Assembly: GCA_947472765.1 (NCBI GenBank)
Contig: CANJCM010000021.1
Location: forward strand, 1 to 57,670
Direction of reading: 5' to 3'
DNA length: 57,670 bases
DNA from: Opitutia bacterium
Lineage (GTDB): Bacteria > Verrucomicrobiota > Verrucomicrobiia > Opitutales > Opitutaceae
The notes below the pieces were generated by a model. That model was given only the letters and a program-made list of their open reading frames with translations. It had not been told where the DNA came from and searched no databases. Of this stretch, positions 1-57,670 are shown piece by piece; within the stretch, counting starts at the first letter, position 1, and the number at the start of each line of letters is the position of its first letter. Position numbers and translations under genes: made by a program.

Positions 1-233
1 AACACGGCCTCAGCTTCGCGGATCTGTTCGTTGCTCAAACTCGTCGCCGTTGCTCGCAAACCGGAGGCGGCCTGCAACGCGTTTAATTCGAGTGCGGCCT
101 TTTCGGCCGCTGCCTCTTCCTTCGTTTTGAAGTTTTTACGGATGCGAACGCCGTGGAGCCAACCGGCCACACGCCATGAGGTTATTCCGTTCCGATTTTC
201 GAACTGGCTGACGGCAAATCCTGTCTGATTCAT
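1..233 (-). CDS. Tyrosine recombinase (integrase), N-terminal part, runs off left edge
   Basis: Reading leftward from the ATG at 233 there is an open frame to the window edge, about 77 residues. It holds SWRVAGWLHGVRIRKNF followed by a Lys/Glu/Ala-rich helix (KTKEEAAAEKAALELNAL), which resembles the arm-type DNA-binding N-terminus of phage and island tyrosine recombinases. The catalytic domain would lie left of the window, so the Arg/Tyr residues cannot be seen. The position supports the call: the gene starts 63 bp beyond the CCA end of a tRNA-His gene on the same strand, the classical arrangement for an element integrated at a tRNA 3' end. No clear Shine-Dalgarno site; an inverted repeat sits just upstream. 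Family assignment is moderately sure, function inferred. Confidence 0.7.
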   Translation of the reverse strand, partial: MNQTGFAVSQFENRNGITSWRVAGWLHGVRIRKNFKTKEEAAAEKAALELNALQAASGLRATATSLSNEQIREAEAV

Positions 234-236
234 GCT

Positions 237-263
237 TAGGTTGCCACGTCAACTGGCAACCTA
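237..263. promoter_or_regulatory. Perfect 10-bp inverted repeat directly before the integrase start
   Basis: TAGGTTGCCA (237-246), a 7-nt spacer and TGGCAACCTA (254-263) form a perfect 10+10 inverted repeat ending 4 bp before the integrase ATG. It could be a repressor operator, a recombinase core/arm site, or an mRNA hairpin masking the start. The symmetry is seen; the role is inference. Confidence 0.45.
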
Positions 264-271
264 GCTTCAGG

Positions 272-294
272 TTTTCTCCTCTCAGAGGAGAAAA
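272..294. repeat. Perfect 11-bp palindrome after the tRNA 3' end
   Basis: TTTTCTCCTCT (272-282), one C, then AGAGGAGAAAA (284-294) is a perfect palindrome touching the encoded CCA of tRNA-His. The T-run precedes rather than follows the stem on either strand, so it is not a standard intrinsic terminator. It may be a tRNA 3' processing or termination hairpin, or part of an attachment site. Confidence 0.5.
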
Positions 295-295
295 A

Positions 296-373
296 TGGGG
301 CGGCCAACGGGACTCGAACCCGCGACCCCAAGATTCACAATCTTGTGCTCTAACCAACTGAGCTATGACCGCC
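296..373 (-). tRNA. tRNA-His (GTG anticodon)
   Basis: On the minus strand the sequence folds as a full cloverleaf: acceptor GCGGTCA/TGGCCGC, D arm AGCTC..GAGC, anticodon stem CAAGA/TCTTG with loop TTGTGAA (anticodon GTG, histidine), and T arm GCGGG-TTCGAGT-CCCGT. It has the tRNA-His hallmarks, an extra encoded G at -1 (373) facing discriminator C73 (299). CCA is encoded at 298-296. An integrase gene follows its 3' end, so this is a likely integration site. Confidence 0.95.
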
Positions 374-460
374 GTAAGCTGAGGAACGGGGAATCTCGCA
401 GGCACTTTTCCGCTGTCAACCTTGGGTTTGATGCGGCCGCACCAGGGGGTGCGTGCCGCA

Positions 461-703
461 GTTGAGAGTTGAGGGTTGAGAGTTGAGAGCGGGCATGGCT
501 GACGCGGAATGGCGCTGTCGCTGCGGCGTAACTTTCAACGCGGAACACTCATTGCCTGAGAAGTGGGACCTGGACATTCCCTTCGACCGGGCAGGCAGAC
601 GGTAATCATGACTATTTGAGCGTTCGGCGTTGAATGTTGGGCGTTGAGCGTTGCCCGAAGGCCAGGCCTCCCCTCTCAACCCTCAACTCTCAGCTCTCAA
701 CTC
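461..703. repeat. Three heptad (7-nt period) arrays between tRNA-His and the next gene
   Basis: The 374-724 gap has no gene. It carries GTTGAGR heptads at 461-489, a TTGAGCG/TTCGGCG/TTGAATG array at 616-657, and CTCTCAA/CCCTCAA heptads on the opposite strand sense at 673-703, so the first and third arrays are inverted relative to each other and could pair. The last array ends about 20 bp before the start codon at 725. Spurious short frames here translate as Leu-Asn-Ser-Gln repeats. Confidence 0.8.
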
Positions 704-724
704 CGGCCCCACTCCCCCCACCCC

Positions 725-1570
725 ATGAGCACAAAACTCGTCACCTCGGTCGTCGTCGCCGTGCTGCTCGGCCTTGGCGCCGGATATTACCTCGGTCAGT
801 CCGCTCACACCGAAGTCTCGGTCGCCGCCGCGGTGGCCGCCACCCGTCAGGACACCACGACGTCTGCGGCGCTCTCGGAGTCGAATCACGCGCTGCAGCG
901 CGAAAACGCCCGCCTCGATGCGGAACTGGCGCGCGTCACCGCCGAGCGTGAACAGCTGCTGGCGCGCGCCCAGCGGGCCGAGCCCGCTTCCGCCGCGCCG
1001 ACGAAGGCAGGGCCAATTCTCGGCTGGATGCCCCGTTATGAACAGCAGCGGATTGTCATGGGCTATCTGCGCCAGGTCGCCGCGGTGCGCGACCAGTACG
1101 TACTCGAACACGGACATCCGCCAAAATCGATCCACGAAGTCGTGGGCATCAACGGCTACATCAAAACCATCCGCCCGGTCGCCGGCGAAAATTACAGCGA
1201 GCTCCCGATGGATCCGAGTCAGCCGCTCTCGGTCACGACCGCCGACGGCATGACGGTCACGCTGGATCCCACCGGTAAAACGACGACGCCCATCGACCTT
1301 CCGCCGGAGTTGGCCGAAGCCGAGAAGCTCCAGACGCAGGCGCGGCAGCTCGCGCAGAAGGGCAACGCCGCCCGCCAGAAGGCGCTGGAAGCGTACCGCG
1401 TGGTCAACGCCGGGAAAGATCCCGCGCGTCCGGATGCGCTCGTCCCGTTTTTCCCCACGCCGCAGGAAGGCGCGGACTACGTCGAATTCCTCGAGGTCCA
1501 AAAAGCCGCCGCGGCGGCCGCCAAGGCATCGACGCAGGCGCAGCGCGCCGCGGGCGGAAACGGCCGCTAG
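725..1570 (+). CDS. Hypothetical membrane-anchored coiled-coil protein
   Basis: A 281-residue protein not recognised as a characterised family. Residues 5-22 (LVTSVVVAVLLGLGAGYY) form one N-terminal membrane segment or uncleaved signal. Residues about 45-85 form a heptad-like coiled coil (ALQRENARLDAELARVTAER). A middle region with VVGINGYIKTIRPV and LSVTTADGMTVTLDPTGK looks globular, and the C-terminus is Ala/Gln-rich. Start at 725 is chosen because the frame upstream is heptad repeat DNA. It stands alone between repeat-rich gaps, so context says nothing about its job. Likely a periplasm-facing anchored protein; function unknown. Confidence 0.7.
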   Translation: MSTKLVTSVVVAVLLGLGAGYYLGQSAHTEVSVAAAVAATRQDTTTSAALSESNHALQRENARLDAELARVTAEREQLLARAQRAEPASAAPTKAGPILGWMPRYEQQRIVMGYLRQVAAVRDQYVLEHGHPPKSIHEVVGINGYIKTIRPVAGENYSELPMDPSQPLSVTTADGMTVTLDPTGKTTTPIDLPPELAEAEKLQTQARQLAQKGNAARQKALEAYRVVNAGKDPARPDALVPFFPTPQEGADYVEFLEVQKAAAAAAKASTQAQRAAGGNGR

Positions 1571-1739
1571 AATCGACCGGGCGGGTTGGCCGCAAAAAGG
1601 CCTAGCGCGGCGGAGCCGCAACCAAATCAGACCTCAAGCTGTCGAACCACTGGAGTTTAAGCAGCAAAGCTGCAAAGGCGCTAAGGGCCGACTCGACGAT
1701 CCTTTTTCACACGGAGACGCGGAGACGGGAGATTCTAAA

Positions 1740-1799
1740 AACAGGGAGATCGGTGCGACCGGGAAGCGAACGCTCCGAACTTTCCGACCTTCCTGTTCC
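1740..1799. repeat. Inverted repeat with 9-nt substructure, copy 1
   Basis: Left arm AACAGGGAGATCGGTGCGAC and right arm ending GACCTTCCTGTTCC are imperfect inverted repeats. The complement of the right arm reads AACAGGAAG-GTCGGAAAG-TTCGGA, a 9-nt repeating unit. A relative is at 38427-38497. Confidence 0.6.
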
Positions 1800-2341
1800 G
1801 ATCCTCTGAAATCCTCGCGCGAGACGACGATCCGGAAGTACAGCAGTGCAAGAGGCGCAAAAATCGAGGCGGAGCGATGCAGTGGAATGTAGGGCCGGCG
1901 CTCGCCGCCGGGCCGAATCGCGGAGGAAAGCCGTGGCCCGGCGACGAGCCGGTTCGGCAAGCTCACGGCCAAACGGAGGGAATCCCGGGCCCTGAGCCAG
2001 TCGAAGGGCGCTGGCCCTAAACCGATCAGTGGACCTTCCGTCGCACGTTAGGCCACCCTGGACGGTGAGGGCACCGTCCCTCCATGGACTGCTCATTGAG
2101 ATGAGGTGAAAGGACGTCTGAAAGATCCGCCTACCATGGAGGGCGGGTGCCCACACCCGCCGATTTCGTTCCACTGCATCGTTCCGGATCGCGAGGGGTG
2201 GCGCGCAGCGCGGGGGGGGGTGTTATCCGGGACGGGTTGCCTCACTCACGCGGGAACCGGGAAAATTGGATCGTCCGCCCTTCGCCGGTCGGAGACGCGG
2301 CGCTACGGGAAGTACGTCACGCTTTGCGTTCCAGCTTCGGG

Positions 2342-2437
2342 CAACGCTCAACTCTGAACTTTCAACGCTCAACGTTCAGGTGCGCGGCCAGTCGTCCTTG
2401 AGCGTTCAGCGTTGAAGGTTGGGCGTTGCAAGTTGTC
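2342..2437. repeat. Facing heptad arrays able to form a hairpin
   Basis: CAACGCT/CAACTCT/GAACTTT/CAACGCT/CAACGTT heptads (2342-2380) face TTGAGCG/TTCAGCG/TTGAAGG/TTGGGCG/TTGCAAG heptads (2399-2437) across a 20-nt spacer. The arms are approximately complementary and keep a 7-nt period despite base changes. Confidence 0.8.
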
Positions 2438-2570
2438 CGAAGTCCGGCGCGACGCAGCACGCCGAGGCATGGCGAAGACCTCGTCCGCAAATTCGCCACT
2501 CGGCATTCGGCAATCGCCACTCCCCTCCGTCGGGCTTGAGGGCCACGCCATCCGCTGCAACGTACTTCTC

Positions 2571-4100
2571 ATGCCCCTGCCCCGCCCTTTTCTTTGTGGC
2601 CTGGTGCTCGCCTGCCTTCTTGCAGTCAACGCCCGCGCGGCGGCGCCGAACATCCTGCTCGTCATTGCCGACGATCAGTCCTGGCCGCATGCCGGGGCTT
2701 ACGGCGACCGCACGGTCCAGACGCCCGCCTTCGATCGCATCGCCCGCGAGGGTGTGCTGTTCACGCACGGGTTCTGTCCCGCGGCGCAATGCAGTCCGTC
2801 GCGCGCCGCGTTGCTCACCGGACGCAACATCTGGCAGCTCGAGGAGGCCGGCCAGATGTCGAGCACGTTCCCGCCGAAGTTCACGACCTACACGGACGTG
2901 CTCCGCGCGCGGGGCTATCACGTCGGCTACACCGGCAAGCCCTGGGCGCCGGGTGACTGGAAGGCCGGCGGCCGCACGACCGATCCCGTGGGCGACGAAT
3001 ACAACGCGAAGACGCTCACGCCGCCCTCGAAGTTCATCAGCAACCTCGACTACGCGGAGAACTTCCGCGCCTTCCTCGCCCGCCGGCCGGCCGGGGCGCC
3101 GTTTCACTTCTGGTTCGGGAGCAACGAGCCGCACCGCGACTACGACCTCGATTCCGGAGTGCGCTCGGGGAAGCGGACCAGCGACGTGAAAGTGCCCGCG
3201 TATTTCCCGGACGACGACGTCGTGCGGCGCGACATCCTCGACTACAAATTCGAGATCGACTGGTTCGACCGGCAACTCGGCCGGATCATGGACGTGCTGC
3301 GCGAGACCGGCGAATTGGAGAACACGCTCATCATCGTGACCTCCGACAACGGCATGCCCTTCGATCGCGCCAAGGCCAGTCTCTACGAAGGTGGCACGCG
3401 GATCCCGCTCGCGATTCGCTGGGGCGCGCGGATTCCCGCGGGGCGCGTGGTGGACGACCTCGTCAGCCTGATTGACGTGGCGCCGACGGTGCTGACCGCG
3501 ACCGGCCTCGACCTGCTCCCCGGCACCACGGGCCGGAGCCTGCTGCCGCTGCTGACGTCCACGCGCACGACGGAGCCGGACCGCGACTTCGTGCTGCTGG
3601 GCAAGGAGCGGCACAACTATGCGCGGCCGGACAATCTCGGTTATCCGACGCGCGCGATTCGGACGCGCACGCATCTCTACATCCGGAACTTCAAGCCCGA
3701 CCGCTGGCCGATCGGCGACCCGCCCTATTATTGGTGTCACACGAAGATGACGAATCCGACGAAGGACTTCGTCCTGCGCGATCCGACGGCGCCGAAGCTG
3801 GCCTACTTCTACGACCTCATCTACGCCAAGCGCCCGGCCGAGGAACTCTACGACCTGACGACCGACGGTGACTGCATCCACAATCTCGCGACGAACGCCC
3901 GCCACGCCACGGTGCGGCAGGAATTATCGGCGAAGCTCGACCGCCTCCTGCTCGAACAGAAGGACCCGCGCGTGCTCGGCGAAGGCGACATCTTCGAGAG
4001 CTATCCGTATTTCCAGAAACTGCCGGAGCAGGGCTTCCCGGGCTTTTTCGAGTACGGGAAGTACAATCCGAAATACATGAGGCCGCAGCCGCGGCCCTAG
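2571..4100 (+). CDS. Secreted sulfatase (formylglycine, arylsulfatase / N-sulfoglucosamine sulfohydrolase-like)
   Basis: A 509-residue alkaline-phosphatase-fold sulfatase. Residues 1-24 (FLCGLVLACLLAVNARA) are a signal peptide, so it acts in the periplasm or outside. The metal site starts at NILLVIADDQSWP and the sulfatase signature CSPSRAALLTGRN follows about 60 residues later; its Cys would be oxidised to formylglycine, giving a type I sulfatase. IVTSDNGMPF supplies the second metal Asp/Asn pair. The overall pattern is closest to heparan-N-sulfatase-like sulfatases, which suggests sulfated glycans as substrate. The start at 2571 is chosen for the signal peptide; the frame upstream is repeat DNA. 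No maturase gene is in the window. Family sure, substrate inferred. Confidence 0.92.
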   Translation: MPLPRPFLCGLVLACLLAVNARAAAPNILLVIADDQSWPHAGAYGDRTVQTPAFDRIAREGVLFTHGFCPAAQCSPSRAALLTGRNIWQLEEAGQMSSTFPPKFTTYTDVLRARGYHVGYTGKPWAPGDWKAGGRTTDPVGDEYNAKTLTPPSKFISNLDYAENFRAFLARRPAGAPFHFWFGSNEPHRDYDLDSGVRSGKRTSDVKVPAYFPDDDVVRRDILDYKFEIDWFDRQLGRIMDVLRETGELENTLIIVTSDNGMPFDRAKASLYEGGTRIPLAIRWGARIPAGRVVDDLVSLIDVAPTVLTATGLDLLPGTTGRSLLPLLTSTRTTEPDRDFVLLGKERHNYARPDNLGYPTRAIRTRTHLYIRNFKPDRWPIGDPPYYWCHTKMTNPTKDFVLRDPTAPKLAYFYDLIYAKRPAEELYDLTTDGDCIHNLATNARHATVRQELSAKLDRLLLEQKDPRVLGEGDIFESYPYFQKLPEQGFPGFFEYGKYNPKYMRPQPRP

Positions 4101-4475
4101 TTGTGAGTTGAGAGTTGAGGGCTGAGAGTTGAGAGCGGCCGGATGGCTAGAGAGTTGGACGCAGCGCTCGAAGTAGCGCCGGTCGGAGACCACAGCTAAG
4201 GGAAGGCGCGTTGGGCGTTGAGCGTTGCGAGGGGGCCGAAATCCCGAGGCGTGGCGGCGAGCGCCAGCCCTACAGGGAGCGGTGGATGTTCAGCCCGACG
4301 GAACGCCCTTGGACGGTGGGGGCACCGTCCCTCCATGGAATTGCGCTCCGAAAGGGAGGAGCGAACGGAAGCCCGAACGTCCCGCCGTTCACTCTCAACC
4401 CTCAGCTCTCAACTCTCAACTCAGCCACAACTCTCAACTCAGCCACAACCCTCAACTCAGCCACAACCCTCAACT
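4101..4475. repeat. Heptad arrays and an 18-nt array between sulfatase and amidohydrolase
   Basis: TTGTGAG/TTGAGAG/TTGAGGG heptads start at 4101, the base after the sulfatase stop. A second short array lies at 4209-4228 and the GGACGGTG..CACCGTCC hairpin at 4311-4340. CTCTCAA heptads from 4389 pass into an 18-nt tandem (CTCAACTCAGCCACAACC, about four copies) whose last copy contributes the amidohydrolase TGA (4470-4472). Both flanking genes end at repeat borders. No gene lies in the gap. Confidence 0.8.
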
Positions 4476-5456
4476 AAGTTTGAACCCAAACAGCTTCGCT
4501 GCGTTCGAGATGTAGAGCTTCTGCTGCACCTCGGGACTGAGCTCGAGGTAGTTAAGCGCCATGAGCTTGATCGCCGTCCAGCAGGTGGGCGTGCCGCCGG
4601 CCGAGCAGTTGCAGTCTGATCCGAAGAGCATGCGATCCTGGTGGCGGATAATGAATTCCTTCGCGCGATAGGGATCGCGCAGCAGGGCATTGTTGCCGGA
4701 GCCGGCGGACATGTCGCAGTGGAGATTCGGATACCGTGACAGCCACTGGTCGGTGAGACCGCCCGGATTGATCAGGCCGCGCGGACGGCCGCCCTGGCTC
4801 TTGTGGTAGTTCTTGTCGATCGCGCCCCACCAGTCGATGCCGTGGCCGATGAAGGTCACGGTCGGATACTTCTCGATGACCTTGTAGAACTCGCTGAAGA
4901 CGGCGGCGGGGAAGAGAACTTCCTCGAAGTGGAAAAGAATCGGCACCTTGAAATCCCGGGCCATGTCGAGCATCCGCCAGGTGAAGGGAATGTCGCCCTC
5001 CCAGCGGTGCTCGCCGATGCCCTTGGCGCCGCCCTTGAGCGCCTTCTCGACCACCAAGCCGCGATCGCCACCCGCGCGCTGGGCCGAGGCGAACCGGATG
5101 TACTTGTTCGGCTCGGCCTTCATGAACTCGAAGTCGTAGTCGTTGCCGCCGAGAATCACGGAAGCGACCGCGTTGACCGCTTTCTGGTGCGCGACGAACT
5201 CCTTTTCGGTCCGGCCGCCGGCGCCGCCCTTCGGATTCTGTCCGCGCATGAAGTCCGGCACCTGGTGGGCGTGCATGTCGATCAGCGGATGCGTCGGCGC
5301 GCCGCGGGCATCGGTGCCGGCCGAGGTCTGGCCGGGCGCGGCTTCCTGCGCGAGGCCCCGGGGCAGAGCCGCCGCGACGGCGGCGGCACCGGCCACGGCG
5401 AGAAAGCCCCGCCGGGACATTTTCGAGCAGCCACAAGCAGAGTCACAGTGATGCAT
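4470..5456 (-). CDS. Tat-exported amidohydrolase 2 family metal-dependent hydrolase
   Basis: About 328 residues from the ATG at 5456; the ATG at 5420 (MSRRGFLAV) is an alternative. SRRGFLAVAGAAAVAAALPR is a twin-arginine signal. The metal-binding opening LIDMHAHQVPDF (HxH), ILFHFEEVLF, FIGHGIDWWG and LFGSDCNC follow in the order expected for an amidohydrolase_2 TIM barrel, with the last Asp as the likely catalytic metal ligand. Such proteins decarboxylate or hydrolyse small aromatic or lactone substrates; the substrate cannot be told here. The N-terminus is Cys-rich (CDSACGCSK) before the Tat motif, which is unusual. Convergent with the sulfatase; its stop codon lies in the flanking repeat array. 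Confidence 0.85.
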   Translation of the reverse strand: MHHCDSACGCSKMSRRGFLAVAGAAAVAAALPRGLAQEAAPGQTSAGTDARGAPTHPLIDMHAHQVPDFMRGQNPKGGAGGRTEKEFVAHQKAVNAVASVILGGNDYDFEFMKAEPNKYIRFASAQRAGGDRGLVVEKALKGGAKGIGEHRWEGDIPFTWRMLDMARDFKVPILFHFEEVLFPAAVFSEFYKVIEKYPTVTFIGHGIDWWGAIDKNYHKSQGGRPRGLINPGGLTDQWLSRYPNLHCDMSAGSGNNALLRDPYRAKEFIIRHQDRMLFGSDCNCSAGGTPTCWTAIKLMALNYLELSPEVQQKLYISNAAKLFGFKLS

Positions 5457-5512
5457 GGTGATGGGGGGTGTGGGGCTGCCTCTGTTTCGCGGCCTCGGAT
5501 CGGTCAACGCAG

Positions 5513-5935
5513 GCTTTGTGAATGCCGAGTGCCGAATGGCGAGTGCCGAATTGGAAAACTCGGGAGGATATCCGACACGCGACTACGTCCTGAATATCAC
5601 GTCACCGGACCGCTCGTTAAAATTCGCCACTCGTGGCAACGCCGAGTGGCGAGTGCCAAGTGCCAAATTTGGAAAATCCACATCGCAGCCGACCGCCAAA
5701 AGCGCCCCCGGAATCACGCGAACGCGACGCACCCGGAATTCGGCACTCGGCATTCGCCAATCGCCATTCGTGAAAATGCCGATTGCCGAGTCCCGAGTGC
5801 CAAATGGGGGGCAATTCACAACGTCCGACTGGGGAAGATTCACACGGTCACCCGCACCCGACTGCGTCCCCAAAATCGCGGCCACGGAACACGCGCCTGA
5901 ATTCGCCACTCGGCACTCGGCATTCGCCAATCCCA
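5513..5935. repeat. Nested inverted GCCGAGT-type heptad arrays
   Basis: Four blocks, about 5513-5554, 5621-5680, 5737-5812 and 5897-5935, share a 7-nt unit of the type GCCGAGT/GCCGAAT/GGCGAGT or its complement. They alternate in orientation, so adjacent blocks can form long imperfect hairpins; for example GCACTCGGCATTCGCCAATC near 5745 faces GCCGATTGCCGAGTCCCGAG near 5778. They fill the 5457-5970 gap, which has no gene. Confidence 0.85.
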
Positions 5936-5970
5936 CCGCTCGCTCCTGGAGCGAAGCCGTTTCGCACGTC

Positions 5971-6432
5971 CTAAATCCCCTCCCACGCCTTCGTCGCCAC
6001 CGGGTCGCGGCCTTCGTCGTACTCGATGTGATCGACAATCGTCTCGATCGGTTTTCCGCTCAGGCCGGCGTCGATGATCCGCTGCGGCAGGACGGCGGAG
6101 CGCTCGTCGCGCCAGCCGAGCTTGAGGAGGAAACGATTCCAGATGTGGCAGTCCTCGTCGCTGCGCGGGGTGCCGTGCGCGTGGGCCCTGGCGAGAACCT
6201 CTTCGTCATTGGCGCCGGCGAGGGCGCGTTCGCGGAGGTCGGCGTAGCGCACGCCAAGGAAGCGACAGCAACGGCCGTCGAGCGTGAGGAACTTCTCGTC
6301 GCCGAGATTGGGCACGTAGTCCGCCGGCAGCTGGCCCGCGGCGTGCAGCCGGATCTTGTCGAGCATCCGGCCGAAATAGACGAGCCGGCCAACCTTCGCA
6401 TAGACACTCCGCAAACCGGGAACGTGGGGCAT
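5971..6432 (-). CDS. DUF5069 family protein
   Basis: About 153 residues. VGRLVYFGRMLDKIRLHAAG and LDGRCCRFLGV are typical of DUF5069, a small mostly helical cytosolic family common in Verrucomicrobiota and Planctomycetota with no known activity. HIWNRFLLKLGWRDE and IETIVDHIEYDEGRDP complete the domain at the C-terminus. Start 6432 (MPHVPGLRSV) fits the family length; 6444 is equally possible and the longer frame to 6630 lacks family features. No Shine-Dalgarno site is clear. Upstream is divergent with the LamG/PEP-CTERM gene; downstream is repeat DNA. Function unknown. Confidence 0.8.
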   Translation of the reverse strand: MPHVPGLRSVYAKVGRLVYFGRMLDKIRLHAAGQLPADYVPNLGDEKFLTLDGRCCRFLGVRYADLRERALAGANDEEVLARAHAHGTPRSDEDCHIWNRFLLKLGWRDERSAVLPQRIIDAGLSGKPIETIVDHIEYDEGRDPVATKAWEGI

Positions 6433-6682
6433 GTGTGGGATCATCCGCCGCGTCGACACGTTACAGCCAGAGGAATCTCGCTGGCAGGCATCCCAGCACC
6501 CACTCAGGCCGATAGGATCAGACATGAGTGATCCGAATGCGCCCGGAGAGCGGCAGCCTGAATAATGAGGTAACGCGATCCGGGTACGGGTGACCAGCCC
6601 GGCTATATGCATCAGGTTCATATTTGACACACAAAGCGCTTCGGAATTTCTCGAAATCGCCCGACCGGTTTAATCCTCGATT

Positions 6683-7501
6683 ATGAGAATTTCGCTTCTT
6701 CGCGTCCTCACCCTGAGTTGGCTGCTGCTGGCCTGGGCCGGTGGTCTTCGGGGACAAGCCGGTCTGGTGGCGCATTGGAAATTCGACGAGGCCAATGGCA
6801 CGACCGCCAGCGATTTTACCGGTAACTTCGACGGCACGCTCGGTGGCGGGGCGACTTTTGTCGGCGGCGGCATCTCGGGTAACGCGCTGAGCCTCGATGG
6901 CCTGACCGGCTCGCTGGTCAACATGGGCACCTCGATTGCTGGTTTCACCACTGGCGATTTCTCCCTCGTGGCTTGGATCAAGACGACCACCACCGCCGGT
7001 GCATCCGTGATTGCGGGAAAACACGAGGCGGGAACGGCCAACGGTTTCTTCCTCTCTTTGAATAACTCGTCGGGCTACGGCCTGGCCAACAAGGCATTCT
7101 TCTACGACAGCATGAACGCCGGCGGAGAGGCGATCTCGACGACCACGGTCAACGATGGCGCGTGGCACCAGATCGTCGGCGTCCTGACGGCCGGCAGCAG
7201 CCTGGAGCTTTATGTCGACGGCTTTCTCGAAGGCACCAAGGCCGGCCCGACCACGGTCGGCAACGCCGCACCGTTCCTGATCGGCGGCGTCGACATGAGC
7301 GGCACGCCGACGGCGCTCTTTGCCGGTTTGATCGACGACGTCCAACTGTACGAAGTCGCACTTAATTCCAGCGAGATTTTAACCCTGTTCAATAATCCCG
7401 GGCAGTCGCTCGCCATTCCCGAGCCGGCCATAAGCGCCGCCATCGCCGGCCTCGGCATCCTGTTTTTCGGCCTCTATCGCCGGAAGATTCGGCGGGGATA
7501 A
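6683..7501 (+). CDS. LamG/concanavalin-like protein with PEP-CTERM sorting tail
   Basis: 272 residues. A signal peptide (LLRVLTLSWLLLAWAGGLRG) is followed by one LamG-type jelly-roll domain: LVAHWKFDEANGTTASDFTG, FSLVAWIKTTTTAGASVIAG, WHQIVGVLTAGSSLELYVDG and AGLIDDVQLYEVALNSSEI. The C-terminus has the exosortase signal: PEP at about residues 246-248 (IPEPAIS), a hydrophobic helix (AAIAGLGILFFGLY) and a basic tail RRKIRRG. It should be exported, cleaved and anchored or released at the surface by an exosortase, which is not in this window. LamG domains usually bind glycans or proteins. Divergent from the DUF5069 gene. Confidence 0.9.
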   Translation: MRISLLRVLTLSWLLLAWAGGLRGQAGLVAHWKFDEANGTTASDFTGNFDGTLGGGATFVGGGISGNALSLDGLTGSLVNMGTSIAGFTTGDFSLVAWIKTTTTAGASVIAGKHEAGTANGFFLSLNNSSGYGLANKAFFYDSMNAGGEAISTTTVNDGAWHQIVGVLTAGSSLELYVDGFLEGTKAGPTTVGNAAPFLIGGVDMSGTPTALFAGLIDDVQLYEVALNSSEILTLFNNPGQSLAIPEPAISAAIAGLGILFFGLYRRKIRRG

Positions 7502-7815
7502 TCAGGGTAGGTCGGCCGTCGGCTTCCGACAGGCTCGGTTCCCGGCATAGCAAGGACGAAGCACGGCCAGACAGCTGCCTCACCCCAACGGCCACGCGCC
7601 CGCGGATTCCCGTTTCGGCCCCGGCCCCGCATTTGGATTTCGGAATTCGGCGCTTCCGGTGCACAGCCGAGAGGTCGGGCGGCCTTCCCCTTCCAAGTCC
7701 GGAGCCAACAGTGCGCGGGATCCCGCGCCCGATTCTCACTTGAATGTCCGGCCCGTAATTCCTGCAATTCACCCGTCTTCCTTTCCGGCATCGCCGGGCG
7801 TCAGCCTTTTCCGAC
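7502..7815. other. Gene-free gap with a short heptad array
   Basis: No gene is seen. A short array ATTTGGA/TTTCGGA/ATTCGGC/GCTTCCG (7627-7654) again shows a 7-nt period. GTCGGCCGTCGGCTTCCGAC at about 7511 is an imperfect inverted repeat just after the PEP-CTERM gene and may act as its terminator, though no T-run follows. Confidence 0.55.
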
Positions 7816-10044
7816 ATGCGTTTGTTCCCCTTTCTCCCATGCGCGGCGCGCGCGGTTTGCGTCGGCTTCATTATCTCCACGGGCTCGTTCGCCCAGAACG
7901 CGCTCCCCGCACCGTCGGTTGCAGTCGGAGGAACCGCCACATTGAATGTGACGCCAGTGTCCGGCGCGACCTACCAATGGCAGCGCAACGGTCTGGCGAT
8001 CGCCGGGGCGACCAACGCAGTCCTGACGCTCACCAACGTACAGCCGGCGAATGCGGGCATTTACACGGTTGTCGTCACCAGCGGGGCGGTCAGCACGACG
8101 AGCCGGGCCATCGTCGGAGTTACCCTGTCCACCCCCGCCGGGGCGACGCCCACGACGCAGGGCACGGTGGATGTGGTCGGCACGGAAATCCGCCATCCCA
8201 GCGGACGCTATTATGACCAGTTGCTCCTCACCGGCGCCGCGGCCTCGCTGACGGCGCGGAGCGGCCGGGTGACACGGACCTCGTTCATCGATCTCAATGA
8301 CGACATCGTGCAGGTCGAGTTCAGCGGCCCCGGAACGCTGACGCTCGTGCTCGACAGCGCGACCTCGCCAGCGCGGCCGACGAAATACAGCCAGGCCCTC
8401 GACTACATGCGGGGGCACGCGGGAATCGTCATCGTCGGTGCCACGGAGGAAACGAATGTGTCGGTCTTCTCGGTGGGTCGGATGACGGCGTTCGATCCGA
8501 CGGGAGCATTCAATTTCCTCGAAGCCGTCAGCGCGACGAACGTGCCGGCTAACAACGGCAGCGGGTTGTTCGTGGGCCAGGGTTCGACCAGCTACGACGG
8601 CCTCGCGGACATCGCGTTTGTCGCCATCGCGAGCACCGATGGAAAATTCGGCGGCATCCGCTCGGCGAATGCGAACTACTTTGCGACGCGTGGAGTCACG
8701 GGCGTCTTTGCGCCGGGCGTCGCCTTCCAAGGACCAATCTTCGTGGGCGACATTGGCGCCGAGGATGCGGCGATTCCCGTCTGGCTCACCGGCAGCGCCG
8801 CGGACACGCGGGTGACCGGCGGAAATCTTCTGCAAGGCAACGCGCAGGTCATCCAGGCGAGCGGCGTGACGGATTTGAGCTTCACGGCGGGCATCACGTC
8901 GCACGGCACGAGTCTGCCGGCGCGCACGAATCGCGCGCGAGTGGAAGTGCAAGGCGTCGACACCACGCGGCGACTGGTGGCCGACCCAAGTGTGGCGGAA
9001 ACGCGGGAAGCGTTGAAGGTCCTGTGGGGCGGAGCGGCTGCCGTGGGGACCGGTCCCGTTCGATTGACGCATCTCCCGATGGCGATGGCGGACGTGGATT
9101 TCATCACGCCGCTCGGATTGATGTCGGGCGGACACGTCACGCCCGTCGATCACATTTACTTCACGCCCATCGATTGGGAAAAGCCGGCGGGCACCTACCC
9201 GGTGTATGCGACGGCGGCGGGGACAATCGTCGAGACGAGTTACCGGTCGGGCACGCCGGGAGTTTATCGCGTCGTGGTCGAGCACACGGCGACGTTCTAT
9301 AGCTACTACGATTTGGTCGACGTTCTGGAGCCGGCGATCGCCGCGCAACTGCCGGCGGGATTCACGACGTCGGGACAGGTTTATCACGGCCGGATGCCGG
9401 TCACCGCGGGCCAGTTAATCGGACGGGTCGGTCACAAGACCCTCGATTTCGCCGTGGTCGATACGGAGCGCCCGCTACCGGGATTCATCGCGCCGAGCCA
9501 CTATCTGCGCGAGCCGTGGAAGATTTTCACGGCCGACACGTTTGAGGCCTACGATGAGCCGCTGCGGAGTCAGCTCCTCGCGAAGACGCCGCGCATCACC
9601 GCGCCGCGCGGCGGCAAGATTGATCATGATGTCGCGGGCCGGTTGATCGGAAACTGGTTCAAGGTCGGGACCAATTATTACGGCGGCGACAACGATCCTC
9701 ACGGCTACTGGAGCGGGCACTTCTCGTTTTCCCCTCACTGGATCGATCCGGCGTTTTTCGTGATTTCGCTCGGCAGCTTCAACGGGGAGTCGCGGCAGTT
9801 CGGTTCGCGGACGAACCTGCCAAATCCGGCGTCCGTCAGTGAGGCCACGGGGCTCGTGAAGTACGACCTCATCCAAATCCCGAACGGCACCCCGCCCTTT
9901 GTGGTGCAGGGTGAACCGGAGCAATACGGTGCCGTGCTGTTCCAAGTACTCGCGGACGACCGGATGAAGATGGAGGTTTTCCCGGGGCAGCGAGCGGCGA
10001 GTGTCCCTGGGTTCACGAGTGCGGCGGCGATTTATGAGAGGTGA
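7816..10044 (+). CDS. Large secreted protein: Ig-like domain, shared module, M23-like C-terminal region
   Basis: 742 residues with a signal peptide (residues 1-26, ending GSFAQ). Residues about 30-100 are an Ig-like domain ([29 protein letters not shown]). Residues about 115-375 form a module also present in the protein at 43657-45207, with near-identical stretches such as [28 protein letters not shown] and [16 protein letters not shown]. The C-terminal half ([48 protein letters not shown]) resembles the beta-barrel of M23 peptidases, but the normal HxGxD zinc set is not evident, so it may be inactive. Probably a cell-surface or extracellular protein. A remnant of this C-terminal region lies at 12366-12446. 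Confidence 0.75.
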
Positions 10045-10058
10045 TGGGGGCGGACTAG

Positions 10059-10100
10059 TTGAGAGTTGAGGGTTGAGAGTTGAGGGTTGAGAGTTGAGAG
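10059..10100. repeat. TTGAGRG heptad array
   Basis: Six consecutive heptads TTGAGAG/TTGAGGG alternate directly after the stop of the large Ig-domain gene. The unit matches those at 461-489 and 4101-4135. Confidence 0.9.
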
Positions 10101-10131
10101 AGAATTCGTGAGGCGCGGACGCGCCTGGGAG

Positions 10132-10422
10132 TTAAGGGCGTTGGCCGTTCAGCAAGGCTCGCTGACTCCCGACTCGCCGCAACGCGGCGAGGTAGAAGAG
10201 GAACGGGCCGCCAGCGACACCGAGGGTGGCGAGCCAGCCCGACCAGTCGGCTGGAGTCGTTGCGGCCATGCCGCAGATCTCCGGACCACCAAGTCCGAGG
10301 GCGGTGCCGAGCCCGGAGTACGCGACCACGCACATGACGCACTTCGGGGCGACCGTGAGCGCCGCGGCCGGGAGCACCCAGCGCACGGCGCGATACGAGT
10401 GTTCAGCGAGTCGCGACGACAT
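10132..10422 (-). CDS. Small Cys-containing membrane protein (MerC-like size and motif)
   Basis: 96 residues with about three hydrophobic segments. PKCVMCVVAYSGLGTALGLG has a CxxC in the first membrane segment, like the small MerC-type or KCPxC-AAY membrane proteins found next to redox or metal-handling genes. WLATLGVAGGPFLFYLAAL is a second strong membrane segment. The start overlaps the last 20 nt of the DUF899 gene, so the two are probably translationally coupled. A role in thiol or metal chemistry is only suggested by the cysteines. Confidence 0.6.
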   Translation of the reverse strand: MSSRLAEHSYRAVRWVLPAAALTVAPKCVMCVVAYSGLGTALGLGGPEICGMAATTPADWSGWLATLGVAGGPFLFYLAALRRVGSQRALLNGQRP

Positions 10423-11146
10423 TGGCGGGGTGATCGTAACGATCGTGGTAACGCACCCAGTTCATCGGGGCGTCGGGATCTTCGTTTCGGCCCTTCGGCA
10501 CCAGATCGAGAACCGTGTCGGGGCCAATGAGTGCGTCGAGGCCGCGGCCGTAAGTGGAATGCGTGTGATACACGGCACCGTCGGCACCGCGGGCGAAGAC
10601 GCTCAGGCCCGGCGCCTCCTCGCAGGGAAACTCCCTCAGGCGGTAATTATAGTTCACCCTGCCCTCCGCCATTTCCGCCGGCGTGAAGGACACGCGATAG
10701 TCGAAGTTGAAATCGCTGCCGTGCGACGAAACCCGCGGAAATCCCCAACCCATCCGCTGGTGAAACGGTGTCAGTTCGGCGAGCGGGGCATGCGACACCG
10801 CGGCGAACGACGCGTCCTTCGCCCGCAGGTGCACCACGGCGGCCGCGAAATGATCGGACACGTAGGAGCAGCTCTTGCAGCCCTCCTCCCAGCCCGGGCC
10901 GAACATGAAGTGATACACGACGAGCTGGCTGCGCCCGTCGAAGAGATCGGCCAGCGACACCCGGCCACGCGGCGATTCGAACGTGTAGTGCTTCTCCACT
11001 TTCGTCCACGGCAGCGCGCGTCGCCGGGCGGCAAGCCGGTCGCGCTGCCGGGTGAGCTCCTTCTCCTCGCGGAGGAGTTCGCGGCGGGCGGCGAGCCAGG
11101 CGGCGGGCGGGACAATCATGGGTGGTTCGAGGGCAGTGGTCTTCAT
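10403..11146 (-). CDS. DUF899 family thioredoxin-like protein
   Basis: About 247 residues from the ATG at 11146 (MKTTALEPP). The family hallmarks are present: an N-terminal helical region rich in Arg/Glu (ARRELLREEKELTRQRDRLA), RRALPWTKVEKHY, then FMFGPGWEEGCKSCSYVSDH with the CxxC-like pair of the thioredoxin-fold core, and NFDYRVSF / VYHTHSTYGRG near the end. DUF899 proteins are cytosolic thioredoxin-like proteins without a settled role. It overlaps the small membrane protein gene downstream, forming a two-gene operon. The TTG/ATG further upstream (11176) was not chosen because the family begins near this point. Confidence 0.88.
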   Translation of the reverse strand: MKTTALEPPMIVPPAAWLAARRELLREEKELTRQRDRLAARRRALPWTKVEKHYTFESPRGRVSLADLFDGRSQLVVYHFMFGPGWEEGCKSCSYVSDHFAAAVVHLRAKDASFAAVSHAPLAELTPFHQRMGWGFPRVSSHGSDFNFDYRVSFTPAEMAEGRVNYNYRLREFPCEEAPGLSVFARGADGAVYHTHSTYGRGLDALIGPDTVLDLVPKGRNEDPDAPMNWVRYHDRYDHPANVVATR

Positions 11147-11354
11147 GGGAGTTTGAGCAGCTATTTTTGGTGACACCCGGACGGGGATTTCCAGCGATGG
11201 CCGGAAACGGACAAGGCAGCAGCCTTGGTGGAACTGACGGGAAGAGGGCCGCGCGGCTCAGGGAGCCGCTCGACCGAAAATCAGGAAACGGAGAGGGAAA
11301 TGCCGAGGGCCTAGGGCCGAATTCCGCAGCTAACCCGAAGATCGTCGGCGTTAA

Positions 11355-11389
11355 ATTCGCCACCCGGCATTGGGCAATTGGCATTCACC
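11355..11389. repeat. ATTCGCC-type heptad array overlapping a stop codon
   Basis: ATTCGCC/ACCCGGC/ATTGGGC/AATTGGC/ATTCACC keeps a 7-nt period. Its last unit contains the TGA (11385-11387, minus strand) of the SRPBCC gene, another case where a heptad array touches a gene end. Confidence 0.75.
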
Positions 11390-11942
11390 GACCCGCCTGC
11401 GCGGCGAGCCGGAGTTTTTCGTAATCCGGTTTGAGACGGTTGTAGATCGCCCAGAAGGCGGGACGCGGTCCGCCCTCGAGCAACGCGAGGAGATGGATGA
11501 AATGGGTGTGCCAGCCGGAGCCGAAGTCGGCCAGATAGGGAATGTCGCCGCCGGTGGCGCGGTGCGTCAGCACGAGCAGGACGTTCCGGCCCTGCGGCGT
11601 GAGTTCGAACGTCGCCTCGGACTCGCCGTCGCTGCCGAACGTGAACGCGAGCAGCCGCGGCGGTTCGCAGCGGGTGACGGTCCCACTCATGCTGTGTCCC
11701 GGCTCGTGATGGGGTATCTGTTCGGCGGACGGCGTCTCGTCGGGCGCGAGGTTCTTGTGGCGGAAGTCGAGGCGCAGCCTGCCGCCGACGCGCAGTTCCA
11801 TCGGGCCACCGGCGAACCAGCGGGCGCGCTTTTCGGGATCGGTCAGGTATTCCCAGACGCGCTCGATCGGGCGGGGCAGCGTGCGGACGATGCGCACCTC
11901 CGCCGGGCCGGTGAGCTGGCCGGGTTGGTCGTTGGCTTTCAT
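11385..11942 (-). CDS. SRPBCC / AHSA1 domain protein
   Basis: 185 residues. VRIVRTLPRPIERVWEYLTDPEKRARWFAGG is the classic opening of an Activator of Hsp90 ATPase 1-like SRPBCC fold, followed by GRLRLDFRHKN, FTFGSDGESEATFELTP and GWHTHFIHLLALLEG. Such proteins bind hydrophobic ligands in a deep pocket; the ligand is unknown. Its ATG overlaps the stop of the ArsR gene by 4 nt (ATGA, 11939-11942), so it is the second gene of a coupled operon. ArsR+AHSA1 pairs are a recurrent bacterial arrangement. Start is fixed by the overlap. Confidence 0.9.
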   Translation of the reverse strand: MKANDQPGQLTGPAEVRIVRTLPRPIERVWEYLTDPEKRARWFAGGPMELRVGGRLRLDFRHKNLAPDETPSAEQIPHHEPGHSMSGTVTRCEPPRLLAFTFGSDGESEATFELTPQGRNVLLVLTHRATGGDIPYLADFGSGWHTHFIHLLALLEGGPRPAFWAIYNRLKPDYEKLRLAAQAGR

Positions 11943-12277
11943 GAGGAGGTTTTTTTCTTCGCCTTCGCCTCGCGGGCGTCGTCGGCGCGCAGTTCCCGCT
12001 CGAGCGCATCGAGCCGCCGCGACCAGACGACGCGCGTCTTCTGCAACCAGGCCTCGACTTCGTCGAAGCCCGCGGGGTTGAGCGCCTGGATGCGCGACTG
12101 GCCTTCGGCGCGGGTGGTGACGAGTCCCGCCTCGCGCAGCACGTTCAAGTGCTGGGAAATCGCGGGCGCGCTCAAATCGAATTCCTGGACGAGCTCGCCG
12201 GCCGTCCGATCGCGAACCGCGAGGAGCTCGACAATGCGCCGGCGCGTCGGGTCGGCGATGGCGGAAAGGCTCTGCAT
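11939..12277 (-). CDS. ArsR-family winged-helix repressor
   Basis: 112 residues. IADPTRRRIVELLAVRDRTA and ELVQEFDLSAPAISQHLNVL form the winged helix-turn-helix, with the recognition helix in SAPAISQHLNVLREAGLV, followed by RAEGQSRIQALN. The metal-binding ELCVCDL motif of arsenic/zinc sensors is absent, so it belongs to the metal-independent group usually paired with SRPBCC proteins. A Lys/Ala-rich tail (AREAKAKKKTSS) ends the protein. It probably represses its own operon through the inverted repeat at 12288-12305. Confidence 0.92.
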   Translation of the reverse strand: MQSLSAIADPTRRRIVELLAVRDRTAGELVQEFDLSAPAISQHLNVLREAGLVTTRAEGQSRIQALNPAGFDEVEAWLQKTRVVWSRRLDALERELRADDAREAKAKKKTSS

Positions 12278-12287
12278 GGCGACCTTG

Positions 12288-12305
12288 ATTAAGCACGGAC
12301 TTAAT
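12288..12305. promoter_or_regulatory. Candidate ArsR operator
   Basis: ATTAAG (12288-12293), six bases, CTTAAT (12300-12305) is a perfect AT-rich inverted repeat 11 bp before the ArsR start, in otherwise GC-rich DNA. Size and position suit autoregulation by an ArsR dimer. Inference; no binding data. Confidence 0.5.
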
Positions 12306-12365
12306 TCAGCGAGAACGAAATCACAAAACGTAACCCGGTCTTTAACTCCAGCTGCACCTGACTGA

Positions 12366-12446
12366 TGGCTCCTCGATTACGCCCTTGGGATTGAAGTCGG
12401 GTGGGCACGTGACGCCGGTCGATCCCATCTCCTTCACGACCCTGAA
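12366..12446 (+). pseudogene. Remnant of the Ig/M23-like protein gene (7816-10044)
   Basis: In the plus strand, one frame reads [20 protein letters not shown] followed by TTLNF, matching [25 protein letters not shown] at about residues 429-455 of the 742-residue protein. DNA similarity is visible with mainly third-position changes. There is no start, no flanking domain and the match stops abruptly on both sides, so this is a fragment of a former paralogue or a captured piece. Confidence 0.65.
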
Positions 12447-12932
12447 TTTTGGGAGCTGCCAGCGGCTGCTTTCAGGGCGAAATGCACTCTGCAACGCGCG
12501 GAAACAACCTTGCATTTCTCGGCGCGAAAGCACTCCCTACCACTACCCCAACGCGCGTCGTTTCCCCCAGCGCCGCGCAAAATCTCACGTCAACCCCTTG
12601 ACGATGGAATCCAGTCACCGCGTGTGCGTTGCCGCCGCCGCTTGCGTGCGGCGTTCACCGCAACCGCGCTTGCTGCTCCGTCGCTGAGGCCCACCCCACC
12701 TTTCTGAAACGGCCCATGACCCTGCGGTCGCGGACGGTCTCTTCCCCACCCCATAGGCGCGCCCGTGACTTCGGCGATGCTCACATTTTGTGCGAGCGTC
12801 CGCCGTCCGGGCACAGTGAATGCTGTCGATCGGTCGCTTTCTTACCCTCTCTCCCTTCGCCGGAAGGTCCCTTCCCTTTCGTGCCGCAGCCCCTTTGTCA
12901 GGTCGCGTTCCTTAATACCTAGGCCCTACCCC
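12447..12932. other. Gene-free leader region before the first TonB receptor
   Basis: No gene is seen. CGTCAA-CCCC-TTGACG (12588-12603) is a small perfect inverted repeat that might be an operator. An open frame continuing upstream of 12933 lacks signal-peptide or family features and is probably leader. Confidence 0.5.
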
Positions 12933-15900
12933 ATGAAATATAGATCCCGCAGAACCCAACTCGCTGCTGCCCTGGCCGTGATCGGTCTCGGCCTGCAGCC
13001 TATATACGCCCAGACCGCGCCTTCCCCCACGCCCGCCGGGGCGACGGATGCCGTCAAGCTCGACCCCTTCAACGTCAGCGCCGCCTCGGACGTCGGCTTC
13101 GTCGCCTCCAATTCGCTTGCAGGCGGCCGCATGACGATGGCGCTGAAAGATACGCCCGTCGCGTACTCCGTCCTCACCTCGGAGTTCCTTGAGGCGTTCA
13201 ATATCACCGATGCCGGCAAGGCCGCGGAATTCTCCGTCAACACCAACCAATACGTGGGGGACGGACTGCAAGGCACGTCGGGCAACACCACGGTCGTGGT
13301 CCGGATTCGCGGGCAGGCGGCCAATCAACCGACCCGAAATTTCTTCCCGTACAACATCGCGTCAGACACCTACAACGTGGACCGGCTCGACTTCGCGCGC
13401 GGCGCCAACTCCACGCTGTTCGGCGCGGGCGGGTCGGCCGGAACGCTCAACACCGTCACGAAACAGGCCCTGCCGACCAAGACGATTCGCGAAGTCCGGG
13501 CGCAGGTCGGGACTTGGGACCGCTACCGCCTGACGCTCGACCTCAATGAGCCGCTCACCGACAAGGCGGCGATCCGCACGAATGTGCTGTGGCAGTCGAA
13601 CAACACCTGGCGGCAGCGCGAGTGGGAGCGCCGCCGGGGCCTATCCCTCGCCGCCACCTATAACTTTACGCCCAAGTTCTCGATGCGAGCGGAAGCGGAA
13701 TACCGTATTACCGACAAGACGACCGGTACCAATCGCACGAAGGACCAGACATCCGCCTGGGATGGAAAGTTCATGCCGAGCGGGCCTGATCCCACCATGA
13801 CCGCTACGCAGATGGCGGTGGCGGGGGTATCACGATCCGTGCAGCGGTTCGTCATTGATGGTGAGAATAGGAAGGTCGCGTATAACATCCAAAATCGGTT
13901 CCAGACGAAGAATGCGCAGTACAACGCGACCACCCCCAACTACCTCGATGGCCAGGTCATCAAGACCGTCGGCTTCAACGCGGGTGCCGGCAGCATGACC
14001 GATGTGTGGAATCCGCCGATGCGCTTTGGCGCGACGCAGAAGGGCTCGCCCCTTTTCGTCCTGCCCGACAAGACGTTCACCCCCCTCTGGGATCGCGACT
14101 ACAAATACCCCAGCGGCTGGGAGCGCGGCAAAGATGTCAATCTGTTCGCCACCTACCGGCCGTTTGAGGGCTTCTATGTTGAGCTGTCAGGCGACAAGAA
14201 CGAGGTCTACCGCTGGACGGAGTATCCTGCCGCCGGCGGACAGTATGACATGCGCGTCGACATCAACCGTCTCAACCCGGATGGCACGCCGAACCAGTTC
14301 TTCCTGCAGCCGTTCTCGGAAAACTCGCCTTTCTCTTTCGCCCAAAGCTACCAGTACACCAATGCCAACCTTCAGACTGCCTACGTGAAGGACACGCGGT
14401 TCGGCAGGCTGCAGTTCGGTGTGATGGCTGGCGTACAAAACCTGGATAATATCAAGCGCGAAGACTTCTTCCTCCTGCCGCTGCACCAGGGCATTATCCC
14501 GGGAGCCGATTTCCGGGCGTTCTTCCCGCCCAACCAGGACCAGAACCTTCAATCGGTTTACACGCGCCAGTATACGGCTCTCCGTGGCAAGGTTGCCAGC
14601 CGGCACCCCACGGAGGAACCGCTGACCGTTTACGATTACACACGTGGAACCCGGGCCGTCCTGACGCCGCATTGGTACACGCTGCCCAACCGCCTGGGTT
14701 GGGGCGTGGACGCATATAAACGATATAAATATGCCCAGGCCGTGGTGAACATCAGCACGTTCAAAGACCGGCTCGTTCTGCTCGGGGCCGTGCGGCGCGA
14801 CCTCACCCGCATTTCCACCCTTTCGTACAAGCAGTCCGACGACATGCCCGCGGATTGGAACGGGTCTTACATGACCCCCAAGGCGACCCCGCCGGCGGAC
14901 TACTGGAATTTGACCTACACCCCGAAGGATGCCACCGGCAAGGTGATCGCGGGTGCGACACCAATCCCGGCGCCGCAACGGCCGCGTTCCGCTATCAACG
15001 GTGTCAATGTCCCGCTGGCCCAATACGCCAACGATCGCTTCCAGGATGATTTCAGCACGCCGGATTTAACCACCGGGGTCAACACGCGGTCATATGGCTT
15101 CGTCATCAACCTCTGGAAGGGAATCGGTCTCTACGCCAACGACAGCACGACCTACGACACGAATGCGGGTACCCTGAACGTCGACATGAACCTGATTCCG
15201 CCGACGTCGTCGCAAAGTTATGATGCCGGCATCCGCTATACCATGCCGAACGGCAAGCTGAACTTCTCCTTCGGCTGGTACAAAGCGTATCAGGAAGGGG
15301 CCAGCCAATCCGTCGGCACCACCTTCTTTGCGAATAACAATACCATTGCCGATTCACCTGTCGTGGGCGACTTGAGCGAGGGCGGCCGGAACAACCGGGG
15401 ACACCCGCGCTTCAACGGGTTCAGCGTCAATTCCACCATCACCAACGAGACGATCGGCTACGAGTCCGAGCTGACGGCCAATCTCACCTCGAACTGGCGC
15501 TTGATCCTCAACTGGGGCCGCAACACGCCGATGCAGAAAGACGTCTGGCCCGACGTCGTGCCGTGGATTGAAGGCAAGGAGGCCGTCTATCGCCAGATCC
15601 TCGATGACTCAGGAATTCAGATCAACGCCCAGAATCAGGCCTCCATCAAGCCGGCGTTCAACGACCCCACGAAGATCAATGTCGAGCGGGTGACGAACAC
15701 CGTGAATGCGTGGAACGCCCTGATGGGACCGACCGGTGCGTTGGCGACGCTTCGCCAAACGGCGGCGACGAAAAACCGCCAGATCCTGAACGGAACGGCG
15801 GGCGGCCCGCTCTACACCTACAACGTGGCCACCGACTATCGGTTCCACAAGGGTTTACTCAACGGCTTGCGCGCGGGTATCGCGGTCAATTACAAGGCCC

Positions 15901-16286
15901 GCTCGATCCTCGGAGCCAAAACCAATGAGACGATCGCGGATCCGAACAATCCGAATCTGCAGGTCGCGTCTCCCACGAACGACGCGAATAACTACCTGTA
16001 TGGAAAAGGCTACTTCAAGGGCGCGGCCAACTTCTCCTATACCTGGCGCCTGAAGGAAGGTGGCAAGTATACGCCCAAGACGATCCAGTTCGACCTGGCG
16101 ATCGACAACCTGTTCGACCTGAAACAGGTCCTCGAATACAGCACGACGAGCAATTCCACCGCGAATTCCAACATCTTGGTGCCGCTGAACAATGATATCA
16201 GCCAGCAGGCGATGATCCTCATCCCGGGTGCCTACAACTGGCAGTCGCCGCGGAGTTATACGCTGACCGCGAAGATCAACTTCTAA
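12933..16286 (+). CDS. TonB-dependent outer-membrane receptor 1
   Basis: 1117 residues. Signal peptide at residues 1-27 (ending PIYAQ), then a short lead VKLDPFNVSAASDVGF, a plug domain (PVAYSVLTSEFLEAFNITDA, VRIRGQAANQPTRNFFPYNI, NVDRLDFARGANSTLFGAGG) and a long beta-barrel region ending with the aromatic terminal strand SPRSYTLTAKINF. No N-terminal carboxypeptidase-like or STN domain is evident. It should import a bulky ligand across the outer membrane using TonB. Its closest relative in the window is the receptor at 23543-26908, similar along its whole length. Start 12933 gives a normal signal peptide. A strong terminator follows. Ligand unknown. Confidence 0.93.
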   Translation: MKYRSRRTQLAAALAVIGLGLQPIYAQTAPSPTPAGATDAVKLDPFNVSAASDVGFVASNSLAGGRMTMALKDTPVAYSVLTSEFLEAFNITDAGKAAEFSVNTNQYVGDGLQGTSGNTTVVVRIRGQAANQPTRNFFPYNIASDTYNVDRLDFARGANSTLFGAGGSAGTLNTVTKQALPTKTIREVRAQVGTWDRYRLTLDLNEPLTDKAAIRTNVLWQSNNTWRQREWERRRGLSLAATYNFTPKFSMRAEAEYRITDKTTGTNRTKDQTSAWDGKFMPSGPDPTMTATQMAVAGVSRSVQRFVIDGENRKVAYNIQNRFQTKNAQYNATTPNYLDGQVIKTVGFNAGAGSMTDVWNPPMRFGATQKGSPLFVLPDKTFTPLWDRDYKYPSGWERGKDVNLFATYRPFEGFYVELSGDKNEVYRWTEYPAAGGQYDMRVDINRLNPDGTPNQFFLQPFSENSPFSFAQSYQYTNANLQTAYVKDTRFGRLQFGVMAGVQNLDNIKREDFFLLPLHQGIIPGADFRAFFPPNQDQNLQSVYTRQYTALRGKVASRHPTEEPLTVYDYTRGTRAVLTPHWYTLPNRLGWGVDAYKRYKYAQAVVNISTFKDRLVLLGAVRRDLTRISTLSYKQSDDMPADWNGSYMTPKATPPADYWNLTYTPKDATGKVIAGATPIPAPQRPRSAINGVNVPLAQYANDRFQDDFSTPDLTTGVNTRSYGFVINLWKGIGLYANDSTTYDTNAGTLNVDMNLIPPTSSQSYDAGIRYTMPNGKLNFSFGWYKAYQEGASQSVGTTFFANNNTIADSPVVGDLSEGGRNNRGHPRFNGFSVNSTITNETIGYESELTANLTSNWRLILNWGRNTPMQKDVWPDVVPWIEGKEAVYRQILDDSGIQINAQNQASIKPAFNDPTKINVERVTNTVNAWNALMGPTGALATLRQTAATKNRQILNGTAGGPLYTYNVATDYRFHKGLLNGLRAGIAVNYKARSILGAKTNETIADPNNPNLQVASPTNDANNYLYGKGYFKGAANFSYTWRLKEGGKYTPKTIQFDLAIDNLFDLKQVLEYSTTSNSTANSNILVPLNNDISQQAMILIPGAYNWQSPRSYTLTAKINF

Positions 16287-16314
16287 GCGGCAGCTATCAT
16301 CCGCATTACTTCAA

Positions 16315-16346
16315 GCCGGGAGGTCCAGCGCCTCCCGGCTTTTTTT
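16315..16346 (+). terminator. Intrinsic terminator after TonB receptor 1
   Basis: GCCGGGAGG (16315-16323), loop, CCTCCCGGC (16331-16339) and seven T (16340-16346): a perfect 9-bp GC stem with a U-tract 28 bp past the stop codon. Confidence 0.92.
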
Positions 16347-16385
16347 GCGCCGCAATGGCGCGGCGGGTTCACCACCTCGCGGGAC

Positions 16386-18581
16386 TCAATCCCGGCTCGC
16401 GGCCAGCGCCTGCGCCCGGGTGATGTCGGCGGCCGACATCCGTCCCATGAGGCGCTTCGCCGGATCCGCCTGCTGCTCGCGAACCCGGCTGGCCACCGCA
16501 CCGTCGCCCGTCGCAAGTTTCGCCGCCGTCAGCAGCCACGCGAGGCCTTCCACGTCGTTCCGCGGGGTCAGAAGATCCCGCGCCGCCAGCGATCCCACTG
16601 CCACCATGGCCGGAAGACTGCCGTCAGCAGCGGCGCGGCGGTAAGCCTCGGCAGCCCGGGCATAGTCGACGGCCACACCGACCCCGAACTCGTAACAGAG
16701 GCCGAGATTGTAGCTCGCGGTGGTTTCGCCCCGGGTTGCCAGATCGGAGAGCAGCGCGAACGCCCTCGCCGGTTCCGGGGGTCCGCCCAGGCCCTGCGCG
16801 TAGACCTCGGCCAGCCGGTAGCCCGCATCCAGATTCCCCAGCTGGAACTGGGTTTCGAAGATCGCCCGGGCGAGCCGGTAGTTCCCGGCCTTCAATTCCG
16901 TCTCCGCATCGGCGAGATCGAACTGGGCGGTCTGTCCATTTTCGAGCAGACAGATCGCCGGAAGGTAATCGCCGGCAAACTCCTTTTTCCAGTAGTGACC
17001 GGTCCGGCGCAGCGTCGAAATGTCGGTCATCGTAAACCGGTAGCGCCGCATCCTGATCACATTGGGTGGGCGGTCCTTGAACGGATCGCCGTCGAACAGC
17101 GCCATGACGTCGGGATTGCGGAGCAGGAGCTTCTGCGCGGTGGCGGGGATGACCGACATTTTCCCCGCGCGGCCACTTTCCATGAAGACGGTATTCTCGT
17201 AACGCGGAAACCACGGCGCGGTGAAATCAGGGGCCTCGTCCACGGCCTGCGCGAGGTGCCGGTAGCGATAGCTGCGCCAGGTCTTCCCTCGATCGTTCGA
17301 GCCCTCGAACTCCACCATGAAGTGCGCGGGATGGAAATTGACGTAGAGGTAGTAACCATTCGCGCTGCGGAACGAGGCAATCTGCTTCATCGTCGCCGCG
17401 ACGCCCTCCGGCACGACCGACTCCGGCACGCCGGCGTTCAGCACAAAATAGTACACCGTAATTGCGAAGTGCACGCCGCAGGCCGCCCGCAGACCATACC
17501 GCGCCCACGGACCGCCCGCCACCGCCGGAACCGCGCCGGGCGCGGGAGTCGCCAGCACCGCACCAAGCCTTCGCCAGCGCCACCGGCTGGCCGTCGCCGC
17601 GATCATCTGATCGTCCAGCAGGAGCAGTCCGAAGCCAATCGCGGCCACATTCAGCCAGCCAAAATTGCAGCTCAGCAGGATGCCGAGTTGGAACACCACC
17701 CAGACCACGAGCGCACGCCACCGTCCCCACGGACCGCAGAAGACCGCCGCGAGCGGAGCGATGATTTCGGCGGCAAAAGTGACGGCGACTTCGAAGAGGT
17801 GATACGCGTGCGGGAGCTGATGAACCCAGTAGCCGATCGCGGTCGCAGACGGACTCGTCTCGTACATCACGTCCATCGCCGTGAGATCGCGCCAATGCGG
17901 ATCGTCCGAGGCGATCTTCACCACGCCGGATCCGAACATGATCCGGAAAAGCATCCACCGCATCATGAACATCATGATCGGCCGCGGCGGAGAACTCGCC
18001 CCCAGTCCGGGGCGCAAGCCGGCGGGCGCGTACGGAATGCAGAGCAGCGCCACCTCCAGCATCAGGCTGTCGAGTTGTGCGGGTGTGTACTCACCCCAGG
18101 CCGCGACAAACGAAAGGAACACCAGCCAGCATACCGACAGCGCGAGCCGCGGCCACAGGTTGAGGACGAGCGCGAGAGCAGCCGCGAGCCCGATCCAAGT
18201 CAGCGCGGTGATGGTCCCCGCGCTGGCATCCACCCAGAGCAGGGTCGGCGCCCGGAAGAACGCTTCGACGGTGGAATAGGATGACAGCGTACGAAACAGC
18301 GACTTCGCGGGGGCGAGGCCGGACGGTCCGAGGATGGCCTCTCCTTCCACGGCGATTCCGGCGAAAACGAGCACATAGACGAGACCGACGGCGCGCAGGA
18401 ACAACCACCGGGGCCAGAGGTTGGAAGCACCTCCGCCGGAGAAGAATGCCGCGCAATTTTTCCACAGCCTCGCCCCGAGTCCGACGGCCGGCGCCGTCGG
18501 CTCGCTTCGTTGATCGCCGCTTCCGGGCTCGATCAAGTCCGAACCAGGTTGCCTGTGCTGACGGGCGTCACCGCGCATCAT
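16386..18581 (-). CDS. Lipase-maturation-factor-like membrane protein fused to Sel1 repeats
   Basis: 731 residues. Residues about 45-420 form a multi-span membrane region of the LMF1/LMF2 type (WLFLRAVGLVYVLVFAGIAV, LDSLMLEVALLCIPY, MMRWMLFRIMFGSGVVKIAS). Residues about 450-590 match the LMF soluble part (FEFEGSNDRGKTWRSYRYRH-like stretch, WFPRYENTVFMESGRAGKM, RRYRFT). The C-terminal about 140 residues are Sel1-type repeats (GYRLAEVYAQGLGG, ASYNLGLCYEFGVGVAVDYA, AAEAYRRAAADGSLPAM). In animals LMF helps fold lipases; the bacterial role is unknown. The Sel1 fusion suggests a protein-binding role. Divergent from the DUF1592 gene. ATGs at 18581 and 18578 are both possible. Confidence 0.85.
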   Translation of the reverse strand: MMRGDARQHRQPGSDLIEPGSGDQRSEPTAPAVGLGARLWKNCAAFFSGGGASNLWPRWLFLRAVGLVYVLVFAGIAVEGEAILGPSGLAPAKSLFRTLSSYSTVEAFFRAPTLLWVDASAGTITALTWIGLAAALALVLNLWPRLALSVCWLVFLSFVAAWGEYTPAQLDSLMLEVALLCIPYAPAGLRPGLGASSPPRPIMMFMMRWMLFRIMFGSGVVKIASDDPHWRDLTAMDVMYETSPSATAIGYWVHQLPHAYHLFEVAVTFAAEIIAPLAAVFCGPWGRWRALVVWVVFQLGILLSCNFGWLNVAAIGFGLLLLDDQMIAATASRWRWRRLGAVLATPAPGAVPAVAGGPWARYGLRAACGVHFAITVYYFVLNAGVPESVVPEGVAATMKQIASFRSANGYYLYVNFHPAHFMVEFEGSNDRGKTWRSYRYRHLAQAVDEAPDFTAPWFPRYENTVFMESGRAGKMSVIPATAQKLLLRNPDVMALFDGDPFKDRPPNVIRMRRYRFTMTDISTLRRTGHYWKKEFAGDYLPAICLLENGQTAQFDLADAETELKAGNYRLARAIFETQFQLGNLDAGYRLAEVYAQGLGGPPEPARAFALLSDLATRGETTASYNLGLCYEFGVGVAVDYARAAEAYRRAAADGSLPAMVAVGSLAARDLLTPRNDVEGLAWLLTAAKLATGDGAVASRVREQQADPAKRLMGRMSAADITRAQALAASRD

Positions 18582-18884
18582 AGTTGTAGGCGGATTGTCC
18601 GCATTGGGGTGGGGAATACCTTACCAACCGCAGGCTCCTTGGACGGCGGCGGCGGCTCAACGCTAAACCACGCCGGATGCAGCATCGGCCGCGGCGCCTG
18701 TTCGGAATCATGTCCCGGACCGGAAACAATCTCCGGCCACCGGCGTGCCTGCCTCGCTCCGCCGGTACCCGCAAGGAGCCGGATTCTCGGCGGCTGGGAA
18801 CGGATGGCAAAACGCACGATCCGCCCTCTCGCTCCGTTTTCGTTGCGTTCGGCGGAAAGATCGCGACGTTTTTTTCACCCCATC
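18582..18884. other. Divergent promoter region between LMF-like and DUF1592 genes
   Basis: 303 bp without a gene, between divergent starts. It should hold promoters for both directions; I see no convincing boxes or repeats. Confidence 0.4.
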
Positions 18885-21635
18885 ATGGCTGCCCCTTCTG
18901 CCGCGCGGCGCCGACATATCCGCCGCATCGTTCTGGCGAACCTCGTCCTCGGCTGTTTTTCGCTCCTCCGAGGAGCCCCCGCCGACGAACTGGCCGCCTT
19001 CACCGATCGCCATTGCTCGAGCTGTCACAACGACGTCGACAAGGAAGGCGGCCTCGATCTCACGACGCTCAACTACGCGCCGGCGGATCCGACGAATTTC
19101 CTCACCTGGGTCAAGGTGCACGACCGCGTGCAGGCGGGCGAAATGCCCCCGAAGGAGAAAAAGCAGCCCGACAGGACGGAGCTCACGGGTTTCGTGCAGA
19201 CGCTGGCGACCTCGCTCGTCACCGCCGATCGGGCCGTCGTGGCGCGCGATGGCCGCTCCCGGCAGCGCCGGTTGAACCGGTCCGAATACGAGAATGCGGT
19301 CCGCGATTTGTTTCAGGCGCCCTGGCTCGAGGTGAAGACAAAGTTGCCCGAGGACGGCGAAGCGAGCCGCTTCAACAAGTCGAGCGACGCTCTCGGCGTC
19401 TCGTTCGTGCACATGAAGCAGTATATGAATGCGGCCGAGAACGCGATCGCCGCGGTTCTGGCCCTCGAGTTGGTGCGCCCCGAAACGACGAAGACGCGCT
19501 ATTACGCCCGCGAAACCCCGGGCCTCACGGTTTTCAATCCGAGCGAGCAGCTCCTCGGCCACCCCGAGCGGATGAAGTTCCCCGTCCTCGGCCAGAGCGC
19601 TCAACCCGACGTCATCCGCCGCAAGGCCCCGCTGACGGTGGGCGAGCGAGATCCCGCGACCCGCGAACTCGAGGCGGTTGGCTGGGTGGCGAGTAACTAC
19701 GAGGCCTTCCCGACCGCTTGGACAACGTTCCGCGCGCCGGTGACCGGCCGGTATCGCGTGCGTTTCAGTGGCTACACGCTGTGGGTCGGCAGCGACGGTT
19801 CCCCCCGCGGACCCGAGTGGGACGGGATGGATGCGATCGCCCGCACCCGTTCCAACGTCACGAAGTGGTACCACGCGAATTACGATCACGTTTCCGCCGG
19901 GCGGCGTGACGAGCCGGTGAATGTCTACTCGCGCGGTCTTACCGGCGTGCGGGTGGGAGCCTTCGATCTCACGCCCGAGCCGAACGTCTACGATCTCGGT
20001 GAAGTGTGGCTGCACGGCAGCCAGACGTTCACGACCGATTCCACGCGGCTCTTCCGCAGCCGGCCGGTGCCGACGCGCGGGTGGACAAATCCGCTCGCCC
20101 AACGCGACGGCGTCCCCGCGGTCGCGTTTCGCTGGATGGAAGTCGAAGGTCCGATTTACGACGAAACCTCCCGCGCGGGCTACCAACTGCTTTTTGGCAA
20201 TCTGCCGTTGAAGAAGGTCGCGGATGACGCACCGGGCATCTCGGTGCAGATCGTGAACCAGGCGACCGGCGGCCGCCGCGGCGGCGGTGGTGGACGCGGC
20301 TTCGCGCCGCTCGTGGCGGCGAACGTGGAAGTCGAAACCACCAATCCCGCCGCCGACGGCGAGCGCCTCCTGCGCGCGTTTCTGCCCCGGGCCTTCCGAC
20401 GTCCGGTGGAGGAGAAGGAAACGCAGCGGTACCTCGATTTGTTCAAGCAATGTCTGAAGTCGGACATCGGTTTCGCCAGCGCGCTGCGCGCGACCTACAC
20501 CGCAGTCCTGGCGTCGCCGGATTTCGTCTTCGTCGACGAGCCCAAGGGCCGGCTCGATGACTATGCGCTCGCGACGCGGCTCGCGCTTTTCCTCTGGAAT
20601 TCGCCGCCCGACGAAGCGCTGCGCCAGCGTGCCGCTCGCGGCGAGTTGCACCGCCCCGAGGTGCTCCGCGCGGAGACCGACCGGCTGCTCGCCGATCCAA
20701 AAGCCAGCCGGTTCGTCTCGGCCTTCCTCGATTACTGGCTGGATCTGCGAAAGGTGGACGACTCGACGCCGTCCGAGACGCTCTACAACGACTACTATCT
20801 CGACGACGCCCTGACCGAGGCGGCGGTGGACGAAAGCCGCCTGTTCTTCGGTGAACTTCTTCAGGGCGACCTGCCGGCATCGAATCTGGTGGATTCGGAC
20901 TTCACCTTCCTGAACGAGCGCCTCGCCGGGCACTACGGCATCCCCGGCGTGAACGGCGTGGCCATGCGGCGCGTCACCCTCCCGAAGGAGAGTCCGCGCG
21001 GTGGATTCATGACGCAGGCCAGCGTGCTCAAGGTGACCGCCAACGGCACCACGACTTCGCCGGTCGTGCGCGGGAAGTGGATTATGGAACGCATCGTGGG
21101 CTTCACGATGCCTCTCCCGCCCGCCTCGGTGCCGGCGGTCGAACCGGACCTCCGCGGCGCGGTCACGATCCGCCAGCAACTCGACAAGCACCGCGCCGAC
21201 GAGAGCTGCGCGATGTGCCACCGCAAGATCGACCCGGCCGGCTTTGCCCTTGAGAACTTCGACGTGATGGGCGCATGGCGGGATCGCTATCGCAGTTCCT
21301 CGCCAGCGGAGTTGTACGACACGATGGGACGCTTCGGAAAGAACGGCGCCCCGCTCACCTACCGGCTCGCGCTGCCGGTCGATTCCGCCGGCCAGCTGGC
21401 GGATGGCCGGGCGTTCACCGATGTCCGGGATCTGAAGCGCCTGTTGCTGCAGGACGAGGCCCAACTCGCGCGCAATCTGACCCGCCAAATTCTCGTCTTT
21501 GCCACCGGCGCCGCCGAGCGACTCAGCGATCGCGAGGCCGTCGATCGAATTGTCCAGGGCACCGGGGCGCAGCGCTACGGCGTCCGCAGCCTCATCCACG
21601 GTCTGATTCAGAGTGATCTGTTCCTGCAGAAATGA
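18885..21635 (+). CDS. DUF1592-type multidomain c-type cytochrome protein A
   Basis: 916 residues, exported (hydrophobic segment IVLANLVLGCFSLLRGAPA). Domains in order: a planctomycete-type cytochrome c domain with haem motif CSSCH near residue 45 (AFTDRHCSSCHNDVDKEGGL); DUF1587 (RRLNRSEYENAVRDLF); DUF1595 (LLRAFLPRAFRRPVEEKETQ); DUF1592 (LDDYALATRLALFLWNSPPD, FLDYWLDL); DUF1588 (GGFMTQASVLKVTANGTTTS) with a second CxxCH (CAMCH) before KIDPAGFALENFD; and DUF1585 (LPVDSAGQLADGRAF). Such proteins are periplasmic, predicted redox carriers or enzymes of unknown substrate. Its stop overlaps the DUF1552 start (ATGA), the usual pairing. A paralogue is at 30598-33357. Start chosen just before the export signal. 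Confidence 0.9.
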   Translation: MAAPSAARRRHIRRIVLANLVLGCFSLLRGAPADELAAFTDRHCSSCHNDVDKEGGLDLTTLNYAPADPTNFLTWVKVHDRVQAGEMPPKEKKQPDRTELTGFVQTLATSLVTADRAVVARDGRSRQRRLNRSEYENAVRDLFQAPWLEVKTKLPEDGEASRFNKSSDALGVSFVHMKQYMNAAENAIAAVLALELVRPETTKTRYYARETPGLTVFNPSEQLLGHPERMKFPVLGQSAQPDVIRRKAPLTVGERDPATRELEAVGWVASNYEAFPTAWTTFRAPVTGRYRVRFSGYTLWVGSDGSPRGPEWDGMDAIARTRSNVTKWYHANYDHVSAGRRDEPVNVYSRGLTGVRVGAFDLTPEPNVYDLGEVWLHGSQTFTTDSTRLFRSRPVPTRGWTNPLAQRDGVPAVAFRWMEVEGPIYDETSRAGYQLLFGNLPLKKVADDAPGISVQIVNQATGGRRGGGGGRGFAPLVAANVEVETTNPAADGERLLRAFLPRAFRRPVEEKETQRYLDLFKQCLKSDIGFASALRATYTAVLASPDFVFVDEPKGRLDDYALATRLALFLWNSPPDEALRQRAARGELHRPEVLRAETDRLLADPKASRFVSAFLDYWLDLRKVDDSTPSETLYNDYYLDDALTEAAVDESRLFFGELLQGDLPASNLVDSDFTFLNERLAGHYGIPGVNGVAMRRVTLPKESPRGGFMTQASVLKVTANGTTTSPVVRGKWIMERIVGFTMPLPPASVPAVEPDLRGAVTIRQQLDKHRADESCAMCHRKIDPAGFALENFDVMGAWRDRYRSSSPAELYDTMGRFGKNGAPLTYRLALPVDSAGQLADGRAFTDVRDLKRLLLQDEAQLARNLTRQILVFATGAAERLSDREAVDRIVQGTGAQRYGVRSLIHGLIQSDLFLQK

Positions 21636-22990
21636 GCCCCATGAAAACAAAGCCTTCCGTTCCTGGTCCTTTCATTGCGACGCGCACGCCGATGTCGCGC
21701 CGGCATTTCCTGCGCGGTGCCGGCGTGGCCCTCGCCCTCCCTTTTCTCGACACGATGCGGCCGGTGTTTGCCGCCAGTGCGGCCGCGGACTCGCCGCTGG
21801 CTCCCGGTGCGAAGCCGCGCCGGTTCTTTGCCATCTGCAACAATCTTGGCCTGCTACCCGCGAATTTTTTCGCGACCGGCGCCGGCCGCGACTACGTGCC
21901 CTCCCCTTACCTCGCCCTGCTGCAGGAGCACCGCCAGGACTTCACCGCCTTCAGCGGCATGGCCTACGCCGGTGTCGATAGCGGGCACCCCGGCGATGTC
22001 TGCTTCCTGACCGGCGCACCGCACCCGAGCTCCGCCTCGTTCCGCAACACGGTTTCCGTCGACCAGCTCATCGCGGAGCGCCTCGGGACCCTCACGCGCT
22101 TTCCCTCAATCACCCTCGCGGTCAACACCCGCAGCCGGAGCCTTTCGTGTTCCGGTACCGGCGTCGCGGTGCCGCCAGAGGATAAGGCGTCCGAAGTCTT
22201 CAAACAGCTCTTTGTGCAGGGCTCGCCGGCCGAAGTGGACGCGCAAGTCCTCCGCCTCGGCATCGGTCGCAGCATCCTCGACACCATCGGAGCGCGGGCG
22301 CAGGAGCTGCAACGGAAGACCGGCGCGGCGGATCGCGACCGGCTCGATGAATATTTCAGCAGCGTTCGCGACCTCGAGCAGCGGCTGCACGCATCGCAAG
22401 GCTGGGAGAAGAAACCCAAGCCCGTCGTCGACGCAAAAGAGCCGGTCGACCCCGCCAGCCCCGCGCAGTATATGCAAAAGGTGCGGGTCATGTACGACCT
22501 CGCGCGACTTGCGTTCCAGTCAGACTCCACCCGCGCCATCACGCTGATGCTCGACAGCGTGAACACGCCGACGCTGGAGGGGATTCCCGACACGAAGATT
22601 ACGGATGGCTACCACAACCTGTCCCACCACGGCAAAGCCCCCGACAAGCTCGGCCAGTTGCAGGCGCTCGACACGATGCATATGAAGCTGCTCGGGAAGC
22701 TCTACGGCGACTTCAAAGCCGTGAAGGAGGCCGAGACCACGCTGCTGGACCGCACGATGATCCTTTACGGATCGAACCTCGGCGATGCCAGCACCCACGT
22801 GAACACGAACATGCCCGTCATCTTTGCCGGTGGCGGCTTCAAGCACGGGCAGCACCTCGCCTTCGACACCACGCCGGAGCGAAATTATCCGACGGCGAAC
22901 CTCATGGTCTCCATCCTGCAGCGCATGGGCCTCGAGCAGGACAAGTTCGCAACCTCCACCGGGACGGTGCGCGGGCTGGAGATGACCTGA
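21632..22990 (+). CDS. DUF1552 protein, Tat-exported
   Basis: 452 residues. Tat signal MSRRHFLRGAGVALALPFLD is followed by PRRFFAICNNLGLLPANFF, GDVCFLTGAPHP, SVDQLIAERLG, YHNLSHHGK and VIFAGGGFKHGQHLAF, the conserved order of DUF1552, a family distantly related to sulfatase/phosphatase-fold DUF1501 proteins. It is predicted to act in the periplasm with the DUF1592 cytochrome whose stop codon it overlaps, so the two are translationally coupled. No activity is known. The second ATG (PMKTKP) four codons in is also possible. Confidence 0.9.
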   Translation: MSPMKTKPSVPGPFIATRTPMSRRHFLRGAGVALALPFLDTMRPVFAASAAADSPLAPGAKPRRFFAICNNLGLLPANFFATGAGRDYVPSPYLALLQEHRQDFTAFSGMAYAGVDSGHPGDVCFLTGAPHPSSASFRNTVSVDQLIAERLGTLTRFPSITLAVNTRSRSLSCSGTGVAVPPEDKASEVFKQLFVQGSPAEVDAQVLRLGIGRSILDTIGARAQELQRKTGAADRDRLDEYFSSVRDLEQRLHASQGWEKKPKPVVDAKEPVDPASPAQYMQKVRVMYDLARLAFQSDSTRAITLMLDSVNTPTLEGIPDTKITDGYHNLSHHGKAPDKLGQLQALDTMHMKLLGKLYGDFKAVKEAETTLLDRTMILYGSNLGDASTHVNTNMPVIFAGGGFKHGQHLAFDTTPERNYPTANLMVSILQRMGLEQDKFATSTGTVRGLEMT

Positions 22991-23542
22991 GGCGAGGCAC
23001 CGCGAGGGGCGGCGTGGCGGACGATCTGCGGTGCCGGTGGCATTAAAGGCCCCCGGGGAGGGGACGATTGTTACCGGGCCGGCCGACGGGGGAGCGTTTC
23101 GATCTGAGAAGTAACCTGCCTCACCCGTTGGGACGCAAACTCGGGCCGGGAACCTGCCGGTGGCATCTTGCGGGTCCCCCGGCGGAAGCGGCTTAGCCTG
23201 CACCCATTTGACCGGCAGCCAAGTCGCCGAGCAGACGGCTAGGCACTCGGTGCTCGACCAGAGATTGTTTCCCGTGATTGAACGTTTTTTGAGTCCCGGC
23301 GTCCGGATGGAAACATCTTACGCATACGGCTGTTCGCTAGTGGTTTAACGCAACTCCCGATTGCAGTCTTGCGTCTTCGAAATTCGGGCATTTTTTTACC
23401 TTTGTATTCTGTTCATGCGAACGTGAGTCCCTTCACGAAGCGCAATACCCCAAAGTATCGAACCCGACCCCCGACTCCCTGCGGCTCATCCCGCTTTTTT
23501 TCTGTCTGCAGGCAATTCCGCCTAAACCTAGCGAAATCCAAG
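22991..23542. other. 552-bp leader before TonB receptor 2
   Basis: No gene is seen. The frame open from 23369 has no signal or family feature before 23543. AT-richer stretches near 23290-23420 may hold the promoter. A long untranslated leader is likely, as for TonB receptor 1. Confidence 0.5.
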
Positions 23543-26500
23543 ATGAAACGATACCCATTAGCCTCAATCCTGGCCCTGGCCGCGGCGACTACCGCCGGCC
23601 TCGGCCTTTCGCCCCTGGGAGCCCAAACGGCACCCGCGGCTAGCGCCGGCGGAGCCGGTGACGCGATCAAGCTGGATCCGTTCAGCGTCAGCGCCCAGTC
23701 GGACGTCGGTTTCGTCGCCGCCAATTCCCTGGCCGGCGGTCGTATCGCGACGGCACTGAAGGATACGCCGGTGGCCTACTCCGTCCTCACGTCGGAGTTC
23801 CTCGACGCGTTCAACATCACGGACGCGGGCAAAGCGGCGGATTTCTCCGTCAATTCCAACCAGTACGTGAACGACGGCCTGCAGGGCACCGCGGGTAACA
23901 CCACGGTGCAGGTTCGTATCCGCGGCCAGCTCGCGAATACCCCGACCCGCAACTTCTTCCCCTACTCGATCGCGTCCGACACATATAACGTCGACCGCAT
24001 CGACTTCGCGCGCGGCGCCAACGCCTCGCTCTTCGGCGCCGGCGGCGCCGCAGGTACGCAGAACACGGTTTCGAAGCAGGCGCTCACCACGAAGACGATT
24101 CGTGAAGTGCGCACGCAGGTCGGCAGCTGGGAGCGCTACCGCATGACGGTCGACCTCAATCAGCCGATCAACGAGAAGATCGCGATTCGCACGAACCTCC
24201 TCTGGTCGGACGGAAAGACTTGGAAAGAGCGCGAGTGGGAACGCCGCAAGGGCATCGACTTTGCCGCTACGTGGGAAATCAACTCCAAGCTGACCCTCCG
24301 GGCGGCTTATGAATTCCGCACGACCGACAAGAACACGGGCACCAACCGCGCGAAGGACAACACGTCCGCGTGGGATGGCGTGTTCATGCCATCCGGCCCG
24401 AATGCCGCGATCACCAACGCTCAGATGGCCCGCGCCGGTGTGGTTCGCCAGGTGCAGCGTTATGTGGTCGACGCCGACAATCCTCGCGCCGCCTACAACA
24501 TGCAGAACTGGTTCGTGACCAGGGGTGCGGCACATAACTCCAACCCGACGCTGACCAACTGGCTGAACGGAAAGCCGATTCGCAGCGTGGGTGTTAACAT
24601 CGGCGGTATCGCGATGACCGAAGCCTGGGACCATCCGGATCGCTATGCGTCCGTCCGCGCTGGCGCCCCGAACTTCGTTCTCCTCGGCCGCACCGGCACC
24701 CCGCTCTGGGATGTCGACTACAAGTACCCGAGCGGCTGGGAGCGCGCGCGGGATTACAGCGTCTATCTGACCTACCGTCCCTTCGACGGCCTCTTCATCG
24801 AGTGGTCGGGTGACCGCAATCAGGTTGACCGCTGGACCGAATATCCGGCCGCCGGCGGCATGTACAACATGCAGGTCGACATCAACCGCATCAAGCCGGA
24901 CGGCACGCCGAACCCGTACTTCCTCGAGGCCTATTCGGAAAACTCGCCCTTCTCGTTCGAAAAGGATCCGGGCTATCACAACACCAACCTCCAGATCGCG
25001 TACGTCAAAGACACGCGCTGGGGCAAGCTGCAGACCGGTGTCATGGCCGGCATCCAGAACCTCGACCTCAAGAACCGTCAGTACTTCTTCGAGCTCCCCC
25101 TCTATGATGGTGTGGCCCCCGGCCAGGACATCCGCAGCTATTTCGAAGCTCCGGACTTGAACCTCCAGTCGGTCTACACCCGTCAGTACACCCGCCTCCG
25201 TGGCAAGGTGCCGAGCAAGCACCCGGAGCAGCAGCCGATGACGATCTCTAATCCGCTGATCGGCACCAAGGCGACGATGACGCCCAAATGGTACATCCAG
25301 CCGAATCGCCCGGGCAGCACGGATAACCTCTCGAAGCACTACAAGTTCGTTCAGGCCGTGGCCAACTTGAACCTGTTCAAGAACCACCTCGTGCTGATCG
25401 GCGCGTTCCGCCGTGACGTCACCCTCCTCCACGACGAGCTCTTCCGTCAGTCCTACGACGAGCCGGCCGGTTGGAATGGTTTCGGCAACGGCATGCGTCC
25501 GTCCGCCCCGAAGGATTACTGGAATCTGGCTTACCGGTTGAAAAACGCGGCTGGCGTTCCCACCGCCTCCAGCGACATCCCGGCCAACACCCGTCCGCGT
25601 AACATCGTCAACGGTGTCGCGGTTCCCGCGCCCCAGTATGCGAATGACCGGTTCCAGGACGACTACAGCCCGCCGGACATCACGAACGGCGTGAATACCC
25701 GTACGTTCGGCGCCGTGGTCAACCTGACCAACTGGTTCGGCGTCTACGCCAACGACAGTACGACGTTTGACCTGAACGCCGGCAATCAGGACGTCAATCA
25801 GCAGCTCATTCCCCCGACGTCCTCGCGGAGCTACGACGCTGGCATCCGATTCAACCTGCCGAACGGCAAGATGAACGTTTCCTTGGGATGGTACAAGGCC
25901 TTCCAAAAGGGCCAGGCGTTCAACACGCCGGGCGGCCTGCGCACGAATGTAAACTCGATCTCAGACACGCCGGTCATCGGCGACCTGAGCGAAGGTGGTC
26001 GTAACGTCCGCGGTCTCGGCCGTTTCCCCGGCCTGAACGTGTTCTCCACCCTCACCGGTGAGACCAGCGGTTACGAAGCCGAAATGACGGCGAACCTGAC
26101 CCGCAACTGGCGCATGATCGTCAACGTCGGCACGAACAAGGCCATGCAGAAGGATGTCATGCCGGAAGTCCCGGGCTGGATTAAGGATAAGGATCCGCTG
26201 CTCCGTCAGATTCTGGCGGACGGTGGCATCCTCATCGATCCCGCGAGCAATCAGGCCTCCATCAATCCGGCGTTCAACGATCCGGCCAAGATCAACGTGA
26301 CGCGTGTCCAGGCCTCGGCCGATGCGTGGAATACGTGGGTCAACAGCACGGTTCCGAGCATCATCGAGACCTCCAAGACCGCCTCACGTCAAAGTGGTGC
26401 GAATCAGGGTGGTCCGCAGCTCACGGCCAACCTCGCCACCGACTACCGCTTCACGCAGGGCTTCGTCAACGGCCTGCGCGCCGGTATCGCGCTGAACTAT

Positions 26501-26908
26501 CGTGGTCGTCAGGTGCTCGGTGCCCGGACGGGTGACACCATCCCGGATCCCAGCAATCCGAATGTGGCCATCGCGGCTCCGGACCGCAGTGCGACGAATT
26601 ACATCTGGGGCGGCGGTTACACGAAGGCCGCAGCCACGTTCTCCTACACCTACAAGTTCAAGGAGAGCGGCAGCCGTTACTCGCGGTATTCCCCGAAGAC
26701 GGTGCAGTTCGATCTGGCGATCGACAACCTGTTCGATCTCAGCCGTCCCGTCCTCGAGAACAGCTCGACGAACAACTCGACCGCCAACAGCCTGAACCTC
26801 GCGCCGCGTGACAACGACATCTCGAATGTCAGTGTTATGAGCATCCCCGGAGCCTACAACTTCCAGGCTCCCCGCAGCTACATGCTGACGGCGAAGTTCA
26901 ACTTCTAA
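23543..26908 (+). CDS. TonB-dependent outer-membrane receptor 2 (paralogue of receptor 1)
   Basis: 1121 residues, colinear with the receptor at 12933-16286. Signal peptide (ILALAAATTAGLGLSPLGAQ), lead IKLDPFSVSAQSDVGF, plug (PVAYSVLTSEFLDAFNITDA, VRIRGQLANTPTRNFFPYSI, IDFARGANASLFGAGGAAGT) and barrel ending APRSYMLTAKFNF. The codon choice looks different from its neighbours, with many CGT and GGT codons, as in highly expressed genes; this is by eye and not counted. It probably imports the main substrate or a variant ligand handled by the nearby PQQ/cytochrome proteins. Followed by a strong terminator. Ligand unknown. Confidence 0.93.
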   Translation: MKRYPLASILALAAATTAGLGLSPLGAQTAPAASAGGAGDAIKLDPFSVSAQSDVGFVAANSLAGGRIATALKDTPVAYSVLTSEFLDAFNITDAGKAADFSVNSNQYVNDGLQGTAGNTTVQVRIRGQLANTPTRNFFPYSIASDTYNVDRIDFARGANASLFGAGGAAGTQNTVSKQALTTKTIREVRTQVGSWERYRMTVDLNQPINEKIAIRTNLLWSDGKTWKEREWERRKGIDFAATWEINSKLTLRAAYEFRTTDKNTGTNRAKDNTSAWDGVFMPSGPNAAITNAQMARAGVVRQVQRYVVDADNPRAAYNMQNWFVTRGAAHNSNPTLTNWLNGKPIRSVGVNIGGIAMTEAWDHPDRYASVRAGAPNFVLLGRTGTPLWDVDYKYPSGWERARDYSVYLTYRPFDGLFIEWSGDRNQVDRWTEYPAAGGMYNMQVDINRIKPDGTPNPYFLEAYSENSPFSFEKDPGYHNTNLQIAYVKDTRWGKLQTGVMAGIQNLDLKNRQYFFELPLYDGVAPGQDIRSYFEAPDLNLQSVYTRQYTRLRGKVPSKHPEQQPMTISNPLIGTKATMTPKWYIQPNRPGSTDNLSKHYKFVQAVANLNLFKNHLVLIGAFRRDVTLLHDELFRQSYDEPAGWNGFGNGMRPSAPKDYWNLAYRLKNAAGVPTASSDIPANTRPRNIVNGVAVPAPQYANDRFQDDYSPPDITNGVNTRTFGAVVNLTNWFGVYANDSTTFDLNAGNQDVNQQLIPPTSSRSYDAGIRFNLPNGKMNVSLGWYKAFQKGQAFNTPGGLRTNVNSISDTPVIGDLSEGGRNVRGLGRFPGLNVFSTLTGETSGYEAEMTANLTRNWRMIVNVGTNKAMQKDVMPEVPGWIKDKDPLLRQILADGGILIDPASNQASINPAFNDPAKINVTRVQASADAWNTWVNSTVPSIIETSKTASRQSGANQGGPQLTANLATDYRFTQGFVNGLRAGIALNYRGRQVLGARTGDTIPDPSNPNVAIAAPDRSATNYIWGGGYTKAAATFSYTYKFKESGSRYSRYSPKTVQFDLAIDNLFDLSRPVLENSSTNNSTANSLNLAPRDNDISNVSVMSIPGAYNFQAPRSYMLTAKFNF

Positions 26909-26938
26909 GCTTCGGTTCTTCTTAGTTTGAGCGACTTC

Positions 26939-26979
26939 AACGGTCGCGGTGCCCTCGGGTGCCGCGACCGTTTTCTTTT
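26939..26979 (+). terminator. Intrinsic terminator after TonB receptor 2
   Basis: CGGTCGCGG (26941-26949) and CCGCGACCG (26962-26970), flanked by AA/TT, then TTTTCTTTT (26971-26979). Confidence 0.92.
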
Positions 26980-27050
26980 GGCGGGTTCGGTGGACCGGCT
27001 GTGTTCGCCGCGAAGACAGCGCAGCCGTAACTCAATCGCGATCCCGTCCT

Positions 27051-27247
27051 GTCATTCTGAGCGCAGCGAAGATTCCATGCGCTCGAGGGAGACTCACGTG
27101 TGCTCAGACTCCGCAGTTGCCTTCGTAGCCCGCTGCGTGAGCAGCGGGACGGCTTTCGGCGAAACGATCAAGGAGTCCCTGTCCTCACGGACAGGGCCAC
27201 GCCCATCCGTTTAACTTCGGAATCCAGGTGTGGATGACCAAGCCTGA
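27051..27247. repeat. GTCATTCTGAG element interrupted by a twin-hairpin element
   Basis: A GTCATTCTGAG element begins at 27051 and reads to GACTCACGTGTG (27102). After 125 bp it resumes as GTGTGGATGACCAAGCCTG (27228). The same element is continuous at 42627-42713. The 27103-27227 insert carries the CCGCTGC-GTGA-GCAGCGG hairpin (from 27125) and the CCCTGTC-CTCA-C-GGACAGGG hairpin (to about 27197). GTGTG flanks the insert on both sides, and GACTCCGCAGTT (27107) faces AACTTCGGAATC (27213) as possible terminal inverted repeats. Confidence 0.75.
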
Positions 27248-27307
27248 ATCCAGGAAGCTAGGAATCTGCCCCCAACCTCATTTACCCTCCTTCTCGTTGC
27301 TCCTGTT

Positions 27308-27390
27308 ACAGTGCAGCGGATCCATTCGGTTCATTCGGTGGTTAGAGCCCGGATTTCTTAACCACGGAGTGCACAGAATGCACGGAGCGA
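27308..27390. repeat. Two 9-nt-period arrays
   Basis: CATTCGGTT/CATTCGGTG (about 27325-27342) and CACGGAGTG/CACAGAATG/CACGGAGCG (about 27364-27390) each show a 9-nt period. They lie in the gene-free stretch 26980-27658. Confidence 0.6.
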
Positions 27391-27415
27391 TCCGCCCTCG
27401 ATCGCCAAGCGCTTG

Positions 27416-27490
27416 GTCGCCGGCGGCGTGAGCGGCGGGAGAGCAGCACGCAGAGCAATGAAGAGGTCCCTGCCCTCACGGGCAGGGCTA
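27416..27490. repeat. Twin GTGA-loop hairpin element
   Basis: A CGCCGGCGGCGTGAGCGGCG arm and a CCCTGCCC-TCAC-GGGCAGGG arm (to 27487) pair as in the copies at 36216, 47895 and 54256; the first stem is imperfect here. Confidence 0.65.
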
Positions 27491-27534
27491 CCCAGACCGG
27501 GCCGCGCTATCCAATGAAGTCGCCGCTCTCTGAG

Positions 27535-27608
27535 TGGCACGGGTCTCCCGACCCGTGAAAGCGGGACGGGATGCAATATGCGGCCCACGGGTCAGGAGAC
27601 CCGTGCCA
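27535..27608. repeat. 23-bp near-perfect inverted repeat
   Basis: Arms 27535-27557 (TGGCACGGGTCTCCCG...) and 27586-27608 (...GGAGACCCGTGCCA) match at 22 of 23 positions across a 28-nt spacer. Each arm also contains CACGGGT/ACCCGTG, so it can fold in two ways. It lies 50 bp past the convergent cytochrome gene stop and may end transcription there. Confidence 0.8.
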
Positions 27609-27658
27609 CGAGGACAAACCGGTGAGGCCGAACTCTCCGTCCGGCCTCACCGACTCTG

Positions 27659-28666
27659 TTACTGCTTCTTCCCGCGAAGGGAGACCAGATAGGCAATCAC
27701 GTCGTCCAGCTCGCCCGGCGAGAAGACGGCGCCATAGGCCGGCATCGGTGAACCCTTGCCCTCTTCAAACTCGGCGAGTTCCGACTTGTAGAACGACCAG
27801 AGGGCACCGGTCATGTCGCGAAACTGAACCGAGAACGTGCTCTCGTTGACCCGGACGCCACCGAGATCCTTGCCGTCCTTGGTCTTCACGCGAATGAACG
27901 AGAAGTTGGTCGGCATGCTGATGTCCGTGCGGGTCGGCTGGAACGTCAACGGAACGTCCGCGCCGGGATCCACGAGGCTCCGACGGAGGAAGGCGGGGCT
28001 CCGGCGCGCGCCGACGTCGGTCAAATCCGGGGCGATGCCGGACGAACCCTGCCCTTCGGTCGTGTGGCAGGTCAGGCAGGCGCCCTTGGTCTTGAACAGT
28101 TCGGCTCCCTTGGCGGGATCGCCGGGGACCTTTTCGATCGGCATCCGTCCGAGAGAACGCACATAGGCGGCCAGCAGCGGGGCTTCGCCCGGCCGGAGAC
28201 GCCCACCGACCATCTCGGTGCCGGGGATGCCACGGGAGACAATCTGCATCAGGGTCTGATTGTCGGAGGCGCGGGGTAGGTTCGGCTGGGCGAGCGTGGG
28301 CCCGCGTTCGCCTTCGCCCTTGGGACCGTGACAGGTGACGCACTGCGTCTGGAAGATGAGCTGGCCCTTGGCCAGCTCCGCGGGGTTCGCGATGATCTTC
28401 TCAAGGTCAGTGGCAAGGTCAGCGGCACTCAGCCCGCGACCGCCACGGCCCGCCGGGGCAGCAGCGCCACCAGCGGCGCCGGCACCACCTCCGGCCCCAC
28501 CTTTGCCGCGACCCGGCCCTTTTCTTTGGGCGGCATCGGGCGCAGTGGCCGCCTTTTCGGCGGCAGCTTTTTCAGCGGCCGGATCGGCGTGGTCCTGGGC
28601 AAGCAGCGAGATCGGCGCGAGCATGAGCAGGGCGCCGAGGAAACGGGGTGAAATAAAAGCGTGCAT
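27659..28666 (-). CDS. Diheme cytochrome c with Pirellula/Verrucomicrobium-type haem domain (set A)
   Basis: 335 residues. Signal peptide (FLGALLMLAPISLLAQ), then an Ala/Gly/Lys-rich linker (about residues 25-75, GKGGAGGGAGAAGGAAAPAG), a first cytochrome c domain with CVTCH near residue 110 and axial Met candidate in GTEMVGG, and a second with CLTCH (KTKGACLTCHTTEGQGSSG) followed by the beta-strand region VKTKDGKDLGGVRVNESTFS typical of the TIGR02603-like haem-binding domain. It should pass electrons from the PQQ dehydrogenase encoded 28 bp upstream, in the same operon. The low-complexity linker is unusual and absent from the second copy at 33562. Confidence 0.92.
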   Translation of the reverse strand: MHAFISPRFLGALLMLAPISLLAQDHADPAAEKAAAEKAATAPDAAQRKGPGRGKGGAGGGAGAAGGAAAPAGRGGRGLSAADLATDLEKIIANPAELAKGQLIFQTQCVTCHGPKGEGERGPTLAQPNLPRASDNQTLMQIVSRGIPGTEMVGGRLRPGEAPLLAAYVRSLGRMPIEKVPGDPAKGAELFKTKGACLTCHTTEGQGSSGIAPDLTDVGARRSPAFLRRSLVDPGADVPLTFQPTRTDISMPTNFSFIRVKTKDGKDLGGVRVNESTFSVQFRDMTGALWSFYKSELAEFEEGKGSPMPAYGAVFSPGELDDVIAYLVSLRGKKQ

Positions 28667-28694
28667 GATTACGTGAAATTTCAAGGTGGAGGAA

Positions 28695-30359
28695 TTAGAG
28701 CCCGAAGACATAGAGGGAGCTGCCGATCGGAACGGCCACCCGTTGCTTGCCTTCGACGAGGAACGTGATCGGTCCGCCGCCAATGCGGAGACCGCCGGAG
28801 TAGCTCCAGAGCAATTTGCCGGTGCGGGCGTCGAGCGCGTAGAAGTCGCCTTCCGCGGTGCCGCTGAACACGAGGCCCGTCACCGTCGTCATGACGTTCG
28901 AGCCCGACTTATTTCTCATCTTGAAGTCCCAGATCGTCTTTCCCGTCGCGGCGTCCATCGCCTTCAGCATGCCGACGGGATGTTCGCCGAGGAGGTTGCG
29001 GCCGCCGCCATTCTCGAAGTGTTCACCGACCACGTAGGGCCAGGGAGTCTTGGTGTAGACCTGGCCGAAGTCGGTGCCCGTGTTCACATAGACCATGCCA
29101 GTGAGCGGATTGTAGGCGGGAGCCGCCCAGTTTGAATTTCCGCCCAAGCCCGGGTAAACCAGATTGCCTTCGGGTGTGGGCTCGGTGTTCGGGAGCACGA
29201 TCGGACGGCCGGAGTCATCGAGGCCCTTGGCCCAAGTCTGCTTGGCGTACGAACCGCCGGCGACGAACTTGCCGTTGGTGCGATCGACCGCGAAGTAGAA
29301 CCCGTTGCGGTTGGTGAACGAAATCAGCTTACGCGGCTGGCCGTCGATCACGCGATCGAACAGCACCGGCACCTGACAGGAATCCCAGTCATGCACGTCA
29401 TGGGGCGTGAACTGGAAGTGCCACTTCAACTTGCCCGTATCGGGATCGATCGCGACGACGGAGTTCGAATAGAGGTTGTCGCCCGGGCGATCGTCACCGT
29501 TGTAATCCGGACCTGGATTGCCGGTGCCCCAGTAAATCGTGTTCAAGGCCGGATCGAAGGTGCCGGTCACCCAGGTGGAGGAACCACCGGACTTCCAGCT
29601 ATCGCCCGGGCCCCACGTCTCGTTGCCGGGTTCGCCCTTGCCCGGGATGGTGTAGAACCGCCAGGCGCTCGCGCCGGTCTTGGCGTCAAAGGCTTCGACG
29701 AAACCACGAATGCCGAATTCTCCGCCGGCCACGCCGACGACAATCTTGTCCTTCACCGCCAGCGGCGCTCCGGTCATGGAGTAGCCGAGGTGGTAATCGA
29801 TCACGACCTTGTCCCAACGTTCCTGACCGGTGTTGGCATCGATGCAGACGAGGTGCGCGTCGAAGGTGTTCAGATAAATCGCATCGCCGAGAACGGCGAT
29901 ACCGCGGTTGTTCGTGCCGCAGCAGATCGGAACGTCAGCGGGCAGGGCGGGACGACGATAGGTCCAGAGCGGGCGGCCCGTCTTGGCGTCGAGCGCGGTG
30001 ACGATCGTCGGGCGTTCGCTGATATACATGACGCCGTCGACCACGATCGGCGTGACCTCCCACTTGACCGTCTCGGCCTGCTGGTAGGCCCAAATCGCCT
30101 TTAGATTGCCAACATTGGCGGGCGTGATCTCGGTCAGGGTCGAATACCGCTGGGCGGAATAATTGCCGCCGTAGGTGAGCCAGTTGCCCGCGTCGCTCTG
30201 GGAGTTGAGAATCCGCTCGTAAGGCACGTTGGTTCTCATCTGCGCCAGCGCCGTCGTCGCGGCGGCCAGCGCGAGCAGGCCAAACGCAGCGGGGCGGAGG
30301 AGACGGGACGTTCGCGACGTGGAGACGCCGGGGCGAGGAGGGGTCGAGGGGGAGGACAT
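28695..30359 (-). CDS. PQQ-dependent dehydrogenase A (quinoprotein alcohol dehydrogenase type)
   Basis: 554 residues. Signal peptide (LLRPAAFGLLALAAATTALA) and an eight-bladed propeller with repeated tryptophan-docking motifs (ALDAKTGRPLWTY, CIDANTGQERWDK, AIDPDTGKLKWHF). The adjacent Cys pair in PICCGTNNRG is the vicinal disulfide next to PQQ, and TGNPGPDYNGDDRPGDNLYS with HDVHDWD is the conserved active-site blade. It oxidises an alcohol or sugar in the periplasm and passes electrons to the cytochrome encoded just downstream. No fused cytochrome domain. The substrate is unknown. Divergent from the DUF1592 gene at 30598. The start at 30359 precedes the signal peptide. Confidence 0.93.
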   Translation of the reverse strand: MSSPSTPPRPGVSTSRTSRLLRPAAFGLLALAAATTALAQMRTNVPYERILNSQSDAGNWLTYGGNYSAQRYSTLTEITPANVGNLKAIWAYQQAETVKWEVTPIVVDGVMYISERPTIVTALDAKTGRPLWTYRRPALPADVPICCGTNNRGIAVLGDAIYLNTFDAHLVCIDANTGQERWDKVVIDYHLGYSMTGAPLAVKDKIVVGVAGGEFGIRGFVEAFDAKTGASAWRFYTIPGKGEPGNETWGPGDSWKSGGSSTWVTGTFDPALNTIYWGTGNPGPDYNGDDRPGDNLYSNSVVAIDPDTGKLKWHFQFTPHDVHDWDSCQVPVLFDRVIDGQPRKLISFTNRNGFYFAVDRTNGKFVAGGSYAKQTWAKGLDDSGRPIVLPNTEPTPEGNLVYPGLGGNSNWAAPAYNPLTGMVYVNTGTDFGQVYTKTPWPYVVGEHFENGGGRNLLGEHPVGMLKAMDAATGKTIWDFKMRNKSGSNVMTTVTGLVFSGTAEGDFYALDARTGKLLWSYSGGLRIGGGPITFLVEGKQRVAVPIGSSLYVFGL

Positions 30360-30597
30360 GGAGGGTTGGGCAGTCAAACTGGGACCTGAGGTTGCACTTC
30401 TCTTCCGACAGGGGACGCCAGGGTCGGGGGTCCGATCCGGAGCGCGCGAAACTGCACACGCAAGCTTGGGGCGCTGCAAGCCTGCGTGCGGGAGTTGTGC
30501 GATGGGCTTTTGCAACTTGAGCCGCGGTGCTTTCGCCCTGAATTTTCCGAGACGAGGCAGGCTGATTGGTTTTGGTTTCCCTGCCGTGCGCCGACTG

Positions 30598-33357
30598 ATG
30601 CACCAACCTCCTTTCCCAACCCCGCTGCCGTCGCCAACTGCGACTCGCGTGGTGTTCCTGGCAGCTCTCGTGGTGGCCCTCGCCTGGCCGGCCCGGGCAG
30701 CCGCGCCCGCAGTGGACAGCGACGAGGTCCTCGCCTTCACCGACCGGCATTGTTCGGCCTGCCACAACGACGTCGATCGCGAGGGCGGCCTCGACCTGAC
30801 GACGCTCCCCTACGATCCCGCCAGGCCGGAGAACTCCGAAATCTGGGTGAAGGTGCATGACAAGCTCGCGGCCGGCGAGATGCCGCCAGCGGGCGAACGC
30901 CAGCCGTCGGCGGCGGAAATGGGCCGCTTCGTGGCCGGGCTCGAATCCTCCCTCGTAGCCGGAGAGCGGGAGCGACTGGTCGCGAGCGGCCGGGCCGTCC
31001 AGCGCCGGCTCAATCGATCCGAGTACGAGAACGCGCTGCGCGACCTGCTGCAGCTGCCGTGGATTCAGGTCCGCGATCAATTGCCCGAGGATGGAGAGGC
31101 GTTTCGCTTCAACAAAGCGGGCGGTGCCCTCGATGTCTCCTTCGTGCACCTGGCCCGCTACATGGGCGCCGCGGGGCAGGCGTTGCGGGAGTCGATCGCC
31201 GGGCAACTCGTCCGGCCACCGACCACGGTCACGCGTTATTATGCGCGCCAGGATACTTCGATGACGCACCGTTTTTTCCCGGCCGTCTTCAACGGGGTTC
31301 CGGACCGGCTCAAATTTCCGGTCCTCGGCCTCACGCCCCAGCCTTTGATCCGGCAGAAACGGGCGCCGTTCACGGTGGGCGATTCCGATCCGCAAACGCG
31401 CGAACTCGAGGCCGTCGGTTGGACCCACAGCAACTACGTCACGGGTTTCGCCTCCAACTGGAACAGCTTCGCCGCGCCAGTTTCCGGACGGTACCGCGTC
31501 CGATTCAGCGGCTACACGCTGTGGGTCGGCGGCGGCGGCCATCATCAAATCTTTGCCAACGGGCGCGATGAGGTTGGCCGGCCGGGTCCGCGCTTCTGGT
31601 TCAAACCCGATTACGACACCGTCTTTCCCGGCCGCCGGAATGAGCCGATCACCGTCTACGCCGAAGGCGGCACGATGAACCGCCGGATTGGCGAATTCGA
31701 CCTCACCCCGGAACCGTCGGTGCAGGAAGCCGGCGACGTCTGGCTGATCACGAACGAGAATCTGGTGACAGACTCCGCGCGGTTCTATCGCTCCCGGCCG
31801 ACGGGATATCAGGGCGGATTCACCAATCCCCTGGCCCAACGGGATGGCATTCCCGGCGTCGCGTTCCGCTGGATGGAGGTGGAAGGCCCGCTCTATGATG
31901 AATCCAGCGGTGCGGGATACCGGCTGCTGTTCGGCAATCTGCCCTTGAGGCGGGCCGCCACGGGCGAACCGGGAGTCCTCGTCGAGGTCGCGGCGGAGCG
32001 GGAAGCCCCGGACCGCAACGGTCGCCAGCGCGCCCGGACGAAGGAGATCAAGGTCGCGGTGATTCCGGACGACGCGCCCCGTGATGCCGACCGCCTCCTG
32101 CGCAATTTCATGGCCAAGGCCTATCGCCGGCGGGTGGAGGAAACGGAAGTGGAGCGATTCCTGACCCTGTACCGGCAGCTGTTCGACGGTGGGCGCGGTT
32201 TCGCCGACGCGATGCTGGCGACCTACACCGCGGTGCTGGCGTCGCCCGAGTTCGTCTTCGTCCGCGAGGAACCCGGGCGGCTCGATGACCAGGCCCTCGC
32301 CTCGCGCCTCGCGCTCTTCCTCTGGAACTCCGTCCCGGACGCGGCCCTGCGCGCGCGGGCGGACCGGGGTGAACTGCAGCGATCCGATGTCCTCGCCGCC
32401 GAAGCGGCGCGACTGCTGGCCGATCCCCGGTCGGAGCGTTTCGTCGCCGCGTTCCTCGATTACTGGCTCGACCTCCGGAAAATGGAGGACACGACGCCCT
32501 CCCACACGCTCTACAACGATTACTATCTCGACGAATCGCTCGCCGAGGCCGCCGTCGCTGAAAGCCGGCTCACGTTCGCCGAATTGCTTCAGCGCAACCT
32601 GCCGTCCCGGCACGTCGTCGACTCGGATTTCACTTTTCTCAACGCGCGGCTGGCGGCGCATTACGGGATTCCCGGCGTCGAGGGCGTGGCGATGAGGAAA
32701 GTCGCCCTGCCCAAGGACAGTGTCCGCGGCGGGTTTCTCACCCAGGCCAGCGTTCTGAAGGTCACGGCCAACGGCACGACGAGTTCACCGGTGGTGCGCG
32801 GCCGCTGGATGACGGAGCGGATCATGGGCCAAGACCTGCCGCCGCCACCTGCGAGTGTGCCGGCGGTCGAACCCGATATCCGCGGAACAATTACGATCCG
32901 GCAGCAACTCGACAAGCACCGCGCCGACGAGAGTTGCGCCGTGTGCCACCGCCAGATCGACCCGCCAGGCTTCGCCTTGGAAAGCTTCGATGTGATGGGC
33001 GGATGGCGGGAGCGCTATCGGGCGAACGCCGTCAACGGGGTGGCCGAAACGGGCTTTGGCCGCAACGGCTGGCCGTACTCCTTCAGTCTGGCCCTGCCCG
33101 TCGACTCGAGCGGCCAGCTTCCGGATGGCCGCCGTTTCCGGGACGTGCGCGACTTCAAGCGGCTGCTGCTGACGGACGAAAGGCAGCTCGCCCGCAATCT
33201 GGCGCGGCAGCTGTCGATCTTCGCCACCGGCGCGCGGGTTCATTTCAGCGATCGCGCAGCCATCGAGCAGATTCTAAACGCGGCCCAGCCGAGTGACTAT
33301 GGCGTCAGGTCGATCATCGACGCGCTGATCCAAAGCGATTTATTCCGCCACAAGTAG
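30598..33357 (+). CDS. DUF1592-type multidomain c-type cytochrome protein B
   Basis: 919 residues, paralogue of the protein at 18885-21635, same domain order. Signal peptide (VVFLAALVVALAWPARAAA); haem motif CSACH (AFTDRHCSACHNDVDREGGL); RRLNRSEYENALRDLL (DUF1587); LLRNFMAKAYRRRVEETEVE (DUF1595); LDDQALASRLALFLWNSVPD (DUF1592); GGFLTQASVLKVTANGTTSS (DUF1588); CAVCHRQIDPPGFALESFDV; LPVDSSGQLPDGRRF (DUF1585). Unlike copy A it has no DUF1552 partner; instead the next genes are a cytochrome c and a PQQ dehydrogenase. That suggests the two DUF1592 proteins serve different partners. Start at 30598 gives the signal peptide. Confidence 0.9.
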   Translation: MHQPPFPTPLPSPTATRVVFLAALVVALAWPARAAAPAVDSDEVLAFTDRHCSACHNDVDREGGLDLTTLPYDPARPENSEIWVKVHDKLAAGEMPPAGERQPSAAEMGRFVAGLESSLVAGERERLVASGRAVQRRLNRSEYENALRDLLQLPWIQVRDQLPEDGEAFRFNKAGGALDVSFVHLARYMGAAGQALRESIAGQLVRPPTTVTRYYARQDTSMTHRFFPAVFNGVPDRLKFPVLGLTPQPLIRQKRAPFTVGDSDPQTRELEAVGWTHSNYVTGFASNWNSFAAPVSGRYRVRFSGYTLWVGGGGHHQIFANGRDEVGRPGPRFWFKPDYDTVFPGRRNEPITVYAEGGTMNRRIGEFDLTPEPSVQEAGDVWLITNENLVTDSARFYRSRPTGYQGGFTNPLAQRDGIPGVAFRWMEVEGPLYDESSGAGYRLLFGNLPLRRAATGEPGVLVEVAAEREAPDRNGRQRARTKEIKVAVIPDDAPRDADRLLRNFMAKAYRRRVEETEVERFLTLYRQLFDGGRGFADAMLATYTAVLASPEFVFVREEPGRLDDQALASRLALFLWNSVPDAALRARADRGELQRSDVLAAEAARLLADPRSERFVAAFLDYWLDLRKMEDTTPSHTLYNDYYLDESLAEAAVAESRLTFAELLQRNLPSRHVVDSDFTFLNARLAAHYGIPGVEGVAMRKVALPKDSVRGGFLTQASVLKVTANGTTSSPVVRGRWMTERIMGQDLPPPPASVPAVEPDIRGTITIRQQLDKHRADESCAVCHRQIDPPGFALESFDVMGGWRERYRANAVNGVAETGFGRNGWPYSFSLALPVDSSGQLPDGRRFRDVRDFKRLLLTDERQLARNLARQLSIFATGARVHFSDRAAIEQILNAAQPSDYGVRSIIDALIQSDLFRHK

Positions 33358-33561
33358 CCGCGGTCTGAGCACCCGCGACCCTCTCGACGGTTGGGCGAGG
33401 GTCAGGTCCGAGATTATCGTGACACCATCTCCCGGCCCCAGGGACGCTGCCATCCCGCGTCATAACGCCAGGACCCGGTCCCGGCCCTTCACGGCGGATT
33501 GACAGGAGGGTATTTCGAGGCCGTTGATGGCGCTGCTTTCTGATCCCCGAAAGGAACGTCC

Positions 33562-34377
33562 ATGCCCCTCTATCTTTGGATCTGTTGCTCCGTCGCCCTG
33601 CTTACCCCCGCTCTGCGCGCGCAGACGCCGCAGAACGCCGCCCTCGCCGGCGGCGCCGCACCCGTCGCTGCGATAGCCGCGACGAATCCGTTTTCGTCCG
33701 AGGCCGACGTCCAGCAGGGCTCGGCGCTCTTCCAAACGCACTGCGCGGTTTGCCACGGGGCGAACGGCGAAGGTGGTCGCGGCGCGGATCTCACCGTCGG
33801 TCTTTACCGGCGCGGCGGCCGGGACCCGGAGTTGTATGCGTCGATTCGCTTCGGCATTCCGGGCACCGACATGGCGCCGGTGCGCGTGACGGATGACGAG
33901 GTGTGGAAGCTGGTCGCATTCGTGAAACGACTCGGATCGCAGGGCCTGCGCGAGAAGGCGCCGGGCGACCCGGTCGCGGGCCGGCGCGTGTTTCAAACGA
34001 TGGGCTGCGTCGTGTGCCACTCGGTGTCCAAGGAGGGTGGCACGCTCGGACCCGATCTGACGGATGTCGGCCGCCGTCGCGGATTGAAGTTTCTCGCGGA
34101 GTCGCTGGCCAAGCCTGAGGCCGAGATCCCGATCGCCTACCGCGCCGTGGAAGTCGTGTTGAAGTCCGGCGCAACCGTGACCGGCATCCGGCTCAATCGC
34201 GACGACCTCTCGATCCAACTGCGCGACCCGGGCGACAACTTCCGATTCTTCCTGATGGAGAACGTGAGGGAGATTCGCTACGACAAGCCGGCGCTGATGC
34301 CGTCGTACGCGGCGCTGGATCCGAAGGATTTCACCGACGTCGTCGCCTACTTGAACTCGCTCAAGGGCGCCCAGTGA
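33562..34377 (+). CDS. Diheme cytochrome c (set B)
   Basis: 271 residues with a signal peptide (MPLYLWICCSVALLTPALRA). First haem motif CAVCH near residue 61 (LFQTHCAVCHGANGEGGRG) with ligand Met in GTDMAPV; second CVVCH (QTMGCVVCHSVSKEGGTLGP) followed by LAKPEAEIPIAYRAVEVVLK and the TIGR02603-type C-terminal strands. AAAGGAACGTCC before the ATG is one of the few clear Shine-Dalgarno sites here. It is paired with the PQQ dehydrogenase at 34493 and is a shorter counterpart of 27659-28666, without the Ala/Gly linker. Confidence 0.92.
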   Translation: MPLYLWICCSVALLTPALRAQTPQNAALAGGAAPVAAIAATNPFSSEADVQQGSALFQTHCAVCHGANGEGGRGADLTVGLYRRGGRDPELYASIRFGIPGTDMAPVRVTDDEVWKLVAFVKRLGSQGLREKAPGDPVAGRRVFQTMGCVVCHSVSKEGGTLGPDLTDVGRRRGLKFLAESLAKPEAEIPIAYRAVEVVLKSGATVTGIRLNRDDLSIQLRDPGDNFRFFLMENVREIRYDKPALMPSYAALDPKDFTDVVAYLNSLKGAQ

Positions 34378-34492
34378 TCACCGCGCGAATCCACGCGTGA
34401 TCCGAGGCAGGTCGCGGCCTCCCCCGTTACCCCGCACGTCTCGACGCCCCGGCGTGAGAAATAATTTCATTCCCCAACCCCCCCTCTAGAAC

Positions 34493-36154
34493 ATGAGTAC
34501 GAAACGAAACCCGGCTTGGGCCCTCGCGGCCTTGTTGGCGACGCTGGCGACGCAATCCCTGAGCGCCCAAGGTCTGCCGATCACCTACGAGCGGCTGCTG
34601 CAGGCCGATCAGGAGCCCGGCAACTGGCTGATGTACTCCAACACCTACAGCGGGTGGCGGTTCAGCCGGTTGAATCAAATCACGACGCAGAACGTGAAGA
34701 ATCTGCGGGTGAAATGGATGTTCCAGGGTCGTCACCTGGAGAAGTTCGAGACGACGCCGCTCGTGGTTGACGGCGTCATGTACCTGACGCGGCCCGAGAA
34801 CGCGATCTACGCGCTCGATGCGCTCACCGGCCGGCAGCTCTGGATGTACGAATACCGCAATCCCGAGCGCACCTTCAACTGCTGCGGCAAGGTGAACCGC
34901 GGCCTGGCGATTCTCGGCACGACGCTGTTCATGAACACGCTCGACATGCACGTGATCGCGATCGACGCGAAGTCCGGCCGCGAGTTGTGGAAGACGGAGA
35001 TGTACGATCACACCGCCGCCGGTGGCTACGCCGCGACCGGCGCACCGCTGGTGGTGAAGGACAAGGTGATCGTCGGCATGGCGGGCGGCGAGCGGGGCGT
35101 CAGCGGCTTCCTCGACGCCTACGATACGAAGACCGGCGAGCGCCTGTGGCGCTTCAACACCATCCCGCAGCCCGGCGAGGCCAACTTCGGCACCTGGGCC
35201 GGCGATTCGTGGAAGACCGGCGGGGCCTCCACCTGGAACACGGGCTCCTACGATCCCGAAACCAACACGCTCTACTGGGGGACGAGCAACCCGTGGCCCG
35301 ATTACAACGGCGACTTCCGCGCCGGCGACAACCTCTACTCGTGCTCGGTGCTGGCGCTCGATGCCGACACGGGAAAGTTGAAGTGGCATTATCAGTTCAC
35401 GCCGCATGACCTCCACGACTGGGACTCGACGCAGAACCCGGTGCTAATCGACACGGAGTTCGAAGGCCACATGCGCAAGACCATCGCGTGGCCGAACCGG
35501 AACGGATTCTTCTACCTCCTCGACCGCACGAACGGAAAGTTTCTGTCGGCGACGGCGTTCGTGAAGCAGACGTGGAACGCCGGCTTCGACCTCGAGTACA
35601 ACGGCCGCCCGAAGATCGTGCCCGGCATGGATCCGACACCCGAGGGCACGGACAAGGTGTGGCCTGGCATTGACGGTGGCGCCAACTGGATGTCCCACAG
35701 CTACAGCCCGCTGACGAAATACCTCTACGTGTTCGCGCGCGAAGAACGCCGCGTGTTCACGAAGAACGAAGTCCAACACCCGACCACCGAGCCCGCCACC
35801 GTCGCCAACCGAACGGGAGCCGGTGCCTTCAATCGCGGCCGCGCCCCGCGCTTCGCGCCCGAGGAGAGCTGGGGCAAGGCGATCGCGATCGACCCGGGCA
35901 CCGGGGCGATCAAGTGGGAGCACAAGGTCATCTCCCCGCCATGGGGTGGCCTGATGAGCACGGCCGGCAACCTGGTCTTCGGCGGCACCCTTGAAGGCGT
36001 GATCTTTGCACTGAACGCGACGACCGGAGAGCGGCTGTGGACCTTTGCCAGCAACGGTCCGGTGTACGGCACCGCGATCAGCTACCTGGCCGCCGGCAAA
36101 CAACTCGTGTCGATTCCCGCGGGCGATGTGATCGTCACGTTCGCGCTCGAATAA
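34493..36154 (+). CDS. PQQ-dependent dehydrogenase B
   Basis: 553 residues, paralogue of 28695-30359. Signal peptide (PAWALAALLATLATQSLSA), propeller motifs (ALDALTGRQLWMYEY, AIDAKSGRELWKTEM, ALDADTGKLKWHYQF), vicinal Cys pair FNCCGKVNRG and active-site blade PWPDYNGDFRAGDNLYS with HDLHDWD. No haem motif in the chain. Electrons probably go to the cytochrome c encoded 115 bp upstream. Gene order (cytochrome then dehydrogenase) is reversed compared with set A, so the two sets are not a simple tandem duplication. Substrate unknown. Confidence 0.93.
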   Translation: MSTKRNPAWALAALLATLATQSLSAQGLPITYERLLQADQEPGNWLMYSNTYSGWRFSRLNQITTQNVKNLRVKWMFQGRHLEKFETTPLVVDGVMYLTRPENAIYALDALTGRQLWMYEYRNPERTFNCCGKVNRGLAILGTTLFMNTLDMHVIAIDAKSGRELWKTEMYDHTAAGGYAATGAPLVVKDKVIVGMAGGERGVSGFLDAYDTKTGERLWRFNTIPQPGEANFGTWAGDSWKTGGASTWNTGSYDPETNTLYWGTSNPWPDYNGDFRAGDNLYSCSVLALDADTGKLKWHYQFTPHDLHDWDSTQNPVLIDTEFEGHMRKTIAWPNRNGFFYLLDRTNGKFLSATAFVKQTWNAGFDLEYNGRPKIVPGMDPTPEGTDKVWPGIDGGANWMSHSYSPLTKYLYVFAREERRVFTKNEVQHPTTEPATVANRTGAGAFNRGRAPRFAPEESWGKAIAIDPGTGAIKWEHKVISPPWGGLMSTAGNLVFGGTLEGVIFALNATTGERLWTFASNGPVYGTAISYLAAGKQLVSIPAGDVIVTFALE

Positions 36155-36215
36155 GCCGCCCCGACTTCCGGCGGCTTGGTGAAGCTCGTCGGTTGGACTG
36201 ACAGCACGTTTTGCA

Positions 36216-36274
36216 TCCCTGCCCTCACGGGCAGGGCCGCATTTCAGTCGTGGCCCGCGGCGTGAGCAGCGGGA
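36216..36274. repeat. Twin GTGA-loop hairpin element
   Basis: CCCTGCCC-TCAC-GGGCAGGG (from 36217) and CCCGCGGC-GTGA-GCAGCGGG (to about 36273), 25 bp apart, lie between convergent PQQ and ceramidase genes and could act as a bidirectional terminator. Confidence 0.75.
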
Positions 36275-36299
36275 GGTCTGGCCTGACCAAGACGTCAGT

Positions 36300-37694
36300 C
36301 TATTGCGCGGGCCTCAATAATTGGGCCGGCCGGAGCGCGCGGTCGAGGTCGTGTACCTTGGCCACAATCAGTTCCTCCACGTTGGCGGCCCAGGGGCCCG
36401 GATGCAGCGGGCCGGACAGGATCGAATCGCGACCCTCGTATCCGCCTTCCTCCCAAACGCGGCGGCTCGGGATGTATTCCATGATGTCGTTGGAGTAGGA
36501 CGCCACCCAGACCAGGGAGCTGGAGAGCTCCTTCTTCAGGCGCAGCGCGTAATCCACGACGACCTCGCCGCCGAGCGCCACGAGCGTGATCTGAGTGCCA
36601 AAGCGAATCACCTGGATGGGATACGGATAATCGGCCGGCAGCCGGCCGGTAAGAGCCATTTGCCCGAGCAACTTCGTGGCCCGCTCCTTCTGATCGCGCT
36701 CCGGCGCGGCGAGAGCCTGCTGCAATTCCTCGCGCGAAGGAGTCGGCGCGTAAGGAAGCGCGATCTCAGCGAGGGCTGCGGCGAGCGGTTCGACGAGCGA
36801 CCGGGGATTGGCGCCGAGCGCGGATTCGACGGACGTCGCCAGCGTTCGGCCGTGGATCCGGGCGAGTTCAACCGTTCCTCGCGGATAGGGATTCTGGTCG
36901 CCGCTGCAGCCATTGAGGAAGAGCGCCACGGCTCCGGGATTGGCCGCCTCGAGATACTCTTGGGCATAGCCGGCATAGTCGCCGCTCAGCTGGTAGAGAT
37001 TCAGCGTCGTGTTGTGGCAGGCATAGCCGAACAGCACCGCGCGGGTCTTCCCGTCCGTGCCGGCCATTCGCAGCACGGGCACATCGTGATCCACGACGCC
37101 CTCGGGGTTCGGACTGTTCTTGAAACCCGTCGGCGTGGGGAAACGGCGATTCATCGCGAAGCCGGCGCGAGCATGGCTGTAAGTGAGCGTGACCGGTTCC
37201 AGTTTCCCGAGCACCGATCCGATCAGTTGAAACAGCTTTTCCTCGAGCTGGGCGCCGTAGGCTTCGCCGGCCGCCGGATCCTTCAACACCATGTCATCGG
37301 ACGGCACGCCTCCCACCGAGTACTCCGGTCCGCTGTGCGTGTGCGAGGCGTTGAGGAGGAGAAATTGCGGCGGCAGCTGCCACGCCGCCGCAGCCCGACG
37401 CTCGAGGTTCTTGCGCAGGGTCCGCGGCATGCCGATGAGGTCCATCGTGACCACGACCAGCCGGTGCCCGGCACCGTCATCGAGCGCGAGCGCCTTGGCG
37501 TAAAGGTCCTGCCCCTTGCTGTCGGACGGCCGGTTGCGGAAGCCAAACCCCGCCATCCAGGCCGGCTTTTCCGGCGTGACGGCCACGCTGGCCGCCGCGC
37601 CGCGCCAACCAGAATCCGCCGCGCTGACGCGCGCGGCCAGGAGCATGGCGCCGCACAAAAGGAAACACAGTGAACGCACGCGGATTGGGAGCAT
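36300..37694 (-). CDS. Neutral/alkaline ceramidase-like protein
   Basis: 464 residues. Signal peptide (SLCFLLCGAMLLAARVSA). The neutral/alkaline non-lysosomal ceramidase N-terminal domain is recognised by VAVTPEKPAWMAGFGFRN, VVVTMDLIGMP, LLLNASHTHSGPEYS (zinc ligand His), FGYACHNTTL and LFLNGCSGDQNPYPRG. The C-terminal fibronectin-like domain of true ceramidases seems to be lacking, as in many environmental homologues, so ceramide hydrolysis is not certain; the family members may be other amidases. Secreted. Divergent from the 37816 gene and convergent with the PQQ dehydrogenase. Confidence 0.85.
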   Translation of the reverse strand: MLPIRVRSLCFLLCGAMLLAARVSAADSGWRGAAASVAVTPEKPAWMAGFGFRNRPSDSKGQDLYAKALALDDGAGHRLVVVTMDLIGMPRTLRKNLERRAAAAWQLPPQFLLLNASHTHSGPEYSVGGVPSDDMVLKDPAAGEAYGAQLEEKLFQLIGSVLGKLEPVTLTYSHARAGFAMNRRFPTPTGFKNSPNPEGVVDHDVPVLRMAGTDGKTRAVLFGYACHNTTLNLYQLSGDYAGYAQEYLEAANPGAVALFLNGCSGDQNPYPRGTVELARIHGRTLATSVESALGANPRSLVEPLAAALAEIALPYAPTPSREELQQALAAPERDQKERATKLLGQMALTGRLPADYPYPIQVIRFGTQITLVALGGEVVVDYALRLKKELSSSLVWVASYSNDIMEYIPSRRVWEEGGYEGRDSILSGPLHPGPWAANVEELIVAKVHDLDRALRPAQLLRPAQ

Positions 37695-37815
37695 GGAAAG
37701 ATGTTTCCAAATTGCCCGGCACGCCGGGCGGGTCACGTCTGGAATCACATCGACGTGCCGGCGGCTTTTCCCCTACTTGGCCCCCGACACCCTCATTTTC
37801 AAAACCAGCCTCTCC

Positions 37816-38370
37816 ATGAATTCCAACCGTACCGTCCGCGGCGGGCTCGCCGCCTTCCTCCTCTTCTCGCTCAGCGCCGTGGCCGCCACGATCAAGGACA
37901 AGTCGGGGGCAGTCCACGAGGGCAAGATCCACGGCACGATCGTGCTCAAGGCCGATGAGCGGGAAACGCAGTCAGAGCAGGACCCGAGCAAGACCGTGTA
38001 TTGGGCGTCCTACACCGTCATCAACGGTTCCGACATCGCCGCCATCGATGCGAAAGGCATCCACCTTGGCAGTGGCCAGCCCGTTGGCCGGTTCGACGTG
38101 AAGCAGGAGGATGCGCCGCTCGATGATGCCGACGTGGTGCGCACGAGCGTTAAAATTCCGCCCGGCCCGTTCGGCGCCGCGACCACCAAGGCGGCCGGAA
38201 CCGTCACGCGGGTTGAATATCACGGCAAGAGTCCGAGCCGCGACACCGTGGTCGGCGAATACCGGGCGGACGGCGAAAAGGGCGAAGTTCGTCACGTGAT
38301 CGAAATCGAAACCGCCAAAGGTGTCGTGAAGGTGCCGGTGGCCGACCTCGTTCCCCTCGCGGCCGAATAG
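37816..38370 (+). CDS. Hypothetical secreted protein
   Basis: 184 residues with a signal peptide (LAAFLLFSLSAVAATI). The mature part is beta-rich and repeats the theme of ATIKDKSGAVHEGKIHGTIV, VYWASYTVINGSDIAAID and VGEYRADGEKGEVRHVIEIE, like small SH3/OB-type beta-barrel domains found in some verrucomicrobial secreted proteins. Not assigned to a named family. No neighbour in an operon; repeats follow its stop. Confidence 0.65.
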   Translation: MNSNRTVRGGLAAFLLFSLSAVAATIKDKSGAVHEGKIHGTIVLKADERETQSEQDPSKTVYWASYTVINGSDIAAIDAKGIHLGSGQPVGRFDVKQEDAPLDDADVVRTSVKIPPGPFGAATTKAAGTVTRVEYHGKSPSRDTVVGEYRADGEKGEVRHVIEIETAKGVVKVPVADLVPLAAE

Positions 38371-38426
38371 GCCGCAAGAAAGCAGAGCGCGGCGACGACG
38401 CCATCAAGGGATACCCGACCCATATT

Positions 38427-38497
38427 GAACAGGAAGGCCGGGGAGAGCGGGAAGATGTCGATCCCGTTGCTTCCCGAACTCCCCGATCTTCCTGTTC
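38427..38497. repeat. Inverted repeat with 9-nt substructure, copy 2
   Basis: GAACAGGAAGGCCGGGGAGA... (38427-38454) faces ...CCCCGATCTTCCTGTTC (38470-38497); about 24 of 28 positions pair, with a 9-nt rhythm AGGAAGATC-GGGGAGTTC-GGGAAG. Relative of 1740-1799. Confidence 0.75.
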
Positions 38498-38531
38498 AGA
38501 ATCCTCGTGGAAGTGCGCGGCCCGGCCGCAA

Positions 38532-38691
38532 CGCTTCAAGCCTCAAGCCCCGCTTGCGCCAAAGGAAACAATCACGAATGAGGGGAAATCAAGACGGCCG
38601 AAAACGGGCGCAGGCGGCGCAGGAACCAGATTCGGCTGCTCTTCATTTCACTCTTCACCATTCACCATCCGGCACTCGGACTTCGGAAATC
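38532..38691. repeat. Heptad arrays before the VWA gene stop
   Basis: GCTTCAA/GCCTCAA/GCCCCGC (38532-38552) and TTCATTT/CACTCTT/CACCATT/CACCATC/CGGCACT/CGGACTT/CGGAAAT (38642-38690) both have a 7-nt period, the second changing unit type along its length. Confidence 0.75.
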
Positions 38692-38698
38692 CCCCGCC

Positions 38699-40600
38699 TC
38701 ACATGTGCTCTTCGTAGCTGATGTCGATCTTCGCGAGGAACGCCTGCTTCTTCGCGTCGCCTTGGAAGCGGATGCTGTGCGTGAGTTCGTCGTAGATGTA
38801 GCCGTTCTGCGGGTCCGCTGGTACTTCCCGGCCGTCGACCAGCACGCGAAGGCTCTTTTTGTAGAGGGTCGCATTACCTTGGACGGGCTCGAGGGCGACG
38901 GCCACGGTGTCGGCGATCCGATCGCCAAGCGCGGCGAGTGGCGTGGAGAAGTCGCTCTCGATGTTCAACACGGAGCCACCCGAGAGTTCGGCGGCGCGAC
39001 GGTGCGAGATGTTCTTCGGTGACACCACGGCGTGCATCTCGATTTTTCCGCGCTTGTTGCCCTTCGCGATGATGAAGGGCCGCAGCACCCAGTAATTGAT
39101 GTAGCCGTCGAGGGTCTGCCGCTTCCCCGGGTTGCGCTTGTTGTATTGGTTCAGGAGGTCCGGCAGCTTCCCGTTCTCGATCCATTCGGCTTCGGGGGCG
39201 CCATTCCGCTGCTCCTTCCACAGGGCCATGCGCGTCTCCTCCTCGTCCATGAAGAAGACCACGATGGTCGTGGCCTCGGGCCGAAGGAAGGTGTGCTGCT
39301 TGTTGTAGGAGCCCGCGACGAAGTTATAGACCGACGTGAACGCGGTGCGGTTGCTGTCGCCGTTCGTGCCGACCTTCACGAGCTCGGCGAACACGCTGTC
39401 GGGCGTCTCGCGGGTGATCCACGGCTGGGGCATCGCCGGCAGCGTCACCAGCGTGCCATTGCTGGCGACCCGCTTCGTGACCTGCTTCGGCCGATTGCGG
39501 TTGTCGACCACCGCGCGTCCGGCCGCATCGAGCTCGACGGCCCGGACCTCCTTGAAGAAACGCTGGTCCTCGGACCGCCGGCGGGGATCGGCGTTGACGA
39601 AATCCGTGGTGAGAACGCCGATCCGGTAGTCGAGATCGCGCGTCCGGAAGAGCTCGCGGAAGCGACTCAGGTTCTCGGCGATCCGGCTCTGGTGGGCCGC
39701 CATCGAGGGCGAGTTGTTGATCACGAAAACGAGATCGACCTCGCGGCTGCGCGAGCGATCGACCGCGATGTGACGCTGGGTGCGGATCGGCTCGACCTTC
39801 ACCGAGATGACGTTTTCGACGCCGAGTTCCACGTTGTTCTCGTCCACCGTGTAGTAGGTGAAGCGGTCCTCGCCGATGAACCCGGGATTCGGCGCGTAAC
39901 TCAGCTGGCCGGTGGAGCGATCCAGCCGGGCGGCGCCGTGTTGGGCCTTCGCCTTTTCGTCCAGCACGTAGGAGACCTTCGGATTGCCGATCCCGCTGCG
40001 GTCAGCCGGCGACATGAAATCCTCGTGGCTCGGGACCTTCGTCGCGACCGGGATATTGGGCCGCGTGGCCAGGGCGACTTCGCGAACGTTCAGGGCCCGC
40101 ACGCGGTTGCCGCCGACCTCGAACTTTTCCAACATGACCGGCGGCACGGGTTTCACCGTGACCTGGACCGTATTCTTGAAGACCAGCCCCGAGGTCTCGT
40201 TTCGCACGGTGTACGAAAACGTGTCCGTGCCCACGTAGCCGTCCCGCGGGCGATAAGCGAAGTAGCCGAGCCGCGAAGTCTTGGTTTGAAACAAGTTCGC
40301 ATCATCGCCGCCACCGGCGAGGCCCACCTGGCCATACGCCGGCTCCGCCGTGATCGTGTAGACCAAATCCGCCCGCGTGTCCGGACTGAGAACCTCCGGG
40401 GCGACGACGAGCTGCCCGTGGGCACCGGCGCCTTCCGCCTCGATTGCCATCGGCGTGGTGGACGCGATGACGTTCTGGTCGGCCGCCGGATCGGCGGCGA
40501 ACGCCGGAAGAGCGACCAGGCCAAGAGTCAGAAAGAGGATGCGCAGGTAATCGCGGAACTTGAGTGGGAGATTCATAGGAATGAAGGGACTGCGAAACAT
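38699..40600 (-). CDS. Secreted cadherin/Ig-like and von Willebrand A domain protein
   Basis: 633 residues from the ATG at 40600, which has GGAAAGG 5 nt before it; 40576 (MNLPLKFRD) is an alternative. Signal peptide LFLTLGLVALPAFA. Two Big_9/cadherin-like repeats follow (GYFAYRPRDGYVGTDTFSYT and LSYAPNPGFIGEDRFTYYTV), then a VWA domain beginning VDLVFVINNSPSM. The first MIDAS Asp (DxSxS) is Asn here (NNSPS), so metal binding may be weak. IVVFFMDEEETRM and a C-terminal SVLNIESDFSTPLAALGDR complete the A-domain. Probably a surface or periplasmic adhesion or assembly protein. Same strand as the DUF4159 gene upstream. Confidence 0.8.
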   Translation of the reverse strand: MFRSPFIPMNLPLKFRDYLRILFLTLGLVALPAFAADPAADQNVIASTTPMAIEAEGAGAHGQLVVAPEVLSPDTRADLVYTITAEPAYGQVGLAGGGDDANLFQTKTSRLGYFAYRPRDGYVGTDTFSYTVRNETSGLVFKNTVQVTVKPVPPVMLEKFEVGGNRVRALNVREVALATRPNIPVATKVPSHEDFMSPADRSGIGNPKVSYVLDEKAKAQHGAARLDRSTGQLSYAPNPGFIGEDRFTYYTVDENNVELGVENVISVKVEPIRTQRHIAVDRSRSREVDLVFVINNSPSMAAHQSRIAENLSRFRELFRTRDLDYRIGVLTTDFVNADPRRRSEDQRFFKEVRAVELDAAGRAVVDNRNRPKQVTKRVASNGTLVTLPAMPQPWITRETPDSVFAELVKVGTNGDSNRTAFTSVYNFVAGSYNKQHTFLRPEATTIVVFFMDEEETRMALWKEQRNGAPEAEWIENGKLPDLLNQYNKRNPGKRQTLDGYINYWVLRPFIIAKGNKRGKIEMHAVVSPKNISHRRAAELSGGSVLNIESDFSTPLAALGDRIADTVAVALEPVQGNATLYKKSLRVLVDGREVPADPQNGYIYDELTHSIRFQGDAKKQAFLAKIDISYEEHM

Positions 40601-40830
40601 GGCTGCCTTTCCGTCACGTGAGTTGGCGCAGAGTTCCGCGAAGCTGCGATTGTGCGGGCTTCGCGGCATGGTGAAAACGCAGTGCGCGACGGCAGAATTC
40701 CGGCAGCGACAATCGCGCGGGCGAAAAATCGGCTCCTGCTGGCCATCCCTGAAAACGGTCGAGATCGCGGGGAAAGGAAAGGCCTCTTTTCGGAAAATTT
40801 CGGCACTGGATTCCCGCTCGCGGCAGGCCC

Positions 40831-41808
40831 TCAGTGCGTCATGAGATAAAACACGATGTTGATGCCGAGCGGATAGGCGCGCGGCTCGGAGAAGAGCGAA
40901 AAGTATTCCGCGTTCTCGCCTTCGCGCTCCCAGCCATCGCTCACGTCGGAGTTGTGGATGGCGAGCACCATGATCCGCCCCCGCTCGTCAAACATCGCCC
41001 GGACATGCATCTTCTCGTAACCTTCGCCGCGATAGCCGGCGGTGGGATTCGAGGCCGGATCGCCCGGCACGTAGTCCCCGTTCCAGCGGTGAATCGTCGG
41101 GACGCGCAACTCCTGCATCGGCATCCGCAGATCGAAGACCGCGTGAAAAATCGGATGATCCATCGTCAACTCGGTCCAGGTGCGGCCGGGAAGAACCTGC
41201 CGCATCTCGCGCACGAGGTTTTGGTGCGCCGCGGCCCCCCAATAGTCGTTCACGAGGAGGACGCCGCCATTGCGCAGGTATTGCCGCAGAATCTCCTGTT
41301 CCTCCTCGCTGAGCGCCATCCGCTCGACGTGGGTCATGAAAATATGCGGATAGTCGAAGATCTCCGGGTTCGTGAGCTTGATCGCGCGGCCATCGGAATC
41401 GACCTTCATCGAGGTCATCTGCTGGAGCCGGTACGAGAAGTTCAAATCCGCATCCGGGAAATCCACCGCCCAGCCGCGCCGCAGCCGGCCGCCGAACCCG
41501 ACGTCACCCGGCCGGCGCGGATCGGTCTGGAAAATCACCCGCGCGAAGGTGAACACGTCCTTTTCGAATCCGCGGGGGTTGGTCCACGGCGGCAATTGAT
41601 ACGTGCGCGGCATGACTTCGCGTGCCGTCCGCACCTCGTCCTCGTCGGTCCAATCCTCGGGCGAACCCCGGAAACGAATGTTCTGCGCGAAGACGACCCC
41701 GACACCCGCGACGACGAGAAAGGGCAGAAGGAACTTCCGGCGCAGGAATTTCACGAAATTCGGGAGGGAACCGCGGGGCCGCACAGGCGGCCGGGACGGG
41801 CCATACAT
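40831..41808 (-). CDS. DUF4159 protein
   Basis: About 325 residues from 41808 (MYGPSRPPV); the start is uncertain and could be 41865. A membrane segment (FLLPFLVVAGVGVVF) precedes FTFARVIFQTDPRRPG, HIFMTHVERMALSEEEQEIL, LLVNDYWGAAAHQNLVREM and DHPIFHAVFDL, the conserved features of DUF4159, a glutamine-amidotransferase-like domain facing the periplasm. In many Verrucomicrobiota and Bacteroidota it accompanies VWA and MoxR/DUF58 genes; here the VWA protein follows 230 bp downstream on the same strand, consistent with that group although the ATPase is not here. Function unknown. Confidence 0.88.
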   Translation of the reverse strand: MYGPSRPPVRPRGSLPNFVKFLRRKFLLPFLVVAGVGVVFAQNIRFRGSPEDWTDEDEVRTAREVMPRTYQLPPWTNPRGFEKDVFTFARVIFQTDPRRPGDVGFGGRLRRGWAVDFPDADLNFSYRLQQMTSMKVDSDGRAIKLTNPEIFDYPHIFMTHVERMALSEEEQEILRQYLRNGGVLLVNDYWGAAAHQNLVREMRQVLPGRTWTELTMDHPIFHAVFDLRMPMQELRVPTIHRWNGDYVPGDPASNPTAGYRGEGYEKMHVRAMFDERGRIMVLAIHNSDVSDGWEREGENAEYFSLFSEPRAYPLGINIVFYLMTH

Positions 41809-41952
41809 GGTGCGCCAGGCAGGCAACGGCAAGGCTGACAACGCGATTGGCGCCCCGTGAGCCACGTGGTTGGGTCAAGCCACGGGCCCGGCGACCGGAG
41901 AATTCGCCGCGACTCTCATCCCTCGGCGGACGGCGGGCCCCCGGCATCTAAG

Positions 41953-42401
41953 TCAGAGTGGGACGCGCTGCACTTCCGTCACCCGGCCTTCGTGGAACGT
42001 GATCCAAAGGGTCCAATCCTCAAGGTGGCGGAACATGCCGCCACCCACTGGCTCGGTCACCATCGTGTCCGCGCGGAGTTCCGGACATACACCCGGCGAT
42101 GCCGAACGCCGGCCTGGACGTAGTCGCGATCGGTGGCGTGGAAAGAGCGATAGGTCCACGTGCCTTCGCGAGTGCCGGTGATATCCGCCGTCGCGGGTGA
42201 CAACGGCCGGCCGAGCGCCAGATAGACCATCTCCGGGGTGAAGCCGGGTTCGACGACACCACGCTCGATCTTGTCGCGGGTGGCGGGGTCGAGGGTCGCG
42301 ACGGTCGTGGAACGTTCCTGCAGCCGGGTCGCAAGACTGCTGGCACAGCCGGCGAAAAGGACGGAGGTGAACAGAAGGGCAAAGACAGGGATCGGGCGCA
42401 T
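41953..42401 (-). pseudogene. Lipoprotein with SmpA/OmlA-like fold, frameshifted
   Basis: The frame opening at 42401 encodes MRPIPVFALLFTSVLFAGC with a lipobox (LFAGC) and a BamE/SmpA-like pattern (VEPGFTPEMVYLALGRP, GTWTYRSF), then stops at 42057. A second frame, shifted by one base, continues with PELRADTMVTEPVGGGMFRH and WTLWITFHEGRVTEVQRV to a stop at 41953. Joined near 42078-42090 (GTCCGGAAC on the minus strand) these give a complete small lipoprotein, so a single base seems to be missing. It is either a recent pseudogene or a sequencing error. Confidence 0.7.
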
Positions 42402-42872
42402 ACCCCTTGGACCGCAGGCGCCGAACAGCGTTGCGCGGCAACCGCGGAGAAATCGAGGCCGCGGCGGCGGAATTTACCAGGATTTGTACTGGGTCTCGCT
42501 GCATTGCCCGTGGGCACCCGGGGCGAAACGCATTGATACCCTGATGCCGCAGCAACGCATGCTTCCTGCGCCCGAGGTAGCCCTGCCCGTGAGAGACTGT
42601 GTGAAAGTCGATAAACACCCCTACATGTCATTCTGAGCGCAGCGAAGAATCCATGGTCTCGAGGGAGACTCACGCGTGGATGACCAAGCCTGTCGCTGCG
42701 CTCAGAATGACAGGGTTTTCACCCAATCTCGTGAGGGCAGGGACTGGGTCACCGCTTCGCATTAAGTCGTCCCGCTGCTCACGCAGCGGGCTACAAAGCC
42801 CGCGCAGCGCCGGGGGGTGTCGCTCACCCGCTAACCTGACTGAGCTTAGCGATCGGCGAACCGCCGATCGCC
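42402..42872. other. Gap filled by nested repeat elements
   Basis: No gene. From 42577 to 42795 lies a twin-hairpin element whose first arm is split by a GTCATTCTGAG element. The rest (42402-42576) shows nothing I can name. Confidence 0.65.
42577..42795. mobile_element. MITE-like GTCATTCTGAG element inserted in a twin-hairpin element
   Basis: Bases 42577-42593 and 42736-42743 join to give exactly the first arm of the intact twin-hairpin copy at 54256. CGTGAG occurs at both junctions (42588-42593 and 42730-42735), like a 6-bp target duplication. The 136-bp insert (42594-42729) begins AGACTGTGTGAAA and ends with the complement of AGATTGGGTGAAA, i.e. 11 of 13 matching terminal inverted repeats, and encloses GTCATTCTGAGCGCAGCG..CGCTGCGCTCAGAATGAC. 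No coding capacity. Mobility is inference. Confidence 0.65.
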
Positions 42873-43340
42873 TCACTTGGCCTTCGGCGGCAGCTTGGCG
42901 GACTGCCAGGCGGCGAAGCGCCACTTGCCGTTCTCGCGGCGGTACACGGCGAGAATCGCGAGGTCGTTCTCATTCCGGCCGGTGGCACTCACCGAATAGA
43001 TGAGCGCGTGGGCGGTCATCAGGACGACGTCGGGGGTCAGCGGCACGAAACTGCGTTCGAGATATTCGTAGCGGTCATAAACCGTCGCCTTGCTCACGAG
43101 CGCCTGCATGTACGAAGCCTTGTTGTCGATTTTCCCGCTCGAGTGCGTGTAGTGCAGCACGTCCGAGAAAATGGCATCGAGCCGCGCCTTGTCGGCGGCC
43201 TGGATGGCGGCCACGCGTTCGTCATCGGCGGCACGGACGGCAGCGGTCACTTTTTCGTCGGCCGCCGACACGGTGCTGGCGGCGCGAACGGACACAAAAC
43301 TGGAGAGGAGCAGAAGCAGGGGCAGGAGGTATTTTTTCAT
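42873..43340 (-). CDS. Secreted SnoaL/DUF4440-like protein
   Basis: 155 residues. Signal peptide (YLLPLLLLLSSFVSVRA), a helix of Ala/Asp/Glu repeats (AAVRAADDERVAAIQAADKA), and then the NTF2-like cone of DUF4440: LDAIFSDVLHYTHSSGKIDN, LERSFVPLTPDVVLMTAHAL, NDLAILAVYRRENGKWRFAA. Such domains bind small ligands or act as isomerase-like scaffolds; the role here is not known. Alone in its transcription unit; followed by the repeat-rich gap and divergent from the 43657 gene. Confidence 0.85.
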   Translation of the reverse strand: MKKYLLPLLLLLSSFVSVRAASTVSAADEKVTAAVRAADDERVAAIQAADKARLDAIFSDVLHYTHSSGKIDNKASYMQALVSKATVYDRYEYLERSFVPLTPDVVLMTAHALIYSVSATGRNENDLAILAVYRRENGKWRFAAWQSAKLPPKAK

Positions 43341-43656
43341 GGGGAGTAACAGGCAAGTTACGATTCGAAGCGCGCCTGGCGAGAGTCGAAGCCGCCAAAT
43401 TGGCGCTCTCCGGCCCGCTGCTCGAGCTGGAGTGACCGAGGCCGGGATGGCCGACGACGGCTTCAGTTCATTTACATTGTATTCACGCGTCGGAGACCCC
43501 CGATTTCCGTCCGGAGTGTACGGAGGGTGAACGAATAACGTGAGGTCGGAACCGTCGGATTACTTTTTTCGAACTTTAGTGGTAAATGTGGCGTCGTAAG
43601 CCGTAGTTCCAGCCCGCCGCGACGGCTCTTCCGCGCGCCCGGTCCGGTTTTCTCAT
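43341..43656. other. Divergent promoter region
   Basis: 316 bp between the DUF4440 and Ig-domain starts, with no gene seen. The 43500-43590 part is AT-richer (including ACTTTTTTCGAAC) and is the likely promoter zone. Confidence 0.4.
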
Positions 43657-45207
43657 ATGGTCCCATCCTTCATTCTCCGTCGCTTTCACTGGTTCAATCT
43701 CCCGGTCGGCCTGCTGCTCGCCGTGCTGCAACGCTCCCCTGCCCTCCGCCTGGCGACCGTGATCGAGGAGGGAATGCTGCGGGCGCCGCTCGGCGCCTGG
43801 CTGCGGCCGGCCCTGGTGGGCGTCGCGACGCTCGGAGCGATCGACAGCGTCGCCGGAGCCACCCAGTTCATCATCAGCAAAGCGAACCCCATCACCGGCA
43901 CGGTGGGCCAGGCGATCTCCCCGGTCTCGTTCACCTACAACGGCACACCCAATCCGGCGCGTTCCTTCCGGATCTTCGGTTCATTGCCGCCCGGACTCGC
44001 GTTCATTCCCGCGGCCTCGAACGGCATCGTAAACAGCGGCACACCGGTCATCTCGGGTACACCGACCCAGGCGGGGAGCGTCTCGATCCAGGTGCAGGGG
44101 TATTCGAATCTCAATGGGACCGGCGACACCTATACGGTGCGACCGACGATCAGCTTCACGATCTCGGCCGCCGCGGCCGTGATCCCGGTCTTCTCCGTAC
44201 AACCGACCAACCGGACCACCGTGGCCGGCGGCAGCGTCACGCTAAGCGCCAGCGCCAGCGGCAGCCCGACCTATGCGTGGCAGCGCAACGGCCTCGACGT
44301 CGCGGGCGGCACGGGGTCGAGTCTGACGTTGAACAATCTCCAGCCGGCGCAGACGGGAATTTATCTGGCCCGGGCAGCGACGAGCACGGGGACGACGTTG
44401 AGCAACCCGTCAGCCGTCGGCCTGACCACCTCCGCCAAGCTGGTCGGCAAGGGTACGGAGTTTCCCGACATCTTCCATGCGGGCACCGGCTTCACCTACG
44501 ATCAGATCCTGCTCGCGGACACGGCGGCCGCGGTGACGGCGGACGCGGGACAAATCTTGCGCATGTCCTTCGTCGATGTGAACGACGACATCGTGCAGGT
44601 CGAGGTCTCCGGTCCGGGCACTGTGACCGTTGTCCTCGATGCGGCCACCGGGCCCGCCACACCGTTGAACTACAATCAGGCGGTCACCTACATGAAGGGT
44701 CACGCCGGGATCGTGCTCTCGGGCGCCACGGTGGACACGAACCTCTCCATCTTCAGCGTCGGCCGGGCGAATGCGGCAAACCAGGCTCTGTTTCGCACCG
44801 ACGTCGCCTATGACGGCTTCGCGAGCCTGGCCTATGTGGCGATTATCAGTGCGGACGGGCAGTTCGGCGGACTGCGCGCGGCGAACGCGAACTTCTTCGC
44901 CACGCGGGGACTGACCGGCGTCTATGCGCCCGGCGTAAACTTCACCGGACCGGTGTTCGTCGGCGATATCTCCGCTTCGGATGAGGCGACGCCGGTGTTC
45001 GAAATCGGCGGCGGCAGCGACGTGCGCATCACGGGCGGCGACCTCTTCCAGACCAATGGACGAGCCGTGCTCGTGAGCGGCATCAGCGTTCTGCAGTTCA
45101 AGGCCGGAAGTTCGTCCCACGGCGAGTTGGTCGGTCCGCTGTCGAATCAGGCCGTGTTAATGAGCAACGGCACAAACGTCACATCGCAGATCGTCTCGGG
45201 GCCGTAG
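43657..45207 (+). CDS. Secreted Ig-domain protein sharing a module with 7816-10044
   Basis: 516 residues. The first about 70 residues are atypical for a signal peptide: basic start, LPVGLLLAVLQRSPALRLA, then LRPALVGVATLGAIDSVAGA, where export cleavage may follow. Residues about 75-165 are a putative-Ig (He_PIG) domain (GSLPPGLAFIPAASNGIVNS, GTPVISGTPTQAGSVSIQV), about 178-255 an Ig-like domain (TYAWQRNGLDVAGGTGSSLT) and about 258-505 the shared module (DDIVQVEVSGPGTVTVVLD, MKGHAGIVLSGATVDTNLS, FGGLRAANANFFATRG). It ends without the M23-like part of its paralogue and without a PEP-CTERM tail. Role unknown; surface location is inferred. Confidence 0.78.
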   Translation: MVPSFILRRFHWFNLPVGLLLAVLQRSPALRLATVIEEGMLRAPLGAWLRPALVGVATLGAIDSVAGATQFIISKANPITGTVGQAISPVSFTYNGTPNPARSFRIFGSLPPGLAFIPAASNGIVNSGTPVISGTPTQAGSVSIQVQGYSNLNGTGDTYTVRPTISFTISAAAAVIPVFSVQPTNRTTVAGGSVTLSASASGSPTYAWQRNGLDVAGGTGSSLTLNNLQPAQTGIYLARAATSTGTTLSNPSAVGLTTSAKLVGKGTEFPDIFHAGTGFTYDQILLADTAAAVTADAGQILRMSFVDVNDDIVQVEVSGPGTVTVVLDAATGPATPLNYNQAVTYMKGHAGIVLSGATVDTNLSIFSVGRANAANQALFRTDVAYDGFASLAYVAIISADGQFGGLRAANANFFATRGLTGVYAPGVNFTGPVFVGDISASDEATPVFEIGGGSDVRITGGDLFQTNGRAVLVSGISVLQFKAGSSSHGELVGPLSNQAVLMSNGTNVTSQIVSGP

Positions 45208-45222
45208 CCGCCAAGACTTCGC

Positions 45223-45280
45223 GGGCGCGCACGAGGCGCGCCCCTACGAAGCGGTGTAGGGGCGTGGCTCGTCCACGCCC
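45223..45280. repeat. 25-bp inverted repeat between convergent genes
   Basis: Arm 45223-45247 (GGGCG-CGC-ACGAG-GCG-CGCCCCTAC) faces 45256-45280 (complement GGGCG-TGG-ACGAG-CCA-CGCCCCTAC). The two 3-nt blocks differ but each stays self-complementary inside its own arm. Likely a bidirectional terminator or a dispersed hairpin element. Confidence 0.75.
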
Positions 45281-45354
45281 GATGGCTACGCTGATCCTCA
45301 ATCTGCTCCAGCCGTCCGGCCGGCGAGCATCGGCCCGACCCGTCAGGCCAGGGC

Positions 45355-46416
45355 TCACGGCGCCGCGCCCGGTTCGTAGAGGAAGAAATTTTCGTCCTCG
45401 ACGATCGCGCCCGTGAACTCGGCCACTTTCCGGAGCCAGTGGGTGGACACGATCGCTTCGCCCAGCCGGTAGTTGAGAATGAGGATGACGCGCTGGCCGG
45501 CCCGGCGCGGTAACGCGCGGGCCGCCTCGATCACCTCCGCGGCTGTCGGCTCCGCGAGCCGGCGCTGATCCCAGATGATGTAGGAACCCGCGCGGCCGGC
45601 CTGCGGATAGAAAATCTGCCGCTGCGGCGAACCGGCGAGAATCGCGATCGTGGTGTAGTCGACGTGGCCGACGAGCAGGCTCTCCGCGTAGCCGTCCTGC
45701 TGAAGAAATTCGGCGACCGCCCCGGCCTGCGAGAAGGGACGCGTCACCTCGACGGCGGCGGCAAGACCGCCCGCCGCCGCGTGCAGTCCAAAGAGGAAGG
45801 TGAGGCCGGAACTGAAGCCGCGACTCCAAACGCGATCGTCGGGCCCGGAGCGCGCCGAAGCCGACGCGTTGCGGGCCAGCCACGCCGCCACGACCAGAAT
45901 CACAAACAACATGCCGTGGTGCCGGACGGCGCCGGCGTACTTCACCTGGAAGAGGACCAGCAGGCCGAGTGATCCCGCCGCGAACACCCAGCCCGCCAGC
46001 GGTCGCCGGGCGAAGGAGTAAATCAGGAAACCCACATAAGCCGCCACGAGCCCGCTGCCGATCCAGGTCAAGGGGCCGTAAGGACGCTCGAACAGCACGG
46101 GGTGATTCCAGAAGTTCCCGTCCCACTTCGGCAACGAGACGTACGCTTCGGTCAGGTTCCGCAGGACACCGAGGAACGAGTTGGGTCCCAAATCAACCTG
46201 CCAGCCCGCGGCCACGCCGGAGTCCGCGGGCGGGATGATCTGCTGCAACGCGGTCACGGCGCCCACGCCGATCAGAATCACGCCACCCAGAAACGCCCAC
46301 GGCTCGTATTGCCCGCCCCCAGAAACCGCGCGCCGTCGTCCGACCCAAAAATCGGCGACCAATCCCGCCGACAGCACCAGCGCCACGATCAGGGTCAGGA
46401 TTGGAATCAAGGCCAC
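45355..46416 (-). CDS. Hypothetical polytopic membrane protein
   Basis: 353 residues with about six to eight membrane segments (ILTLIVALVLSAGLVADFWV, FLGGVILIGVGAVTAL, WIGSGLVAAYVGFLIY, MLFVILVVAAWLA) and a soluble C-terminal part (YTTIAILAGSPQRQIFYPQA, VSTHWLRKVAEFTGAIVEDE). The RHHGMLFVIL motif and the C-terminal layout recall glycosyltransferase-39-like or mannosyltransferase membrane proteins, but the N-terminal catalytic loop of those is missing, so it may be a shortened relative. It follows the DUF1080 gene by 50 bp on the same strand. Function not assigned. Confidence 0.65.
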   Translation of the reverse strand: MALIPILTLIVALVLSAGLVADFWVGRRRAVSGGGQYEPWAFLGGVILIGVGAVTALQQIIPPADSGVAAGWQVDLGPNSFLGVLRNLTEAYVSLPKWDGNFWNHPVLFERPYGPLTWIGSGLVAAYVGFLIYSFARRPLAGWVFAAGSLGLLVLFQVKYAGAVRHHGMLFVILVVAAWLARNASASARSGPDDRVWSRGFSSGLTFLFGLHAAAGGLAAAVEVTRPFSQAGAVAEFLQQDGYAESLLVGHVDYTTIAILAGSPQRQIFYPQAGRAGSYIIWDQRRLAEPTAAEVIEAARALPRRAGQRVILILNYRLGEAIVSTHWLRKVAEFTGAIVEDENFFLYEPGAAP

Positions 46417-46466
46417 TGCGGCCCCAGGCCCTCCATGAAAAATCTAGTGAACGGCGGAAACGCCGT

Positions 46467-47783
46467 TCACAGCCGCTTGATCCGCACCGCGCGGAACGCG
46501 ACCGGGTCGTTGTGGCCGGCGAAGCCAAAGTGGCCGGAAGTGCGATCCTTTCCCGGATGCGGACGGTTCTCCATGAACTCGGTGACCTTCGAGACGTCGC
46601 CGTGAAGGATCACGGTGCCGTTGAGTTCCACCTTGATCGTCGAGCCGCGCACCGTGACTTCCTCGAAATTCCACTCACCCGTGGACCGCAGGTAACCGCG
46701 CACCGCGCCGATCATCCCGTAGGCCGAACCGTGCACCTGCCGCGGGTCGAGCGCTCGCGGGGCGTTAATCCGATCCCAGTTGAGATCGTCGATCACCTGG
46801 CACTCGGCCATGCCGACGTAGGCGGTGTCGCCTTCCCCCGGGTAACGCAGCGCAAGCCCGTTATTGCCGCCCGGCGGGAGCTTGAACTCCACCCGCACGA
46901 TGAAGTCGGCGAACTCCTCCTGCGTGAAAATCGTCCCGCCCTTCTTCGGCAGGCACTCGATGGCGCCGTCGACAATCCGGTATTGGTCCACCGGTCCCGC
47001 CCAGCCCGAGAAGTCGCGGCCATTGAAGACCGACTTGAACGCCGGCGCGTCGCCGTGCTGCGAGAGCCACGCGTTGGCCTCGGTGGTGCCGATCTCGCGC
47101 ACGAAGACATTGCGCCAGCGAATCTCGCCGTCGTGGGTTTGGAGCTGGATCGGCCCGCGAGCCGGTACCGGCAGCGCGGCGTCGTAATAATTCTCGAGGA
47201 GTGCGTGATCGACCGTCTGCCGGCCGTTGAGCCACACGCTGACGCGCGCGCCGACCATCACGATGCGCACCGCATTCCATTCACCGAACGGGCGATCCGC
47301 CTTCACCAGCGGATCGCGGCCCGGCGAGCGGGCGTCGTTGTTCCAAAGGCCGCCCGAGCCCTTATCCGCACCGAGAGAAAACTTTTCGCGATCCGTTGAA
47401 TCCCAAATCTGAACCTGCGGCACGCCGCGGAGATAAATGCCGGAATCGGCCTTCGCGACCGTCCGGTACTCGACGAGCAGTTCGAAGTCGCCGTAGTCCT
47501 TCGTGGTCGTCGCATACTTGCCCGAGCCGTCGTTGATCAACTCGTCGCCGGCGGCCCGCCAGTGCTGGCGCAGGTCCGCGGTCCACTCCGCATCGAGCTT
47601 CGCCCGTTCGGCCTCCGGCAGCGCGAGCCACTTCCGGTGGTCGTAGGTGTCGCCCCCGCGCCAGCCCGAGAGGTCGCGGCCGTTGAAGAGCGCCGTGAAG
47701 CCCGACGGCGCCGTCGTCGCGGCGGCCGCGGCGGCCCAACCCAAACCCAGGAGGAGTGCGCGAAGAAAAGGAAGGAGTGTCAT
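46467..47783 (-). CDS. Two-domain DUF1080 (3-keto-disaccharide hydrolase-like) secreted protein
   Basis: 438 residues. Signal peptide (FLRALLLGLGWAAAAAATTA) and two successive DUF1080 lectin-like jelly-roll domains: FTALFNGRDLSGWRGGDTYD at about residue 28 and FKSVFNGRDFSGWAGPVDQY at about residue 240, each followed by a family-typical core (DSGIYLRGVPQVQIWDSTD; NNGLALRYPGEGDTAYVGM). DUF1080 proteins include 3-keto-glycoside hydrolases/lyases acting with Gfo/Idh/MocA oxidoreductases. Here the next gene upstream on the strand is such an oxidoreductase. A tandem of two domains in one chain is uncommon. Periplasmic location is predicted. Start 47783 fits the signal peptide. Confidence 0.9.
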   Translation of the reverse strand: MTLLPFLRALLLGLGWAAAAAATTAPSGFTALFNGRDLSGWRGGDTYDHRKWLALPEAERAKLDAEWTADLRQHWRAAGDELINDGSGKYATTTKDYGDFELLVEYRTVAKADSGIYLRGVPQVQIWDSTDREKFSLGADKGSGGLWNNDARSPGRDPLVKADRPFGEWNAVRIVMVGARVSVWLNGRQTVDHALLENYYDAALPVPARGPIQLQTHDGEIRWRNVFVREIGTTEANAWLSQHGDAPAFKSVFNGRDFSGWAGPVDQYRIVDGAIECLPKKGGTIFTQEEFADFIVRVEFKLPPGGNNGLALRYPGEGDTAYVGMAECQVIDDLNWDRINAPRALDPRQVHGSAYGMIGAVRGYLRSTGEWNFEEVTVRGSTIKVELNGTVILHGDVSKVTEFMENRPHPGKDRTSGHFGFAGHNDPVAFRAVRIKRL

Positions 47784-47894
47784 GGCAAAAATGCAGCGGA
47801 TCAGGAACAACGGAGGGGATTCGAAGCCAGGCGGCGGTCGACACGAATTATTGAGGCACGTCCAATGGAATGATGCATATTGGTACGCCAATCC

Positions 47895-47953
47895 TCCCGC
47901 TGCTCACGCAGCGGGCCACGACTGAAACGTGGCCCTGCCCGTGAGGGCAGGGA
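47895..47953. repeat. Twin GTGA-loop hairpin element
   Basis: CCCGCTGC-TCAC-GCAGCGGG and CCCTGCCC-GTGA-GGGCAGGG separated by 19 bases, between the Gfo and DUF1080 genes in the same transcription direction. Confidence 0.8.
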
Positions 47954-47986
47954 TTCGAAGCATGATGTCAGGTTGATAGAGGAGTC

Positions 47987-49069
47987 TCAATCGAGCGCGA
48001 TGGTCCGGCCCTCGCGGAAGGACTGATCGGCGGCGAGCACGATGCGCAGGCTGTCGATGGCACTCTGCCAGTGGGCGGAGAGATCGCGGTCCTCGCGAAT
48101 CGCGGCGAGGAAGACCTCCTGCTCGCGCCGGCAAAGTTCGTCGTGGTTCGGCTCGTCGGACACCGGAATGATTTCGTCGGAGCGCAGGAAAGTGCCGTCC
48201 GGCTGGCGCGCGGCATGGTGCAGCTTCAGCGCCTCGGTCTGGGTGTGGGCGTCGACGTTCGCCGACTGTCCGGCCGCCCCGGCGGTCGTAGCGACGATGC
48301 TGACGCAGCCCTTGGGTCCGATGACATCCTTCACGAAAAACGCGGTCTCGCTCATCATGGGCCCCCACCCCGCCTCGTACCAACCGACCGAGCCATCGGC
48401 GAACGTGACCTGCAGGTGGCCGTAGTTGATCTGATTCGGCGCGATCTCATCGCTCAGCCGGGCGCCGACGCCGTTCACGCGGATGGGCCGCGAACCGGTC
48501 ATCCGGCACATCACGTCCACGTAGTGCACGCCGCAGTCGACGATCGGCGAAGTGGTCTTGAGGAGCTGCTTGTGGGTCTCCCAATTCGGACCGGAGCTCT
48601 GCTGGTTGAGGTTCATCCGCATGACGAGCGGCTTGCCGAGCGTGCGGGCGAGCTCGGTGAACTTCTGCCACGACGGATGGACGTGGAGGATGTAGCCGAC
48701 GACGAGTTTCCTCCCGAGGCGCCGCGCGGTGGCGATGACGCGCTCGCAGTCGGCGAGGTTGTCGGCCACCGGCTTCTCAAGAAACAAGTGCGCCCCGGCC
48801 TCGAGCGCCGCGAGCGCGTAGGCCGCATGCGTCTCGGGATAGGTGCTGATGCAAACCGCGTCGGGCGTCGTCTTCGCCAGCGCCTCGGCGTAGTCGGCGA
48901 ACTCGGCGTAGCGGCCACCAAACTCAGCGTTGAGCTTCTGTCGGGAGGCGGCGCCGCGGCTGACAAGTCCGACGATTTCGAAGTGGTCGGACATCCGGTG
49001 ATAAGCCCGGGCATGCGAGGTGCCCATGTGGCCGCAACCGACGACGAGAACGCGAAGCTTGTTAGACAT
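47987..49069 (-). CDS. Cytosolic Gfo/Idh/MocA oxidoreductase
   Basis: 360 residues without a signal. RVLVVGCGHMGTSHARAYHR is the Rossmann nucleotide-binding turn (GxGxxG), FLEKPVADN carries the catalytic Lys (EKP), and VDCGVHYVDVMCRMTG the conserved active-site His. C-terminal FADGSVGWYEAGWGPM belongs to the substrate domain. Such enzymes oxidise sugars at C3 or other positions with NAD(P). Lies between MFS and DUF1080 genes on the same strand, fitting a sugar pathway that passes through 3-keto sugars. The exact sugar is unknown. Confidence 0.93.
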   Translation of the reverse strand: MSNKLRVLVVGCGHMGTSHARAYHRMSDHFEIVGLVSRGAASRQKLNAEFGGRYAEFADYAEALAKTTPDAVCISTYPETHAAYALAALEAGAHLFLEKPVADNLADCERVIATARRLGRKLVVGYILHVHPSWQKFTELARTLGKPLVMRMNLNQQSSGPNWETHKQLLKTTSPIVDCGVHYVDVMCRMTGSRPIRVNGVGARLSDEIAPNQINYGHLQVTFADGSVGWYEAGWGPMMSETAFFVKDVIGPKGCVSIVATTAGAAGQSANVDAHTQTEALKLHHAARQPDGTFLRSDEIIPVSDEPNHDELCRREQEVFLAAIREDRDLSAHWQSAIDSLRIVLAADQSFREGRTIALD

Positions 49070-49084
49070 GGACGTGATTTCCGA

Positions 49085-49187
49085 GTGGTGAGTGCCGAGT
49101 GCCGAAGTGGAGAATCCAGTGCGAGAGAGTCTTCCCTAGACTGCAGTCTGTAGTCTGTAGTCCGTCGTCTGCAGTCTTTGGTCCGCG
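49085..49187. repeat. Two different heptad families side by side
   Basis: GAGTGGT/GAGTGCC/GAGTGCC/GAAGTGG (about 49085-49112) is followed within 30 bp by CTGCAGT/CTGTAGT/CTGTAGT/CCGTCGT/CTGCAGT/CTTTGGT (49140-49181). Both keep a 7-nt period but with unrelated units. Confidence 0.85.
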
Positions 49188-49201
49188 ACCGCCGCGGCCG
49201 C

Positions 49202-50596
49202 TCAATGCGGCGCGCTGCCGGGCGCGGCCTTGTCCGTCGGGATGGCCGGCGGATGGAAGAAGAGCGCGAGCACGGCCGCAGCACCGAGCCCGACGAACGT
49301 CGGCAGGAGGAAGAGCCCCTTGAAGTCGGTGATGCCGTTGTGCGTGAAGGTCTGCTGGATGAGTCGCGGGCAAATCGAGTTCGCGAGCAGAGCGCCACCG
49401 CCGAGGATCATCATGTTGAAGAGTCCCTGGGCGCTGGCGCGGACGTCCTTCGGGAAATACGCGTCGACGAAGATGTAGACGGTCGCGAAGAAAAACGCGT
49501 AGCAGATGCCGTGGAGAATCTGCACGGCGACGATCGCGCCGGCCGACTGCGGGAAGTAGGCATACACCGCGAAGCGAGCCGCGTGGCCGAGAATCCCGAA
49601 GATCATCGTCCGCCGCCAGCCGAAGCGCTTCAGCGTGACGCCGAGGACGAGCATCGTGAGGATTTCGGCGACCTGACCGATCGTCATGACCGGCATAATC
49701 CAGTTGCCCGGGATCCCCACGCCGCCGGCGGAAGGCGCGGCGCCGAGGAAGCTGCCGGTCCAGTTGAAGTAGCAGTTGTGAACGAAGGAATCGACGAACG
49801 TGACCAGCCACAGGATGAGCACGAAGGGGTGCTTGAGCAGGCGCAGGGCTTCGAGCCAGGCGAGGCTGTCGGCGGCTCCCTCGGCCTTGGACTTCGGCGG
49901 TGTGTGCGGGAGGAGGAAGCTGAAGCCGGCGAGCGCGAGCGAAGCGATGCCGGCAACGACGTAGGTCCACTTGGTCGCGGCCTTGAGGGCGTCACCGGTC
50001 AGACCCGATTTGAGCACGATATCGAACCACGCCACGACGCCCTGGGGATTGGCCGCATCGACCTTGGCCCAGTCGACGAGGATGAAGGTGAACGGCCACG
50101 CGGCAATGATCCAACCGATGGTGCCGCCCATGCGGATGAGTCCGAACTCGCGCTGTGGATCCTTCATGTGGGCGAAGGCAATCGAGTTGGTGATCGAAAG
50201 CGTCGGCACGTAGAGCAGGCAGTGGATGAACATCAGCCAGAAGAACGGCCAGAAGGTGTGCACGAATCCGCACAGCAGGATGGCGATGCCGCCCACGAGG
50301 TGGCTGAAGGCGAGAAAACGTTCGGCGGCGAAGTGGCGATCGGCGTACTGATTGCTGAAAAACATGCCGATGATGGCGGCGATCGGGAAGGCGTTGAGAA
50401 TCATCCCCTGCTCGGAGAACAACCACTTGAGAAAGTCGGGCACGAACGGCGCCAGGACCGCAGGCGGCTCAGTCGGCGAGAAGCCGAGGCTCGGCAGATA
50501 GCCGAAAATCAAGGGCAGCCAGGCGCCCCAGACGGCCAGCTCGAGGACCATCATCAAAAACAGGCGACCTTTGGGAGAAGCTTGGGAGTCGGACAT
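49202..50596 (-). CDS. MFS transporter, nucleoside/sugar permease (NupG/XapB-like)
   Basis: 464 residues with 12 predicted membrane segments. LFLMMVLELAVWGAWLPLIF is the typical opening of the nucleoside:H+ symporter group; GMFFSNQYADRHFAAERFLA holds the loop 2-3 motif, and FGLIRMGGTIGWIIAAW and DAYFPKDVRASAQGLFNM follow. Members transport nucleosides, but many in sugar-catabolic loci of this phylum are found beside Gfo/Idh/MocA genes, as here, and may carry keto-sugars or glycosides. First gene of the leftward set MFS-Gfo-DUF1080. Divergent from the Tat-exported Gfo gene. Confidence 0.9.
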   Translation of the reverse strand: MSDSQASPKGRLFLMMVLELAVWGAWLPLIFGYLPSLGFSPTEPPAVLAPFVPDFLKWLFSEQGMILNAFPIAAIIGMFFSNQYADRHFAAERFLAFSHLVGGIAILLCGFVHTFWPFFWLMFIHCLLYVPTLSITNSIAFAHMKDPQREFGLIRMGGTIGWIIAAWPFTFILVDWAKVDAANPQGVVAWFDIVLKSGLTGDALKAATKWTYVVAGIASLALAGFSFLLPHTPPKSKAEGAADSLAWLEALRLLKHPFVLILWLVTFVDSFVHNCYFNWTGSFLGAAPSAGGVGIPGNWIMPVMTIGQVAEILTMLVLGVTLKRFGWRRTMIFGILGHAARFAVYAYFPQSAGAIVAVQILHGICYAFFFATVYIFVDAYFPKDVRASAQGLFNMMILGGGALLANSICPRLIQQTFTHNGITDFKGLFLLPTFVGLGAAAVLALFFHPPAIPTDKAAPGSAPH

Positions 50597-50689
50597 GAAA
50601 AGTTGAAGGGGTTTGGACGGGGCGGGAAAAGGTGTCGGGAGAACGCCGCGACGGGCGAGCCTGTTTTCTCACGGCGCGCGCCGCGCGCC

Positions 50690-50962
50690 TTGGATTTTGG
50701 ATGACGATGTCGCTTCGCTCGGTACTCGATTTTGGATTTCGGGAACACCAAACCCCTGAGACATCCCCCATCGCTGTCATTCTGAGCGGAAGCGAAGAAT
50801 CCATTTAGTCGGTGCATCATTCTGCGCGGATTCTTCGCTACGCTCAGAATGACAGAAAATGAAAGAACGCCATCCGGCGGCTACCCGTTTCCGAACGACA
50901 AAAGAGGTGGCCGAGGCAGGGCTCCGGAAATCCAAAATCAAGAATCCAAAATCCAAAATCTT
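50690..50962. repeat. GGATTTT heptads and a GTCATTCTGAG hairpin
   Basis: TTGGATT/TTGGATG heptads (about 50690) and CGATTTT/GGATTTC (about 50725) flank the inverted GTCATTCTGAG element, arms 50774-50802 and 50828-50855 (nearly perfect over 28 nt). AATCCAA/AATCAAG/AATCCAA/AATCCAA heptads follow (50929-50960), the complement of the first unit. The 50597-51028 gap has no gene. Confidence 0.8.
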
Positions 50963-51028
50963 TCGCGGCTTCCGCGAAAGCGGGGTTGCGAGCCCCACTC
51001 CCGCGGACAATCGTGCGGCCTCCCCCCC

Positions 51029-52402
51029 GTGAACACTCCCCGCCTCCCGTCCCGCCGCCAGTTCGTCCAGACCCTCGGCGCCGCCGCGCTGACCGCGCCG
51101 TTCATCACCCGCAATCTTCGCGCTGCGGCCCCGAGCGCGACCTTGCGCCACGCGAGCTTCGGCTCCGCCGGCATGGCGTGGAGCGACATCCAGGCGATCA
51201 CGAGCAACCCGTTCGTGAAGCTCGTCGCGGTGGCCGAGGTCGATCTCAACCGGATCGCACAGGTGAAGGAGTGGCACCCGGAGGTCCGCGTTTACCAGGA
51301 CTGGCGCCAGTTGCTCGAGAAGGAGGCGAACAACATCGACTCGGTGAACGTCTCGACGCCGGACCACATGCACGCGCCGATCGCACTCTCCGCGATGCAG
51401 CTCGGCAAACACGTCTACTGCCAGAAGCCGCTCGCGCATGACGTCTTCGAGACCCGCGTCCTGACTCGTTACGCCCGCGAGAAAAAGCTCATCACGCAGA
51501 TGGGCATCCAGATTCACTCGCAGAGCGAATACCGGCTCGCCGTCGCCCTCGTGCAGGGCGGCGCGATCGGCAAGGTGAAGGAAGTTCACACCTGGAGTAA
51601 CAAGAAGTGGGGCGACCTCGGCGCCCCACCCGCACCGTCCGCGACCGTGCCCGAGGGTTTCAACTGGGATCTCTGGCTCGGCGGCGTCAGCACCCGGCCC
51701 TACATCGGCGAGACTTACTACCATCCGGAGAACTGGCGGAAGCGGCTCGATTTCGGCACCGGCACCTTCGGCGACATGGGCTGCCACATCTACGATCCCG
51801 TGTTCAACGCGCTCGCGCTCACCGCGCCGATTTCCCTGCGCTCCGACGGCCCGGCTCCCGACCAATGGAACTGGGCGATCAACGCGAAGATCCGCTACGT
51901 GTTCCCGGGCACCAAATTTACCGCCGACAAAACCGTCGCGGTCACGTGGTACGACGGCGACGCGCGCCCGCCGGCCGACATCATGGCTCTGGTGCCGCCG
52001 CCTGCGACGGAACAGAAGGATTCCAAGGGACGCCCGCGGGATATCTTCGAGCAGGGTTCGATCATCATCGGCACCGAGGGCGTGATGCACATCCCGCACA
52101 TCGCGAACCCGCGGCTGTTCCCGCTGGAGAAGTTCAAGGACTACCCAATGCCCAAGGTCACTGGTACGCACCATTGGTCCGACTGGGCCGAGGCGTGCCT
52201 CTCCGGAAAAAATCCTTCGGCAAACTTCGACTACTCGGGTCCGCTGACCGAGGCCGTGCTGCTCGGCAGCATCGCGGTGCGCTTCCCGCAGACGGAGCTG
52301 CAGTGGAATTCGGAGAAGCTCGAATTCACGAACGAGAAAAAGGCCAACCCGTACGTCCGTCGCAGCTATCGCCAGGGCTGGGGCGTGCCGGGGTTGGTGT
52401 GA
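51029..52402 (+). CDS. Tat-exported Gfo/Idh/MocA oxidoreductase
   Basis: 457 residues with a GTG start. SRRQFVQTLGAAALTAPFIT is a twin-arginine signal, so the enzyme is exported folded, presumably with NAD(P) bound, as for Zymomonas glucose-fructose oxidoreductase. SFGSAGMAW, VNVSTPDHMHAPIALSAMQL, VYCQKPLAHDV (Lys of the EKP motif, with Gln replacing Glu) and FGDMGCHIYDPVFNAL are the family motifs. GTG 51029 is chosen because the Tat motif begins nine codons on and the frame before it is heptad repeat. Probably works in the periplasm in the 3-keto-sugar pathway with DUF1080. Confidence 0.88.
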   Translation: MNTPRLPSRRQFVQTLGAAALTAPFITRNLRAAAPSATLRHASFGSAGMAWSDIQAITSNPFVKLVAVAEVDLNRIAQVKEWHPEVRVYQDWRQLLEKEANNIDSVNVSTPDHMHAPIALSAMQLGKHVYCQKPLAHDVFETRVLTRYAREKKLITQMGIQIHSQSEYRLAVALVQGGAIGKVKEVHTWSNKKWGDLGAPPAPSATVPEGFNWDLWLGGVSTRPYIGETYYHPENWRKRLDFGTGTFGDMGCHIYDPVFNALALTAPISLRSDGPAPDQWNWAINAKIRYVFPGTKFTADKTVAVTWYDGDARPPADIMALVPPPATEQKDSKGRPRDIFEQGSIIIGTEGVMHIPHIANPRLFPLEKFKDYPMPKVTGTHHWSDWAEACLSGKNPSANFDYSGPLTEAVLLGSIAVRFPQTELQWNSEKLEFTNEKKANPYVRRSYRQGWGVPGLV

Positions 52403-52432
52403 GCGGAGAGTGCTCGCAGCAACCTCCTCTCT

Positions 52433-52514
52433 GTAGCCGCGAGCGTGAGCGAGTGGCGGCGCCAGATTCGATAATTCGTTCGCTCCTCCCCGCTCGCTCA
52501 CGCTCGCGGCCACC
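52433..52514. repeat. Inverted GCGAGCGTGAGCGAG element
   Basis: GTAGCCGCGAGCGTGAGCGA (about 52433) faces CGCTCGCTCACGCTCGCGGC (about 52490), a long inverted pair between convergent Gfo and permease genes; again centred on GTGA. Probably a terminator. Confidence 0.7.
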
Positions 52515-52541
52515 GGCAGTGGCTTTCGTGTCGCGCCGGTC

Positions 52542-54005
52542 CTACGCCGACTTCCGCCGCCGATAATAAAAATACACCGGCGCGCCGCTGAGAACGAGGG
52601 CGAGCCCGAGACCGCTGTTCAACATGGCGGGCTTCCCGGCGGCGACGGCCTGGCGGTAGGCGCCGACATCGTTCGCGAGCGTCAAAACCAGATAGACGAG
52701 TCCGAACGTCACGAACACCAGCGGCACCCAGGGATATCCGGGAACCCGAAACGGACGCGGCGCATCCGGTTCGCGCCGCCGCAACACGATGACCGCGGAT
52801 GCATTCGCGACGTAGAAGAACCAGCTCACGAAGATGAGCGTGTTGGTCAGGGTGTCGAAGGTGCCGCTGAAGAGCAGCACGAGGCTCCACCCGGCTTGCA
52901 TCACGAGCGACGAGGCCGGCGTATGGTAACGAGGATGCGCCCGACCGAGCGTCGCGGGCAGCAGGTCGTCGCGACTCATCGAGAAGTAAACGCGCGCACT
53001 CGTGAGGATCACCGCGTTGGCCGCACCGAAGGTTGAGACCATCACGGCGGCGGCGATCCAGCGGCCGCCGCCCGCAAAAACGCGCTCGGCCACGTCGGCG
53101 GCGACGAGCTTCGACTGCGCCATGACATCGATCGGCAGCACGTAGGCGTAGATGGTGCTCATCAGCAGATAGAGCGAGGCCACCAGCAGGATGCCCAGGA
53201 TGATGCTGCGCGGCAGGTCGCGCTGCGGATTCTTCAACTCGGAGCCGACGTAGGTGACATTGTGCCAGCCGTCGTAGGCCCAGAACGCACCCTGCAGCGC
53301 GCCGGCCACCGCAATCCACCAGGCGAGGCCCGTCGGGTGCACGAGCGTGCTGTTGACTTGAAGATTAGCCACGTCGCCGACTCCGGGCGCCAGCAGGACG
53401 GCCGCGGCGAGTCCCACCATCGCGGCAATTTTCCCGAGCGAAAAAATATTCTGCACCACGCCGCCGAAGCGCACGCCGAGGTAATTGACGATGGTGAGTC
53501 CCACGATCACCGACGTCGCGAGGCACTTAATCCCCAGATCCCGAAACGGAGCGACGTCGCCAATCAACGGGACGTGGATGGCAAAGGCCGCGAGCGCGGC
53601 CGAGGCTTCGGGCAAAACGATCAGCCGGGTGGAATACTCGGCAAAGACATAAGTGAGCGCCGCGATCGCCCCGGATTGAATGACGGCCAGCAGCGACCAG
53701 CCGTAGAGAAAGGCGACGAAGGGCCCATAGGCGCGGCGGAGAAAAACATACTGGCCGCCACTCCGCGGCATCATGCCGGCGAGCTCGGCATTGCTCATGG
53801 CCCCGAGGATCGAGACGACACCGGCGACGAGCCAGAGTCCGAGCAGCACGCCCGCGGAACCAATCTCCGCCGCCATGACGCCTGGCTTGCGAAAGATGCC
53901 CGACCCGATGACGCCACCCGCCACGAGCATCGTCGCACTGAAGAAGCCCAGCGTGGGCACAAGGGAGGAGCCACGATCGGTGGCGGGGCGGACCGGTTCG
54001 CTCAT
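52542..54005 (-). CDS. APC-family amino acid permease
   Basis: 487 residues with 12 membrane segments. FFSATMLVAGGVIGSGIFRK is the APC signature GxIGSGIF in helix 1, PRSGGQYVFLRRAYGPFVAF helix 3, and NVTYVGSELKNPQRDLPRSI the conserved cytosolic loop. The pattern is that of the L-type amino acid / basic amino acid antiporter group; the substrate is not determinable. It starts at 54005 (MSEPVRPATD); the longer frame upstream runs through repeats. Stands alone; convergent with the Tat Gfo gene. Confidence 0.92.
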   Translation of the reverse strand: MSEPVRPATDRGSSLVPTLGFFSATMLVAGGVIGSGIFRKPGVMAAEIGSAGVLLGLWLVAGVVSILGAMSNAELAGMMPRSGGQYVFLRRAYGPFVAFLYGWSLLAVIQSGAIAALTYVFAEYSTRLIVLPEASAALAAFAIHVPLIGDVAPFRDLGIKCLATSVIVGLTIVNYLGVRFGGVVQNIFSLGKIAAMVGLAAAVLLAPGVGDVANLQVNSTLVHPTGLAWWIAVAGALQGAFWAYDGWHNVTYVGSELKNPQRDLPRSIILGILLVASLYLLMSTIYAYVLPIDVMAQSKLVAADVAERVFAGGGRWIAAAVMVSTFGAANAVILTSARVYFSMSRDDLLPATLGRAHPRYHTPASSLVMQAGWSLVLLFSGTFDTLTNTLIFVSWFFYVANASAVIVLRRREPDAPRPFRVPGYPWVPLVFVTFGLVYLVLTLANDVGAYRQAVAAGKPAMLNSGLGLALVLSGAPVYFYYRRRKSA

Positions 54006-54068
54006 AGGGGTCCGCGGAGCGTAGGGCCGGGAGATCGCGAGGGAAGAAGAATACCGGGACAAGCCAGC

Positions 54069-54431
54069 ACACCCCAGCGCTGCGCGCCACCCCTCTCCAG
54101 AGGGGATCTTCGGAAAGCGCTTTCTCCGGGTCCCCTCTGGAGCCGGAACCATGCAGTAAAAGCGGCGAATAGCCGCGATGCCGTACTGAAAGCGAACGGC
54201 CTCCCTACTGTATCGCAGTCGGAACTCCGGCCACCTTTCGGTGACCTGTTCCGAATGTAGCCCTGCCCGTGAGGGCAGGGACTTCTCCAACGCTTCGCCT
54301 CACGTCGTCCCGCTGCTCACGCAGCGGGCTACAAAGGCCAACGATTTTAAACCTTTGCGTCCCTTCGCGCTCTTCGCGGTTTTCTACTGAATGGTTCCGG
54401 CTGGAGAGGGGTGCCCGCAGGGCGGGGTGTG
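54069..54431. repeat. Inverted CCCCTCTCCAG elements and nested families
   Basis: CACACCCC..ACCCCTCTCCAG occurs at about 54069-54100 and, on the opposite strand, at about 54400-54431, with a second AGAGGGG/CCCCTCT pair in the first copy. Between them lie the intact twin GTGA-loop element (54256-54333) and a 9-nt array CCTTTGCGT/CCCTTCGCG/CTCTTCGCG (about 54352-54378). The 54006-54541 gap has no gene. Confidence 0.75.
54256..54333. repeat. Twin GTGA-loop hairpin element, best copy
   Basis: TGTAGCCC then CTGCCC-GTGA-GGGCAG at 54256-54281, and the opposite arm with GCTGC-TCAC-GCAGC ending GGGCTACA at 54333. Outer TGTAGCCC / GGGCTACA match as inverted ends, while the inner stems differ but stay paired. 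Confidence 0.85.
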
Positions 54432-54465
54432 GTGCTCAATGGATTTCCTCTGAGACGATTCCGAA

Positions 54466-54543
54466 CTGAGATCTGAAATTAGAGATCGAAATCCGAGCCG
54501 CACCGGCTCGGTTTCTTACTTCTTCCTTCTTAATTCTTCCTTC
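54466..54543. repeat. Two heptad arrays next to the permease stop
   Basis: CTGAGAT/CTGAAAT/TAGAGAT/CGAAATC (54467-54494) and TTCTTAC/TTCTTCC/TTCTTAA/TTCTTCC (54513-54540) each have a 7-nt period and flank a GC hairpin. The second touches the stop of the ABC permease. Confidence 0.8.
54493..54511 (-). terminator. Candidate terminator hairpin after the ABC operon
   Basis: CCGAGCCG-CAC-CGGCTCGG is a perfect 8-bp stem 30 bp past the permease stop. On the operon strand the following bases are ATTTCG, a weak T-run; on the other strand it is TTTCTT. Confidence 0.5.
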
Positions 54544-55498
54544 AGCTCTTCCCCTGCCGCAACCGATCCACGAACACCGCCACGATGATCACGAGGCCGA
54601 TGATGATTTCCTGAAAGTAGGTCTGCCATTCCATCATCTGGGTGCCGTTGCGCAGCACCGCCATAATCAACGCGCCGATCATCGATCCCAGGATCGTGCC
54701 AACGCCGCCGGAGAGGCTGGCGCCGCCGATGATCACGGCCGCGATGATGTCGAGCTCAAGTCCGACGGCCACGGTCGGATCGCCCTGCCGCAGCCGCGAG
54801 AGTTGAAACAGTCCCGCCAGCCCGAAGAAACATCCGGCGAGCGCATAGACCAATATCTTCAGCCTCACCGTCGGCACGCCGCAGAGCCGCGCCGTGGCCT
54901 CGTTCGATCCCAGCGCGAAGATGTGCCGGCCGAGCACGGTGCGGTTGAGCACCAGCGCCGTCAGGATCGCGAGTCCGAGCGTGACCCACACGCCGGCCGG
55001 CAGCGCATAGCTGAAGGGATCCGCGGTCGTCATCCACTGGTTGATGACGGAGGTCTCGTAATTCACCGTCTGGTTTTCCGCGAGCCACTTGGCGACGCCG
55101 CGTGCGATGCCAAGTGTCCCGAGGGTGATGATGAACGGCATCATCCGCAGTCCCGCGATCGCCGCGCCGTTCAACAGCCCGATCGCACCTCCTGCACTGA
55201 TCATCGCCAGCACGACCGAAGCCGTTCCCCACCCGCGTTGCACCAGCATGGCGCCGACGACGCTGGTCAGGGCGATCGCCGAACCGACCGAGAGATCGAT
55301 GCCACCGCTCACGATGATCAGGGTCATGCCGAGCGCCCCGATGGCGACGATCACCGTCTGCGTGAAGATGATTTTGAAGTTGTGGTAGCTGAGGAAAATT
55401 TCGCGCGTCTCGGTCGGGATCGCGAAAAGGCCGATGACAATAATCAGCCCGAGGAAGGGACCGGCCTTGGCGAGCAGGGTCTTGAGACGGTCGTTCAT
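54542..55498 (-). CDS. Ribose-type sugar ABC transporter permease
   Basis: 318 residues, about eight to ten membrane segments. TLIIVSGGIDLSVGSAIALT is the family signature of RbsC-type permeases; LGRHIFALGSNEATARLCGV and ASLSGGVGTILGSMIGALIM complete it. The ATG (55498) overlaps the TGA of the ATPase gene (55495-55498), so it is coupled to it. It forms the channel for the imported sugar with the two-domain ATPase and the binding protein. The sugar is not determinable. Confidence 0.94.
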   Translation of the reverse strand: MNDRLKTLLAKAGPFLGLIIVIGLFAIPTETREIFLSYHNFKIIFTQTVIVAIGALGMTLIIVSGGIDLSVGSAIALTSVVGAMLVQRGWGTASVVLAMISAGGAIGLLNGAAIAGLRMMPFIITLGTLGIARGVAKWLAENQTVNYETSVINQWMTTADPFSYALPAGVWVTLGLAILTALVLNRTVLGRHIFALGSNEATARLCGVPTVRLKILVYALAGCFFGLAGLFQLSRLRQGDPTVAVGLELDIIAAVIIGGASLSGGVGTILGSMIGALIMAVLRNGTQMMEWQTYFQEIIIGLVIIVAVFVDRLRQGKS

Positions 55499-57015
55499 GC
55501 GCGAAGTGGATCGGCGGCGCTGCCCGTGGCGGCGCGCATGATCTCCTGCTCGGTCCACTGCTGCCGCGGTCGCACGGCCGTAAGTTCCCCGCGGCACATG
55601 ACCCCGATCGTGTCGCAGAGCCCGAGCAATTCCGGCAGGTAACTGCTCACGATCACGACGGCTTTGCCGGCGGCCGCGAGCTCGCCGATGAGTTCGTAAA
55701 TCTGTGCCTTGCTCCCGACGTCGATCCCGCGCGTCGGCTCATCGAGGAGGAAAATCTTCGCGGGATGTTCGAGCAGCCGGGCAATCGCGACCTTCTGCTG
55801 GTTGCCACCGGAGAGCTGGCCGATCGGCTGGGTCACGTCGCGGCACTTCACCCGCAGCGTCTCGACCCACTGTTGCGCGGCGATCCGCTGCCGCCGGGCA
55901 CTGATCCAACCGAACCGGCCAAAGGTCTCCTGTTTCGTCAGCGTGAGATTGTCGGCGATCGACTGCGACAGCATCAGGCCCTCCTCCTTGCGGTTTTCGC
56001 TCAGGAAGCCAACGCCCTGGTTCCAACGTGCTCGCGGCGTGGCGGTCGCCGCTGGCGCCGATACGACGCAGACTTCGCCCGCGGCGAGCGGGTCGAGTGC
56101 GAACACGGCCCGCAGCAAGTCGGTCCGACCTGCGCCAATCAGTCCGGCGAGTCCGAAGATTTCGCCCGCGCGTACCTGCAGGCTCGCCCGCTTCAGGCGT
56201 GGCGCGGAGGCGGCCTGCTTGATTTCGAGCACGGCCGGGCCGAGTTCGTGCGCACTGCGCGGATAAAGGTCCTTCACTTCGCGGCCCGTCATGAGTGTGA
56301 CAATGTGATCGAGACTCGCGCCGGCCAGCTCGCCCCCGCCGACCGTCTCACCGTCCTTGAGCACCGTGAACCGGTCCGCGATTCGCCGGCACTCCTCGAG
56401 GAAGTGACTGATATAAATGATGCTCACGCCTTGGGCGCGCAGCCGCTGGATGGTGGCAAAGAGCCGCTCGGTGTCCGCCTGCGTCAGGCTGCTCGTCGGC
56501 TCGTCCATGATCAGCACCTGTGGTTTCGTCAGCAGGGCGCGGGCGATCTCGATCACCTGTTGCTCCGCGATGCTGAACGATCCGGCCTGGCGCTCCAGGT
56601 CCAGACTCTCGTGGCCCAACTGAGCCAGCGCCTCGCGAGCGCGGTCGCGGGATTGCCGCCGATCGAGCCAGCCGAACTTCGCGGGCTCGGCGCCAAGGAG
56701 GATGTTTTCGCGGGCGGAGAGATGCAGGGCGAGGTTAAGCTCCTGATAGATCATCGCGACGCCCTTGAGCCGGGCGTCATGCGGGTTCTGTGGCTGGTAG
56801 GGCTGACCGCCGAGTTCCATGGTGCCCGCGTCCGCGGCATGAGCACCGCTGAGAATCTTCATCAGCGTGCTCTTGCCCGCGCCGTTCTCGCCGATCAAGG
56901 CGTGCACCGTGCCGGGGACCACCTCCAGCGAAACGCCGCGCAACGCCTGCGTCGCGCCGAAGCTCTTCGCAATGCCGGCGAGGCGGAGGGCGGCCCGGGT
57001 CGCTGCTTGGTTCAT
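55495..57015 (-). CDS. Sugar ABC transporter ATPase, duplicated (RbsA/MglA type)
   Basis: 506 residues with two nucleotide-binding domains. First domain: Walker A GENGAGKST, signature SIAEQQVIEIARAL, Walker B VLIMDEPTSSL. Second: degenerate Walker A GLIGAGRTD, signature LSGGNQQKVAIAR, Walker B IFLLDEPTRGIDVG. This asymmetry is normal for carbohydrate-uptake transporter 2 ATPases. Start at 57015 (MNQAATRAAL); an in-frame ATG at 57045 is less likely. Coupled to the permease by a 4-nt overlap, and separated from the binding-protein gene by an inverted repeat. Confidence 0.95.
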   Translation of the reverse strand: MNQAATRAALRLAGIAKSFGATQALRGVSLEVVPGTVHALIGENGAGKSTLMKILSGAHAADAGTMELGGQPYQPQNPHDARLKGVAMIYQELNLALHLSARENILLGAEPAKFGWLDRRQSRDRAREALAQLGHESLDLERQAGSFSIAEQQVIEIARALLTKPQVLIMDEPTSSLTQADTERLFATIQRLRAQGVSIIYISHFLEECRRIADRFTVLKDGETVGGGELAGASLDHIVTLMTGREVKDLYPRSAHELGPAVLEIKQAASAPRLKRASLQVRAGEIFGLAGLIGAGRTDLLRAVFALDPLAAGEVCVVSAPAATATPRARWNQGVGFLSENRKEEGLMLSQSIADNLTLTKQETFGRFGWISARRQRIAAQQWVETLRVKCRDVTQPIGQLSGGNQQKVAIARLLEHPAKIFLLDEPTRGIDVGSKAQIYELIGELAAAGKAVVIVSSYLPELLGLCDTIGVMCRGELTAVRPRQQWTEQEIMRAATGSAADPLRA

Positions 57016-57056
57016 CGCAACAACGCCCAGCGACTCACCATGCATCCGGAGTTTAA

Positions 57057-57143
57057 ACCACTAATTTCCACTAACTGGCCACTAATCGAGGGGCATCGAA
57101 CCATGACCGGATTAGTGTCTGATTAGTGTAGATTAGTGGTTAG
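57057..57143. repeat. Inverted arrays with an 11-nt period inside the ABC operon
   Basis: ACCACTAATTT/CCACTAACTGG/CCACTAATC (57057-57087) faces GGATTAGTGT/CTGATTAGTGT/AGATTAGTGG (57109-57143). It lies between the binding-protein and ATPase genes, where a stable hairpin would protect the upstream message or partly stop transcription. Confidence 0.75.
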
Positions 57144-57157
57144 CTCACCCGGTCGGA

Positions 57158-57670
57158 TCATTTCAAATACTGGTCCAGCGGCGGATTCAGGAGCTCCGCC
57201 ATCTCCGGCGTGTTCATGTTCTCCTTGGTCACAAAGCCCACGCCGGTGTCAACCACCGCAGCGACCTTCTCGCCGCGCAGCGCGGCCACCGCCGTCTTCA
57301 CGCCGAGGTAGCCCATGCGCATCGGATTCTGGACGACGAAGCCGGCCATGTCGCCGGCCTTCAGTCCGGCGTTGAGGGTCTCGCCGGCGTCGAAACCAAC
57401 GAACTTCACCTTGCCGCCCGCAAGGCCGGCGTCGCGCAACGCGAGCAGCATGCCGGTGGCGGACGACTCATTCGAAGCGAAGATCCCATTCACCTGCCGT
57501 CCATGGCGGTTCAGGAGCGTTTCCGCCACGCGCTTGGCGGTGTCGCGAGTCGGGCCGGCGTGCTGGTCGGTCGAGAGCAGTTTGATGTCGGGAAAATCCT
57601 TCCGCATGATCTCGAGAAAGCCTTCCTCGCGATCCTCGGTGCTCGCGGAGCCGACCGCGTAACGGAGCAG
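57158..57670 (-). CDS. Periplasmic sugar-binding protein (RbsB-like), C-terminal part, runs off right edge
   Basis: The last 170 or so residues of a type 1 periplasmic binding protein of the LacI/ribose group: STEDREEGFLEIMRKDFPDI, GIFASNESSATGMLLALRDA, VKFVGFDAGETLNAGLKAGD and GFVVQNPMRMGYLGVKTAVA. Frame is open to the window edge; the N-terminus and signal peptide are outside. First gene of the leftward operon with ATPase and permease. Ligand probably a monosaccharide. Confidence 0.93.
   Translation of the reverse strand: MLRYAVGSASTEDREEGFLEIMRKDFPDIKLLSTDQHAGPTRDTAKRVAETLLNRHGRQVNGIFASNESSATGMLLALRDAGLAGGKVKFVGFDAGETLNAGLKAGDMAGFVVQNPMRMGYLGVKTAVAALRGEKVAAVVDTGVGFVTKENMNTPEMAELLNPPLDQYLK

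Follow-up and report, generated by a model that had tools for sequence, protein, structure and literature searches.

A short, gene-less element was found inserted at the center of a palindromic, REP-like hairpin in the window, here the whole 57,670-nucleotide stretch of contig CANJCM010000021.1 from an Opitutia bacterium (assembly GCA_947472765.1). The insert, about 138 bp long, is probably a MITE, or non-autonomous DNA transposon, that hits hairpin loops and is moved in trans, and the most likely mechanism is cut-and-paste transposition by a putative transposase that chooses such loops. The element is gene-less; its inverted ends resemble (C/G)AGACNGTGTGAAAA, its interior forms a long hairpin, similar ends occur in its relatives, and a short stretch of the target is directly repeated on either side. 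The target is centered on a palindrome and has paralogous empty sites, and across the copies analyzed, the duplicated 4 bp statistically coincides with the palindrome center, that is, the loop of the struck hairpin.

The first-pass annotation described a 136-bp gene-less insert that splits a hairpin element, with terminal inverted repeats (TIRs) matching at 11 of 13 positions, and both descriptions were confirmed at 42594-42729 (Table 1). The sequence CGTGAG stands on both sides of the insert, and the ends AGACTGTGTGAAA and TTTCACCCAATCT are complementary at 11 of 13 positions. When the window was scanned for inserts of 80 to 199 bp with TIRs of at least 11/13 and identical 6-bp flanks, this was the only place returned. 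The insert, 136 to 138 bp long, leaves no room for a gene, and the single-strand fold of the 136-bp form gave a z value of -7.89. Deletion of the insert with one CGTGAG restored the first arm of an uninterrupted twin hairpin (54257-54283) at all 27 bases and gave 72 of 80 identical positions over that whole paralogue. The exact restoration that had been claimed therefore stands, with the reference arm starting at 54257 instead of 54256. The paralogue is one of at least 11 identical 80-mer copies in the genome (4.97 Mb, 157 contigs), as counted among the 40 scored of 294 candidates. The insertion site lies between two minus-strand reading frames, 42057-42401 (114 amino acids; no Pfam match at 0.001) and 42873-43340 (155 amino acids; DUF4440), and the only Rfam match in the window was a tRNA.

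Table 1. Coordinates of the element, its split target, and the reverse-nested pair in the window
Feature	Position	Strand	Remarks
GTCATTCTGAG copy, itself split (reverse nesting): left part 27050-27102, right part 27228-27246	27050-27246	+	
Twin-hairpin-bearing insert (CTCAGACTCCGCAGTT...AACTTCGGAATCCAG), 125 bp	27103-27227	.	GTGTG flanks 27098-27102 and 27228-27232
Split REP-like hairpin: GTAG head with left stem (GTAGCCCTGCCC)	42577-42588	+	Sequence; head as defined in PMC2817692
Hairpin loop GTGA, left duplicate	42589-42592	+	6-bp reading: CGTGAG 42588-42593
MITE-like element, 4-bp reading (GAGACTG...AATCTC, 138 bp; ends G...C)	42593-42730	.	
MITE-like element, 6-bp reading	42594-42729	.	
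Left terminal inverted repeat AGACTGTGTGAAA	42594-42606	+	Similar ends across the family
GTCATTCTGAG hairpin core (TGTCATTCTGAGCGCAGCG... / ...CGCTGCGCTCAGAATGACA), best-conserved part of the family	42626-42712	.	12-copy alignment; fold
Right terminal inverted repeat, matching at 11 of 13 positions (minus strand: AGATTGGGTGAAA)	42717-42729	-	
Hairpin loop GTGA, right duplicate	42731-42734	+	6-bp reading: CGTGAG 42730-42735
Right stem (GGGCAGGGACT) of the split hairpin	42735-42745	+	
Second hairpin of the twin, CCCGCTGCTCACGCAGCGGGCTAC, intact	42771-42794	+	
Intact twin-hairpin paralogue (within-genome empty site)	54257-54336	+	

The split target is made up of a GC-rich, GTAG-headed palindrome together with its inverted partner (GTAGCCCTGCCCGTGAGGGCAGGG ... 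CCCGCTGCTCACGCAGCGGGCTAC), which is the layout of a REPIN. By the criterion drawn from PMC2817692 and PMC3116915, a REPIN has the GT(A/G)G head of REPs (PMC2817692) and a palindrome, arranged as an inverted pair, and the interrupted target shows all of these. The insert itself is not a REPIN, since its ends lack the GTAG head and it makes target duplications. The genome also holds seven Y1_Tnp genes over the cut-off (L061 to L067), which are possibly RAYTs. GTAGCCC/GTGGCCC heptamers were scattered in four of these seven loci, where a full twin hairpin was not demonstrated. Movement of the element by a RAYT (an IS200/IS605-like Y1 transposase), as for the host REPINs, could draw on these genes and would fit a Y1_Tnp gene that adjoins a TIR end in a Clostridiales MAG, but we consider it highly improbable. 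IS200/IS605 elements, as characterized in PMC2817692, have neither terminal inverted repeats nor larger target duplications, whereas the insert has both, and no TIR was found at one mismatch or fewer in the seven Y1 loci. The Y1_Tnp gene beside the TIR in the Clostridiales MAG was taken to adjoin a MITE remnant and was rejected as the transposase of the element. Among REP-targeting insertion sequences, IS1397 strikes the loop with a 3- to 4-bp duplication. REP hairpins are described as insertion targets for IS of several families (PMC1525189), and IS1397, ISKpn1, IS621, ISPsy8, and ISPpu9 insert into REP palindromes (PMC1525189; PMC8450116), as the window insert does; those are full elements of IS3, IS110, and other families, whereas the window insert is gene-less and occurs in other phyla.

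With the insert as the query, 129 candidates were obtained from its own genome, 40 of which were scored. An alignment of twelve copies showed a near-invariant core and ends that were variable yet recognizable, with an 18-bp extension in five copies. The end pattern AGACNGTGTGAAAA, at two mismatches or fewer, occurred 36 + 39 times in this genome versus 20 + 9 times for the reversed control, and nine inward-facing pairs of ends, the window copy included, lay 128 to 156 bp apart. The GTCATTCTGAG repeat is widespread. The insert was matched in 25 of 95 genomes (own included), and near-full-query matches beyond its own genome were found in G010 and G018, which are of the same genus (among the matches listed, with at most nine candidates scored per genome). 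The end counts were 51 + 55 versus 18 + 23 for the control in G010 and 70 + 58 versus 50 + 28 in G018, and they were near the control in the congener G004 (15 + 14 versus 8 + 10). A pattern of end plus core retrieved ten loci from a species-genome collection: six from Opitutaceae, three from one Clostridiales MAG, and one from Cloacimonadota. The Clostridiales MAG contained 79 + 79 ends at one mismatch or fewer and the Cloacimonadota MAG 3 + 3, each against 0 + 0 for the control. Plasmids of the cyanobacteria Calothrix and Planktothrix (hits H1 to H4) matched the core, with the outer ends absent, and phages gave no match. Core-only GTCATTCTGAG copies also exist, such as that at 50775-50854 of the window, where such ends are absent by eye. 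The first-pass annotation had read the insert as the scar of a transposed non-autonomous element and had concluded that GTCATTCTGAG elements move; this holds for the TIR-bearing form, for which alone movement is demonstrated, and does not extend to the core-only copies. In L113, L118, and other family-level relatives, the same core lay within different inverted ends, GGC(C)GTGT(C/T)TTCAAA by eye, suggesting that the GTCATTCTGAG core is a module common to several MITE families.

The insert resembles bacterial MITEs, as reviewed in PMC10969869, in being short and gene-less, with inverted ends and direct repeats, a capacity to form stem-loops, and many copies, which are dispersed in its own genome and in the Clostridiales MAG. 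MITEs are typically AT-rich and situated in AT-rich intergenic DNA according to the same review, whereas this element strikes GC-rich hairpins at the loop. No published description of the family (its core, its ends, or MITEs in hairpin loops) was found among the papers listed in a search that covered mainly literature outside subscription; the core matched only an unrelated 12-mer and the ends matched nothing.

The target duplication was examined in copies defined as pairs of ends around a GTCATTCTGAG-type core with at least 25 flanking bases, a definition that left out elements such as L205 and L209, and the flanking repeat played no part in the choice. An initial loose pairing gave 381 pairs, many of them spurious. 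The looser set (n = 72) comprised the best non-overlapping pairs with non-redundant flanks in the own-genome, G010, G018, Clostridiales, and Cloacimonadota loci, with the loci of other relatives dropped. The good-ended set, with at most two mismatches per end, contained 43 copies (12 own, 7 from G010, 3 from G018, 20 from Clostridiales, and 1 from Cloacimonadota), drawn from fetched loci that are a subset of the copies of each genome. An exact 4-bp direct repeat stood outside (C/G)AGAC...GTCT(G/C) in 24 of the 43 copies (permuted mean, 2.1; maximum, 8 in 5000), and at least three of the four bases matched in 35 of 43 (permuted mean, 8.7; maximum, 19 in 5000; right flanks shuffled). Exact repeats were present in 6/12 own, 5/7 G010, 1/3 G018, 12/20 Clostridiales, and 0/1 Cloacimonadota copies. 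For the own genome in the looser set, 8 of 23 were exact (permuted mean, 3.1; maximum, 8); this shuffled control is high because the targets there resemble one another. Independent target letters come from L022 (GATC) and from other genomes, with TCCC, TTCC, GAGA, and TCTC duplicated in G010 and ACGT, CCGT, ACAT, GTAG, and others in the Clostridiales MAG.

Other copies, in this genome and elsewhere, thus have both the ends and the flank duplications that the first-pass annotation expected of them. Because the duplicated letters differ in some of these copies, the two repeat families are not simply always fused, a relation that the annotation had named as fatal to its reading. An origin by recombination between repeats, or as an old fused composite, could appeal to the fact that all sequences involved are repeats and to the inverted flanks of L011, which resemble an inversion between two copies. 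The exact duplications of flanks with differing letters, at many sites and in several genomes, together with the existence of uninterrupted paralogues, make an origin without transposition scarcely credible.

Statistically, the copies show 4 bp to be the best reading of the duplication, ahead of 6 bp. In the five exact G010 copies, the left side reads C-N4-C and the right side G-N4-G, and both outer positions mismatch, thereby indicating that the inner four bases alone are duplicated and that the outer bases beside the insert are the ends of the element. The six exact good-ended copies of the own genome have C-N4-G on both sides, which fits either length, so this genome alone cannot separate 4 bp from 6 bp. 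In Clostridiales, the fifth base also matches in 19 of 27 copies of the looser set, which points to 4 bp or 5 bp in that genome. For the window copy, we prefer the reading in which GTGA would be the duplicated unit; the CGTGAG flanks of the first-pass annotation are present as described, and its length of 6 bp for the duplication would give way to 4 bp. The direct repeat fell below three of four bases in 8 of the 43 good-ended copies. By eye, CGTGAG and CGTGCG flank one of these (L008) when the reading is moved outward by one base, and L028 and L075 are damaged on the right side; the loops of L147 and L250 are reverse complements in three of four bases. L011, which has a weaker left end and hence falls outside the 43, has perfectly inverted flanks. 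Such misfits could stem from decay, from a different repair outcome, or from two copies recombining to give an inversion.

The position of the target was also consistent among the copies. Stem complementarity around the 4 bp was 4.05 of 8 positions versus 2.12 at random centers in the same loci, and at least five of the eight positions were complementary in 19 of 43 targets versus 3.9% of random centers. The complementarity peaked at shift 0 (4.05 versus at most 2.88 overall), and likewise within every one of the four groups tested. At the window site, all eight positions are complementary, CCCTGCCC(GTGA)GGGCAGGG. When flanks were permuted within genomes, the complementarity was barely lower (3.87; maximum, 4.51), because each genome offers only a few kinds of repeat as targets. 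In Clostridiales, the target palindromes are weaker (3.25/8). Restored empty sites had a fold energy of -5.32, only a moderate decrease relative to random 36-mers (-3.05), and 7 of 43 fell in the lowest 5%. Palindrome centers are thus well supported as targets, and palindrome targeting is general; we infer recognition of a folded loop.

An ordinary sequence-specific MITE that recognizes CTCACG/CGTGAG and makes a 6-bp duplication is an unlikely explanation. The hairpin would then be incidental, since many CTCACG of this genome lie in repeats. Most of the 12 own good-ended copies do lie in GTGA/TCAC-type sites, with six bases matching in the exact cases, and some sites (the CTCGCTCACGCTCGCGG type) are poor palindromes. 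However, L022 sits in CGATCG, other letters are struck in G010, mostly at good palindrome centers, and in Clostridiales, at weaker ones, and the 6-bp length fails in the five exact G010 cases.

Among described models, the closest comes from IS1272 (IS1182 family), for which a structure-dependent transposition was put forward in PMC5678879. In that paper, palindromes are targeted, as they are here (at least five of eight stem positions complementary in 19 of 43 targets), and a hypothetical pathway c predicts the loop-only duplication that we observed; IS1272 is reported there to replace the stem-loop, whereas the window element keeps the stem. Stem-loop replacement of this kind, with the matching flanks as mere palindrome remnants, is quite improbable for our element, even though IS1272 also has 16-bp inverted ends (same paper), flanks are inverted instead of direct in L011, L147, and L153, and the TIR-bearing genome G018 holds IS1182-type transposase genes over the family cut-off. 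Direct duplication of the loop is seen in all the exact cases (24 of 43), the window site among them, which corresponds to pathway c, the alternative outcome of that model; the stem at the window site is intact, and comparison with the paralogue 54257-54336 suggests that no stem base was lost. In addition, a match to IS1182 transposases was found in 21 of 57 genomes (own included) and exceeded the cut-off in four, G018 among these, but our ends at two mismatches or fewer occurred in none of 30 IS1182 loci (0/30), 18 of which were also scanned at four mismatches or fewer. The IS1182-like genes of relatives have other ends. L169, the G018 gene that was the best with readable ends, is flanked by different inverted repeats, and L167, from another genus, has GGGGCTGTTGCCCAAA ends with TCAT on both sides. 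A search for DUF772 gave no match in G095 or G010 and two matches in G096, where these ends are absent.

The transposase with the same ends that the first-pass annotation proposed to look for was not found, nor was an autonomous element, among the matches listed in the own genome, relatives, and viral contigs. This absence is weak evidence because the assemblies are fragmented and some of the match lists are partial. The 75 ends of the own genome formed eleven inward-facing pairs less than 4 kb apart, nine of them MITE-sized. As an autonomous candidate, C66:20415-22568 was rejected, with two mismatches at both ends and a left end that belongs to a short core copy; it encloses a 460-amino-acid reading frame that is porin-like by eye. 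Likewise, C21:41136-42729 was rejected, with its left end inside a reading frame and its right end being that of the window element. Viral contigs gave 0, 2, and 6 matches to three patterns and no paired ends. The exact end CAGACNGTGTGAAAA was matched in 8 of 387 genomes of the phylum, once each, versus 3 for the reversed control, a count that excludes the own copies, whose end is in G. Among 198 genomes around G095, more than one match was found only in G095 and G462 (1 + 4), and the five G462 loci contained short or one-ended elements. An empty site in relatives was another check that the annotation proposed. No orthologous one was found with a 1451-bp query in 95 genomes (own included; four candidates scored per genome), and the empty sites are within-genome paralogues. 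The query matched 35 of the 95 genomes, mostly in the DUF4440 gene or in repeats; a stretch of the other neighboring gene was matched in G016, and a few other genomes gave short stretches.

In the proposed mechanism, a transposase acting in trans, which would be of the DDE type given the inverted ends and the short duplication, may bind the ends and excise the element. It would then find a REP-like hairpin, which may be single-stranded or extruded as a cruciform, and join the ends of the element at the loop with a stagger of 4 bases, the length of that loop; gap repair would leave the loop duplicated. A broader proposal, which we hold tentatively and at somewhat less than even odds, is that a cross-phylum MITE superfamily with (C/G)AGACNGTGTGAAAA ends and the GTCATTCTGAG core reads DNA shape, such that the transposase attacks both strands at the boundaries of the loop in a hairpin or cruciform and the duplication is the loop itself. 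If true, this would provide natural evidence for the loop-duplicating pathway c, drawn as a possibility in the IS1272 model of Wan et al. 2017, and would account for nested elements gathering in REP/REPIN hairpins. The finding itself links two anonymous repeats as mobile elements that insert into one another, and it offers natural sites for testing whether a transposase can recognize DNA loops that have been extruded.

The hairpin that receives the element appears to be mobile as well. At 27050-27246 of the window, the nesting is reversed, and a GTCATTCTGAG copy is itself split by a twin-hairpin-bearing insert (Table 1). Eleven end pairs of this second type were detected in the own-genome loci fetched, two of them with a common end; eight are exactly 124 bp and one is 125 bp, all enclosing a twin hairpin. 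This insert and the second-type pairs indicate that the recipient hairpin is itself carried by a repeated element, so the twin hairpin that received the first element apparently rides on a repeated, mobile element. As GTAG-headed twin hairpins are carried by mobile-looking repeats, the families nest in one another. Second-type copies in L011, L050, and L052 sit in palindromes resembling GTCATCTG...CAGATGAC, and a copy in L059 does so less clearly.

Several further observations concern these repeats. A second MITE-like family, TTGGATTCCGAAGTT...AACTTCGGAATCCAA, of about 124 bp and with the twin hairpin inside, was seen in L011, L021, L050 to L053, L059, and L060. Identical twin hairpins lie within a longer repeat, with both flanks in common, at 54180-54400 of the window and in L032, L033, L037, L039, and L041, and some copies of this longer repeat are located at contig ends. 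L148 and L149 (G010 contigs C1 and C182) are contig ends that have one MITE in common and diverge within it, possibly through strain variation in which other DNA was inserted into the MITE.
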